Shown here one piece after another: positions 1-38,716 of a stretch of 38,716 nt of DNA. This stretch comes from Candidatus Limnocylindrales bacterium. Its GTDB lineage: Bacteria; Chloroflexota; Limnocylindria; Limnocylindrales; CSP1-4. The notes beneath the pieces are model-generated. The model did not search any database. It had not been told where the DNA came from and worked only from the letters and a program-made list of their open reading frames with translations. How positions within the stretch are numbered: the stretch's first letter is position 1; each line of letters begins with the position of its first letter. Made by a program: the position numbers and the translations under genes. The stretch spans positions 1 to 38,716 of the forward strand of contig JANWLH010000091.1 in NCBI GenBank assembly GCA_025450915.1. Direction: 5' to 3'.

Positions 1-637
1 GGAGGAGGCCATCGCTCATCACGGCGATGCGGGTGCCCAACGTCATCGCCTCGACCTGGTCGTGGGTGACGTAGACCATCGTGGTGCCGAGGCGCTGGTG
101 GAGCCGGGCGATCTCCGCCCGCGTCTGGACGCGGAGCTTCGCGTCGAGGTTCGAGAGCGGCTCGTCCATCAGGAAGACGGCCGGTTCGCGAACGATCGCC
201 CGGCCCAGGGCGACGCGCTGGCGCTGGCCGCCGGAGAGCTCCTTCGGCTTGCGATCGAGCAGGTTCGAGAGCTGGATCGTGTCCGCCGCTTCCTTGACCC
301 GGCGCTCGATCTCCGGCTTGGGGACCTTGCGCAGCTTCAGGCCGAAGGCGAGGTTGTCGCGGACGGTCATGTGCGGGTAGAGGGCGTAGCTCTGGAAGAC
401 CATCGCGATGTCGCGATCCTTGGGGGCGACGTCGTTGACCACCCTGTCGCCGATCCGGAGCGTGCCCTCGGTGATCTCCTCGAGCCCGGCGATCATGCGC
501 AGGCTGGTGGTCTTGCCACAGCCCGACGGTCCGACCAGGACCATGAACTCGCCGTCGTTGATCCCGAGGTTGAGATCATTGACCGCGAGCACCTCACCGT
601 ATTTCTTGGTGACGTGCTCGAACGTGACCGTAGCCAT
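1..637 (-). CDS. ABC transporter ATP-binding protein, MalK/UgpC type (3' end beyond window)
   Basis: This is the nucleotide-binding subunit of an importer, most likely for sugars or glycerol-phosphate-type substrates, acting on the inner face of the membrane. The visible 212 residues contain Walker A (GPSGCGKTT, about residues 36-44), the Q-loop ([11 protein letters not shown]), the signature [14 protein letters not shown], Walker B plus glutamate ([13 protein letters not shown]), and the H-loop ([12 protein letters not shown]). YALYPHMT and [12 protein letters not shown] are typical of the MalK/UgpC/MsmK group. The C-terminal regulatory domain lies outside the window. The ATG at 637 is supported by AGGAGG seven bases upstream. 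No permease or binding protein for this transporter lies in the window, so the substrate is unknown. Confidence 0.93.
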
Positions 638-655
638 GACACAGCCTCCTGTCCG
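638..655 (-). promoter_or_regulatory. Shine-Dalgarno site of the ABC ATPase
   Basis: On the minus strand AGGAGG lies seven bases before the ATG at 637. A possible -10 box (TACGAT, plus-strand 736-741) lies about 100 bases upstream, but its -35 match is poor. Confidence 0.6.
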
Positions 656-845
656 GCGGCCCTGCGCGGGTCCATGCATCCGGCCACCTGGGTGGACTCG
701 GACGGACCCCGTACGCGTTCCGACGGATTGGCGGCATCGTACATCCCGGGTGGCCGCTGGAACCGGCCCTTTTCGGGGCTGGGTCCCGTTGCCTGGCGTC
801 CCCGGTCCCGGCTGCGGCCGCGGCCGTGGCGGCCGGCGGCTGGGA

Positions 846-1017
846 TATTCACCCCATGCTTAGCGCGACGATATCCCGGTCGCTTGAGCCTTCTCAGCGC
901 CCTTGCGCGCCTGGTTCGAACCGGCTTCGTGCACGAATGACCGGGCAAAGCGTGACGCCGAGCGCCTGCAAATCCGATTCGGACCGAAGAACCGGCCGGT
1001 TAAGCATGGGTTGAATA
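846..1017. repeat. 172-base intergenic element bounded by 17-base inverted repeats; possible structured RNA or MITE-like remnant
   Basis: The arms are TATTCACCCCATGCTTA (846-862) and TAAGCATGGGTTGAATA (1001-1017), which pair at 16 of 17 positions. If read as plus-strand RNA, a G-U pair (863/1000) and a C-G pair (864/999) extend the stem inward. Inside is a perfect 7-bp stem, CCCGGTC (875-881) with GACCGGG (939-945). It encloses small hairpins: TGAG-CCTT-CTCA, GCGC-CCTT-GCGC, the palindrome GGTTCGAACC and the palindrome TTCGTGCACGAA. Further hairpins (GCG-TGA-CGC, CCGA-TT-CGG) and the palindrome AACCGGCCGGTT follow. The rest of the 638-1135 gap shows no convincing gene. The element lies upstream of, and in the same direction as, the sigma factor gene. 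I do not recognise it as a known RNA family. Confidence 0.5.
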
Positions 1018-1058
1018 CAACCGCGCGGTCCCGCGTCGCCCGAGCTCTGGCCGAAGAT

Positions 1059-1069
1059 GGAATGATTCC
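1059..1069. promoter_or_regulatory. Small palindrome upstream of the sigma factor gene
   Basis: GGAAT-G-ATTCC is a perfect 5-bp inverted repeat 66 bases before the sigma factor start. GGAAT resembles the -35 element many ECF sigma factors use on their own promoters, but I see no matching -10 at the right spacing, so self-regulation is only a possibility. Confidence 0.25.
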
Positions 1070-1135
1070 GGCCGAGTCATGCTCATACAGGTAGATGAGC
1101 GTCGTAGCCGGTAGCGGGCAGCGTGGGATTCGACC

Positions 1136-1702
1136 ATGCGAGGGGATCTCGTCCTCCGGGCGCAAGCAGGGGACCATCAGGCGTTCGCCGAGCTCGTGGG
1201 GGAGTCCATCGAGCGGCTCTATCGCATCGCGCGCCTCATCGTCCACGACGACGATGCCGCTCGCGACGGGGTCCAGGAAGCCTTGATTGCTGCCTGGGTG
1301 GGCTTGCCTGGCCTCCGCGACCCACGGCGGTTTGACGCCTGGATGCATCGCCTCCTGGTGCGCGAGTGCCTGCGCGTGGCCGATCAAGGCAGGAGGCAAT
1401 CGACCATCGCGCTGATGGTCCGGCCCGGCTCACGGGTCGCCATGCCCGACAGCTCGGCGGTGGTGGAGTTGCAGAACCTGCTCGAGGGCGCCTTTCGCCG
1501 GCTGCCAACTGATGCTCGCGCGGTACTCGTCCTGCACTACTACGCGGACCTCGACGATCCCGCCGGCGCGGTCGCGATGGGCATCCCCGTCGGTACCTTT
1601 CGATCGCGCCTGAGCCGGGCAAAAGCGTCGCTCAAGGCCGCGGTGGCGGCCGAAGGCCGAGCACTCGATCCAACAGCAGAGCCGTCTCATGACTCAGCCT
1701 GA
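1136..1702 (+). CDS. ECF-type RNA polymerase sigma factor
   Basis: This is an alternative sigma factor that would redirect RNA polymerase to a small stress or envelope regulon. The 188-residue protein has region 2 at about residues 10-80 (LVLRAQAGDHQAFAELV, then DDAARDGVQEALIAAWVGL, the core-binding helix) and region 4 at about 112-170 (FRRLPTDARAVLVLHYYADL, then VPVGTFRSRLSRAKASL, the -35 recognition helix). There is no region 1 or 3, as expected for ECF factors. The ATG at 1136 has only a weak ribosome site. The 3' end overlaps the next gene by 14 bases, the usual arrangement for a sigma factor and its membrane-bound antagonist. Confidence 0.9.
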   Translation: MRGDLVLRAQAGDHQAFAELVGESIERLYRIARLIVHDDDAARDGVQEALIAAWVGLPGLRDPRRFDAWMHRLLVRECLRVADQGRRQSTIALMVRPGSRVAMPDSSAVVELQNLLEGAFRRLPTDARAVLVLHYYADLDDPAGAVAMGIPVGTFRSRLSRAKASLKAAVAAEGRALDPTAEPSHDSA

Positions 1703-2471
1703 CCGGTTCGATGACGCGGTGCGGCGGATGCTTTCGGCGTCGGCTGACGGCCACGTGCCGGCCGACCTGGCCGCAGGCGTGCTCGAGGACACGGCCGGGC
1801 GGCGGCAACGCCGGGGCTGGTTCCGAGGTCCGCCGATGGTCGGCCGAATTGCGACCCTCGCAGCCCTCGCCGCCGTGGTCGTCATTATCGTCATCGGCCT
1901 CGCTCCGAGCCTCCGCGGACCGGCGAGCCCGGCCGCCTCCACTCCGGGCGCCACCTCCGCCCCCTCGTTTCGCCTGACTGCCGACGGGTTGTCCCTCGCG
2001 GTTCCCGCCGGCTGGAAGGTGACGAAGCAGAACCTCGAGCTGCACTACGAGACGATCCTGGCCTACGTCGGGACCGGGACTGGCTCGATGACCTGTGGCT
2101 CGGACTACATTCCGGGCCTCGGCGGGACGTGTGTCCAGACGCTCAACCTTCCGGCGAACTCGATCGTCGTCAAGGTCTCGTCGTGGGACGGCCCGCCTGA
2201 TCCGAAGGGCATGGTGAACTACCTCCGGTCATCAGATCCTGGTGCGTCGCCCGTGGTCGTCGGCGAGGAAGCCGGTGTAGTCGAGACCATTCCGTTGGCA
2301 CAGGCCGACGAACACGATGGGGCCGACACCGTGCTGGAGTGGACGTTCCAGCGCCCCGGGGGCGACCCCAATCGTCACTACACGGTCGAGGCGTACCTCA
2401 AGGGCCCCGACGACAGCTCGATCCGGGCGCAGCTCAACGCGCTGATCGCGTCGATCACGACGGGGAACTAG
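1689..2471 (+). CDS. Membrane-anchored probable anti-sigma partner with an extracytoplasmic domain
   Basis: The 260-residue protein has a short basic cytoplasmic part (1-50), one transmembrane helix at about 53-72, a low-complexity Ser/Pro/Thr/Ala linker (75-95) and an external domain of about 160 residues with two cysteines (TCGSDY and GTCVQT) that could form a disulfide. It overlaps the ECF sigma gene by 14 bases, so translational coupling is likely. The topology matches an anti-sigma factor or sensor holding the sigma factor at the membrane. However, I do not see the HxxxCxxC zinc anti-sigma motif; the cytoplasmic piece (FDDAVRRMLSASADGHVPADL) is short. The anti-sigma role is therefore inferred from context only. 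Confidence 0.75.
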   Translation: MTQPDRFDDAVRRMLSASADGHVPADLAAGVLEDTAGRRQRRGWFRGPPMVGRIATLAALAAVVVIIVIGLAPSLRGPASPAASTPGATSAPSFRLTADGLSLAVPAGWKVTKQNLELHYETILAYVGTGTGSMTCGSDYIPGLGGTCVQTLNLPANSIVVKVSSWDGPPDPKGMVNYLRSSDPGASPVVVGEEAGVVETIPLAQADEHDGADTVLEWTFQRPGGDPNRHYTVEAYLKGPDDSSIRAQLNALIASITTGN

Positions 2472-2510
2472 CGGCAGCGCGTCACTCGCCCCGACGGTCT
2501 CTCCCCGTCT

Positions 2511-2678
2511 CGCCAAAACGCGAGCCTGGTCGGGCTTATGGCGAGGATTCGGGCGCGGAGGAGCCCTGGCCACCGCTCGTCGTGGGGATTCGTGCTCGAA
2601 CGGAGCGTCGGGCGGGCGGCGGGCCGCCGATTCGGGGCGCCGGCCGACCATACGGGCGACTCAGCTCGCGTTTTGGTG
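2511..2678. repeat. 168-base intergenic element bounded by a perfect 13-bp inverted repeat
   Basis: CCAAAACGCGAGC (2513-2525) is the exact reverse complement of GCTCGCGTTTTGG (2664-2676). A G-U, a C-G and a U-G pair continue the stem outward. After a 2x2 internal loop a second stem follows inward, GGTCG (2528-2532) with CGACT (2657-2661). The enclosed segment contains hairpins such as GGCGG-G-CCGCC and CCGATTCGG. A transcript could fold into a long closed structure. It fills most of the gap between the sigma operon and the MerR gene. A plain terminator would be shorter, so an RNA or a mobile repeat is possible. Confidence 0.45.
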
Positions 2679-2712
2679 GAAGCCGCGGGACCGCAGGTCA
2701 CAGCCGACCCAG

Positions 2713-2734
2713 AACTTTACGTGCACGTGAAGTT
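2713..2734. promoter_or_regulatory. MerR-type palindromic operator
   Basis: Half sites AACTTTACGTG and CACGTGAAGTT form a 22-base dyad in which ten of eleven position pairs are complementary (only 2718/2729 mismatch). The core TTTACGTGCACGTGAA resembles the TTTACGT-N2-ACGTAAA dyads of some MerR-family regulators. It ends 17 bases before the MerR start codon, the expected place for autoregulation of the merR-exporter operon. Confidence 0.7.
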
Positions 2735-2751
2735 TGTGGCAGGATTCGCGC

Positions 2752-3225
2752 ATGACTGACGAGACACGACTGCGCCGGATCCAGGATGTCGCCGACGAGG
2801 TCGGGCTGACGACCCGGGCGATTCGCTACTACGAGGAGATGGGCCTGCTGACCCCGGCCGCCCGTTCCGATGGCAGCCACCGGCTGTACGACCAGACCGA
2901 CGTCGAGCGCCTCCGGGCGATCCGTGGGCTGCGCGACGACGCCGGCTTTTCGCTGGGCGACATCGTCCGGCTGCTCGAGGACACCGACCACCTGGCCCGC
3001 TCGCGGGCCGCGTACCAAGAGACCGAGAGCCCGGTCGAGCGGCTGCGGATCGCCCGGGACGGGCTGCAGCGCGTCGACCGCCAGCTCGAGCTCCTCGAGG
3101 ACAAGATCGAACGGCTTCGGGCGATGCGCGCCGAGACGATCGGCCGACGCGAGCGGATCGCGGGCAAGATCCAGCAGCTCGAGGCCGAGCAGCTCGAGAC
3201 GGAGCTCGGCGCGGTGCCGGCATGA
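2752..3225 (+). CDS. MerR-family transcriptional regulator
   Basis: The protein (157 residues) binds DNA through a winged helix at about 7-75 (IQDVADEVGLTTRAIRYYEEMGLLTPAARSD, with the RYYE-GLL MerR signature, then RLYDQTDVERL). A long coiled coil follows at about 95-150 (heptad-rich DGLQRVDRQLELLEDKIERL), for dimerisation. It contains no cysteine, so it is unlikely to sense metals or thiol-reactive oxidants as classical MerR or SoxR do. A hydrophobic ligand exported by the next gene is a reasonable guess. I chose the ATG at 2752 because the longer TTG frame from 2734 would run into the operator palindrome. The stop overlaps the start of the exporter (ATGA). Confidence 0.9.
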   Translation: MTDETRLRRIQDVADEVGLTTRAIRYYEEMGLLTPAARSDGSHRLYDQTDVERLRAIRGLRDDAGFSLGDIVRLLEDTDHLARSRAAYQETESPVERLRIARDGLQRVDRQLELLEDKIERLRAMRAETIGRRERIAGKIQQLEAEQLETELGAVPA

Positions 3226-4757
3226 CCGCCGCCGCTCGTCCCACGCGCCGCCGGCTCGTCGATCCCGACGCGCCGAGCTACCGCTGGTGGCTGCTCGTCG
3301 TCACCAGCCTCGGGGCGCTCCTCGCCTCGCTGACCTCGGGCACGCTGGTCATCGCCCTGCCGGACATCCTGCGCGACCTGCACACGGACCTGTTCGCCCT
3401 GCTGTGGATCGTCGTCGGTTACACGCTCGTCGTGACCGTGCTCGTCCTCAACGCCGGGCGGCTGGCCGACATGTTCGGGCGCACGAAGACCTACACCCTG
3501 GGGATGGTCGTCTTCACGCTCGCCTCGGCGTTCTGCGCGATCGCCCCGACCCCGCTCCTGCTGATCCTCGGCCGGGTGATCCAGGGCGTCGGTGGCGCCT
3601 TCATGTTCGCCAACTCGTCGGCCCTGGTGACCGACGCCTTTCCCCGTTCGGAGCTGGGCAAGGCGCTCGGCCTGAACGCGATGGTTGTCGGCGCCGGCCT
3701 GATCCTGGGCCCGGTGCTGGGCGGCTGGCTGACCGGCTTCGGCTGGCGATTCGTCTTCTGGTTCAACGTCCCGCTCGGGCTGATCGGGATCGTCGCAGCG
3801 ATGCTGATCCTCGTCGAGAAGACCGCGGCCCAGCGCCAGATCTCGATCGACTGGGTCGGCTCGGGCCTCTACCTGGTCGCGCTCCTCGCGCTGATGACCT
3901 CGCTGGCCTTCGGCGGCCTCTACGGCTGGACGACCTGGTGGGTGATCGGCGGCTTCGTCCTGTTCCTGGTCATCATGCCGATCTTCCTGTGGGTCGAGGC
4001 GCGCGTCCGGACGCCGATCCTCGACCTCTCGCTCTTCCGCGACCGCCTGTTCCTGATGGGCAACCTGACCGGCCTGCTCAATGGCGTGGCCCGCAACAGC
4101 GTCCTGTTCCTCCTGGTCTTCTTCCTCCAGGGCGTCAAGGGCGACGACCCGGTGACCGCCGGGATCGAGCTCGCGCCCCTCGCCCTCGGCCTGCTCGTGC
4201 TATCGCCGATCAGCGGGGCGCTGGCCGACCGCTACGGTTCGCGCGAGCTGGCAACCCTGGGGATGCTCATCACGGCGGCCGGCCTGGCCGGCCTGCTGAC
4301 GATCGGGGTCGATACGCCCTACTGGCAGCTCGCGCTCTGGCAGCTGGTCATCGGGGCGGGGTCGGGCCTGTTCAACTCGCCGAACACGAGCGCGGTGATG
4401 GGCGTCATCCCGCCGAACAAGCGGGGGATCGGTGCCGGGATGCGGGCGATGCTCACGAACACGGGCTTCGTCATCAGCATTGCCCTGGCGATCGGGCTGA
4501 TGACCAGCGCGATGGACCCCAAGGTCCTCGTCGCGGTCTTCTCAGGGACCCAGACCGGGACCGCCGGGATCGATCTCGGCCCGTTCATCAACGCGCTCCA
4601 CATCGCCTTCGCGGCCGGCGTCATCGCCAGCCTGATCGGCGCGGGAATCTCGCTGGCCCGCGGCGGCCATCGGTCGTGGCAGGAGGAGAAGGCCGAAGCG
4701 CACGACGCCGCGAAGGACGGCCTGATCACCGATGCGGAGTCGGGCGCCTCGATCTAG
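3222..4757 (+). CDS. MFS multidrug exporter, DHA2 (EmrB/QacA-like) family
   Basis: This is a 511-residue proton-driven exporter of the inner membrane. Hydrophobic segments spaced along the whole length fit the 14-helix DHA2 topology. Recognisable MFS features are motif A in the loop after helix 2 (NAGRLADMFGRTKTY), the helix-5 antiporter motif C (GAGLILGPVLGGWL) and the DHA2-typical PDILRDL segment after helix 1. A second motif A copy lies in the middle (SGALADRYGSREL). The gene overlaps merR by four bases, so the two are co-transcribed and the MerR protein probably controls it. The substrate cannot be read from the sequence; drugs, fatty acids or secondary metabolites are usual for the family. 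Confidence 0.92.
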   Translation: MTAAARPTRRRLVDPDAPSYRWWLLVVTSLGALLASLTSGTLVIALPDILRDLHTDLFALLWIVVGYTLVVTVLVLNAGRLADMFGRTKTYTLGMVVFTLASAFCAIAPTPLLLILGRVIQGVGGAFMFANSSALVTDAFPRSELGKALGLNAMVVGAGLILGPVLGGWLTGFGWRFVFWFNVPLGLIGIVAAMLILVEKTAAQRQISIDWVGSGLYLVALLALMTSLAFGGLYGWTTWWVIGGFVLFLVIMPIFLWVEARVRTPILDLSLFRDRLFLMGNLTGLLNGVARNSVLFLLVFFLQGVKGDDPVTAGIELAPLALGLLVLSPISGALADRYGSRELATLGMLITAAGLAGLLTIGVDTPYWQLALWQLVIGAGSGLFNSPNTSAVMGVIPPNKRGIGAGMRAMLTNTGFVISIALAIGLMTSAMDPKVLVAVFSGTQTGTAGIDLGPFINALHIAFAAGVIASLIGAGISLARGGHRSWQEEKAEAHDAAKDGLITDAESGASI

Positions 4758-4780
4758 CCATTGAGGCGGGCGGGGGCGCC

Positions 4781-5746
4781 CTAGCCCTCGACGCGCAGGG
4801 TCCGCTCGACGCCGTTCGCGTTGAGGTCGACGAGGTAGCCGCGCAGGATGCCCATCGACGATTCCGAGCCGGCGTTGACGCAGACCGTGTCGCCGACCCG
4901 CCGCTCGCCACCCGACTCGTGGATGTGGCCGTGGGCTCCGAGCACCGGCCTGAAGCGCTCGATTGCCGCCCGCACGCCGGTCGAGCCGACGGGGCCCCGG
5001 AGCAGGTCGCCCGCGGTGACCGTCGGGCGCAGGTCCGGCGAGAGGAGCGGCGCCGTGTCGAGGCCCGAGTCGTAGGGTGGGACGTGGGTCATCATCACCG
5101 TCTTTCGGGCGTCGCGGGTGCCGCTCATCAGGCCCGACAGTCGGTCGAGGAACTCCTCCTCGGGCAGCTCGCGCGGCGTCGACCAGGGCGTCGGGGATGA
5201 CCAGCCCATGCTCACGAGCTGGTGCCACGGCGTGAGGTCGACGACCCGCTCGTTGACATCCTGGAGGTAGGTCGATTCGGCGAGGACCGGGTCGATCTCG
5301 AAGTCGTCGTCGTTGCCGGGCATCACGTAGACCGGCACGCCCGAACCTTCCAGCCGCTCCGTGGCCAGGGTGATCCACTCGCGCAGCCGCGCGTTGATCC
5401 GCTCGTGGAAGACCGTCCTGACCAGGTCGGGATCGGCCTCCATGGCGGCCCGCTCCTCCTCCGTGACCCGGACCGCGTAGTAGCCGACGTCGGCGATCGA
5501 GCGCTCGAGGGCCGCGAGCTCTGCCTCGTCGCGCGCCTCGCGGTGCTGGCCAAGGACGCTCGCCGACCACAGGTCGCCGCCGCCGTCCTTCACGACCGCG
5601 ATCAGGGCCTTGCCGGTCAGGTCGCCGGCGATGACCGCTGCGTCGACCTTGTAGACGTTCGTCTTCATCGCGTTCAGGAACTTGCGCCAGGTGCGCTCCG
5701 ACGCGTGGATGTCGCTGCACACGTAGAGGCGGAACGGTTTGGCCAC
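4781..5746 (-). CDS. Calcineurin-like metallophosphoesterase
   Basis: The 321-residue enzyme should hydrolyse phosphomono- or diesters with two metal ions. Ligand motifs in order are SDIH (D12, H14), GDL (D42), PGNDD, MTHVPP and GHIHES. The third motif reads GND where GNH is usual, so the general-acid histidine is replaced by aspartate; variant third motifs such as GNC or GND also occur in other branches of this superfamily. The GTG at 5746 is chosen because it falls six bases after the amidase stop and begins just before the first beta strand (FRLYVCSDIH). It is last in a minus-strand run with the amidase and amidohydrolase. The substrate is unknown. Confidence 0.85.
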   Translation of the reverse strand: MAKPFRLYVCSDIHASERTWRKFLNAMKTNVYKVDAAVIAGDLTGKALIAVVKDGGGDLWSASVLGQHREARDEAELAALERSIADVGYYAVRVTEEERAAMEADPDLVRTVFHERINARLREWITLATERLEGSGVPVYVMPGNDDDFEIDPVLAESTYLQDVNERVVDLTPWHQLVSMGWSSPTPWSTPRELPEEEFLDRLSGLMSGTRDARKTVMMTHVPPYDSGLDTAPLLSPDLRPTVTAGDLLRGPVGSTGVRAAIERFRPVLGAHGHIHESGGERRVGDTVCVNAGSESSMGILRGYLVDLNANGVERTLRVEG

Positions 5747-5751
5747 GAGGT

Positions 5752-7215
5752 TCAGGCTCCCTGGATTGCGGTCGGAAGAGTGGACGAGAGGGCATGGATC
5801 GGCGGCCGGCGTGATCGCCACGGCCGGGCCGCCTCGAGCTGGCCGGCAATCCGGAAGAGGGTCGATTCAGCGCCGAACCGCCCGAAGATCAGCGAGCCGA
5901 CGGGCAGGCCGCCGGCCGTCCAGTGAAGTGGGACGGACATCGCCGGCTGGCCGGTCATGTTGGCGATGGGATTCCAGGGATTGAACTGGCAGTCGAACCG
6001 CCACCACTCGACGGCACCACCGTACGACTGGTTCAGGATTCCCAGGCCGAGCGGCGGCTGGGCAAGCGTCGGCGTGACCCACGCGTCGTAGCGCTCGAAG
6101 AACGGGGCGACCCGGCGGCTCGCGGCGTTCAGCGTATCGAGCGCATCGAGCACCTCGGCGCCATCGAAGCGCCGGGCGTACTCGACGAGCTCCCAGGTCG
6201 TGATCTCGAGCTCGTCCTGCGCCGGCTCCCGGCCCAGGAACCGGCGGGCCTCGCGGTAGTCGGCGAGGTTGGCGGTCGCCCAGAGCCGGACGAACGGCTC
6301 GATCAGGGTCTCGCCGTCGAACTCGGGTGCCGCCTCCTCCACGTCGTGGCCGAGGGATTCGAGGAGCTCGGCGGTCGATCGGGCCGCGGCGACACACTCG
6401 GGATGGACCTCGGCGTCGAACGGCGGCGTCGCCGTCCAGGCAATCCGCAGCCGGCCCGGGTCGGCGCCGACCTCGGCCAGGAACGGCCGTCCGGGAACCG
6501 GCGCGATCGATGGATCGCCGGGGGCCCAGCCCGCAGTTGCGTCAAGAATCGCGGCGCTGTCCCGGACGCTGATCGTGAGCGCATGCTCCACGGCCACACC
6601 CGACAGGACGTCGCCGGCCGGCGCCCACGAGTTCCGGCCACGGGTTGGCTTCAGGCCGAACAGCCCGCAGCACGACGAGGGAATCCGGATCGAGCCCGCG
6701 CCGTCGTTGCCGTGGGCCGCAGGGACCATCCCCGATGCGACAGCGGCGGCCGAGCCCCCCGACGACCCGCCGGTCGTCCGTGCCGGATCCCACGGATTGC
6801 GCGCCGGGCCGTAGAGCGCGGGCTCGGTGGTCGAGTGGTTCCCGAACTCGGGCGAGCTCGTCTTGCCGGCGACGATCAGCCCGGCTGCCCGCTGGCGCCG
6901 GCCAAGCTCCGTGTCGTGATCCGAGACGTGGCCCCGGAACGCGCGGGAGCCCTTGCTCTGGGGCGAACCGGCGAGGGTCGCGCCGAGGTCCTTGAGCAGG
7001 AACGGCACGCCGGCGAGAACCGAATCGGGGTTCTCGAGCGGTCGCGCTGCCGCCGCGCGAGCGTCCTCGAACATCGGCGCGACGACGGCGTTGAGGAGCG
7101 GGTTCAGGCGTTCGATCCGGCCGATCGCGGCGTCGACGAGCTCGAGCGGTGTCGCGCGGCCGGCCCGGACGATCTCGGCCTGGCCGATCGCATCGAGCTC
7201 GGCGAACTCCGTCAC
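5752..7215 (-). CDS. Amidase signature family hydrolase
   Basis: The 487-residue enzyme cleaves carboxamides through the Ser-cisSer-Lys triad. The sequence shows the catalytic lysine (PFLLKDLG), the glycine/serine loop ([15 protein letters not shown]) and the nucleophile region ([23 protein letters not shown]), in the order and spacing expected. The start is a GTG at 7215 overlapping the TGA of the upstream amidohydrolase (GTGA), which indicates translational coupling. Family members act on amino-acid amides, aryl amides, malonamide or 6-aminohexanoate oligomers; the subfamily is not decided here. The GatA role is unlikely, as no gatB or gatC lies alongside. Confidence 0.92.
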
Positions 7216-8870
7216 GGCCGCTCCAGGGCCACGTCCTCGTGCACGGCTGCGCCTTCGATCAACGTCAGGAGCACCCGCGTATCGCCGATCGTGCGGATCT
7301 CCTCCCGGGTGATGTCGCGGTCGAGGACGGCCAGGTCGGCGAGCTTGCCCGTCTCGATCGAGCCCGTCTCCGCGTCGAGATGGTTCACCCAGGCGCTGCC
7401 GTTCGTGAACGCCGCCAGGGCCGTCATCAGGTCGAGCGCCTCGGCCGGCAGGAATGGCGGGGCATCGCGCCGCTCCGGCGAGATCCGGTTCACGGCAACC
7501 TCGACCTCGGCCATCACGTTGGGCGTGCTGACCGACCAGTCCGAGCCGCCGACAAGGCGCGCCCCGGCCGCCTCGAGCGAGTGGAATGGGTACTGGAGGT
7601 CGCGCCGCTCCGCCGGCAGGAACGGCAGCGTCAGCTCGATCATCTGGGCATCGTTGCACGCCCAGTACGGCTGGATGTTGGCCCCCACTCCAAGCTGGGC
7701 GAAACGCGCGTAGTCGGCCGGGTCGACGACCTGGAGGTGGGCCAGGTGGTGGCGGCCGTCCGAGACTCCGTTCGCCGCGCGGGCCGCTTCGATCGCGTCG
7801 AGCGCCTCGCGGACCGCTCGATCGCCAAGGGCGTGGAGGTGGACCTGGAAGCCGAGACTGTCGAGGCGGGTCACGTGGCGCTTGAGGAGCTCGGGATCGA
7901 CGAAGCTGATCCCGCGGTTGCCGGTCGACCGACCGCCGGCGTCGAGATACGGCTCGAGCATTGCCGCCGTGTAGTTCTCGGCCACCCCGTCGGCCATGAT
8001 CTTCACGGTCGTCGAGCGCAGCCGGCCGATGTTGCCCGTCCGCCGGCGTTCGACGAAGTCGTCGATCTGCTCGCCGCCGAGCTCTCGATCCCACCAATGG
8101 CAGGCAATGGCCCGGCCGGTCAGGATCCCGCGCTCGGCGATCAGCCGGTAGGCCGCCAGGTCCTCCGCCTCCACCCAGGCGTCCTGCCAGGCGGTGATCC
8201 CCAGCCGGTGGAGATACGCCTGGGCAAGCTCGAGGCCGGCGGCCAGGTCCTCGACCGTCGTCGGCGGCAGGATCCGGCGGACCATCTCCATGGCCCCTTC
8301 GTGGAGGGTGCCGCTGGGATCGCCCCCGGATTCGCGTTCGATCCTGCCCGAGGCCGGGTCGGTCGTGTCGCGATCGATGCCCGCCAGGGCCAGGGCGCGC
8401 GAGTTGACCCACGCGCCGTGACCGTCGCGATTGACGAAGAACGCCGGCCGGTCGGGCACGGCCCGGTCGAGGTCCTGGCGGGTGGGCGTCCCGCCCGGGA
8501 AGGCACTCATGTACCAGCCGTCGCCGATGACCCAGGGCCGGTCGGGGTAGGCGGCGGCGTAGGCGCGGATCGTCTCGAGGTAGACGCCCGCGTCGGGCGG
8601 CAGGTCGTGGAGCGGGCAGCGCGTGAGGCCGATCCCGGCCATCGCCGGGTGGACGTGCGCATCCTGGAAGCTCGGCACGAGCGTCCGCCCGGCGAGCTCG
8701 ATCCGGCGTGTCCGCGGGCCGCGCAGCCGCTCGACCTCGGCCGCCGCGCCCACAGCCACGATCCGGCCCGCCCGAACGGCGACGGCCTCTGCGCTCGAGC
8801 GTGCTGCGTCCATCGTCAAGACCGTGCCGCCGGTCAGGACGAGATCGGCGGCCGGATCCATATCAGCCAA
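7212..8870 (-). CDS. Amidohydrolase family 3 protein (YtcJ-like)
   Basis: This 552-residue metal-dependent hydrolase has the family-3 architecture: an N-terminal beta-sandwich (LVLTGGTVLTMD...GRIVAVG), the first metal motif in AHVHP, a lysine in TVKIMADG, histidines in VHLHALGD and HHLAHLQ, and the aspartate in VGGSDWSV near the end of the barrel. The C-terminus returns to the sandwich (GSIETGKLADLAVLDRD). Family members hydrolyse N-substituted formamides, ureas and related C-N bonds. The gene follows a permease and overlaps an amidase by four bases, so all three may process one imported amide-containing compound; this is inference from order. Confidence 0.9.
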   Translation of the reverse strand: MADMDPAADLVLTGGTVLTMDAARSSAEAVAVRAGRIVAVGAAAEVERLRGPRTRRIELAGRTLVPSFQDAHVHPAMAGIGLTRCPLHDLPPDAGVYLETIRAYAAAYPDRPWVIGDGWYMSAFPGGTPTRQDLDRAVPDRPAFFVNRDGHGAWVNSRALALAGIDRDTTDPASGRIERESGGDPSGTLHEGAMEMVRRILPPTTVEDLAAGLELAQAYLHRLGITAWQDAWVEAEDLAAYRLIAERGILTGRAIACHWWDRELGGEQIDDFVERRRTGNIGRLRSTTVKIMADGVAENYTAAMLEPYLDAGGRSTGNRGISFVDPELLKRHVTRLDSLGFQVHLHALGDRAVREALDAIEAARAANGVSDGRHHLAHLQVVDPADYARFAQLGVGANIQPYWACNDAQMIELTLPFLPAERRDLQYPFHSLEAAGARLVGGSDWSVSTPNVMAEVEVAVNRISPERRDAPPFLPAEALDLMTALAAFTNGSAWVNHLDAETGSIETGKLADLAVLDRDITREEIRTIGDTRVLLTLIEGAAVHEDVALERP

Positions 8871-8890
8871 CGTGCTCTCCGTATTCGGCG

Positions 8891-8929
8891 CGAACGGCCG
8901 GCCGGTGGCAATTCCCGGCCGGCCGTTCG
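8891..8929. terminator. Perfect 15-bp stem-loop after the permease gene
   Basis: CGAACGGCCGGCCGG (8891-8905) and CCGGCCGGCCGTTCG (8915-8929) pair perfectly around a nine-base loop, seven bases after the permease stop codon. There is no U-tract on either strand. It may be a Rho-assisted or processing hairpin that lowers expression of the downstream amidohydrolase genes relative to the permease. Confidence 0.6.
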
Positions 8930-8936
8930 ACGCATG

Positions 8937-10697
8937 TCAGTCAGGCGGGAGCATCTGGTACATGAGGTTCGTCTCGATGCCGGCCTGGCGGTTGCGCCAC
9001 GATCGAATCGCGTACCAGATGACGCCGATGACGAACACGATGAGCACGAACGTGACGCCCGAGCTGTTCAGGTAGGCCAAGGCTTGCTGGCCGCCGGACA
9101 GCGCGTTGTAGATCGGGCCGACCCCTGCGAACCAGTACAGGATCAGGGTGAAGATGAGCCAGATGGCTCCGAGAAGTGGCAGCCAGCGAATGTACGGAGC
9201 GTCCTTGACCAGGTCGGGCCGCGTTCGCTTGGCCAGGATCGCGTTGATCCCCGGCATGATCCAGCTGGGTGCCGAGGCGAGGATCGTGAACCACGCCGAG
9301 GCGGCCAGGTTGAGCTTGCCGTCAAGAGCCGGATCGGAGCTCGGGGCGAGCGAGCCGAGGCCCACCCATTTCAGCACGGGGAATGCCCACAGGATCAGGA
9401 AGATCACCCCGACCGCCAGCGTCGCAACAATCGCATTCGCCGGGGCGCGGAGTCGCTCGGAGACGGTCCCGAACCATTCGGGGACCTGTCGATCGAGGCT
9501 CCACGCGAGGGCGATTCGGCTGATGAAGATCACGTAGACGGGCATGAGCAGGAACGGGAACAACGTCGACGCGGCTCCGACGACCGTCCAGATGGGCCAC
9601 AGGTCGGGGTGCGCGACGGCGCCCATCAGTTGAAAGTAGTTGGGCGCTGCCATTGGCAGAGCGACGCCCGACTTGGTCGGATCGATGTAGCCCCACCAGA
9701 TTGCGCTCCAGGCCGTCTGGGCGTCGAGACCCAGTCGCCGAGCCAGAGCTTCCGCGTAGATCGAGTTCATGAGGACGGCCATCGCCAGGGCGCCCAGGAC
9801 GGCGATCAGGATGCCCCGTTTCACGTTGCCTCGGACTTCGCCCGAGATGTACGCGGAGTATTGGAAGCCGATGAACTGGAAGAGCATGACTCCGGCCATC
9901 AGCATGACCGGCCAGGTCGTGGCGTTCACTGGTCCAAAGCTGAAACCGCTGGTCAGCCCGGCGTCGCTGCCTGCCTTCGCAAGCTGGTCGACGGTGATTC
10001 CGTTGGCGTATTTCGGGAGGTTCGCCGCGAACTGCGCGGGATCGAAGAACAGCAGCCCGCAGACTGCCATCAGGATCCAGCCGACGATTCCGAGGACGGT
10101 CAGGTACGTGACGATCTTATGGAACCGTTTCGTTGGTTGGAGGACGACCCAGGCAACGAAGGCGAAGACGACGAGGGCCGCGATCAGACCGGGTAGCGCC
10201 GTCACGTCCCCCGTGCTGCCGTCGGTGAACCATCCGTTGGCATTGTTGAAGAAGTCGATGTTGGTCCCAATGCCGATGATCCGGCCTTCGACCTGGGTAC
10301 TGCGCAATGTCTGCACGGTCTCGAATTGGAGGAGGGCGATCGAGGCAAAGACGAGGCCCCAGCTCTCCAGCCACCCAAGTAACGGACCGACCTTTGGGAC
10401 GATCCGGCTGGAGAAGACGTAGTCACCGCCCGAACGGGGCATCACGCTCGTCAGCGAGGCGAAGATCACAGCGAGCAGGATGCACATCCCGCCCACGATG
10501 AAGGCAACCCAGGACCAGTTGGTCAGTCCGCCTACGAGGACGACCGGAACGCCGGCCAGGACCGCGATCTGGAACGCGCCCCCGAGGGTCCCCCCGATGA
10601 ACGCCGACGTGTTGAAGAACAGCGCGTTGACGACGCTGACTTCGCGGACAAGACCCGACGACTGCCGCGTGAACAGCGTTCGGCCGGAGTCACTCAT
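8937..10697 (-). CDS. APC-family amino acid permease
   Basis: The 586-residue integral membrane protein has about twelve hydrophobic helices. The N-terminal pattern LVREVSVVNALFFNTSAFIGGTL is the helix-1 region of the amino acid-polyamine-organocation superfamily, and VMPRSGGDYVFSSRIV is its helix-2/loop signature (PxSGGxY). The start is the ATG at 10697; the GTG at 10718 would place the ribosome site (GGAAGGAG, 11 bases before the ATG) inside the coding sequence. A long inserted loop at about residues 140-165 (EGRIIGIGTNIDFFNNANGW) between membrane segments is slightly unusual. The downstream amidohydrolase and amidase suggest uptake of an amino acid derivative or amide, but the substrate is not proven. 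Confidence 0.9.
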   Translation of the reverse strand: MSDSGRTLFTRQSSGLVREVSVVNALFFNTSAFIGGTLGGAFQIAVLAGVPVVLVGGLTNWSWVAFIVGGMCILLAVIFASLTSVMPRSGGDYVFSSRIVPKVGPLLGWLESWGLVFASIALLQFETVQTLRSTQVEGRIIGIGTNIDFFNNANGWFTDGSTGDVTALPGLIAALVVFAFVAWVVLQPTKRFHKIVTYLTVLGIVGWILMAVCGLLFFDPAQFAANLPKYANGITVDQLAKAGSDAGLTSGFSFGPVNATTWPVMLMAGVMLFQFIGFQYSAYISGEVRGNVKRGILIAVLGALAMAVLMNSIYAEALARRLGLDAQTAWSAIWWGYIDPTKSGVALPMAAPNYFQLMGAVAHPDLWPIWTVVGAASTLFPFLLMPVYVIFISRIALAWSLDRQVPEWFGTVSERLRAPANAIVATLAVGVIFLILWAFPVLKWVGLGSLAPSSDPALDGKLNLAASAWFTILASAPSWIMPGINAILAKRTRPDLVKDAPYIRWLPLLGAIWLIFTLILYWFAGVGPIYNALSGGQQALAYLNSSGVTFVLIVFVIGVIWYAIRSWRNRQAGIETNLMYQMLPPD

Positions 10698-10822
10698 CGA
10701 GACAGGCACTCCTTCCACTCACCCGTCGGGGCTGGCTCGTCTGGCCATCCGACGGACACGTGCCGTGCCCTTCCCGATGCACGGCTCGCTCCACTCCGCC
10801 ATGCCCAAAGATTCCGCGCCAC

Positions 10823-10828
10823 TATACT
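10823..10828 (+). promoter_or_regulatory. -10 box (TATACT) of the nucleotidyltransferase-fold gene
   Basis: TATACT lies nine bases before the GTG at 10838, so the transcript would begin at or within a few bases of the start codon (leaderless). No clear -35 is seen. Confidence 0.5.
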
Positions 10829-10837
10829 GCGCGGATC

Positions 10838-11668
10838 GTGACGGAAAGTCCTCGAAACAGCGCCAACGCAGCAGCTCCCGGCGGGGCCGTTTCGCCCGGC
10901 CCGACGGCGGCCGATCCGCTCGAGGAAGCCCTCCGGATGATCGCCCTGGCCGACGCCGCCGGGCTCCAGGTCAGGCTGATGGGCGGCCTCGCATTCCACG
11001 CCCGCTGCCGGAGCTGGACGGCCCGCATCGATCGTGACGGCCGGGACATCGACCTGGCCACCCGGAGCCGCGACCGGAAGGCCCTCCAGGCGCTCATGCA
11101 GGCGAATGGCTACGCTGCCGATCGTCAGTACAACGCGCTCTACGGGCACAAGCAGCTGTATTTCGTCGATCCGGCCTGGCGCCGCCCGGTCGACGTGCTG
11201 ATCGACCGGATGGAGATGAGCCACAAGTTCGAGTTCGCGGACCGGCTCGGGGTCGACAAGCCCACGCTGCCCCTGGCCGAGCTGCTCCTCACCAAGGTGC
11301 AGATCGCCCAGATCAATCGGAAGGACATCCTGGACGGCCTCGCCCTGCTGTCCGAGTACCCCCTCGGATCAACCGACGAGGGCACGATCAACGTGGACCT
11401 GATCGCCGACCTTGCATCGGCCGACTGGGGCTGGTGGCGCACGATCATCGGCAACCTGGGCAAGTTCGAGGGCTATTTCAACAACAGCCTTCAGCCCGGT
11501 GAGCTCGACTTCGGGCGGCCGCCGCATTTCGCGGTCCTCGACCAGATCAACTCCCTGCGCGACACCCTCGAGGCCAGCCCGAAGACCACGAAATGGAAGC
11601 TCCGCGCGCGCGTCGGGGAACGGGTCCAGTGGTACCAGGAGCCCGAAGAGGTCGGCCACGGCCGCTAG
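10838..11668 (+). CDS. Nucleotidyltransferase-fold protein of unknown role
   Basis: The 276-residue protein begins with a Pro/Ala-rich tail of about 25 residues. It then shows a nucleotidyltransferase-type core: VRLMGGLAFHARC (Gly-Gly at about 49-50), then GRDIDLAT (Asp70 and Asp72 as the metal pair), then RPVDVLIDRM, which may hold the third acidic residue. This resembles predicted nucleotidyltransferases such as the AbiEii and minimal-NTase groups. A helical domain follows (LAELLLTKVQIAQINRKDILDGLALL). No antitoxin-like gene is adjacent, so a toxin-antitoxin role is not supported. The GTG start fits the TATACT box just upstream. The substrate is unknown; base modification and tRNA or protein nucleotidylation are possibilities for the fold. 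Confidence 0.7.
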   Translation: MTESPRNSANAAAPGGAVSPGPTAADPLEEALRMIALADAAGLQVRLMGGLAFHARCRSWTARIDRDGRDIDLATRSRDRKALQALMQANGYAADRQYNALYGHKQLYFVDPAWRRPVDVLIDRMEMSHKFEFADRLGVDKPTLPLAELLLTKVQIAQINRKDILDGLALLSEYPLGSTDEGTINVDLIADLASADWGWWRTIIGNLGKFEGYFNNSLQPGELDFGRPPHFAVLDQINSLRDTLEASPKTTKWKLRARVGERVQWYQEPEEVGHGR

Positions 11669-11705
11669 GGCAGCGCGATCCTCGAGTTGAGCGCGGCGGT
11701 GCGCC

Positions 11706-13205
11706 TCAGAGGTCCTTCCAGGTCGACGAGAAGCCGCTGCCCGAGCCGTTGAGGGCGCTCGTCAGCGCCTTGGCTCCACCCGATGGCGTGCGCATGTCGA
11801 AGCGGTAGTGGGCGACGTGAGGATCCGAGATCGCACGCCGGGTTCCGCCGACGACGGCCGAGCAGCCGGTCATGGTGATTCGCCCGAAGCTGGTCAACGG
11901 CAGGACCTGCAGATCGCCGTTGGACTTGATCCGCGCCGGTGCCTCGATCACCCACAATGCCTGGATCGCCGAGGCCGTCCGGGTCTTCTTCGTCGTGAAG
12001 GTCCGGCCGCTGGTGGTGTCCCTGATCGTCAGGGTCCGGGCGCTGCCGTGCCTGGTCACGGACGCCGTGAAGCGGTCCCCCGGCCGGATCGTCTCGATTG
12101 GCACCTGGGGCTGCGGATACAACTCGTACCAGGTGACGTAGGTGGCCACCTTCGAGCCCGGCTGGCAGACGGCTTCGGTGCCGATCTGCTCGAGGTTGCG
12201 GACCCCGCCGTCGTCGATCCCCACCCAGGTCGCGACGGCACTCGTCTCCTTGCCGCTGCAGTGGGCAGTCGATTGGACCCACGAGCCGCTCGCCGAGGTC
12301 ACCGAGGCTCCCGGGAGCTGCACGCCGTAGCCCGAGTAGTTCGTCGATGACAACGCCTTCGGCAGTCCGAAGTTCGTCGAGCTCGTCGCGCCCGGGTTCT
12401 TCGGCGCCGGGACGACCGGGTCGGGGTCGGGGCTCGGCGGGAGGATCGGGTCGAGCAGGACCTTCTCGTCGACCGCCAGGCCGTTCGTGCCGAGGGGGTA
12501 GTGATAGTCGAGCACGAAGGGCCCGGGGTTCGGGACGAGGAACGAGAGCCAGCCGATCACGCTCTCGCCGGGCGCGAGGATCCCGTAGGCGAGGGCCGGC
12601 TGCCGGCCCATCTCCGGCGCATTGCGGCTGACGCCGTCGGCGTTCTCGACCGTGTAGTAAAGCTGGTCGAACCGGGCCGTCTTGCCGGGCAGCGTTTGGA
12701 CCTGGACCTCGACAGCGAGGTTGCGTTCGCCGGTCGCGGCGGGCGTGGGTCCGAGCCAGTCCTCGACACGCAGGACGGTGTGGGTCTCGGTGCCCGCGAC
12801 GACGATCGGCTCGCCGACCGGGACGAGGCTCGCGGTCGGACTCGGGCTTGGGGCGAGGGCCGTCCCGGCCGGCGCTCTTGTCGGCGGCGGCAGGCTCGGT
12901 CCTGATGTTGCCTGCGCGAGCCGGTTGACGCCGGCGGCGTGAGGCCGGTCGAAGACGCCGGCCATCGCCAGGACGGCCATGCCGATCGCGACGAGGACGG
13001 CCACGGCCAGGACGAATCCCAGCGGGCCGGGCCGCTTCCGGTTGACCGTCAGCGGATCGGGTCGATACGGTCCGAGCGGGCCGAAGGCCTGGCCGGGAAC
13101 GGCGGAGCGCATGTCGGTGCCGCACGTCCGGCAGATCGTCGCGAACGGCGGGTTCTCCGTCGCGCAGGCTGTACAGACTCGAGGGGGTGGATTGAACGCG
13201 CTCAC
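11706..13205 (-). CDS. Zinc-ribbon, membrane-anchored protein with a G1 (eqolisin) peptidase-like domain
   Basis: The 499-residue protein has four parts. A zinc ribbon (C11-x2-C14...C25-x2-C28) lies at the N-terminus. A transmembrane helix spans about 63-83, followed by a Pro/Ser/Thr linker. A beta-rich domain at about 130-250 resembles DUF4352-type extracellular domains. A C-terminal domain from about residue 289 matches glutamic peptidase family G1: NYSGYGV, SGSWV, TWVGID (W327), LEQIGTE (Q340), VTWYELYP, and ALWVIEAP followed by LTSFGRITMTG. The glutamine is present. The usual AEWIxEAP block reads ALWVIEAP, losing the first glutamate, so activity is doubtful. The ribbon would face the cytoplasm and the G1 domain the outside. 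The GTG at 13205 is preceded by TACCAT, eight bases upstream. Confidence 0.8.
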   Translation of the reverse strand: MSAFNPPPRVCTACATENPPFATICRTCGTDMRSAVPGQAFGPLGPYRPDPLTVNRKRPGPLGFVLAVAVLVAIGMAVLAMAGVFDRPHAAGVNRLAQATSGPSLPPPTRAPAGTALAPSPSPTASLVPVGEPIVVAGTETHTVLRVEDWLGPTPAATGERNLAVEVQVQTLPGKTARFDQLYYTVENADGVSRNAPEMGRQPALAYGILAPGESVIGWLSFLVPNPGPFVLDYHYPLGTNGLAVDEKVLLDPILPPSPDPDPVVPAPKNPGATSSTNFGLPKALSSTNYSGYGVQLPGASVTSASGSWVQSTAHCSGKETSAVATWVGIDDGGVRNLEQIGTEAVCQPGSKVATYVTWYELYPQPQVPIETIRPGDRFTASVTRHGSARTLTIRDTTSGRTFTTKKTRTASAIQALWVIEAPARIKSNGDLQVLPLTSFGRITMTGCSAVVGGTRRAISDPHVAHYRFDMRTPSGGAKALTSALNGSGSGFSSTWKDL

Positions 13206-13213
13206 CGTGCTCG

Positions 13214-13219
13214 ATGGTA
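13214..13219 (-). promoter_or_regulatory. -10 box (TACCAT) of the G1-domain gene
   Basis: On the minus strand TACCAT ends eight bases before the GTG at 13205, consistent with a leaderless transcript. Confidence 0.45.
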
Positions 13220-13256
13220 CGTCGGATCCCCGCGACCTCTGACCCGCGGTCAGGTC

Positions 13257-13415
13257 AGGCCGCCGGATTCTCGATCCTGTTCCGCTGCCAAGGATGACCC
13301 CCAACGCATGCCGCTCGATCGGCGCCATCCTAGCGGCCGGCCTACGCGAATCAACCCGATCGGGCCAAAGCGCGGGGCGGGCGCGCACCGGTACCGCGAT
13401 CGACTCCGGCGGCCT
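13257..13415. repeat. 159-base divergent intergenic region bounded by a perfect 11-bp inverted repeat
   Basis: AGGCCGCCGGA (13257-13267) is the exact reverse complement of TCCGGCGGCCT (13405-13415). After a 3/1 internal loop TCGATC (13271-13276) pairs with GATCGA (13398-13403). The interior holds further inverted repeats: GGATG/CATCC around GCCG-CTCGAT-CGGC, the palindrome CCCGATCGGG, and GCGCG/CGCGC. It fills the space between two divergent promoters. It may be a structured RNA, a repeat, or chance pairing in GC-rich DNA. Confidence 0.3.
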
Positions 13416-13417
13416 CG

Positions 13418-13423
13418 TATCAT
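13418..13423 (+). promoter_or_regulatory. -10 box (TATCAT) of the FAD oxidoreductase gene
   Basis: TATCAT lies nine bases before the GTG at 13433, predicting a leaderless transcript. Confidence 0.5.
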
Positions 13424-13432
13424 CGGGCCGAC

Positions 13433-14677
13433 GTGGGTAGGCATCTTGGTGCGTCGGCGGACGTCATCATCGCCGGGGCGGGAATTGCCGGTATCGCGGC
13501 CGCCTGGGGGTTGGCGCGCAGGCGCGAGGACTGGACGGTCCTGCTGGTCGATCCCCGGCCGCCGCTCAGCCTCACGAGCAATCGTCCGGAGGCGAACTAC
13601 CGCAATTGGTGGCCCCAGGCGGCCATGGTCGAGCTCGCGAACCGGAGCATCGACCTCATGGCTGACTTGCAGAGCTCGGGCGCGACCTTCGCGATGAACC
13701 AGCGGGGCTACCTCTACGTAACGGCGGACGCCGCGACCGCGGAACGCCTGCCGGCGCGGATCGCGGAGTATCGCGGCGCGGGTCTCGGGCCCGCGGCCGC
13801 CGATCTCCTCGAGCCGGGCGAGATCCGGGCACGCTTTCCACACCTCTCGCCCGGGATCCGTGGCGCCATCCACGCCCTTCGGGCCGGCAGCGTCGACACG
13901 GTCGGGCTCGGAATGGCGATGCTCGAACAGGAACGCGGAGGCGGCATCGAGCTGGCCGAGGGTCGTGTCGTCGGCGTCGATGTCGGCAGCAGTGGGGTGC
14001 GCTCGGTGACGGTCTGGACGCCGGACGGGCTCGAGCAGGTTGAGACGAGTCGCTTCGTCGACGCTGCCGGGCCGTGGGCAGGTGACGTCGCCCTCTTCCT
14101 CGGGGTCCGCCTGCCCATCGAGACGGTGCTCCGCCAGAAGGTGCTGATGCACGATCCGCTCGGCGTCGTACCCCGTTCGGCGCCGTTCACGATCGGCCTC
14201 GACGATCGCGGCGGCCGGCCGCCGGGTGTCCACATCAAGCCGGACGACTCGGTCGCCGGCGACGCCATCAAGCTCGGCTGGGCCGTGGACCAGAACCCAC
14301 AGCCGCCGATCGAGGATCCGGCCTGTCCGCGGGAGTTCCCCCACGACGTCCTGGCCCGGGCCGCGACGATCATTCCCGGCCTGGCGGCGTACCTCGATCG
14401 GGATCCAGGGATCATCGACCACGATGGCGGCTTCTACGCCAGGACGCCAGACGGCATGCCGCTCATTGGTCCGCTCGAGGTCGAGGGAGCCTACGCCCTC
14501 GCCGGGCTGGCGGGCTTCGGCGCGATGATGGCCCCGGCCGCGGGCGAGCTGATCGCGGCCTGGATCCTGGGCGATGATCTGGCCGGGTGGGCGGCGGACT
14601 TCGAGCCGGCCCGGTTCAGTGGGCAATACGACCGCCTTCGAACACCTCCCGGATCGGCGCCTTCCGGGGAGCTCTAG
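13433..14677 (+). CDS. FAD-dependent oxidoreductase, DAO (D-amino acid/sarcosine oxidase-like) family
   Basis: The 414-residue flavoenzyme has a GxGxxG dinucleotide-binding motif near the N-terminus (VIIAGAGIAGIAAAWGLAR, ending in acidic LLVDPRPP). It also has the second FAD motif FVDAAGPWAGDVA and the C-terminal FAD-closing segment DGMPLIGPLEVEGAYALAGLAGFGAMMAPAAGE, typical of the DAO fold. Such enzymes oxidise secondary or primary amino groups of amino acids, sarcosine or glycine betaine derivatives. The substrate is not evident. The gene stands alone, divergent from the G1-domain gene. The GTG at 13433 is chosen because it matches the leaderless promoter and gives the usual short N-terminal extension before the Rossmann strand. 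Confidence 0.9.
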   Translation: MGRHLGASADVIIAGAGIAGIAAAWGLARRREDWTVLLVDPRPPLSLTSNRPEANYRNWWPQAAMVELANRSIDLMADLQSSGATFAMNQRGYLYVTADAATAERLPARIAEYRGAGLGPAAADLLEPGEIRARFPHLSPGIRGAIHALRAGSVDTVGLGMAMLEQERGGGIELAEGRVVGVDVGSSGVRSVTVWTPDGLEQVETSRFVDAAGPWAGDVALFLGVRLPIETVLRQKVLMHDPLGVVPRSAPFTIGLDDRGGRPPGVHIKPDDSVAGDAIKLGWAVDQNPQPPIEDPACPREFPHDVLARAATIIPGLAAYLDRDPGIIDHDGGFYARTPDGMPLIGPLEVEGAYALAGLAGFGAMMAPAAGELIAAWILGDDLAGWAADFEPARFSGQYDRLRTPPGSAPSGEL

Positions 14678-15105
14678 GCGCGGGACCTCGCGGAGCGGTT
14701 GATTCGTGCCCCCAGACTGCCACGGATGGCTCCGCTCATCGCGCCGATCCGGCACGCATCCCTCGGGGGTTTCGTGGGGATGAGTGGGCCGCAGCCAGCG
14801 CCCTGGCGCCGGATACGCCGGCATGGCGGAGAGGCTCCGGACCTTGACCGTTGGGATTCTCGGTGCATGGGCATTTCAGGGGGAACGAAGGCCCTACGAG
14901 GTGCGGATCGGGAGCGGACCCTCTGACTCAGGCTCGAGCCACGCACGATCCGCGAGTCGGCGATCCCTGCATCGCCTCTCCGGAGTGTTTGCGACCCGGC
15001 TAGTGCTCGCGGTGCCCATGCACAGAGCACCGGCCGTCACCACGCCGGATCCGGGCGTCCGTCCTCCCGGGCCGAGCTTCGGGAGGGTGCTCTCGCGAGG
15101 GGTGT
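14678..15105. other. Non-coding stretch downstream of the oxidoreductase, with several inverted repeats
   Basis: I see no convincing gene here. Inverted repeats include GTGCATGGGCA (14862-14872) with TGCCCATGCAC (15013-15023), CGGAGAGGC (14826-14834) with GCCTCTCCG (14974-14982), and GCGGATCG (14903-14910) with CGATCCGC (14946-14953). The hairpin GGCGAT-CCCTGC-ATCGCC also occurs. The first two pairs cross each other, so they cannot all form in one simple fold. CCTCCCG (15063-15069) with CGGGAGG (15080-15086) may end the tRNA transcript. Confidence 0.35.
15063..15086 (-). terminator. Possible terminator hairpin downstream of tRNA-His
   Basis: A 7-bp stem CCTCCCG/CGGGAGG with a ten-base loop lies 20 bases beyond the tRNA 3' end. 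There is no U-tract, so confidence is low. Confidence 0.3.
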
Positions 15106-15182
15106 TGGGGTGGCCTACGGGAATCGAACCCGTAACCTGCGGAACCACAATCCGCTGCTCTGCCGATTGAGCTAAGGCCACC
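15106..15182 (-). tRNA. tRNA-His (anticodon GTG), with encoded G-1 and CCA
   Basis: The minus strand folds into a complete cloverleaf. The acceptor stem is closed by the His-specific extra G-1 opposite C73. The D arm is GCTC/GAGC. The anticodon arm GCGGA-TTGTGGT-TCCGC carries anticodon GTG. The T arm is ACGGG-TTCGAAT-CCCGT. The 3' CCA is encoded (plus-strand 15106-15108). A TATACT box (plus-strand 15222-15227) lies about 40 bases upstream of the mature 5' end and probably drives transcription. Confidence 0.97.
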
Positions 15183-15189
15183 AAGGCTG

Positions 15190-15209
15190 CCGACCAGTCG
15201 CGTGGTCGG
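15190..15209 (-). other. 7-bp hairpin in the leader of the tRNA-His transcript
   Basis: CCGACCA (15190-15196) pairs perfectly with TGGTCGG (15203-15209) around a six-base loop, between the TATACT box and the tRNA 5' end. It could be part of the pre-tRNA leader or a weak terminator for the glycosyltransferase gene that ends at 15256. Confidence 0.4.
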
Positions 15210-15221
15210 GAAGCGATCGGG

Positions 15222-15227
15222 AGTATA
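15222..15227 (-). promoter_or_regulatory. -10 box (TATACT) for tRNA-His
   Basis: The box on the minus strand is preceded by GGGC, with no good -35. A start about seven bases downstream would give a leader of roughly 30 bases before the tRNA. Confidence 0.5.
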
Positions 15228-15255
15228 GCCCGCCGATTGGCCGAAGGGCTCCGAA

Positions 15256-16419
15256 TCAGGCCCGGGCAGACTCGAGGCGGGGCCGCCGGATCGCGACCTG
15301 CTGCATCTTGGTCGCGCGCTCGAAGACGGCCTGGTACTGGGCACCGACGCCGGGCCAGAGCATGTCGCGGCTGTAGGCGTGCGCCCGGCCGCCGATCGCC
15401 GTGCGCTTGCCATCGTCGCCGAGCAGCGCGATCAGGGCAGCGGCCAGCGCGGCCGCGTCGGGCTTGGCGAGGACGCCCCGACCGCCCGCAAGCAGCTCGG
15501 ACGCGTATGGGAATGGTGTCGACACGATCGCCTTGCCGGCGCCCATCGCGTGCGACAAGGTGCCCGACACGGTCTTGTCGAGATTCGGATACGGGGTCAC
15601 GACGATATCGGCAGCCTGGAGCCAGCGTCCCAGCTCCGTCCGGCCGACGAACCGATCCACGAGCTCGACGTGACCGCCCATGCCCAGCTTGCGGATCTGG
15701 TCCTGGAGGCTGCGTCGATACGTCTCGCCCTCGCTGCGCAGGAGGTCCTGGTGGGTCGGCCCGAGGATCACGTAACGCGCGGTGGGAACGGCGGCGACGA
15801 TCGCCGGCATCGCGGCGATCGCCAGCTCGTAGCCCTTGCCGGCGCCCAGCAGGCCGAAGCTCAGCAGGAGTGGCGCCTCGCTGAGGCTCAGACCGGCCTT
15901 GGCCTTGGCCGGCTCCACGACGGGCAGGTCGGGCACGCCGTGGGGGATCACGTCGATCTGCGCCGGGTCGAGCCCGTAGCTCCGGCCCAGGAGGCCGGCC
16001 GCGTGCTGCGACAGGACGACATTCGCGGCACTCGCCCCGGCCAGCTCCGCGATGACCCTGCGCTGGCCCGGCGTCGGCCGGCGGGCGATGGAATGGAAGG
16101 TCGTTACCGCGGGGAGTCGCAACGCACGCACGAAGTCGAGGACGTATTCGCCGTCCGCCCCACCCCAGATCGACGGGTCGTACTGGATCGAGACGGCATC
16201 CACCCGGCACCCGTCGAGCGATCGCGCGATCCGGGCGTAGTCCTCGGCCACGTCCCGGCGAATCCGGTGGTGGACCTCGGTCGGATAGGGCGTCTCGTGA
16301 TCGGGCGGGGTCAGGGCGATGATCTCGCGATTGCCGCTGGCGCGGCCGAGGTCGCTGGCGTACGTGGCAATGCCACAGCGGCGCGGCGGGTAGGAAGAGG
16401 CAATCGCGATTCGGATCAG
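15256..16419 (-). CDS. GT4-family glycosyltransferase
   Basis: The protein transfers a sugar from a nucleotide-sugar donor and has the GT-B fold. The N-terminal domain begins IRIAIASSYPPRRCGIATYASDL, the usual opening of GT4 enzymes. The C-terminal domain carries LLSFGLLGAGKGYELAI and ADIVVTPYPNLDKTVSGTLSHAMGAGKAIVSTPFPYASELL, the donor-binding region. The first GTG in frame (16251) would delete the N-terminal Rossmann strand and the glycine loop. The frame stays open upstream, and the best start I can find is a CTG at 16419 directly before the first strand, with AGGAG four bases ahead. The start is therefore uncertain and non-canonical. The acceptor is unknown; the gene stands alone beside tRNA-His. 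Confidence 0.8.
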   Translation of the reverse strand: MIRIAIASSYPPRRCGIATYASDLGRASGNREIIALTPPDHETPYPTEVHHRIRRDVAEDYARIARSLDGCRVDAVSIQYDPSIWGGADGEYVLDFVRALRLPAVTTFHSIARRPTPGQRRVIAELAGASAANVVLSQHAAGLLGRSYGLDPAQIDVIPHGVPDLPVVEPAKAKAGLSLSEAPLLLSFGLLGAGKGYELAIAAMPAIVAAVPTARYVILGPTHQDLLRSEGETYRRSLQDQIRKLGMGGHVELVDRFVGRTELGRWLQAADIVVTPYPNLDKTVSGTLSHAMGAGKAIVSTPFPYASELLAGGRGVLAKPDAAALAAALIALLGDDGKRTAIGGRAHAYSRDMLWPGVGAQYQAVFERATKMQQVAIRRPRLESARA

Positions 16420-16667
16420 AACGCTCCTGGGGGCTCCTTCCCACGGTGCGCTCGACCGGGGGTCCTGTCAAACCGCGGCGACGCCATTGACCAGGGCACG
16501 GGGCCCGCCACCATTTGCCTCCTGGTGCCAGCGCAGCCTTGCCAGACCCCGGCCCAACTGGAAGGCTCGTGACCTGCTGGAGGGACGAACGATGGGGATC
16601 TGGACCGGTACCCCAGTTCGAACGTACCCGGACGATCGCGCGGGTCCCGAATCGAAGGATCGGGTCG

Positions 16668-16673
16668 TAGGGT
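16668..16673 (+). promoter_or_regulatory. -10-like box (TAGGGT) of the CAP-domain gene
   Basis: TAGGGT lies 12 bases before the ATG at 16686, giving a very short or absent leader. The 16420-16667 gap otherwise shows no gene. Confidence 0.35.
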
Positions 16674-16685
16674 CAGGCATGTCGC

Positions 16686-17540
16686 ATGGACCCAGCTGCG
16701 GCTCGAACCTCGAGGACCTTCACCGTGCTCACGAAGCGCCCGACTGTCCGGCTCCCCGTCGCGGCACTTGCGCTCGCGACAATGCTGGCGCTGCTCCTGC
16801 CCGTCACGGCATTCGCCTGGGGCTCGAACGCCTTCAGCTCGAGCTCCGAGCAGCAGCTCTTCCAGCTGACGAACCAGGCCCGTGCTGCGGCCGGCCGCAA
16901 AGCGCTCCACTGGGACAGCCAGCTCGCCTCGTTCGCCCGGGCGCGGGCCAAGGACATGATCGTCCGCAACTACTTCTCGCACCAGATTCCGCCGGACGGC
17001 CACACCGTCTTCGACGTGATGAGCAGGGCCGGCTACTGCTACAACCTGGCCGGCGAGAACATCGGTTGGAACAACTATCCGGACGACCAGGCGACCTCCG
17101 AGATCCAGACGATGTTCATGAACTCGCCCGACCACCGGGCGAACATCCTCGGTCCGGCCTGGGACGTCGTCGGCATCGGGGCCTACAAGGGTCCTGACGG
17201 CAAGAAGATGTGGGCCGTCGTCTTTGCCGACAAGTGCGGGTCGACGACGCCCAAGCCGACGCCCAAGCCGGCAAAGCCGGCGCCCGTGAAGACGGCCGCG
17301 CCGAAGTCGAAACCCAAGGCGACGCCTGTTCCGACACCTGCGCCGACGGCAACTCCGACGCCGACGCCGATCCTGACCCGGCCGCCCCTGCCGGGAGCGA
17401 ATCCGACGCCCACGCCGGCTCCCTCGGGCGAGGTCGCGGTCGCCGACGGCAGCACCCTTCTCGTCTCCGAGCCAGCGGGCGGACCCGGGCTCTTCGACTC
17501 GATCGCAGCGGGCATTGCCGGCCTGTTCTTCGGTAACTGA
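16686..17540 (+). CDS. Secreted CAP-domain (SCP/PR-1-like) protein
   Basis: The 284-residue protein has a signal peptide (hydrophobic LPVAALALATMLALLLPVTAFA at about 23-44) and a CAP domain at about 53-180. The domain shows the conserved histidine in NYFSHQIPPDG, the glutamate in LAGENIGWNN, and the second histidine in NSPDHRANILGPAWDVVGIGAY. Two cysteines (GYCYN and DKCGS) may form a disulfide. A Pro/Thr/Lys-rich low-complexity tail of about 70 residues (repeated PTP units) follows and probably passes through or binds the cell wall. The C-terminus is a weakly hydrophobic GLFDSIAAGIAGLFFGN. Bacterial CAP proteins are often found in spore or envelope contexts; the activity is not established. 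It is followed after 11 bases by an ABC pair. Confidence 0.88.
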   Translation: MDPAAARTSRTFTVLTKRPTVRLPVAALALATMLALLLPVTAFAWGSNAFSSSSEQQLFQLTNQARAAAGRKALHWDSQLASFARARAKDMIVRNYFSHQIPPDGHTVFDVMSRAGYCYNLAGENIGWNNYPDDQATSEIQTMFMNSPDHRANILGPAWDVVGIGAYKGPDGKKMWAVVFADKCGSTTPKPTPKPAKPAPVKTAAPKSKPKATPVPTPAPTATPTPTPILTRPPLPGANPTPTPAPSGEVAVADGSTLLVSEPAGGPGLFDSIAAGIAGLFFGN

Positions 17541-17551
17541 CGGCGTCCGGC

Positions 17552-18313
17552 ATGGCGATCGCGGCACCGATCCTTGAAGCACGCGACCTGACGAAGCGCT
17601 ACGCCTTCGGCGACACGACCGTCGATGCCCTGCGCGGCGTGTCGCTGACGGTCCAGCCCGGGGAGTTCGTGGCCCTGATGGGCTCGAGCGGCTCCGGCAA
17701 GAGCACTCTCCTGCACATCCTCGGCGGGCTGGACAAGCCGACGAGCGGGGAGGTGGTCCTGGGCGGGGAAACGATCAGCGGCCTCGGCGATGACGCGGCG
17801 ACGCGGCTCAGGCGCGACCGGACCGGCTTCGTCTTCCAGTTCTTCAACCTCATCCCGCTCCTTGACGCGGCCGAGAACGTCGGCTTGCCGTTCACGATTG
17901 CCGGCCAGGACCCGCGCAATGGCGAGGCCGCCGATCGGATCCGCGACGTCTTCGAGCTCGTCGACCTCGGGGGCAAGGAGCACCATCGGCCGGACCAGCT
18001 CTCCGCCGGCGAGCAGCAACGGGTCGCGATCGCCCGGGCCCTCGTGAACCGGCCGTCGATCGTCCTCGCCGACGAGCCCACCGGGAACCTCGACTTCACG
18101 ACCGGCGGCGAGATCCTCGAAGCGCTCTGGCGGTCGTGCGCGAAGCGCGGCCAGACGATCGTCCTCGTCACGCACGATGCCAAGGCGGCGGCTTACGCCG
18201 ATCGGGTCGAGGTGATCCAGGATGGCGTGATCCGCGACGAGATCGTGCTTGGGCGCCGGGACGACCATGCCGCGGCGCCGCTGATCGCGCGCCTGGCCCA
18301 GCTCGGGCTGTAA
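17552..18313 (+). CDS. ABC transporter ATPase, LolD/MacB type
   Basis: The 253-residue ATPase carries Walker A (MGSSGSGKSTLLHILGGLD, about residues 46-64), the Q-loop VFQFFNLIPLLDAAENV, Walker B IVLADEPTGNLD and the H-loop VLVTHDAKAA. The order and wording (FQFFNLIP, PTGNLD) place it with LolD/MacB/FtsE-like ATPases that pair with FtsX-fold permeases. The signature reads LSAGEQQRVAIARAL, with alanine in place of the usual first glycine of LSGG. The next gene encodes the matching permease, 10 bases downstream. The pair probably performs mechanotransmission or lipoprotein/peptide export rather than import. Confidence 0.93.
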   Translation: MAIAAPILEARDLTKRYAFGDTTVDALRGVSLTVQPGEFVALMGSSGSGKSTLLHILGGLDKPTSGEVVLGGETISGLGDDAATRLRRDRTGFVFQFFNLIPLLDAAENVGLPFTIAGQDPRNGEAADRIRDVFELVDLGGKEHHRPDQLSAGEQQRVAIARALVNRPSIVLADEPTGNLDFTTGGEILEALWRSCAKRGQTIVLVTHDAKAAAYADRVEVIQDGVIRDEIVLGRRDDHAAAPLIARLAQLGL

Positions 18314-18323
18314 TGGGCGGGCA

Positions 18324-20912
18324 ATGGTGAACGGCCTCGCCCGTTTCGCGTGGCGCAGCCTCCGGGCTCGTCCGCTCCGGACGGCGCTGTCGATCGTGGG
18401 CATCGCCCTTGGCGTTGCGGTCCTGTTTGCGGCGCTGGTCACGGACGCCGGCATCCAGGCGGGCGTCGGCCGGACCGTGGACGATGTCATGGGTCGATCG
18501 GATCTTCGCGTCGGGGCCTTCGAAGAGAAGGGCCTCTCGGCCTCGAGCCTCTCGGCGATCCGGTCGGCACCGGGCGTCGCCATCGCCGATCCCGTGCTCG
18601 AGCAGCGCACCTACCTCCAGCGCGACGCACTCACGACCGCCGATTCGACAGCCGCTGCGTATGCACCGCCGATCACCGTGATCGGGATCGACCCGACGAT
18701 CGACGGCACGGCGACTGGGCTGCACGACCTTCAGCTCGCCTCCGGCCAGGGGCTGTCGCCGACGAGCACGACCGATGTCCTGGTCCCGGCCGGCCTGGCC
18801 CGCGACCTGGGCCTGGGGGCCGGCGATACGCTGACGATCCTGGGCTTGAACGGGCCGGTTCCATACCGGGTCGTCGGGCTTCTCTCGGGCGCGGGCCCGG
18901 ATCCGACCAGCGAGGGCCGGGGTGTCGTGGTCTCGCTGGCGGCCAGCACGGCCCTCTTCGGTGACCGCGGCGCGACATGGGTCGATGTCGGCCTGGCGGC
19001 CGGGGCGACGGTCGACGGAGTCGTGGTCGCCCTCGAGCAGCGCCTCACGTTCGAGCCGTTCGTGCTGACGGACCGGGCCGACCTCGCGGCGTCCCTCGGG
19101 GCGTCGACCGCAGGCTTCGAGGCGCTGACCGCACTGATCGCCGCGGTCACCCTGTTCGGGGGCGCCTTCCTGATCTTCAACACGCTGTCGATGACGCTCT
19201 CGGAGCGGGTCCGCGAGATCGGCCTCCTGCGCGCGGCGGGGACGACCCGCAGGCAGGTCCACCGGCTCGTCCTGATCCAGGCGCTGATCCTGGGCGTCAG
19301 CGGCTCGATCCTCGGGTTGGTCCTGGGCCTTGCCATGTCGGTCGTGATCGCCAGGACGGTGGGCTCGCTCGGTGACTCGGGGGTGCCGATCGACGGGCCG
19401 GTCGTACCGCCGCTCGGAGTCGCCCTCGCGGCCCTGGTCGGAATCCTCGTGACCCTTGCCGCCGCCCTCGAGCCGGCCATCCAGGCGGGCCGGATCTCGC
19501 CGATCGAGGCGCTTCGACCGGCCCACGTCCGGCGCCATTCCCTCGTCAGCCAGCTGCGTTGGCTGGCCGCGGTTGTCGTCACGGTCGGCGTGGCCGGCCT
19601 CGCCCTCTGGCCGATCGCGCTCGGTCCGTTCGGGCTTGGGGGCGGGGCGACCGGCAACGCCGGCATCATCCGGCCGCTGGTGGTCTACGCCGTCCTGCTC
19701 GTGGTGACGATGCTCACGCCGTTGATCCTCGGGCCCCTCGGTCGGCTTGCCAGCCTGCCGTTCGCGCTCTTCCTGCCGGCCGAGGCCCGTCTCTCGCGCG
19801 GCTCGCTGGCCCGGGACCGCAAGCGGACCGCGCTCACCGTCGGGGCCCTCACGATCGGCCTGGCGATGATCGTCGCCCTCGGCGGCCTGGCCGGGAGCGC
19901 TCACGCGGCCACTGATGCGTGGCTGACCGACGTCATCCCGGGCGATCTCGTCGCGACCTCGATCCGACCGATCGCTGCCGGCGAGGGTGTTGCCCAGCAG
20001 CTCGCCGCCGTTCCAGGAGTGGCCACGGTCAGTCCGATCGCCCGCTTCGCCGTCGCGTTCCGGGGCGTCCGGGTTGACGCCGCGGCCGTGGCCGGCAGCG
20101 ATCTCGCAACCGACGGTCGTCTGACATTCGTCGCCGGCGACCGCCGGGCGGCACTCACGGCCCTCGACGCCGGCGGCTCGACGATCGTGCCCCAGGCGGT
20201 CGCCGATGAGTTCGGGCTCAAGGTCGGCGACACGCTTGATCTGCCGGTTGGCGGTGGCGAGGCGGTCGAGGAGCGGATCGTCGGGATCGTTGCGCGGGGG
20301 CTGCCGGGGCAATCCGGCGAGTCAGTGCTCATCGGCTGGTCGGACGCGACGAGCCATTTCGGCGTGCTGGGGGCGGACGCCTTCGCGATCCGGTTCGTTC
20401 CCGGCCGGATGGCAGCGGCCCAGGCGGGCCTCGCGTCCGCAGCTCGCGGCCTGGCTCTCGAGCCCACGCCGATCTCGGGCATCGCGAGCGCGATCAACGA
20501 CGCCTTCGGGCGCCTGTTCAGCCTGTTCGACGCCCTCGCCCTGCTGGCCGTCCTGATCGCGGGGCTGGGGATCGTCAACACGTTGACGATGAATGTCTAC
20601 GAACGGGTTCGCGAGATCGGCATCCTGCGGGCCGCGGGCATGACCCGTCGCCAGGTCTGGCGGATGGTGGTGGTCGAGGCGGGGACGATGGGTGTCGCCG
20701 GGGCCCTCCTCGGGTGCCTCGCGGGGGTGATCCTCGGCTTCGCCCTGGGCGGCGTGGCCGGCCTCGGGGGGCCGGGCAGCGGGCCGACGATTCCGTGGCT
20801 GACGATCGTCCTCGCGGCCGCGTTCGGGATCGGGATCGCCATGCTGGCCGCCTTCCAGCCGGCCAGGATCGCCAGCCGGATCTCCATCGTGCGGGCCGTC
20901 CAGTTCGAGTAG
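18324..20912 (+). CDS. FtsX/MacB-type ABC permease with two FtsX domains
   Basis: This 862-residue membrane protein has an N-terminal helix (LRTALSIVGIALGVAVLFAAL), an extracytoplasmic MacB-like periplasmic-core domain (about 45-255), and a first FtsX block of helices (about 265-400, containing TLSERVREIGLLRAAGTTRRQV). After a central membrane segment and a second N-terminal-type helix (RKRTALTVGALTIGLAMIVALG) come a second extracytoplasmic domain (about 530-715) and the final FtsX block (NVYERVREIGILRAAGMTRRQVWRMV). The duplicated layout means one polypeptide can supply both halves of the channel. It forms a transporter with the ATPase upstream. The cargo is unknown; the adjacent secreted CAP protein is a possible client, but this is only suggested by proximity. 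Confidence 0.92.
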   Translation: MVNGLARFAWRSLRARPLRTALSIVGIALGVAVLFAALVTDAGIQAGVGRTVDDVMGRSDLRVGAFEEKGLSASSLSAIRSAPGVAIADPVLEQRTYLQRDALTTADSTAAAYAPPITVIGIDPTIDGTATGLHDLQLASGQGLSPTSTTDVLVPAGLARDLGLGAGDTLTILGLNGPVPYRVVGLLSGAGPDPTSEGRGVVVSLAASTALFGDRGATWVDVGLAAGATVDGVVVALEQRLTFEPFVLTDRADLAASLGASTAGFEALTALIAAVTLFGGAFLIFNTLSMTLSERVREIGLLRAAGTTRRQVHRLVLIQALILGVSGSILGLVLGLAMSVVIARTVGSLGDSGVPIDGPVVPPLGVALAALVGILVTLAAALEPAIQAGRISPIEALRPAHVRRHSLVSQLRWLAAVVVTVGVAGLALWPIALGPFGLGGGATGNAGIIRPLVVYAVLLVVTMLTPLILGPLGRLASLPFALFLPAEARLSRGSLARDRKRTALTVGALTIGLAMIVALGGLAGSAHAATDAWLTDVIPGDLVATSIRPIAAGEGVAQQLAAVPGVATVSPIARFAVAFRGVRVDAAAVAGSDLATDGRLTFVAGDRRAALTALDAGGSTIVPQAVADEFGLKVGDTLDLPVGGGEAVEERIVGIVARGLPGQSGESVLIGWSDATSHFGVLGADAFAIRFVPGRMAAAQAGLASAARGLALEPTPISGIASAINDAFGRLFSLFDALALLAVLIAGLGIVNTLTMNVYERVREIGILRAAGMTRRQVWRMVVVEAGTMGVAGALLGCLAGVILGFALGGVAGLGGPGSGPTIPWLTIVLAAAFGIGIAMLAAFQPARIASRISIVRAVQFE

Positions 20913-20934
20913 CCGGCCCCTTCCGGGTGCCTGC

Positions 20935-20970
20935 TAGACTCGGGCCGTCGATCGTCGCCGACCGGCGACG
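20935..20970 (+). promoter_or_regulatory. Possible promoter and leader hairpin of bioY
   Basis: TAGACT (20935-20940) could be a -10 box. It is followed by the hairpin CGTCGCC-GACC-GGCGACG (20953-20970), then GGAG at 20974-20977 and the GTG at 20989. I do not see a BirA-type TTGTAAACC...GGTTTACAA operator. The hairpin may only be incidental. Confidence 0.35.
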
Positions 20971-20988
20971 TCCTGGAGTGGCCAACAC

Positions 20989-21648
20989 GTGATCGTGACC
21001 CAGCGCCTCAACCGTCTGCCTGCCGCCGAGCGGGGGATCACCATCGGGGACTTCCTCGTCCCGGTGACCCTCGGCGAACGGATCAGCGCCCGGGCCCGGC
21101 ATGTTGCCCTGATGGTCGCTGGCGCCCTGTTCATCGCGATCACGGCGCAGCTCGTCATTCCGCTCACTCCCGTGCCGATCACGGGCCAGACGCTGGGCGT
21201 CCTGCTCGTCGCCGGGGCGCTGGGCGCGAAGCGCGGCGGCTTCTCGGTCCTGCTGTACGTGGTGATGGGCTTCTTCCTGCCGGTCTATGCGAGTCATGAC
21301 CAGGGAATCCAGCACATCATCGGGTCGACCGACGGTCACCTGGTCCTCGGCGCGACGGGTGGCTACCTGGTTGGATTCGTCTTTGCCGGTGTCCTCGTGG
21401 GTCGCCTCGCGGAGCTCGGCTGGGATCGCAACTTCGTGGGTGCCGTGGCTGCCTTCGTCGTGGGCAACCTGATCATCTATACGATCGGCGTGCCGTGGCT
21501 GATGCTCGCGACGGGCCTCGGGATCAACGGTGGCATCGCCGCCGGGCTCACCCCGTTCCTGCTTGGTGATGCGCTCAAGATCATCTTGGCCGCCGCACTC
21601 TTCCCCGCGGCCTGGTGGGTCGTGGGCAGGCGGCCGGCCGAGCGCTAG
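20989..21648 (+). CDS. bioY: Biotin transporter substrate-binding (S) component BioY
   Basis: The 219-residue protein has about six membrane helices and matches BioY: VIPLTPVPITGQTLGVLLVAGALGAKRGG is the family's hallmark, followed by YVVMGFFLPVYAS and GATGGYLVGFVFAGVLVGRLAE. The C-terminal part (GVPWLMLATGLG...AGLTPFLLGDALKIILAAALFPAAWW) is also characteristic. BioY takes up biotin alone or with an ECF energising module. No ecfA or ecfT homologue lies nearby; the ABC pair just upstream is of MacB type and unrelated. It probably shares a genome-encoded ECF module or works alone. The GTG start at 20989 has GGAG 11 bases upstream. The first 35 residues are a hydrophilic N-terminal extension. 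Confidence 0.93.
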   Translation: MIVTQRLNRLPAAERGITIGDFLVPVTLGERISARARHVALMVAGALFIAITAQLVIPLTPVPITGQTLGVLLVAGALGAKRGGFSVLLYVVMGFFLPVYASHDQGIQHIIGSTDGHLVLGATGGYLVGFVFAGVLVGRLAELGWDRNFVGAVAAFVVGNLIIYTIGVPWLMLATGLGINGGIAAGLTPFLLGDALKIILAAALFPAAWWVVGRRPAER

Positions 21649-21670
21649 GTAACGTCCGTGAGGACCACGA

Positions 21671-22279
21671 CTAGGTCCGAACCGCCCGGCTCAGGCTGCG
21701 GTACGACTCGCCCAGCAGGCGCGCCACCTCGGGCCAGTAGGCCCGGCCCTCGCCCTTCGGGCCGTCGGGATCGGCCGTCGCCCCCCGGTCACGGACCTCG
21801 GCCGCAACTCCCCGCAGGCGGCCCGCTTCACTGACGGATTCGAGTGGGACGTTGTAGAGCGCGGCGTACAGCCGCGCGATCGACTCGCCCGCCGCCGCGC
21901 CCGCGGCCAGGCCGATCTCGCGGCGCACGACCCACCAGCGCAGCTCCTCGTGGGCGACCGTTTCGAGATCGACAGAGCCCGGCAGGCCGAGCGCGCGGTA
22001 GCCCCGGGCAACATCCGGCGCGAACCGGTCGTAGTCACCGGTCGATCGGGCGAAGCCGACGGCAGCTCGGGTCAGGAGACCGGCGGCGTAGACGGCCCGG
22101 GGCCACGAGATCCGGGCCTGCTCGCGCAGGGCCAGGACGAGCGTTCCGAAGAGACGGGCCGGCTGGCGCCGGTAGTACGCCTTCCACATCCGGAGCTCGA
22201 GGAGGGCGAGCCGATCCGGGTCGAAATCGGTCCCCCAACGCGCGGCGCCCTGACCGACCTGCTCGTCGACTGCGTCCAC
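21671..22279 (-). CDS. Conserved-looking protein of unknown function
   Basis: I do not recognise this 202-residue protein. It is soluble, arginine- and alanine-rich and mostly helical. A segment LALLELRMWKAYYRRQPARLFGTLVLALREQARISWPRAVYAAGLLTRAAVGFARS and a later HEELRWWVVRREIGLAAGAAAGESIARLYAALYNVP look like helix bundles. The GTG at 22279 is chosen because GGAGGAG lies six bases upstream; the longer TTG frame from 22297 would cover this site. It is divergent from the DUF2236 oxygenase gene with only 41 bases between starts, so they may share regulation. Codon use resembles the neighbours. Confidence 0.7.
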   Translation of the reverse strand: MDAVDEQVGQGAARWGTDFDPDRLALLELRMWKAYYRRQPARLFGTLVLALREQARISWPRAVYAAGLLTRAAVGFARSTGDYDRFAPDVARGYRALGLPGSVDLETVAHEELRWWVVRREIGLAAGAAAGESIARLYAALYNVPLESVSEAGRLRGVAAEVRDRGATADPDGPKGEGRAYWPEVARLLGESYRSLSRAVRT

Positions 22280-22307
22280 TCCGCGCTCCTCCAGCAACCC
22301 GGCCCGC

Positions 22308-22313
22308 TACGAT
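22308..22313 (+). promoter_or_regulatory. -10 box (TACGAT) of the DUF2236 gene
   Basis: TACGAT ends seven bases before the ATG at 22321, so transcription should begin at the A of the start codon. Confidence 0.5.
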
Positions 22314-22320
22314 GCGACCG

Positions 22321-23217
22321 ATGCTCTCCCGATTCTCCGCCTTCGGCGTCTCCGCCGTCGCCGATACGCGCGACGAGGCGGCCCGGATCAACGATCGCGG
22401 CCTGTACGGGCCTGAGAGCCAGGCCTGGCAGCTGAATCGCGAGGCGACCCTGCTCCTGGGGGCCGGCCCGCGGGCGCTCCTGATGCAGATTGCCCACCCT
22501 CTCGTTGCCGCGGGGGTGTCAGCGCACAGCAACTTCCGCGAGGATCCGTGGCAGAGGCTGCGGGCAACCCTCCGGAGCTACCTCACGATCATCTACGGGA
22601 CGACGACCGATGCCCGCGCCGAGATCGCCCGGCTCAACCGGCTCCACCGCTCGATCAGCGGGCCGGGCTATCGGGCGCGGGATCCCGAGCTCTCGTTGTG
22701 GGTCCACGCCACGCTGATCGACGCGACCCTGGTCGCCCACGACCGCTGGATCGCCCGACTGGGTCACGCCCGGAGGGCCGGGTTCTACGCGGAAACGCTG
22801 CCGATCGCCCGCGCCTTCGGGGTCCCCGCCACGCTCCTGCCGCGGGACATCGCCGCGTTCGACGCCTACCTCGAGCGAATGATCGCGCCAGACGGCCCGG
22901 TCCACGTTGGTCCGATCGCCCGGGAGCTCGCGGCGTCGATCCTGCGACCGCCGCTTGGACCGCTCCACCCGATCCTGGCCGGGATTCCTGGCGAGCTCTA
23001 CGGGTGGATCTTCTGGCCGGCGATCGAGCTCCTGCCCGGGCCAATTCGAGCCGGCTACGGGCTGGCCTGGGGGCCCCGGCAGCGAGCGATCTCGGCTTGG
23101 CTGACGGCCGGATTCCGGGCCTGGCGGCCCCTGCTGCCGGTCGCCTTCCGAACGATGCCGTGGGCGCTCGAGGCGGACGCCCGGATCGCATCCGGCGCGG
23201 GCGCCGATTCGCGATGA
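22321..23217 (+). CDS. DUF2236 / MpaB-family oxygenase-like protein
   Basis: The 298-residue protein matches the DUF2236 family, which includes the fungal MpaB oxygenase and, more distantly, the latex-clearing haem oxygenases. Recognisable parts are ALLMQIAHPLVAAGVSAHSNF (histidines of the putative haem or metal site), DPWQRLRATLRSYLTIIYGT, LSLWVHATLIDATLVAHDRW, and YLERMIAPDGPVHVGPIARELA. The physiological substrate of bacterial members is mostly unknown. The stop codon overlaps the ATG of the FGGY kinase (ATGA), suggesting co-translation. The start at 22321 gives a leaderless transcript. Confidence 0.85.
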   Translation: MLSRFSAFGVSAVADTRDEAARINDRGLYGPESQAWQLNREATLLLGAGPRALLMQIAHPLVAAGVSAHSNFREDPWQRLRATLRSYLTIIYGTTTDARAEIARLNRLHRSISGPGYRARDPELSLWVHATLIDATLVAHDRWIARLGHARRAGFYAETLPIARAFGVPATLLPRDIAAFDAYLERMIAPDGPVHVGPIARELAASILRPPLGPLHPILAGIPGELYGWIFWPAIELLPGPIRAGYGLAWGPRQRAISAWLTAGFRAWRPLLPVAFRTMPWALEADARIASGAGADSR

Positions 23218-24683
23218 GCCCCGGTGAGTCGCTGATCCTGGCGATCGACCTCGGGACGACCGAGGTGAAGAGCGGGTTGTTCACGACCGACGGGCGTCTC
23301 GTCCGGCTCGCCCGTGCGGGCTACCCGACGATGAGGCACAACGCCGGGGTCGCCGAGCAGGATCCGGAGAGCTGGTGGGCGGCGATCGCCCGGACGACCC
23401 GGGAGCTGCGCCGCCGCGAATCGGCCGTGATCAGCGCGATCTGCTGCGTCGGCCAGGGCCCGACGCTCGTTCCGACCGATGGTTCCGGCAGTGCCACCGG
23501 TCCGGCCGTGACCTGGCTCGATACCCGGGCGGCGGCGGAGGTCGAGGAGCTGGCCGCGCTCACCGGCCGCTTCAGCTGGGAGCTTGGCGTCCTGCCGGCG
23601 GCGCTGCACCTCGAGCGGCACGCGCCGGAGGCGCTGGGTGCCGTGCGCTGGTACCTCAACGCCTGGGAGGCGATCGCCTGCCGGATGACGGGAATCGCGG
23701 CAGAGACGCGCCTCGCCGGCCAGCTCCGCGCGGATCCCGATGACGTTGCGGGATCGGGGATTCGCCTGGAGCGCCTGCCACCGGTCGTCGCGACCGGCCG
23801 CCGGCTCGGAGAGCTGCGCAATGACCCGGCCAGGGACCTGGGTCTGCCCGCGGGCACGCCGGTCGTTGCGGGCATGGTCGATGCCTACGCGAGCTTCTTC
23901 GGGGCAGGACTGCTCGATGCCGGCGACGCGGTCGACACTGGTGGCACATCGGGCGGCTTCGCGGTGTATGCGGATCGGGCGCTGGCGATCCCGGGCTCGT
24001 TCTGCGCGCCCGCGCCGGTCGACGGCCTGTGGGTCCTGGGCGGGGCGATGAACGCGACGGGCAAGGCCCTCGACTGGCTGGCCGGCGTCGTCGACGGCCG
24101 CGCCGGCATCGACGCCCTCCTCGCCGAGGCCGCCCTCGTGCCGCCGGGCTCGGCGGGGCTCGTCTTCCTGCCGTATCTCGCCGGCGAGCGATCGCCGATC
24201 TGGGATCCCGAAGCCCGCGGCGCCTTCGTCGGCCTGACCCTTGGGCACACCAGGGGCCACCTCGTGCGCGCCGTTGTCGAGGCGGCCGCCCTCGCGTTGC
24301 GCCACGTCATCGGCCCGATCGTCGAGGCCGGCGCGACGGTCAACGAACTGCGGGTCAGTGGCGGACCGGCCCAGAGCCACGCCTGGAATCAGCTCAAGGC
24401 CGACATCACCGGCCTCGTCGTGGCGGTGCCCAGGGTGGCCGAGACCGCCGTGCTTGGCGCGGCCATCGCCGCCGCAGCCGGCATGTCGACGTACCCGGAT
24501 CTTGTTGCGGCGACCCGGGCGATGGTCGAGATCGAACGCCGGCTGCCACCAGACCCTGGTCACAAGGCGGTTTATGACGACGCCTTTGGCGCCTACCTCG
24601 GCCTGTACCCGGCCCTCGCAGGCGCCTTCCACCGGCTGGCCGCCTTCGAACTCGCCAACCGCGACGAAGGAGCGGCAACCTGA
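23214..24683 (+). CDS. FGGY-family carbohydrate kinase (xylulokinase-like)
   Basis: The 489-residue kinase phosphorylates a sugar or polyol with ATP. It has the first phosphate loop LAIDLGTTEVKSGLF, the early substrate-binding segment AEQDPESWWAAI, ICCVGQGPTLVP, the WLDTRA motif, the catalytic aspartate region VVAGMVDAYASFFGAGL, the adenosine segment TGGTSGG, and the C-terminal family signature VSGGPAQSHAWNQLKADITGLVVAVP. The order and length fit FGGY kinases. The AMVDA/WLDTR pattern and the VVAVPRVAETAVLGAA end are closest to the xylulokinase group, but the substrate is unproven. It overlaps the upstream oxygenase gene by four bases, an unusual partnership. Confidence 0.9.
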   Translation: MSPGESLILAIDLGTTEVKSGLFTTDGRLVRLARAGYPTMRHNAGVAEQDPESWWAAIARTTRELRRRESAVISAICCVGQGPTLVPTDGSGSATGPAVTWLDTRAAAEVEELAALTGRFSWELGVLPAALHLERHAPEALGAVRWYLNAWEAIACRMTGIAAETRLAGQLRADPDDVAGSGIRLERLPPVVATGRRLGELRNDPARDLGLPAGTPVVAGMVDAYASFFGAGLLDAGDAVDTGGTSGGFAVYADRALAIPGSFCAPAPVDGLWVLGGAMNATGKALDWLAGVVDGRAGIDALLAEAALVPPGSAGLVFLPYLAGERSPIWDPEARGAFVGLTLGHTRGHLVRAVVEAAALALRHVIGPIVEAGATVNELRVSGGPAQSHAWNQLKADITGLVVAVPRVAETAVLGAAIAAAAGMSTYPDLVAATRAMVEIERRLPPDPGHKAVYDDAFGAYLGLYPALAGAFHRLAAFELANRDEGAAT

Positions 24684-24712
24684 ACGAATCGGACTCGCCA
24701 CCGGCCGGCCGG

Positions 24713-24740
24713 TTGGTGGGTCAACGACTCGTGCTACATT
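24713..24740 (+). promoter_or_regulatory. Promoter of the FMN-riboswitch transcript
   Basis: TTGGTG (24713-24718) and TACATT (24735-24740) are separated by 16 bases. Transcription would start around 24747, exactly where the riboswitch P1 stem begins. Confidence 0.6.
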
Positions 24741-24746
24741 CATGTT

Positions 24747-24910
24747 GGCCTTCGGGGCAGGGTGCGATTCCCGACCGGTGGTAGTCCCGGGTCTGTGACC
24801 CGGGGAGCCCACGAGCGGCCCGTCGATCGACGGGTGCCAGCAGATCCGACGGTCGCCGAGCCACGGCGAGCGAGACGGAGCCGACGGTACAGTCCGGATG
24901 GAAGAAGGCC
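24747..24910 (+). ncRNA. FMN riboswitch (RFN element)
   Basis: The conserved blocks of the RFN aptamer are present in order. CTTCGGGGCAGGGTG...ATTCCC begins it, followed by GACCGGTGGTAGTCCC, GAGCCCACGAGCGG, GATCCG, GGAGCCGACGGTACAGTCC and GGATGGAAGAAGG. P1 is a perfect 7-bp stem, GGCCTTC (24747-24753) with GAAGGCC (24904-24910). Internal stems include CCCGGGTC-TGT-GACCCGGG (24786-24804), CCCGTCGATCGACGGG (24819-24834) and the variable stem TCGCCG/CGGCGA. The element binds FMN and normally represses riboflavin synthesis or transport genes. Here the next gene, 78 bases downstream on the same strand, is a substrate-binding lipoprotein. Confidence 0.96.
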
Positions 24911-24914
24911 GTGG

Positions 24915-24987
24915 CGCGACGCGTCCGATGACGTGCCCGCCGCGGTTCGGATGTGCCCCGGAACCTGGACTGAGGTGACGCGGCGCG
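24915..24987 (+). promoter_or_regulatory. Candidate expression platform of the FMN riboswitch
   Basis: CGCGACGCGTC (24915-24925) can pair with GACGCGGCGCG (24977-24987), ten base pairs with one A-G mismatch, ending directly at the ATG (24988). The stem begins just after GAGG (24972-24975), the only visible ribosome-binding site. It would block initiation and suggests translational control. No antisequestor was found, so the link to ligand binding is inference. Confidence 0.4.
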
Positions 24988-26697
24988 ATGATCGATCCGA
25001 ACTCTCCTTCCAGCCGACACGTTCGTCGCGCCGAGCGCGGGCGTGGCCTCCTGCCGGTCCTGGCGGTGATCGTCGTGATCCTCGTCGCGGCCTGCGGGCC
25101 AGCCGCGTCGACCTCGGCGCCCGGCAGCCCGAGCGCGGGTGCGTCGGCATCGCCCGGCGCGAGCGCGGGCGGCCCGACCGGCACGCTGACCGTCGGCCTG
25201 TCGGCCGATGCCGAGTCGATGGACCCCTATCGCGTCTACCAGAACGCCGGCTTCTCGGTGATGTACGCGATCTTCGATACGCTCGTCACGATCGCTCCGG
25301 ACGGCTCACTGGGCCCCGGCCTGGCCGACTCGTGGACATCACCGGACGCGAAGACCCTCGAGCTCAAGCTCCACCCCGGGGTCAAGTTCCAGGATGGCGA
25401 GCCGTTCGACGCCGCCGCGGTGCGCTTCTCGCTCTACCGGATCGCCGACATCGACCCGAGCACGAACAAGCCCTACCCGGTCGGTGACACCCACCGCCTC
25501 AACTCGGCATTCGCCTCGAACTTCGCCTCGCTCGCCAGCGTCGAGGTCGTCGACCCGCTGACGGTGAAGCTGCACTTGAACGCACCGGACTCGGGCCTGC
25601 TCGGCAACCTTGGGACGCTCCAGATGCTGCCGCCCCAGTACTACGCCCAGGTCGGTGATGCCGGCTTCGCCCTGAAGCCCGTTGGGACGGGTCCGTTCAG
25701 GTTCGTCGAGTGGGTCAAGGACGACCACATCACCCTCGAGGCGAACCCCGACTACTGGAAGAGCCCGCGGGGCCAGCCTCTCGTCGCCAAGGTGATCTTC
25801 CGGCCCATCCCCGATGCGGCGACCCGGATCAGCGAGCTGGCCACCGGCGGGATCCAGATCATGGAGGACCTGCCGCCCGACCAGGCTGCCCAGGTGAAGG
25901 CTGCCGGTGACCAGGCGGTCTACCTTTCCGACGCTCATTCGCTGGCCATTTGGCTCACGACCGACAAGGGCGGCAACCTGGCCAAGAACCCGGGCGACCA
26001 GGCGACCGCGATCACCGCCCTCGCGAACCCCGCTGTGCGCCGGGCGCTGAACATGGCGATCGACCGCAAGACCCTGGTCTCGACCCTCCTCGACGGTTAC
26101 GGCGAGCCGATGAACTCGCTCTGGGTCAGCGGCGACAAGGGCTTCGACCCCAGCCTGCCGGCGATCCCGTTCGACCCGGTCCAGGCCCGCGCCGTCCTCG
26201 CCCAACAGGGCTATCCGAACGGCTTCGCGGTCAACATGGATGTCTGTACCTGCGACAGCTCGGCGATCTATGAGGCGGTGGTGGCGATGCTCGCCAATGT
26301 CGGCGTCCAGGTCACCCTCAAGCCCGCCGAGCTGAACCAGTTCAACGATGCCTGGGGCAAGGGCGACACCAACCCGATGCGCGGCGCCCGCCTTGGATTC
26401 CCGGTTGACCCGAACACGGAGCTCTTCCTGTGGGTCGATTCCAACGGCTACCTCAGCCGGTACAGAAATCCGGCGGTCGATGCCCTGATCAACCAGCAGG
26501 CTGGCCTGCCGACCGACGACTACGGTCCTGCCCGGGTCGCGATCCTCCGCCAGATCGCGGTCGATGCCCAGCAGGATCCGCCGGCAATCTTCCTCGTCGG
26601 CCAGGGCAGCCTGTACGGCACCGTTGGCAAGGGGCTCACCTGGCAGCCCAACGTGCAGGGCTACATCCCGGTCGTGAACGTCAGCTACAACCCCTGA
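24988..26697 (+). CDS. ABC substrate-binding lipoprotein, family 5 (DppA/OppA/NikA-like), under FMN riboswitch
   Basis: The 569-residue protein is a lipid-anchored solute-binding protein. A signal ends in the lipobox VAAC at about residues 33-36, followed by a Ser/Gly/Pro/Ala-rich spacer (37-65). The mature part has the SBP_bac_5 hallmarks: GTLTVGLSADAESMDPYRV, FDTLVTIAPDGSLGPGLADSW, LKLHPGVKFQDGEPFDAAAVRFSLYR, KPVGTGPFRFVEWVKDDHITLEANPDYW, and ALNMAIDRKTLVSTLLDGYGEP. Family members bind peptides, nickel, opines, haem or other small molecules. The riboswitch directly upstream implies control by flavin level, so riboflavin or a flavin derivative is the likely cargo by inference. No permease or ATPase gene is adjacent; the next genes are pckA and mdh. 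Confidence 0.93.
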   Translation: MIDPNSPSSRHVRRAERGRGLLPVLAVIVVILVAACGPAASTSAPGSPSAGASASPGASAGGPTGTLTVGLSADAESMDPYRVYQNAGFSVMYAIFDTLVTIAPDGSLGPGLADSWTSPDAKTLELKLHPGVKFQDGEPFDAAAVRFSLYRIADIDPSTNKPYPVGDTHRLNSAFASNFASLASVEVVDPLTVKLHLNAPDSGLLGNLGTLQMLPPQYYAQVGDAGFALKPVGTGPFRFVEWVKDDHITLEANPDYWKSPRGQPLVAKVIFRPIPDAATRISELATGGIQIMEDLPPDQAAQVKAAGDQAVYLSDAHSLAIWLTTDKGGNLAKNPGDQATAITALANPAVRRALNMAIDRKTLVSTLLDGYGEPMNSLWVSGDKGFDPSLPAIPFDPVQARAVLAQQGYPNGFAVNMDVCTCDSSAIYEAVVAMLANVGVQVTLKPAELNQFNDAWGKGDTNPMRGARLGFPVDPNTELFLWVDSNGYLSRYRNPAVDALINQQAGLPTDDYGPARVAILRQIAVDAQQDPPAIFLVGQGSLYGTVGKGLTWQPNVQGYIPVVNVSYNP

Positions 26698-26730
26698 AGC
26701 CAGGCGAGCCGTCGGGGGCGTGGGCGCACC

Positions 26731-26768
26731 GCAACCTCGCAGGTTCGACCGCAACCTGATGGCAACCT
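26731..26768. repeat. Three GCAACCT repeats upstream of pckA
   Basis: GCAACCT occurs at 26731, 26751 and 26762. The first is part of the inverted repeat AACCT-CGC-AGGTT. A possible -10 box (TAGGAT) follows at 26783-26788. The cluster may be a regulator-binding region for pckA. Confidence 0.3.
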
Positions 26769-26782
26769 GGCCTGGGACGATG

Positions 26783-26788
26783 TAGGAT
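26783..26788 (+). promoter_or_regulatory. Possible -10 box (TAGGAT) for pckA
   Basis: TAGGAT lies 17 bases after a weak TGGCAA. It would leave a leader of about 125 bases that contains the hairpin GCCGTCG-CTG-CGACGGC (26823-26839). Confidence 0.3.
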
Positions 26789-26822
26789 TCCCGGGACTGC
26801 GAAAGCCGACTCCCCGGGACCT

Positions 26823-26839
26823 GCCGTCGCTGCGACGGC
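26823..26839. other. 7-bp hairpin between the SBP gene and pckA
   Basis: GCCGTCG and CGACGGC pair around a three-base loop. It could be a terminator for the riboswitch transcript, though it has no U-tract, or a leader structure of pckA. Confidence 0.3.
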
Positions 26840-26921
26840 CCGACGTACGCGCGGCCGGTCAACCACCGCCGATGCTGGATCGGCCTGGTTGATGCGGGCT
26901 GCCGCCGAACGGGAGTACATC

Positions 26922-28511
26922 GTGAGTCCCACCCAGTCATCCGCCCGGGCCTCGGCGTCGATCGGCAGCGTGCTGCGGGCGAACCTGTCCACGGCCGAGC
27001 TCTACGAGGACGCGATCCGGGCTGGTGAGGGCCTGCTGGCCGCGGAGGGCCCGCTCGTCGTCCGGACCGGCCGCCACACGGGACGCTCGCCGGAGGACAA
27101 GTTCATCGTCCGCGAGCCCTCGAGCGAGGCCAAGATCGGCTGGGGGGCGGTCAATCGACCGATCTCCGAGGAGCACTACGAGCGGCTGCGGGCGCGATTG
27201 CTGAGCCACACCAGCCACCGCCCGATCTACGCCCAGGACCTGTTCATCGGCGCCGCGCTCGAGCACCGCCGGTCGTTGCGGGTCTACACGGAGACGGCCT
27301 GGGCGAGCATCTTCGCCCGGAATCTGTTCCGCCGGCCGTCGGCCGTCGAGCTCGCCACGTTCGCGCCGAACTTCACGATCATCAACGTCCCGTCGTTCAA
27401 GGCCGACCCCGCGACCGAGGGCACCCGCACCGAGACGGCCATCCTCCTCCACCTCCGGCGGATGGAGATCATCATCGTCGGCACCGAGTACGCCGGCGAG
27501 ATCAAGAAGGGCGCCTTCACGGTCATGAACTACCTCATGCCCGAAGAGGGGATCCTGCCGATGCACTCGGCGATCAATGTCGGGGTGGCCGGCGATCCGG
27601 CGATCTTCTTCGGCCTCTCCGGGACCGGCAAGACCACCCTGTCGGCCGATCCCGAGCGAAGCCTGATCGGCGACGACGAGCACGGCTGGGGCGATGACGG
27701 GGTCTTCAATTTCGAGGGCGGCTGCTACGCGAAGACGATCCGCCTCTCGCCGATGTACGAGCCCGACATCTTCCAGACGACCCGTCGCTTCGGGACGATC
27801 CTCGAGAATGTCGACCTCGACCCGGCCAGCCGGGAGCTCGACCTCGATTCCGATCGGTTCACGGAGAACACCCGCGGTGCGTACCCGCTCGAATTCATCG
27901 GCAACGCGGATCCGACCGGGATCGCCGGCCAGCCGCGCAGTGTCGTCCTTCTGACCGCCGACGCGTTCGGCGTCCTGCCCCCGATCGCCCGGCTGACCCA
28001 CGACCAGGCCGCCTACCACTTCCTGAGTGGCTACACCGCCAAGCTGGCCGGCACCGAGATCGGGGTCAAGGAGCCCAAGGCAACGTTCTCGACCTGCTTC
28101 GGGGCGCCATTCATGCCTCGCCCGCCGGCCGAGTACGCCCGCCTCCTCGTCGAGCGCCTGGCACGCTGGGACGTGCCTGCCTGGCTCGTGAACACCGGCT
28201 GGACCGGTGGTCCGTACGGCACCGGCGAGCGGATGAACATCGGCCACACCCGGGCGATGGTCCGGGCCGCGCTCAATGGCCTGCTCGATGACGTCCAGAT
28301 GAACATCGACGCGCGCTTCGGCCTGGCCGTGCCGGCGACCTGCCCGGACGTGCCGTCCGAGTTCCTCCAGCCGCGCAATACCTGGCAGGACCGCGACGCG
28401 TACGATCGTGCGGCGGCGAAGCTGGCCCGGATGTTCGCCGAGAACTTCGAGGCCTACGCCGGCGAGGTCGGACCGGGGATCCGCTCGGCCGGGCCGCGGA
28501 TCGACGACTGA
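26922..28511 (+). CDS. pckA: Phosphoenolpyruvate carboxykinase (ATP)
   Basis: The enzyme converts oxaloacetate and ATP to phosphoenolpyruvate, CO2 and ADP, the first committed step of gluconeogenesis, in the cytosol. The 529-residue length fits the ATP-dependent type. The sequence shows [18 protein letters not shown] (substrate loop), [29 protein letters not shown] (metal-binding lysine region), the phosphate loop [11 protein letters not shown] (about 231-241), IGDDEHGW and [10 protein letters not shown], and the late [15 protein letters not shown]. The GTG at 26922 with GGGAG eight bases upstream gives the usual N-terminus. It is followed 43 bases later by malate dehydrogenase, which supplies oxaloacetate. 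Confidence 0.97.
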
Positions 28512-28554
28512 GGCGCCGCCGCCAGCCACACGAACTGAAGGGAGCGAGGACCTG

Positions 28555-29487
28555 ATGGGCCGCCACAAGGTGACCGTCGTCGGTGCCGGCAACGTCGGCG
28601 CCACGACCGCCCAGCGGATCGCCGAGGCCGGCCTGGCCGACGTCATCCTGATCGACATCGTCGAGGGCCTGCCCCAGGGCAAGGCGCTCGACCTGGCCGA
28701 AGCAGCCCCGGTCGTCGGCCACGATGCCCGGATCACCGGTACGAACGACTATGCCGACACGGCCGGCTCGGACATCGTGGTCGTGACCTCCGGTCTCGCC
28801 CGGCAGCCGGGGATGAGCCGCGACGATCTCCTGGCCAGGAACGCCGGAATCGTCCGGTCGGTCGTCGAGCAGGCCGTTGCCCAGTCACCCGGGGCGATCC
28901 TGATCATCGTGACGAACCCGCTCGACGCGATGTGCCACGTCGCACTCGAGGCGTCGGGCTTCCCGCGCGAACGCGTCCTCGGCATGGCCGGCGTGCTCGA
29001 CTCGGCGCGCTTCCGCTCGTTCATCGCCGAGGAGCTGGGGGTGTCGGTCGAGGATACGCACGCGTTCGTCCTCGGCGGCCACGGCGACACGATGGTGCCC
29101 CTGCCGCGCTACTCGACGGTCGCCGGCGTGCCGATCACCGAGCTGATGAGCGCGGAACGTGTCGCGGCGCTGTGCGAGCGAACGGCGAACGGGGGAGCGG
29201 AGGTCGTCGCCCTGCTCAAGACGGGCTCGGCCTACTACGCGCCGGCCGCATCGACCTTCGAGATGGTCGACGCGATCCTGCGCGACCGGAAGCGCGTCCT
29301 GCCCTGCGCGGTCCTGCTCAAGGGCGAGTTCCGGACGAGCGACCTCTTCGTCGGGGTACCGGCGGTCCTCGGTGCCCGCGGCCTCGAGCGGGTCCTGGAG
29401 ATCGATCTGCGGCCCGAGGAGCAGGCGGCGTTCGACCACTCGGCCGCGGCCGTCCGCGAGCTGGTGGGCAAGCTGGCGGAGCTCTGA
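28555..29487 (+). CDS. mdh: Malate dehydrogenase (LDH-like type)
   Basis: The 310-residue NAD-dependent enzyme interconverts malate and oxaloacetate. It has the Rossmann motif [15 protein letters not shown], the acidic NAD-selecting [16 protein letters not shown], the active-site loop [18 protein letters not shown] (the Arg-Gln-Pro-Gly-Met pattern selects malate over lactate), [12 protein letters not shown], and the catalytic histidine in [13 protein letters not shown]. The mobile loop and length match the tetrameric LDH-like MDHs of Chloroflexus and relatives. The ATG at 28555 has GGGAG upstream. Placement after pckA suggests a two-gene unit for gluconeogenesis or the TCA cycle. Confidence 0.96.
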
Positions 29488-29592
29488 GGCAGTCGGCTCC
29501 GGCCACACCGGGCGGGAGGCATTGGCGGACCGGCGCTCGGCGGCGGCCCCCGAAGGAGCCGAGCCCGGCATGTGCATCGCGGGAGCAACCAG

Positions 29593-29609
29593 TTGACAGC
29601 CGGGCTGTC
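29593..29609. promoter_or_regulatory. Palindrome overlapping a perfect -35-like TTGACA
   Basis: GACAGCC-G-GGCTGTC (29595-29609) is a perfect 7-bp inverted repeat and includes most of a TTGACA (29593-29598). No good -10 follows at 17 bases. It may be an operator for the Lgt-like gene or a terminator after mdh. Confidence 0.3.
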
Positions 29610-29662
29610 GGTTGGACGACACCTCGGGGCTCGGGACGACGGGCCGGCGCGTTGCCCTTTGG

Positions 29663-29668
29663 TACGCT
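29663..29668 (+). promoter_or_regulatory. -10-like box (TACGCT) of the Lgt-like gene
   Basis: TACGCT lies nine bases before the GTG at 29678, the same arrangement as the other leaderless starts in this window. Confidence 0.4.
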
Positions 29669-29677
29669 GAGCCAACC

Positions 29678-30580
29678 GTGCAGCCTGCCGTCATCCAGCT
29701 GAACTTCGATCCTTACCTGCGCATCGCCGGCCAGGCCATTCGGTGGGAGGCGCTGGCTCTCGCGGCGGCGGTCTTCGTCGCCCTCGCAGTGACGGCGCTC
29801 CTTGCTGGACGCGGCCAGCGCCGGTCTGACGGCAGCCGGCCGGCCGCCCGCGACGACTTGTTGTTCATCGTCCTCGGGATCGTTCCAGGCGCGGTGATCG
29901 GCGGCCGGCTGACCTACCTGCTCGTCCATTTCGACTACTACCAGGCGAACCCGAGCCTGGCGATCGACCCCTCGAGTGGCGGCCTCGCCCTGAGTGGCGC
30001 AGTGATATTCGGAGCGCTGACCGGGATCTACGTCGCCGGCCTGCTCGAGGCGCCGATCGGGCGCTGGCTCGATATCGCAGCCGTCGGGCTCCTGCTCGGG
30101 CTGGGGCTGGGCAAGCTTGCCCAGGTCCTCGGCGGCAGCGGACAGGGCATTGTCTCGGGCGCCGACTGGGCGACGGCCTATCTCGGCCCGGGGCCGTGGG
30201 GCGTGCTCGGACCGGATCTCCCGGCGCTCCCGGCCCAGGTCTTCGAGGCGATCGGCGATGCGCTCCTCCTGATCCTCGTCGTGCTTGCCGGCCGGTTCGG
30301 GCCGTTCCAGCGCGCGAACGGCCGGCGCTTCCTCCTGGCCCTGGGGGGCTGGGCCATCGTCCGGTTCATCGTCGCGAGCTGGTGGCGGGACGCCCCGGTG
30401 CTGGGATCGCTCAAGGTGGAGCAGCTCATCGACATCGGGATTCTGCTCATCGCGCTCGCCGGCCTGGCCGTCGTTCGAAGCCGTCCTGCTACCATCGAGC
30501 CACAGATGCCGAGCGCTCCTGCGCCGGCTGTATCGCCGGGCATCAGCCGCTCGGCCAGCCCACGAAGGGACGCCCCATGA
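29678..30580 (+). CDS. Lgt-like (prolipoprotein diacylglyceryl transferase family) membrane protein, divergent active site
   Basis: The 300-residue protein has about seven membrane helices in the Lgt pattern. It includes IRWEALALAAAVFVAL (helix 1), IVPGAVIGGRLTYLLVHFDYY (the GGR-Y motif at about 75-80), SGGLALSGAVIFGALTGIYVA, and LGKLAQVLGGSGQGIVSGADWATAYLG. Lgt transfers diacylglyceryl to the lipobox cysteine. Compared with E. coli Lgt, the essential histidine position of the SFHGG block is serine (S106) and the arginine of the GRxxNFxNxE block is lysine (K146), with the Asn and Glu also absent. It may be a paralogue with another role or a lineage variant. The stop overlaps the mmsA-like start (ATGA). 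The GTG at 29678 follows a TACGCT box. Confidence 0.78.
   Translation: MQPAVIQLNFDPYLRIAGQAIRWEALALAAAVFVALAVTALLAGRGQRRSDGSRPAARDDLLFIVLGIVPGAVIGGRLTYLLVHFDYYQANPSLAIDPSSGGLALSGAVIFGALTGIYVAGLLEAPIGRWLDIAAVGLLLGLGLGKLAQVLGGSGQGIVSGADWATAYLGPGPWGVLGPDLPALPAQVFEAIGDALLLILVVLAGRFGPFQRANGRRFLLALGGWAIVRFIVASWWRDAPVLGSLKVEQLIDIGILLIALAGLAVVRSRPATIEPQMPSAPAPAVSPGISRSASPRRDAP
30488..30493 (+). promoter_or_regulatory. Possible internal promoter for the aldehyde dehydrogenase
   Basis: TACCATCGAGC here is identical to the sequence in front of the G1-domain gene start. It lies inside the 3' end of the Lgt-like gene and would give a leader of about 75 bases for the gene at 30577. Confidence 0.25.
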
Positions 30581-32124
30581 CCCAGGTCGCCGAGCCACGT
30601 CCAGACGCCACCGCATCGGCAGCGGGGAGCACTTCCGAGCCGGTCGGCCTGTGGATCAACGGGACCCGTTCCGCGGCGACCTCCGGTCGCTCAGGCCCGA
30701 TCTTCAACCCGGCAACGGGCGCGACCGCCCGGCAAGTCGACTTTGCCTCGGTCGAGGACGTCGATCGGGCGGTGGCCGCGGCGAAGGCGGCGTTTCCCGC
30801 CTGGCGGACGATGTCGCTCTCGAAGCGCAGCGAGATCCTGTTCCGGATCCGGAACCTGGTCGAGAGCCATCGGCGCGACATTGCCGCGCTGCTGACCGCC
30901 GAGCACGGCAAGGTGCCTTCCGACGCGCTCGGCGAAGTTGCCCGGGGCATCGAGAATCTCGAGTTCGCGTGCGGCGTGCCGCAGCTCCTGAAGGGCGGCT
31001 TCAGCGAGCAGGTCTCGAGTGGCGTCGACGTCTACCAGATTCGCCAGCCGCTCGGCGTCGTCGCCGGGATCACCCCGTTCAACTTCCCGGCGATGGTCCC
31101 GATGTGGATGTTCGGCAACGCCCTGGCCTGCGGTAACACGTTCATCCTCAAGCCGTCCGAAAAGGATCCGTCGGCCTCGCTCCTGCTCGCCGAGCTCCTC
31201 GCCGAGGCCGGGGTGCCGGCCGGCGTCTTCAACGTCGTGCAGGGCGACAAGGTCGCCGTGGACCGGCTTCTCGAGCACCCCGATATCGCGGCCCTGAGCT
31301 TCGTCGGCTCGACGCCGATCGCGCGCTACATCTACGAGACCGGGACGCGCCACGGCAAGCGCGTCCAGGCCCTTGGCGGCGCCAAGAACCACATGATCGT
31401 GCTGCCCGACGCGGACATCGGCATGGCCGCCGACGCGGCGGTCTCGGCGGGCTACGGCTCGGCCGGCGAGCGGTGCATGGCGATCTCGGTCGTCGTGGCC
31501 GTGGGCGGGGTGGGCGACTCGCTCGTGTCCGCGATCTCGGCGCGGCTGCCGAAGATCAAGGTCGGGCCCGGGTCCGATGCCGCGTCCGAGATGGGTCCGC
31601 TGATCACCCGCGAGCATCGCGACAAGGTGGCCGGCTACCTCGACAGCGGGCCGGCCCAGGGTGCGACGCTCGTGGTCGACGGGCGATCCGATGCGTCGTT
31701 CGAAGGCTCGGGCTTTTTCATTGGGCCTTCGCTGATCGACAACGTGACCTCCGCGATGGATTGCTACCGCGACGAGATCTTCGGACCGGTGCTGGGCGTG
31801 GTCAGGGTGGACACGTATGCCGAGGCGCTGGCCCTCGTCAACGACAACCCGTACGGCAACGGCACCGCGATCTTCACCCGCGACGGCGGCGCGGCTCGAC
31901 AGTTCCAGTTCGACTGCAACGTCGGGATGGTCGGGATCAACGTGCCGATCCCCGTCCCGGTCGCCTATTACTCGTTCGGCGGCTGGAAGGCCTCGCTCTT
32001 CGGCGACGCCCACATGTACGGCCCCGAGGGGATCAACTTCTACACCCGGGCCAAGGTGGTCACGGCCCGCTGGCCCGATCCGGGCACGTCCTCGGTCGAT
32101 CTGGGGTTCCCCCGGACGAGGTAG
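30577..32124 (+). CDS. mmsA: CoA-acylating methylmalonate/malonate-semialdehyde dehydrogenase, MmsA type
   Basis: The 515-residue enzyme oxidises (methyl)malonate semialdehyde to propionyl-CoA or acetyl-CoA plus CO2 with NAD and CoA. It has the ALDH cofactor segment GVVAGITPFNFPAMVPMWMFGNALACGNTFILKPSEKDPS and the catalytic Cys300 in YGSAGERCMAIS. It also has GGAKNH (267-272), where asparagine replaces the general-base glutamate of ordinary aldehyde dehydrogenases; this change is a hallmark of MmsA. The C-terminal GMVGINVPIPVPVAYYSFGGWKASLFGD is also MmsA-like. It acts in valine, inositol or beta-alanine breakdown. A beta-alanine-forming gene set lies at 33977-37249, so malonate semialdehyde is a likely substrate here. 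The start is the ATG at 30577, which has GAAGGGA upstream and overlaps the stop of the Lgt-like gene. Confidence 0.93.
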   Translation: MTQVAEPRPDATASAAGSTSEPVGLWINGTRSAATSGRSGPIFNPATGATARQVDFASVEDVDRAVAAAKAAFPAWRTMSLSKRSEILFRIRNLVESHRRDIAALLTAEHGKVPSDALGEVARGIENLEFACGVPQLLKGGFSEQVSSGVDVYQIRQPLGVVAGITPFNFPAMVPMWMFGNALACGNTFILKPSEKDPSASLLLAELLAEAGVPAGVFNVVQGDKVAVDRLLEHPDIAALSFVGSTPIARYIYETGTRHGKRVQALGGAKNHMIVLPDADIGMAADAAVSAGYGSAGERCMAISVVVAVGGVGDSLVSAISARLPKIKVGPGSDAASEMGPLITREHRDKVAGYLDSGPAQGATLVVDGRSDASFEGSGFFIGPSLIDNVTSAMDCYRDEIFGPVLGVVRVDTYAEALALVNDNPYGNGTAIFTRDGGAARQFQFDCNVGMVGINVPIPVPVAYYSFGGWKASLFGDAHMYGPEGINFYTRAKVVTARWPDPGTSSVDLGFPRTR

Positions 32125-32225
32125 CTCCTGGTTCCGGGCCCGGCCTCCGCCTACTCGCGTGCCTCGAGCCCCTGGCCGCCGCTTAGGTCTGGCCGCGCTC
32201 GCCGCATGAGCATTCCAAGGGCAAC

Positions 32226-32242
32226 GGGGCCCTTAAGGCCCC
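32226..32242. terminator. Possible terminator hairpin after mmsA
   Basis: GGGGCC-CTTAA-GGCCCC forms a 6-bp all-GC stem about 100 bases after the mmsA stop. No U-tract follows. Confidence 0.3.
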
Positions 32243-32348
32243 CGGTCAGGGTCGCCCGGCTCGAAGTGTCGGGCAACTCGTGCTTGGCAGCATCGGCTCC
32301 TGCCGCCTCAACGGCCGAATTCGCGGTCGACTGAGAGCTAATCGCCCG

Positions 32349-32360
32349 CCAAGCCCTTGG
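32349..32360. promoter_or_regulatory. Near-palindrome upstream of the XRE gene
   Basis: CCAAG-CC-CTTGG lies 18 bases before the ATG at 32379 and is followed by AATGATCAT. It is a candidate autoregulatory operator for the HTH protein. Confidence 0.3.
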
Positions 32361-32378
32361 AATGATCATGCAGCGAGC

Positions 32379-33158
32379 ATGACCAAGCTCAAGCATCCTC
32401 ACCTGGCGACGGAAGCGGTCCGGCTCAATCTCGAGCAGGTCGTGCGGCTCGGCGCCGACCTCAAGGGAGCCCGCCTGCGGCGCCGCTGGACGCAGGCCCA
32501 GCTCGGCGCTCGCGTCGGTGTTGGCCGGGCGACCGTGGGCGCAATCGAGCGCGGCCGCGGCGGCGGCCACACCCTCGACGCCTGGCAGCGCCTGGCACTT
32601 GCTGTGGATCGTCCAATGCGGATCGAGCTGCGCCGCGATGCCCGGGAGGAGCCGGCGGACGCCGGACATCTGGCGATCCAGGAGCTCGTGATGCGCCATG
32701 GCCGCCGAGCCGGCTACGGCCGCACCTTCGAGCTCCGGAGCCGGGCATCGGATCCCAGCCGCTCGACTGACGTCGGCCTGCGCGACGACCGGGCCCGGGT
32801 GCTGATCCTGGTCGAGTGCTGGAACACGTTCGCTGACGTCGGCGCGGCGGTCCGGAGCACGAGCCGCAAGCTGGCAGAAGCGGCGGAGGTCGCGATCGCT
32901 GTCGGCGGTGAGCATCCATATCGGGTCTTCAGCTGCTGGGTCGTTCGCGTCGTCGAACGCAACCGCCAGCTCATTGCTCGCTACCCGGAGCTGTTCGCCT
33001 CGACGTTTCCGGGCTCGTCGGCGCGCTGGGTGACCGCGCTCAGCGAGCCGGCTGGACCAACCGGCCGCCCGGACCCGCCGGCCGAGCTCGGTCTCGTCTG
33101 GTGCGACGCCCGGGCGACGCGGCTCTTCGCCTGGCGCAAGGGCCGAGGATGCTTGTGA
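32379..33158 (+). CDS. XRE-family helix-turn-helix protein with an unassigned C-terminal domain
   Basis: The 259-residue protein has an XRE helix-turn-helix at about 24-80 (LGADLKGARLRRRWTQAQLGARVGVGRATVGAIERGR). A second domain (about 95-255) holds LAIQELVMRHGRRAGYGRTFEL, SDPSRSTDVGLRDDRARVLILVECWNT and AAVRSTSRKLAEAAE. The layout of a charged strand with D131, a following hydrophobic strand ending in E146, and a basic helix (R159...R163-K164) recalls PD-(D/E)XK nuclease-like folds, but the ExK lysine is not in place (E-C-W). I therefore do not call it a nuclease. It may be a ligand-sensing regulator. The ATG at 32379 starts just before the first helix; the upstream frame to 32280 is less gene-like. 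Confidence 0.72.
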   Translation: MTKLKHPHLATEAVRLNLEQVVRLGADLKGARLRRRWTQAQLGARVGVGRATVGAIERGRGGGHTLDAWQRLALAVDRPMRIELRRDAREEPADAGHLAIQELVMRHGRRAGYGRTFELRSRASDPSRSTDVGLRDDRARVLILVECWNTFADVGAAVRSTSRKLAEAAEVAIAVGGEHPYRVFSCWVVRVVERNRQLIARYPELFASTFPGSSARWVTALSEPAGPTGRPDPPAELGLVWCDARATRLFAWRKGRGCL

Positions 33159-33218
33159 CGCCGTACCTGGCACGCCGGCCGCGAGAATGGGGCCTGCCAG
33201 CTAACCCAGGAGGACCCG

Positions 33219-33656
33219 ATGGCCACGTCGATTCAGCTCGTCTTTGACACCGCGGATCCCGACCGACAGGCCCATTTCTGGGCAGAGGCGCTCGGGTATC
33301 AGCTCCAGCCGCCGCCCGATGGTTTCGACGGCTGGGAATCGTTCCTGCGCAGCGAGGGCATTCCCGAGGAGCGCTGGAACGAGGCGTCGGCGATCACCGA
33401 CCCCGACGGGAAGGGGCCGCGGATCTTCTTCCAGAAGGTGCCCGAGGGCAAGACGGCCAAGAACCGGCTGCACCTGGACATCAATGCCTCGGGCGGGCGC
33501 GGTGTGGCCCTCGCGGATCGCAAGCCGCGCGTCGACGCGGAGGTCAAGCGCCTCAGGTCCCTTGGGGCAACCGATGAGCGCGGCGCGATCGAGAAGGACG
33601 GCGAGTACTGGGTCCGGATGAACGATCCGGAAGGCAACGAGTTCTGCGTCCAGTAG
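33219..33656 (+). CDS. VOC (glyoxalase/bleomycin-resistance-like) superfamily protein
   Basis: The 145-residue protein shows two beta-alpha-beta-beta-beta halves of the VOC fold: IQLVFDTADPDRQAHFWAEALGYQLQPP at the start, RIFFQKVPEGKTAKNRLHLDINA in the middle and EYWVRMNDPEGNEFCVQ at the end. Candidate metal-site positions are H in NRLHLDI and E in GNEFCV. A strong AGGAGG seven bases before the ATG supports the start. Family members include glyoxalases, dioxygenases and drug-binding proteins; the function here is not determined. Confidence 0.88.
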   Translation: MATSIQLVFDTADPDRQAHFWAEALGYQLQPPPDGFDGWESFLRSEGIPEERWNEASAITDPDGKGPRIFFQKVPEGKTAKNRLHLDINASGGRGVALADRKPRVDAEVKRLRSLGATDERGAIEKDGEYWVRMNDPEGNEFCVQ

Positions 33657-33722
33657 GGCGGCTGGATCCTCGATCCGAACAACGCCCTCGACACGATCCA
33701 CGCTCCAGGTCCGGTTCTCCCC

Positions 33723-33944
33723 ATGGGTTCACCACCTCCTGGCATCGGCGCGGAAGCCACGCGCAAGGCGCTTCTTGCCGGGGAGGTCGCGGCCGCGAAC
33801 CACAACGAGGTGGCGGCCGAGCGGGCCGCCCTCGACGAGGCCGACCTTCAGGAGCTCGAGCACGCCGAGTACTACCCGGACGAGCCGCCCGCTCCGGCGA
33901 AGCGCAGCTTCCTCGACCGCCTCCTGGGCCGCGGCACTCGCTGA
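33723..33944 (+). CDS. Small acidic protein of unknown function
   Basis: This 73-residue protein is not recognised. The middle is a charged helix (AAERAALDEADLQELEHAEYYPDEPP) and the end is basic (AKRSFLDRLLGRGTR), which could contact a membrane or nucleic acid. Codon use is strongly GC-rich at third positions like its neighbours, and the frame fits the gap between the VOC and hydantoinase genes. No clear ribosome-binding site precedes the ATG at 33723. Confidence 0.55.
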   Translation: MGSPPPGIGAEATRKALLAGEVAAANHNEVAAERAALDEADLQELEHAEYYPDEPPAPAKRSFLDRLLGRGTR

Positions 33945-33950
33945 TCGGAG

Positions 33951-33973
33951 GCGGCCGCCCAGCGGACGCTGGT
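33951..33973. terminator. Inverted repeats between convergent genes
   Basis: GGCGGCCGCC is followed at once by CCAGC-GGAC-GCTGG (33960-33973 region). They sit in the 32-base gap between the small acidic protein and the end of the dihydropyrimidinase gene and could act as a bidirectional terminator. Confidence 0.35.
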
Positions 33974-33976
33974 GGC

Positions 33977-35374
33977 TCAGTTCTCCCGGGCGTACGCGGA
34001 CGGTGAGCGGCGCAGGAACTTGCCGCGGCCCGGTGCCCCCGAGAAGGCGCCGTCGCGCACGACCACCTCGCCCCGGGACATGACCACGTCAGAGCGGCCG
34101 GTCACGGAGCGCCCCTCGTAGCACGAGTAGTCGACGTCCATGTGGTGGGTCTTCGCGCTGATCGTGTGCTTGGCGGCTGGGTCGTAGATCACGAGGTCCG
34201 CGTCCGAGCCCACGGCCACCACGCCCTTGCGCGGGTAGAGCCCGAACATCCGGGCAGGCGCCGTCGAGATCACCTCGACCCAGCGCTCGCGGGTCAGGTG
34301 ACCGGCGAGCACGCCGCCGTCGTGGAGCAGGTCGACCCGGTCCTCGACGCCGGGCAGGCCGTTGGGGATCTTCCGGAAGTCGCCCAGGCCGAGCTCCTTC
34401 TGGCCGTGGAAGTCGAATGGGCAATGGTCGGTCGCGACGACCTGGAGGTCGTCCTTGATGAGCCCGGTCCACAGCTCGGCCTGGTGGTCGGCCGTTCGCA
34501 GCGGCGGCGAGCAGACGAACTTGGCGCCGTTGAAGCCGTCGGCCATGTCGTCGAGCGACAGGAACAGGTACTGCGGGCAGGTTTCGGCATAGACCCGCGA
34601 ACCCCGATCACGCGCAGCTCGGACCTCGTTCAACGCCTCGCGCGCCGACAGGTGGACGATGTACAGGGGCACGCCCGCGGCTTCGGCAAGGCGGATCGTC
34701 CGGTTCGTCGCCTCGCCCTCGAAGATCGGATAGCGGGCCACGCCGTGGTAGTAGGGATCGGTGTGGCCGGCACGAACCTCGTCCTCGGCCACGACGTCGA
34801 TCGCCATTCCGTTCTCGGCGTGAATCATGATCAGGCCGCCGTTCAGGGCCGTCCGTTGCATCGCCCGGTAGATCTGGCCGTCGTCGCTGTAGAAGACGCC
34901 CGGATACGCGGTGAACAGCTTGAAGTCGGGGATTCCCTCGGCGACGAGGGTATCCATCTCCTTGAGCGTCTCGGCGTTGACGTCGCTCATGATCATGTGG
35001 AAGCCGTAGTCGATGACCGCGTGACCCTCGGCCTTCGCGTGCCAGGCGTCGAGGCCGTCGCGCAGCGATCGGCCGCGCGACTGGACGGCGAAGTCAACGA
35101 TCGTCGTCGTGCCCCCGAACGCCGCCGCCCGCGTCCCGGTCTCGAACGTGTCCTTGGCAAACGTCCCCCCGAACGGCAGCTCCATGTGGGTGTGAACGTC
35201 GATCGCGCCCGGCAGGACGTAGCGACCCGAGGCGTCAATCGTCTCGTCGGCGGCCAGGCCGGCCGCGGCGAGCCCGCTGCCGATGGCCGCGATCGTCTCG
35301 CCGTCGACGAGGACGTCGGCAACCTGCGAGCCGGTGGCGCCGACGATCGTCCCATTCGTGATCAGGGTTCGCAT
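33977..35374 (-). CDS. Dihydropyrimidinase / D-hydantoinase
   Basis: The 465-residue zinc enzyme opens the ring of dihydrouracil, dihydrothymine or hydantoins to N-carbamoyl amino acids. Metal ligands are all present: HTH (H61, H63), the carboxylated lysine in DFKLFTAYPG (K152), HAENG (H185), VHLSAREA (H241) and ATDHCPF (D316). The C-terminal KGVVAVGSDADLVIYDP is typical of the family. The start at 35374 has GAGGAG six bases upstream. It is the last gene of a four-gene run, ten bases after the LLM oxidoreductase. The beta-ureidopropionase-like enzyme in the same run would act on its product, supporting the pyrimidine-breakdown role over a pure hydantoin role. Confidence 0.94.
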   Translation of the reverse strand: MRTLITNGTIVGATGSQVADVLVDGETIAAIGSGLAAAGLAADETIDASGRYVLPGAIDVHTHMELPFGGTFAKDTFETGTRAAAFGGTTTIVDFAVQSRGRSLRDGLDAWHAKAEGHAVIDYGFHMIMSDVNAETLKEMDTLVAEGIPDFKLFTAYPGVFYSDDGQIYRAMQRTALNGGLIMIHAENGMAIDVVAEDEVRAGHTDPYYHGVARYPIFEGEATNRTIRLAEAAGVPLYIVHLSAREALNEVRAARDRGSRVYAETCPQYLFLSLDDMADGFNGAKFVCSPPLRTADHQAELWTGLIKDDLQVVATDHCPFDFHGQKELGLGDFRKIPNGLPGVEDRVDLLHDGGVLAGHLTRERWVEVISTAPARMFGLYPRKGVVAVGSDADLVIYDPAAKHTISAKTHHMDVDYSCYEGRSVTGRSDVVMSRGEVVVRDGAFSGAPGRGKFLRRSPSAYAREN

Positions 35375-35384
35375 CTGGCTCTCC

Positions 35385-36395
35385 TCAGGCCCCGGCCGGC
35401 GCAAGGTCGCGCAGGGCCGGGATGATCTCGCGACCGTAGGTTTCGAGGACCGCCTCCTCGTCACCGTTCATCAGGTAGATGTTGAACTGGTCCACGCCCG
35501 CCTCCGCCAGCCGGCGCAGCTTGGCGACATGGTCGGCCACCGAGCCCAGGACGCAGAAGCGGTCGGTGACCTCGTCGCCGACGAACGCGGCGTTCGACGA
35601 GCCGACCTCGGCATGGTGGAGGTAGTCATAGCCCGTCCGGTCCTGGACATAGCCGGTCAGGGCCGGCGGCAGCTCCTCGCGCGGATAGCGGTTCACGAGG
35701 TCCACCACGTGATTGCTCACGAGTGCCGGGAACCAGCGCGTCCGCTCCCGGCATTCGGCCAGCTCTCCGAAGTGCGCCGGCGCCGCCGCCTGGACGGCAA
35801 CCGAGACGGGCGAGCGCCCGGCGGCGGCCGCCGCCGCCCGGACCTGCGAGACGAACCACGCCACGAGATCCGGATCGGCCAGCTGGAGAATCACCCCGTC
35901 GGCAATCCGGCCGGTCATCTTGAGCGCCTGTGGGCCGTAGCCGGCGATCCACACGGGCAGCTTCCAGGGCCCCGTCCAGGGCAGCGTGAGCTCGGTTCCC
36001 TCGTACTCGACGGACCGGCCCTCGACGAGGTCGCGGATGACGCCCACGGCCTCCTCGAGCGTCGCCAGGGTGGTCGGCGGCTTGCCCAGCACCCGTCGCG
36101 CCGAATCGCCCCGGCCGATCCCGAGGTCCATCCGGCCACCGCTGATCTCGTCGAGCGTCGCGAGGGCCGAGGCCGTGACCGACGGCTCGCGAGTCGCCGG
36201 GTTCGTGACGCAGGTTCCAAGGCGGAGGCGCTTCGTGGCCCCGGCCATGAGGGTCAGCAGCGGGTACGGATCCCGCCACAGGACGTGGGAGTCGAACAGC
36301 CAGCCGTAGTCGAAGCCGGCGGCTTCGGCCTGCCGGGTGAGCGCAAGCGTGCGCTCGATCGAATGGTCCGGCTTGAGGGTGAAGCCAAACTTCAC
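35385..36395 (-). CDS. LLM-class (luciferase-like) flavin/F420-dependent oxidoreductase
   Basis: The 336-residue protein has the TIM-barrel features of bacterial-luciferase-like enzymes: FGFTLKPDHSIERTLALTRQAEAAGFDYGWLFDSH, RLRLGTCVTNPATREPSVTASALATLDEISGGRMDLGIGRGDS, and LPVWIAGYGPQALKMTGRIADGVIL. It resembles the TIGR03842 group (F420-type) that I recall being found with hydantoinase-like genes. The GTG start at 36395 lies two bases after the stop of the carbamoyl-amidohydrolase gene, so the genes are coupled. In this context it could reduce or oxidise a pyrimidine, taking the place of dihydropyrimidine dehydrogenase; that role is inference. The cofactor (FMN or F420) cannot be decided from motifs alone. 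Confidence 0.88.
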   Translation of the reverse strand: MKFGFTLKPDHSIERTLALTRQAEAAGFDYGWLFDSHVLWRDPYPLLTLMAGATKRLRLGTCVTNPATREPSVTASALATLDEISGGRMDLGIGRGDSARRVLGKPPTTLATLEEAVGVIRDLVEGRSVEYEGTELTLPWTGPWKLPVWIAGYGPQALKMTGRIADGVILQLADPDLVAWFVSQVRAAAAAAGRSPVSVAVQAAAPAHFGELAECRERTRWFPALVSNHVVDLVNRYPREELPPALTGYVQDRTGYDYLHHAEVGSSNAAFVGDEVTDRFCVLGSVADHVAKLRRLAEAGVDQFNIYLMNGDEEAVLETYGREIIPALRDLAPAGA

Positions 36396-36397
36396 GG

Positions 36398-37249
36398 CTA
36401 GGGCCGGGTCAGGTCGGCGTACGCATCGGGCCGGCGATCACGGAAGAACTGCCAGGTCTGGCGGACCTCGGTGATCAGGTCGAGGTCCATGTCCCGGACG
36501 AGGAGCTCCTCGTCGTGGGCGCTGCCGACCTCGCCGATGAACTGGCCGCGCGGGTTCACGAAGTAGCTCTGGCCGTAGAAGTCGTCGTCGCCGATCTCCT
36601 TCTCGATCCCGACCCGGTTGATCGTGCCCACGAAGTAGCCGTTGGCGACCGCATGGCTGACCTGCTCGATCCGCCACAGGTACTCGGAGAGTCCGCGGCT
36701 CGTCGCGCTCGGGATCAGCACGATCTCGGCGCCATTGAGGCCGAGCGCGCGGGCACCTTCCGGGAAGTGCCGGTCGTAGCAGATGTACACGCCGATCTTG
36801 CCGACGGCCGTCTCGAACACGGGATAGCCGAGGTTGCCCGGGCGGAAGTAGAACTTCTCCCAGAAGCCCTTGACGTGGGGGATGTGGGTCTTGCGGTACT
36901 TGCCCAGGTAGCGGCCGTCGGCGTCGATGACGGCCGCGGTGTTGTAGTAGATCCCCGAGGCCTGCTCGTCCTCCTCGTACATCGGCACGACGAGGACCAT
37001 CCCGGTCTGCCTGGCGAGGTCCTGCATCCGCTTCGTCGTCGGGCCGTCGGGGATCAGCTCGGTGTACGAGTAGTACTGGGCGTCCTGGACCTGGCAGAAG
37101 TAGGGCCCGTAGAACAGCTCCTGGAAGAGCATCACCCCGGCACCCTGGTTCGACGCCTCGTGAGCCGCCGCTTCGTGTTTCTGGATCATCGATTCCTTGT
37201 CGCCGGTCCAGGTTGCCTGGAGGAGCGCACCACGCACGATCCGGGGCAT
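36398..37249 (-). CDS. Beta-ureidopropionase-like carbon-nitrogen hydrolase (nitrilase superfamily)
   Basis: The 283-residue enzyme likely hydrolyses N-carbamoyl-beta-alanine to beta-alanine, CO2 and ammonia. The nitrilase triad is present: E44 (LFQELFYGPYF), K120 (KYRKTHIPHV) and C157 (GVYICYDRHFPEGAR). The segments GFWEKFYFRPGNLGYPVF and IPSATSRGLSEYLWRIEQVSHAVANGYFVGTINRVG strongly recall eukaryotic-type beta-ureidopropionase; N-carbamoylputrescine amidase and N-carbamoyl-D-amino acid amidase are the alternatives. AAGGAG five bases upstream supports the ATG at 37249. It lies between a lipoprotein gene (29-base gap) and the LLM oxidoreductase (2-base gap). Confidence 0.92.
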   Translation of the reverse strand: MPRIVRGALLQATWTGDKESMIQKHEAAAHEASNQGAGVMLFQELFYGPYFCQVQDAQYYSYTELIPDGPTTKRMQDLARQTGMVLVVPMYEEDEQASGIYYNTAAVIDADGRYLGKYRKTHIPHVKGFWEKFYFRPGNLGYPVFETAVGKIGVYICYDRHFPEGARALGLNGAEIVLIPSATSRGLSEYLWRIEQVSHAVANGYFVGTINRVGIEKEIGDDDFYGQSYFVNPRGQFIGEVGSAHDEELLVRDMDLDLITEVRQTWQFFRDRRPDAYADLTRP

Positions 37250-37278
37250 CGGTTCTCCTTGTCGCTATCGGATGCTGG

Positions 37279-37905
37279 CTACGGTAGGCGGGCGAGGGCT
37301 TTCCTGAGGAGGTCGATCGTGTGCTGCAGCGCGTCGGGGTCGTCGAAGGCAATCAACTGCAGCTCCAGCTCGGTGTCACCCTTGATCGTATACACGGTGC
37401 CCGCGGCACCGACGAACGCATCATCGCCGAGTCCGGGCACTGTCTGGAGCGAGATCCCGAGGTCGCTCGCCGGATCCGGGCTCGAATCGGTCGATGCGAC
37501 CGCAGTCCCACCCGGCGCAGGGCTGCCCTGGAGGGCCAGGAGGAACTGGCGGGTGGAGGCGAAGTCGGCCGCCCCGCCCGGCGACATCACTGTGAGCTCG
37601 GCATTGTCTCCCACCGGATTGCCCGGCGAATCGAATGACCATGAGCAGCCGGAGTCGCTGCTGCTCTCCCGATTCGGCTCGGGAGTCTGCGACCTGTTGC
37701 CGCCACCAATGGCCGCCTCGAGCTCGGCCGTCGTGATCAGGGAGCACGGGTCGCCCGTGAAGCCCGGTCCCCCGGGGGCGCCGTTTGCGCCGGGCACCCC
37801 CAACCCGCTGCAGCCGGCCAGCAGCCCGACGACCGCGATCGCGAGGAGAGCGAAGCCCGGGCGGCGACGCCCGTCGCCGGCTCGCCTGGTCGGGTGCCGA
37901 TCCAT
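37279..37905 (-). CDS. Secreted lipoprotein of unknown function
   Basis: The 208-residue protein has a basic N-terminus, a hydrophobic segment (GFALLAIAVVGLLAGC) ending in the lipobox LAGC at about residue 33, and a Gly/Ala/Pro-rich spacer. The mature domain begins DPCSLITTAELEAAIGG, like DUF3558-type lipoproteins, with a second cysteine in DSGCSWSFDSPG that could pair with the first. The ATG at 37905 is chosen because TATGAT ends seven bases upstream on the minus strand, giving a leaderless transcript. It may be the first gene of the dihydropyrimidinase operon, since the next start is only 29 bases after its stop. A binding or sensor role is possible. Confidence 0.82.
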   Translation of the reverse strand: MDRHPTRRAGDGRRRPGFALLAIAVVGLLAGCSGLGVPGANGAPGGPGFTGDPCSLITTAELEAAIGGGNRSQTPEPNRESSSDSGCSWSFDSPGNPVGDNAELTVMSPGGAADFASTRQFLLALQGSPAPGGTAVASTDSSPDPASDLGISLQTVPGLGDDAFVGAAGTVYTIKGDTELELQLIAFDDPDALQHTIDLLRKALARLP

Positions 37906-37912
37906 CGTGCTG

Positions 37913-37942
37913 ATCATACGAGTCCGGCACGCTCGGTATAGT
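37913..37942. promoter_or_regulatory. Divergent promoter region (lipoprotein operon and aminotransferase)
   Basis: TATGAT on the minus strand (plus 37913-37918) serves the lipoprotein gene. TATAGT on the plus strand (37937-37942) is about 60 bases before the aminotransferase ATG. The two boxes face apart with 18 bases between them, so a single regulator could control both directions. Confidence 0.5.
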
Positions 37943-38003
37943 TGGCCAGGACCCAGGCACGCAAATGCAGCCACGCCCGCACCCTGATCCGAGGTTTGAC
38001 CCG

Positions 38004-38716
38004 ATGGGCATCGCGACAGCACCCGGCATGACCGCCGGAGAGATCGTCCGCCTCAGCCGCAAGCACACCCTCTTCTCCTGGTCGACCCAGGGTGCCCTCG
38101 ATCCGATCGCGATCGACCACGCCGAAGGCGTCTGGCTGTACACCCCGGACGGCACGAAGATCCTCGACTTCAACAGCCAGCTGATGTCGGTCAACATCGG
38201 TCATGGCGACCGCCGGGTGATCGACGCGATCACCGCCCAGGCGCTCAAGCTCCAATACGTCCAGCCGGCATTCGCGACCGAGCCCCGGGCACGCCTCGGC
38301 GAGAAGCTTGCCGAGATCCTGCCGGGCGACATGGACAAGGTCTTCTTCACCCTCGGTGGAGCCGAGGCGATCGAGAACGCCATCAAGATTGCCCGCCACG
38401 TGACCGGCCGGACGAAGATCCTCGCCCGCTACCGGAGCTACCACGGGGCGACGCTCGGGGCGATGACCCTGACCGGCGATCCGCGCCGCTGGGCGAACGA
38501 GCCGGGCATCGTCGGGGTGGTCCGCTATCCGGACACCCATCGGTGGGGGGAGCGGGAGCCGCGCCCGGTCGGGGAGGCGCTCCAGGGGCTCGAGGACGTC
38601 ATCGTCTACGAAGGCGCCCACACGATCGCCGCGGTGTTCCTCGAGACGATCGTCGGGACGAACGGCATCCTCATCCCGCCCGACGGCTACATCCAGGGCG
38701 TCCGCGAGATCTGCGA
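38004..38716 (+). CDS. Class III pyridoxal-phosphate aminotransferase (3' end beyond window)
   Basis: The visible 237 residues show the class III omega-transaminase fold: SRKHTLFSWSTQGALDPIAIDHAEGVWLYTPDGTKILDFNSQLMSVNIGHGD (N-terminal substrate part), VFFTLGGAEAIENAIKIARHVTGRTKIL (phosphate-binding glycine/alanine loop), RYRSYHGATLGAMTLTGD (the tyrosine-histidine stacking motif) and AAVFLETIVGTNGILIPPDGY. The catalytic lysine lies beyond the window. The wording is close to taurine- or beta-alanine-pyruvate aminotransferases. It diverges from the dihydropyrimidinase operon, so conversion of beta-alanine to malonate semialdehyde is likely. The ATG at 38004 has GAGG eight to ten bases upstream; the ATG at 38028 is an alternative. 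Confidence 0.9.
   Translation, partial: MGIATAPGMTAGEIVRLSRKHTLFSWSTQGALDPIAIDHAEGVWLYTPDGTKILDFNSQLMSVNIGHGDRRVIDAITAQALKLQYVQPAFATEPRARLGEKLAEILPGDMDKVFFTLGGAEAIENAIKIARHVTGRTKILARYRSYHGATLGAMTLTGDPRRWANEPGIVGVVRYPDTHRWGEREPRPVGEALQGLEDVIVYEGAHTIAAVFLETIVGTNGILIPPDGYIQGVREIC

Follow-up and report, generated by a model that had tools for sequence, protein, structure and literature searches.

What is controlled by an FMN riboswitch whose next gene encodes a substrate-binding protein (SBP) of the DppA/OppA type, and which enzyme would convert riboflavin to FMN in a bacterium that carries it? The question is raised by contig JANWLH010000091.1 (GCA_025450915.1; 38,716 nt, hereinafter referred to as the window) from Candidatus Limnocylindrales bacterium, an uncultured member of Chloroflexota with a genome of 2.48 Mb that is 70% complete. 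Questions concerning whole genomes were answered by searches of the family. The comparison set comprised 107 genomes of the family, four of them belonging to the genus of the window (hereinafter the genus), and 177 genomes of the class; most of the genomes surveyed were incomplete metagenome bins. Genes at neighbouring loci were called from a simple codon-position GC score, with which frame errors are possible, and the neighbouring genes named here were verified by BLAST, Pfam, or reading.

The riboswitch and the binding protein behind it

An FMN riboswitch aptamer (RFN element, RF00050) was identified by covariance-model match at 24744-24913 (+). The match spanned the whole model (positions 1-138 of 138) and scored 82.0 bits (gathering score, 66.2 bits; E 2.7e-17), in agreement with the first-pass annotation of this DNA, which had described the element as complete. 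No second RFN element was recovered from this genome, which is 70% complete. A promoter of its own, which had also been assigned to the element, was not recovered: a kinase gene ends 60 nt upstream of the aptamer, and a consensus scan of the leader for sigma-70 promoters gave none, a result that carries little weight given the high GC content of the genome. No intrinsic terminator was found in the leader. Elsewhere in the window, a malK-III candidate RNA (RF03009) was detected at 635-728 (-), with a score of 74 bits that was above the gathering score.

The gene behind the aptamer (24988-26697, +) encodes an SBP_bac_5 lipoprotein of 569 aa (PF00496, 260 bits) with a lipobox-like VAAC (...VILVAACG), and is preceded by a ribosome-binding site, GAGGTGA, at 24972-24978. 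The gap between the RFN element and the SBP gene has no room for another gene, and the gene that follows encodes PEP carboxykinase (26889-28511), so the SBP gene is the only one clearly served by the riboswitch. Both points, the family-5 lipoprotein of DppA/OppA type and its being the only gene served, had been read correctly at first pass. The best relatives of the protein among NCBIfam and PDB entries were of the GsiB, Opp4A, and NikA types, with scores well under the curated cut-offs, and structure prediction from four sequences reached a pLDDT of 36. No paper found in a literature search joined SBP_bac_5 with riboflavin.

Fold prediction placed a hairpin at 24963-24978 (+), in which ACCT at 24963-24966 would pair with the Shine-Dalgarno sequence AGGT at 24973-24976. 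The hairpin is predicted in all four relatives; it is a candidate expression platform and suggests that the riboswitch may act at the level of translation. Searching related genomes for RFN elements upstream of SBP_bac_5 genes, as the first-pass annotation had suggested, recovered the pair in 4/4 genomes of the genus, each of which has exactly one RFN element with the SBP gene directly behind it. The SBPs of the congeners showed 79-85% protein identity to that of the window (one copy was split in the BLAST match), and the SBP gene began 75-78 nt behind the aptamer in all four genomes, with 74 nt lying between the two in the window. Across the four congeners, the aptamer helices showed compensatory changes, and the core was conserved.

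RFN elements were identified in 41/107 genomes of the family with the covariance model; a home-made regular expression was dropped, as it recovered 10/31 controls. In other genera, the genes downstream of the element encoded an ABC ATPase, a permease, and an NMT1/THI5-like receptor (ribZXY), or alternatively were ribD-ribE-ribBA-ribH or RibY alone. Elsewhere in the family the element thus preceded only genes for riboflavin synthesis or of RibXYZ type, where the downstream gene was readable. The receptor is called RibY here on the basis of its RFN linkage and its Pfam NMT1 domain (PF09084), and the statement at first pass that RibY is NMT1/THI5-like and not SBP_bac_5 proved right for these relatives. 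At three loci (L070, L073, and L075, in G035, G031, and G033), RibY alone stands directly behind the element, and neither an ATPase nor a permease gene intervenes; an orphan receptor under an FMN riboswitch is therefore not unique to the genus of the window.

Riboflavin supply and a candidate permease

RibH (PF00885) was found in 9/107 genomes of the family and in 0/4 of the genus, a set that includes two genomes of 92% completeness. The RibY profile gave strong matches in about half of the family; in the genus, it recovered no true RibY and one weak paralogue (in G081). By these searches for RibH and RibY, the locus in the window is therefore the only candidate riboflavin source or importer recognised in the genus.

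The sole orthologue of the SBP outside the genus (48% identity) was found in G022, of genus g7, in the gene order regulator with a sugar-binding-type domain, FGGY kinase, SBP, DppB, DppC, and FAD-dependent oxidoreductase; the kinase and SBP genes overlap by ATGA. According to the first-pass annotation, homologues lacking the RFN element in relatives would speak against control of flavin uptake by the riboswitch. The homologue in G022 has no detectable RFN element, and to this extent the objection stands; its gene nevertheless lies between the same kinase and DppBC.

In 4/4 genomes of the genus, an orthologous DppB (61-65%) is encoded at a separate locus and is followed by DppC, which bears out the earlier expectation that the permease is encoded elsewhere. 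In the genome of the window, the DppB gene is located at G000:C105:889-1791 (-), and DppC is cut by the contig end. Neither an SBP nor an ATPase gene was present beside the unlinked DppB in the stretches read in the four genomes, and no dppDF-type ATPase gene was adjacent to the SBP gene. From the gene order in G022 we infer that the unlinked DppBC is the likely partner to which the SBP is physically paired. The SBP probably captures riboflavin, and the best reading of these loci is riboflavin uptake by a peptide-type ABC system.

The FGGY kinase and the canonical flavokinase

The gene directly upstream of the riboswitch (23214-24683, +) encodes an FGGY-family kinase (PF00370, 89 bits; PF02782, 123 bits), proposed here to be a riboflavin kinase. 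This kinase, overlooked at first pass, is the more widespread and the more surprising partner of the flavin loci. Its start is overlapped by ATGA with a gene for an MpaB/Lcp-type oxygenase (PF09995; 22315-23217, +), homologues of which occur at the same place in three congeners.

The kinase clade was found in 48/107 genomes of the family (alignment A2), and in 36 of these 48 it directly precedes an RFN element or RibY in the same orientation. The distance was mostly 28-590 nt to the RFN element and about 1.6-1.8 kb to RibY where no RFN element was found. Among the remaining 12 genomes, the kinase stands beside SBP-DppBC in G022 and beside an ABC ATPase at a contig end in G025, and most of the other kinases are on different contigs from the uptake locus. 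Since the gene precedes the RFN element, the kinase escapes control by the riboswitch, in keeping with an enzyme for which the need is constant. At loci lacking an RFN element, a regulator of SorC-like type is encoded directly upstream of the kinase (L113:6582-7571, L300:3868-4878, L294:1689-2639 (-), and L302:4768-5760). Its Sugar-bind domain was tested in G022 and G004, and the regulators of G025 and G097 were alike by eye; FMN or riboflavin may be the effector. LolD-FtsX-BioY genes are located upstream of the kinase in the genus and in g11, and FtsX-BioY in g4; given this common context, the locus is old, with the SBP at the position held by RibX-RibY in g4.

When contigs were scanned with the kinase alignment, the matches listed were mostly remote FGGY paralogues (28-39%). 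Covariance scans at 46 of the listed FGGY loci, three of them of close clade members, detected no FMN riboswitch at the gathering score, and the flavin linkage therefore looks specific to the clade. A 'carbohydrate kinase' under an FMN riboswitch has been described in Clostridium ljungdahlii (CLJU_c14910), its kinase family not being stated (PMC4418817). In a literature search, FGGY kinases were not joined with riboflavin kinase or flavokinase in the sense proposed here.

No cell can convert riboflavin to FMN without a riboflavin kinase, and bacteria are generally considered to use a single enzyme fold for this step. The corresponding flavokinase domain (PF01687) was found in only 16/107 genomes of the family and was missing in 91/107, in a search that was positive in ten of ten bacterial controls; a genome-wide domain search recovered none in the genus, where the C-terminus of RibF is without GxPTAN and LExHL. 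The FAD synthetase domain (PF06574) was present in 99/107 genomes of the family and in 34/34 good genomes. All 17 PF01687-negative RibF proteins of the family that were read (17/17) have kept the FAD-synthetase motif and lost both GxPTAN and LExHL, and in G063 the whole flavokinase domain is gone, whereas both motifs are present in the PF01687-positive RibF proteins read (G106, G066, and G076). Second RibF-like paralogues with a broken PTAN motif were observed in family f4 (L307, G142:C83; L308, G149:C57). An archaeal-type, CTP-dependent riboflavin kinase (PF01982) was ruled out as a substitute, as it was found in 0/177 genomes of the class, with four archaeal controls positive.

In none of the 107 genomes of the family do PF01687 and the FGGY clade occur together. 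This mutual exclusion gave Fisher p values of 4e-5 by genome and 0.016 by genus, and of 0.006 by genus among carriers of an uptake locus, relatedness not being fully corrected in any of these values. The main weakness of the proposal lies in the 43 genomes of the family with neither PF01687 nor the FGGY clade, mostly of g6, g13, and part of g25, in which riboflavin must be phosphorylated by a further enzyme or by whatever activity the degenerate domain retains. For example, G018 (L171) and G036 (L172) have a degenerate RibF kinase domain and neither kinase, and the rib operon of G018, which is under an RFN element, is complete. Class genomes G107-G125 likewise appear in neither kinase list.

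Outside the family, three strong matches to the FGGY clade were found among the 177 class genomes. In G160 (family f5; 669 bits), the kinase gene is followed by an RFN element (76.8 bits) and by genes for an ATPase, a permease, and an NMT1 receptor. PF01687 was not matched in G160, although 14 genomes of f5 have it; as the genome is 70% complete, this absence is weak. In G141 (family f4), genes for an EamA transporter, the FGGY kinase, ribD, ribE, ribBA, and ribH are consecutive, and the RibF motif reads GYPTVS in place of GYPTAN. In G152 (f4), an FGGY relative adjoins an NMT1-like receptor and the flavokinase is intact; this coexistence counts against the proposal.

Phylogenetic analysis together with 76 other FGGY kinases placed all flavin-linked sequences and that of G152 in one group with 99% SH-aLRT support. 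The predicted structure of the kinase has the FGGY fold (pLDDT 87.6), and the closest solved structures were 3gbt, 3ll3, 3ifr, and 2itm. The catalytic aspartate, D223, is invariant in A2 and aligns to the GGGD aspartate of 2itm. The residues corresponding to MH of E. coli xylulose kinase are GP in the clade, and Trp151 was present in 95% of flavin-linked rows and in 0/76 other FGGY kinases; these positions presumably line the sugar site, as in FGGY structures. The groups phosphorylated by FGGY enzymes are hydroxyls of sugars and polyols, and riboflavin kinase targets the hydroxyl at the end of the ribityl chain; phosphorylation of riboflavin by an FGGY enzyme is thus chemically plausible. We regard it as fairly probable that the Chloroflexota FGGY clade is the riboflavin kinase of these bacteria, the third such enzyme of independent origin next to PF01687 flavokinase and the archaeal CTP-dependent type, working with FMN-riboswitch-controlled uptake via RibY or, in the genus, via SBP_bac_5.

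A proposed function, its alternatives, and known systems

The locus as a whole can be read as a module that captures and traps riboflavin, composed of the RFN-controlled SBP, the unlinked DppBC, and the FGGY flavin kinase, a reading to which we give somewhat better than an even chance; the ligand, its transport, the kinase activity, and the direction of regulation are the parts that we infer. When FMN is sensed by the RFN element, translation of the SBP_bac_5 lipoprotein would be lowered. The lipoprotein would bind riboflavin outside the cell and pass it to the unlinked DppB-DppC-type permease (in the genome of the window, on G000:C105), and an ATPase from some other locus would power import. 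Out of reach of the riboswitch, the FGGY kinase would then phosphorylate the 5'-OH of the ribityl chain to yield FMN. This step would be needed because RibF keeps its FAD synthetase and has lost the flavokinase active site. In the genus, SBP_bac_5/DppBC may thus substitute for the RibZXY that stands behind the kinase and RFN element in related genera.

An unlikely alternative is that the SBP does import riboflavin and that the substrate of the FGGY kinase is another compound, for example ribitol, ribulose, or ribose derived from the breakdown of flavins. Riboflavin kinase activity would then reside elsewhere, for instance in the divergent C-terminus of RibF or in an enzyme that has escaped recognition. 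FGGY enzymes usually take sugars and polyols, the solved structures closest to the kinase carry xylulose or gluconate kinase annotations, the regulator upstream at RFN-less loci has a sugar-binding-type domain, and some other enzyme must in any case serve the 43 genomes without either kinase. On the other hand, the exclusion between PF01687 and the FGGY clade is complete in the family, RibF has lost GxPTAN and LExHL (in G063, the whole domain), and the kinase of G141 is encoded inside a riboflavin biosynthesis operon, where flavin breakdown is not expected.

Less probable still is that the SBP carries another solute, such as a peptide, a sugar, or a metal complex, with FMN control tying its uptake to flavin status. 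This would leave the genus without a recognised riboflavin source, and the same kinase precedes RibZXY and the SBP alike; moreover, readable RFN elements elsewhere in the family precede only riboflavin synthesis or RibXYZ-type genes. Catabolism of the solute through flavoenzymes could nevertheless explain the tie to FMN, a FAD-dependent oxidoreductase being encoded downstream of DppC in G022, and the ligands of SBP_bac_5 proteins are mostly peptides, metals, and opines, with the GsiB, Opp4A, and NikA types closest to this SBP.

Import of FMN, FAD, or another flavin derivative in place of riboflavin is very improbable. The large binding cleft of family 5 could accept a ligand of nucleotide size, and a RibF without a working kinase motif would be irrelevant if FMN were imported, but the conserved kinase beside the transporter would be left without a role. 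In addition, RibXY, which has the same position in relatives, is a riboflavin transporter that, in the case of Chloroflexus, rescues an E. coli riboflavin auxotroph supplied with riboflavin (Caur_0816-0817; PMC4418817). That the riboswitch is left over from a ribZXY operon since lost, with the SBP gene behind it by chance, plausible as such a loss is from the kinase-RFN-ribZXY order of relatives, was rejected as the least probable reading of all, since the RFN-SBP pair is kept in four species with RFN core, spacer length, and Shine-Dalgarno hairpin conserved, and the kinase-SBP pair is present in another genus without an RFN element.

The riboflavin capture reading, if correct, would have consequences beyond the window. 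Most genomes of this large uncultured family no longer encode the flavokinase active site, and in about half of those a sugar-kinase relative stands beside genes for flavin uptake or synthesis. The missing enzyme would be named, xylulokinase-like annotations would be corrected in many genomes, and peptide-type ABC importers would join the known riboflavin transporters.

Among known systems, the RibXY/RibXYZ transporters of Chloroflexi are likewise based on an ABC-type receptor under an FMN riboswitch, in the same slot behind the kinase and RFN element. Their RibY is of the NMT1/THI5-like type (PF09084) and is encoded next to the permease and the ATPase, whereas in the window the receptor belongs to PF00496, the DppBC-type permease is unlinked, and PEP carboxykinase follows the SBP. 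The RfuABCD system of spirochaetes also combines a lipoprotein receptor with an ABC permease for riboflavin, and RfuA belongs to a binding-protein family different from SBP_bac_5. With SBPs of the DppA/OppA/GsiB type, the protein of the window shares PF00496 and, in G022, adjacent DppB and DppC (PF00528). It differs from them in its FMN riboswitch, its kinase, its flavin context, and the lack of adjacent dppDF, and it scores far under the curated cut-offs of the named members. The FGGY clade shares both domains, the predicted fold, and D223 with carbohydrate kinases acting on xylulose, gluconate, glycerol, or AI-2 (3ifr, 3gbt, and 2itm), and differs from them in forming a separate group with 99% support, in GP for MH of E. 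coli xylulose kinase, in Trp151, and in the linkage to flavin genes. With the canonical riboflavin kinase (PF01687, the C-terminal domain of RibF), it would have in common the proposed reaction, riboflavin + ATP -> FMN; the folds are unrelated, and genomes of the family that carry the FGGY clade have a degenerate canonical domain or none at all.
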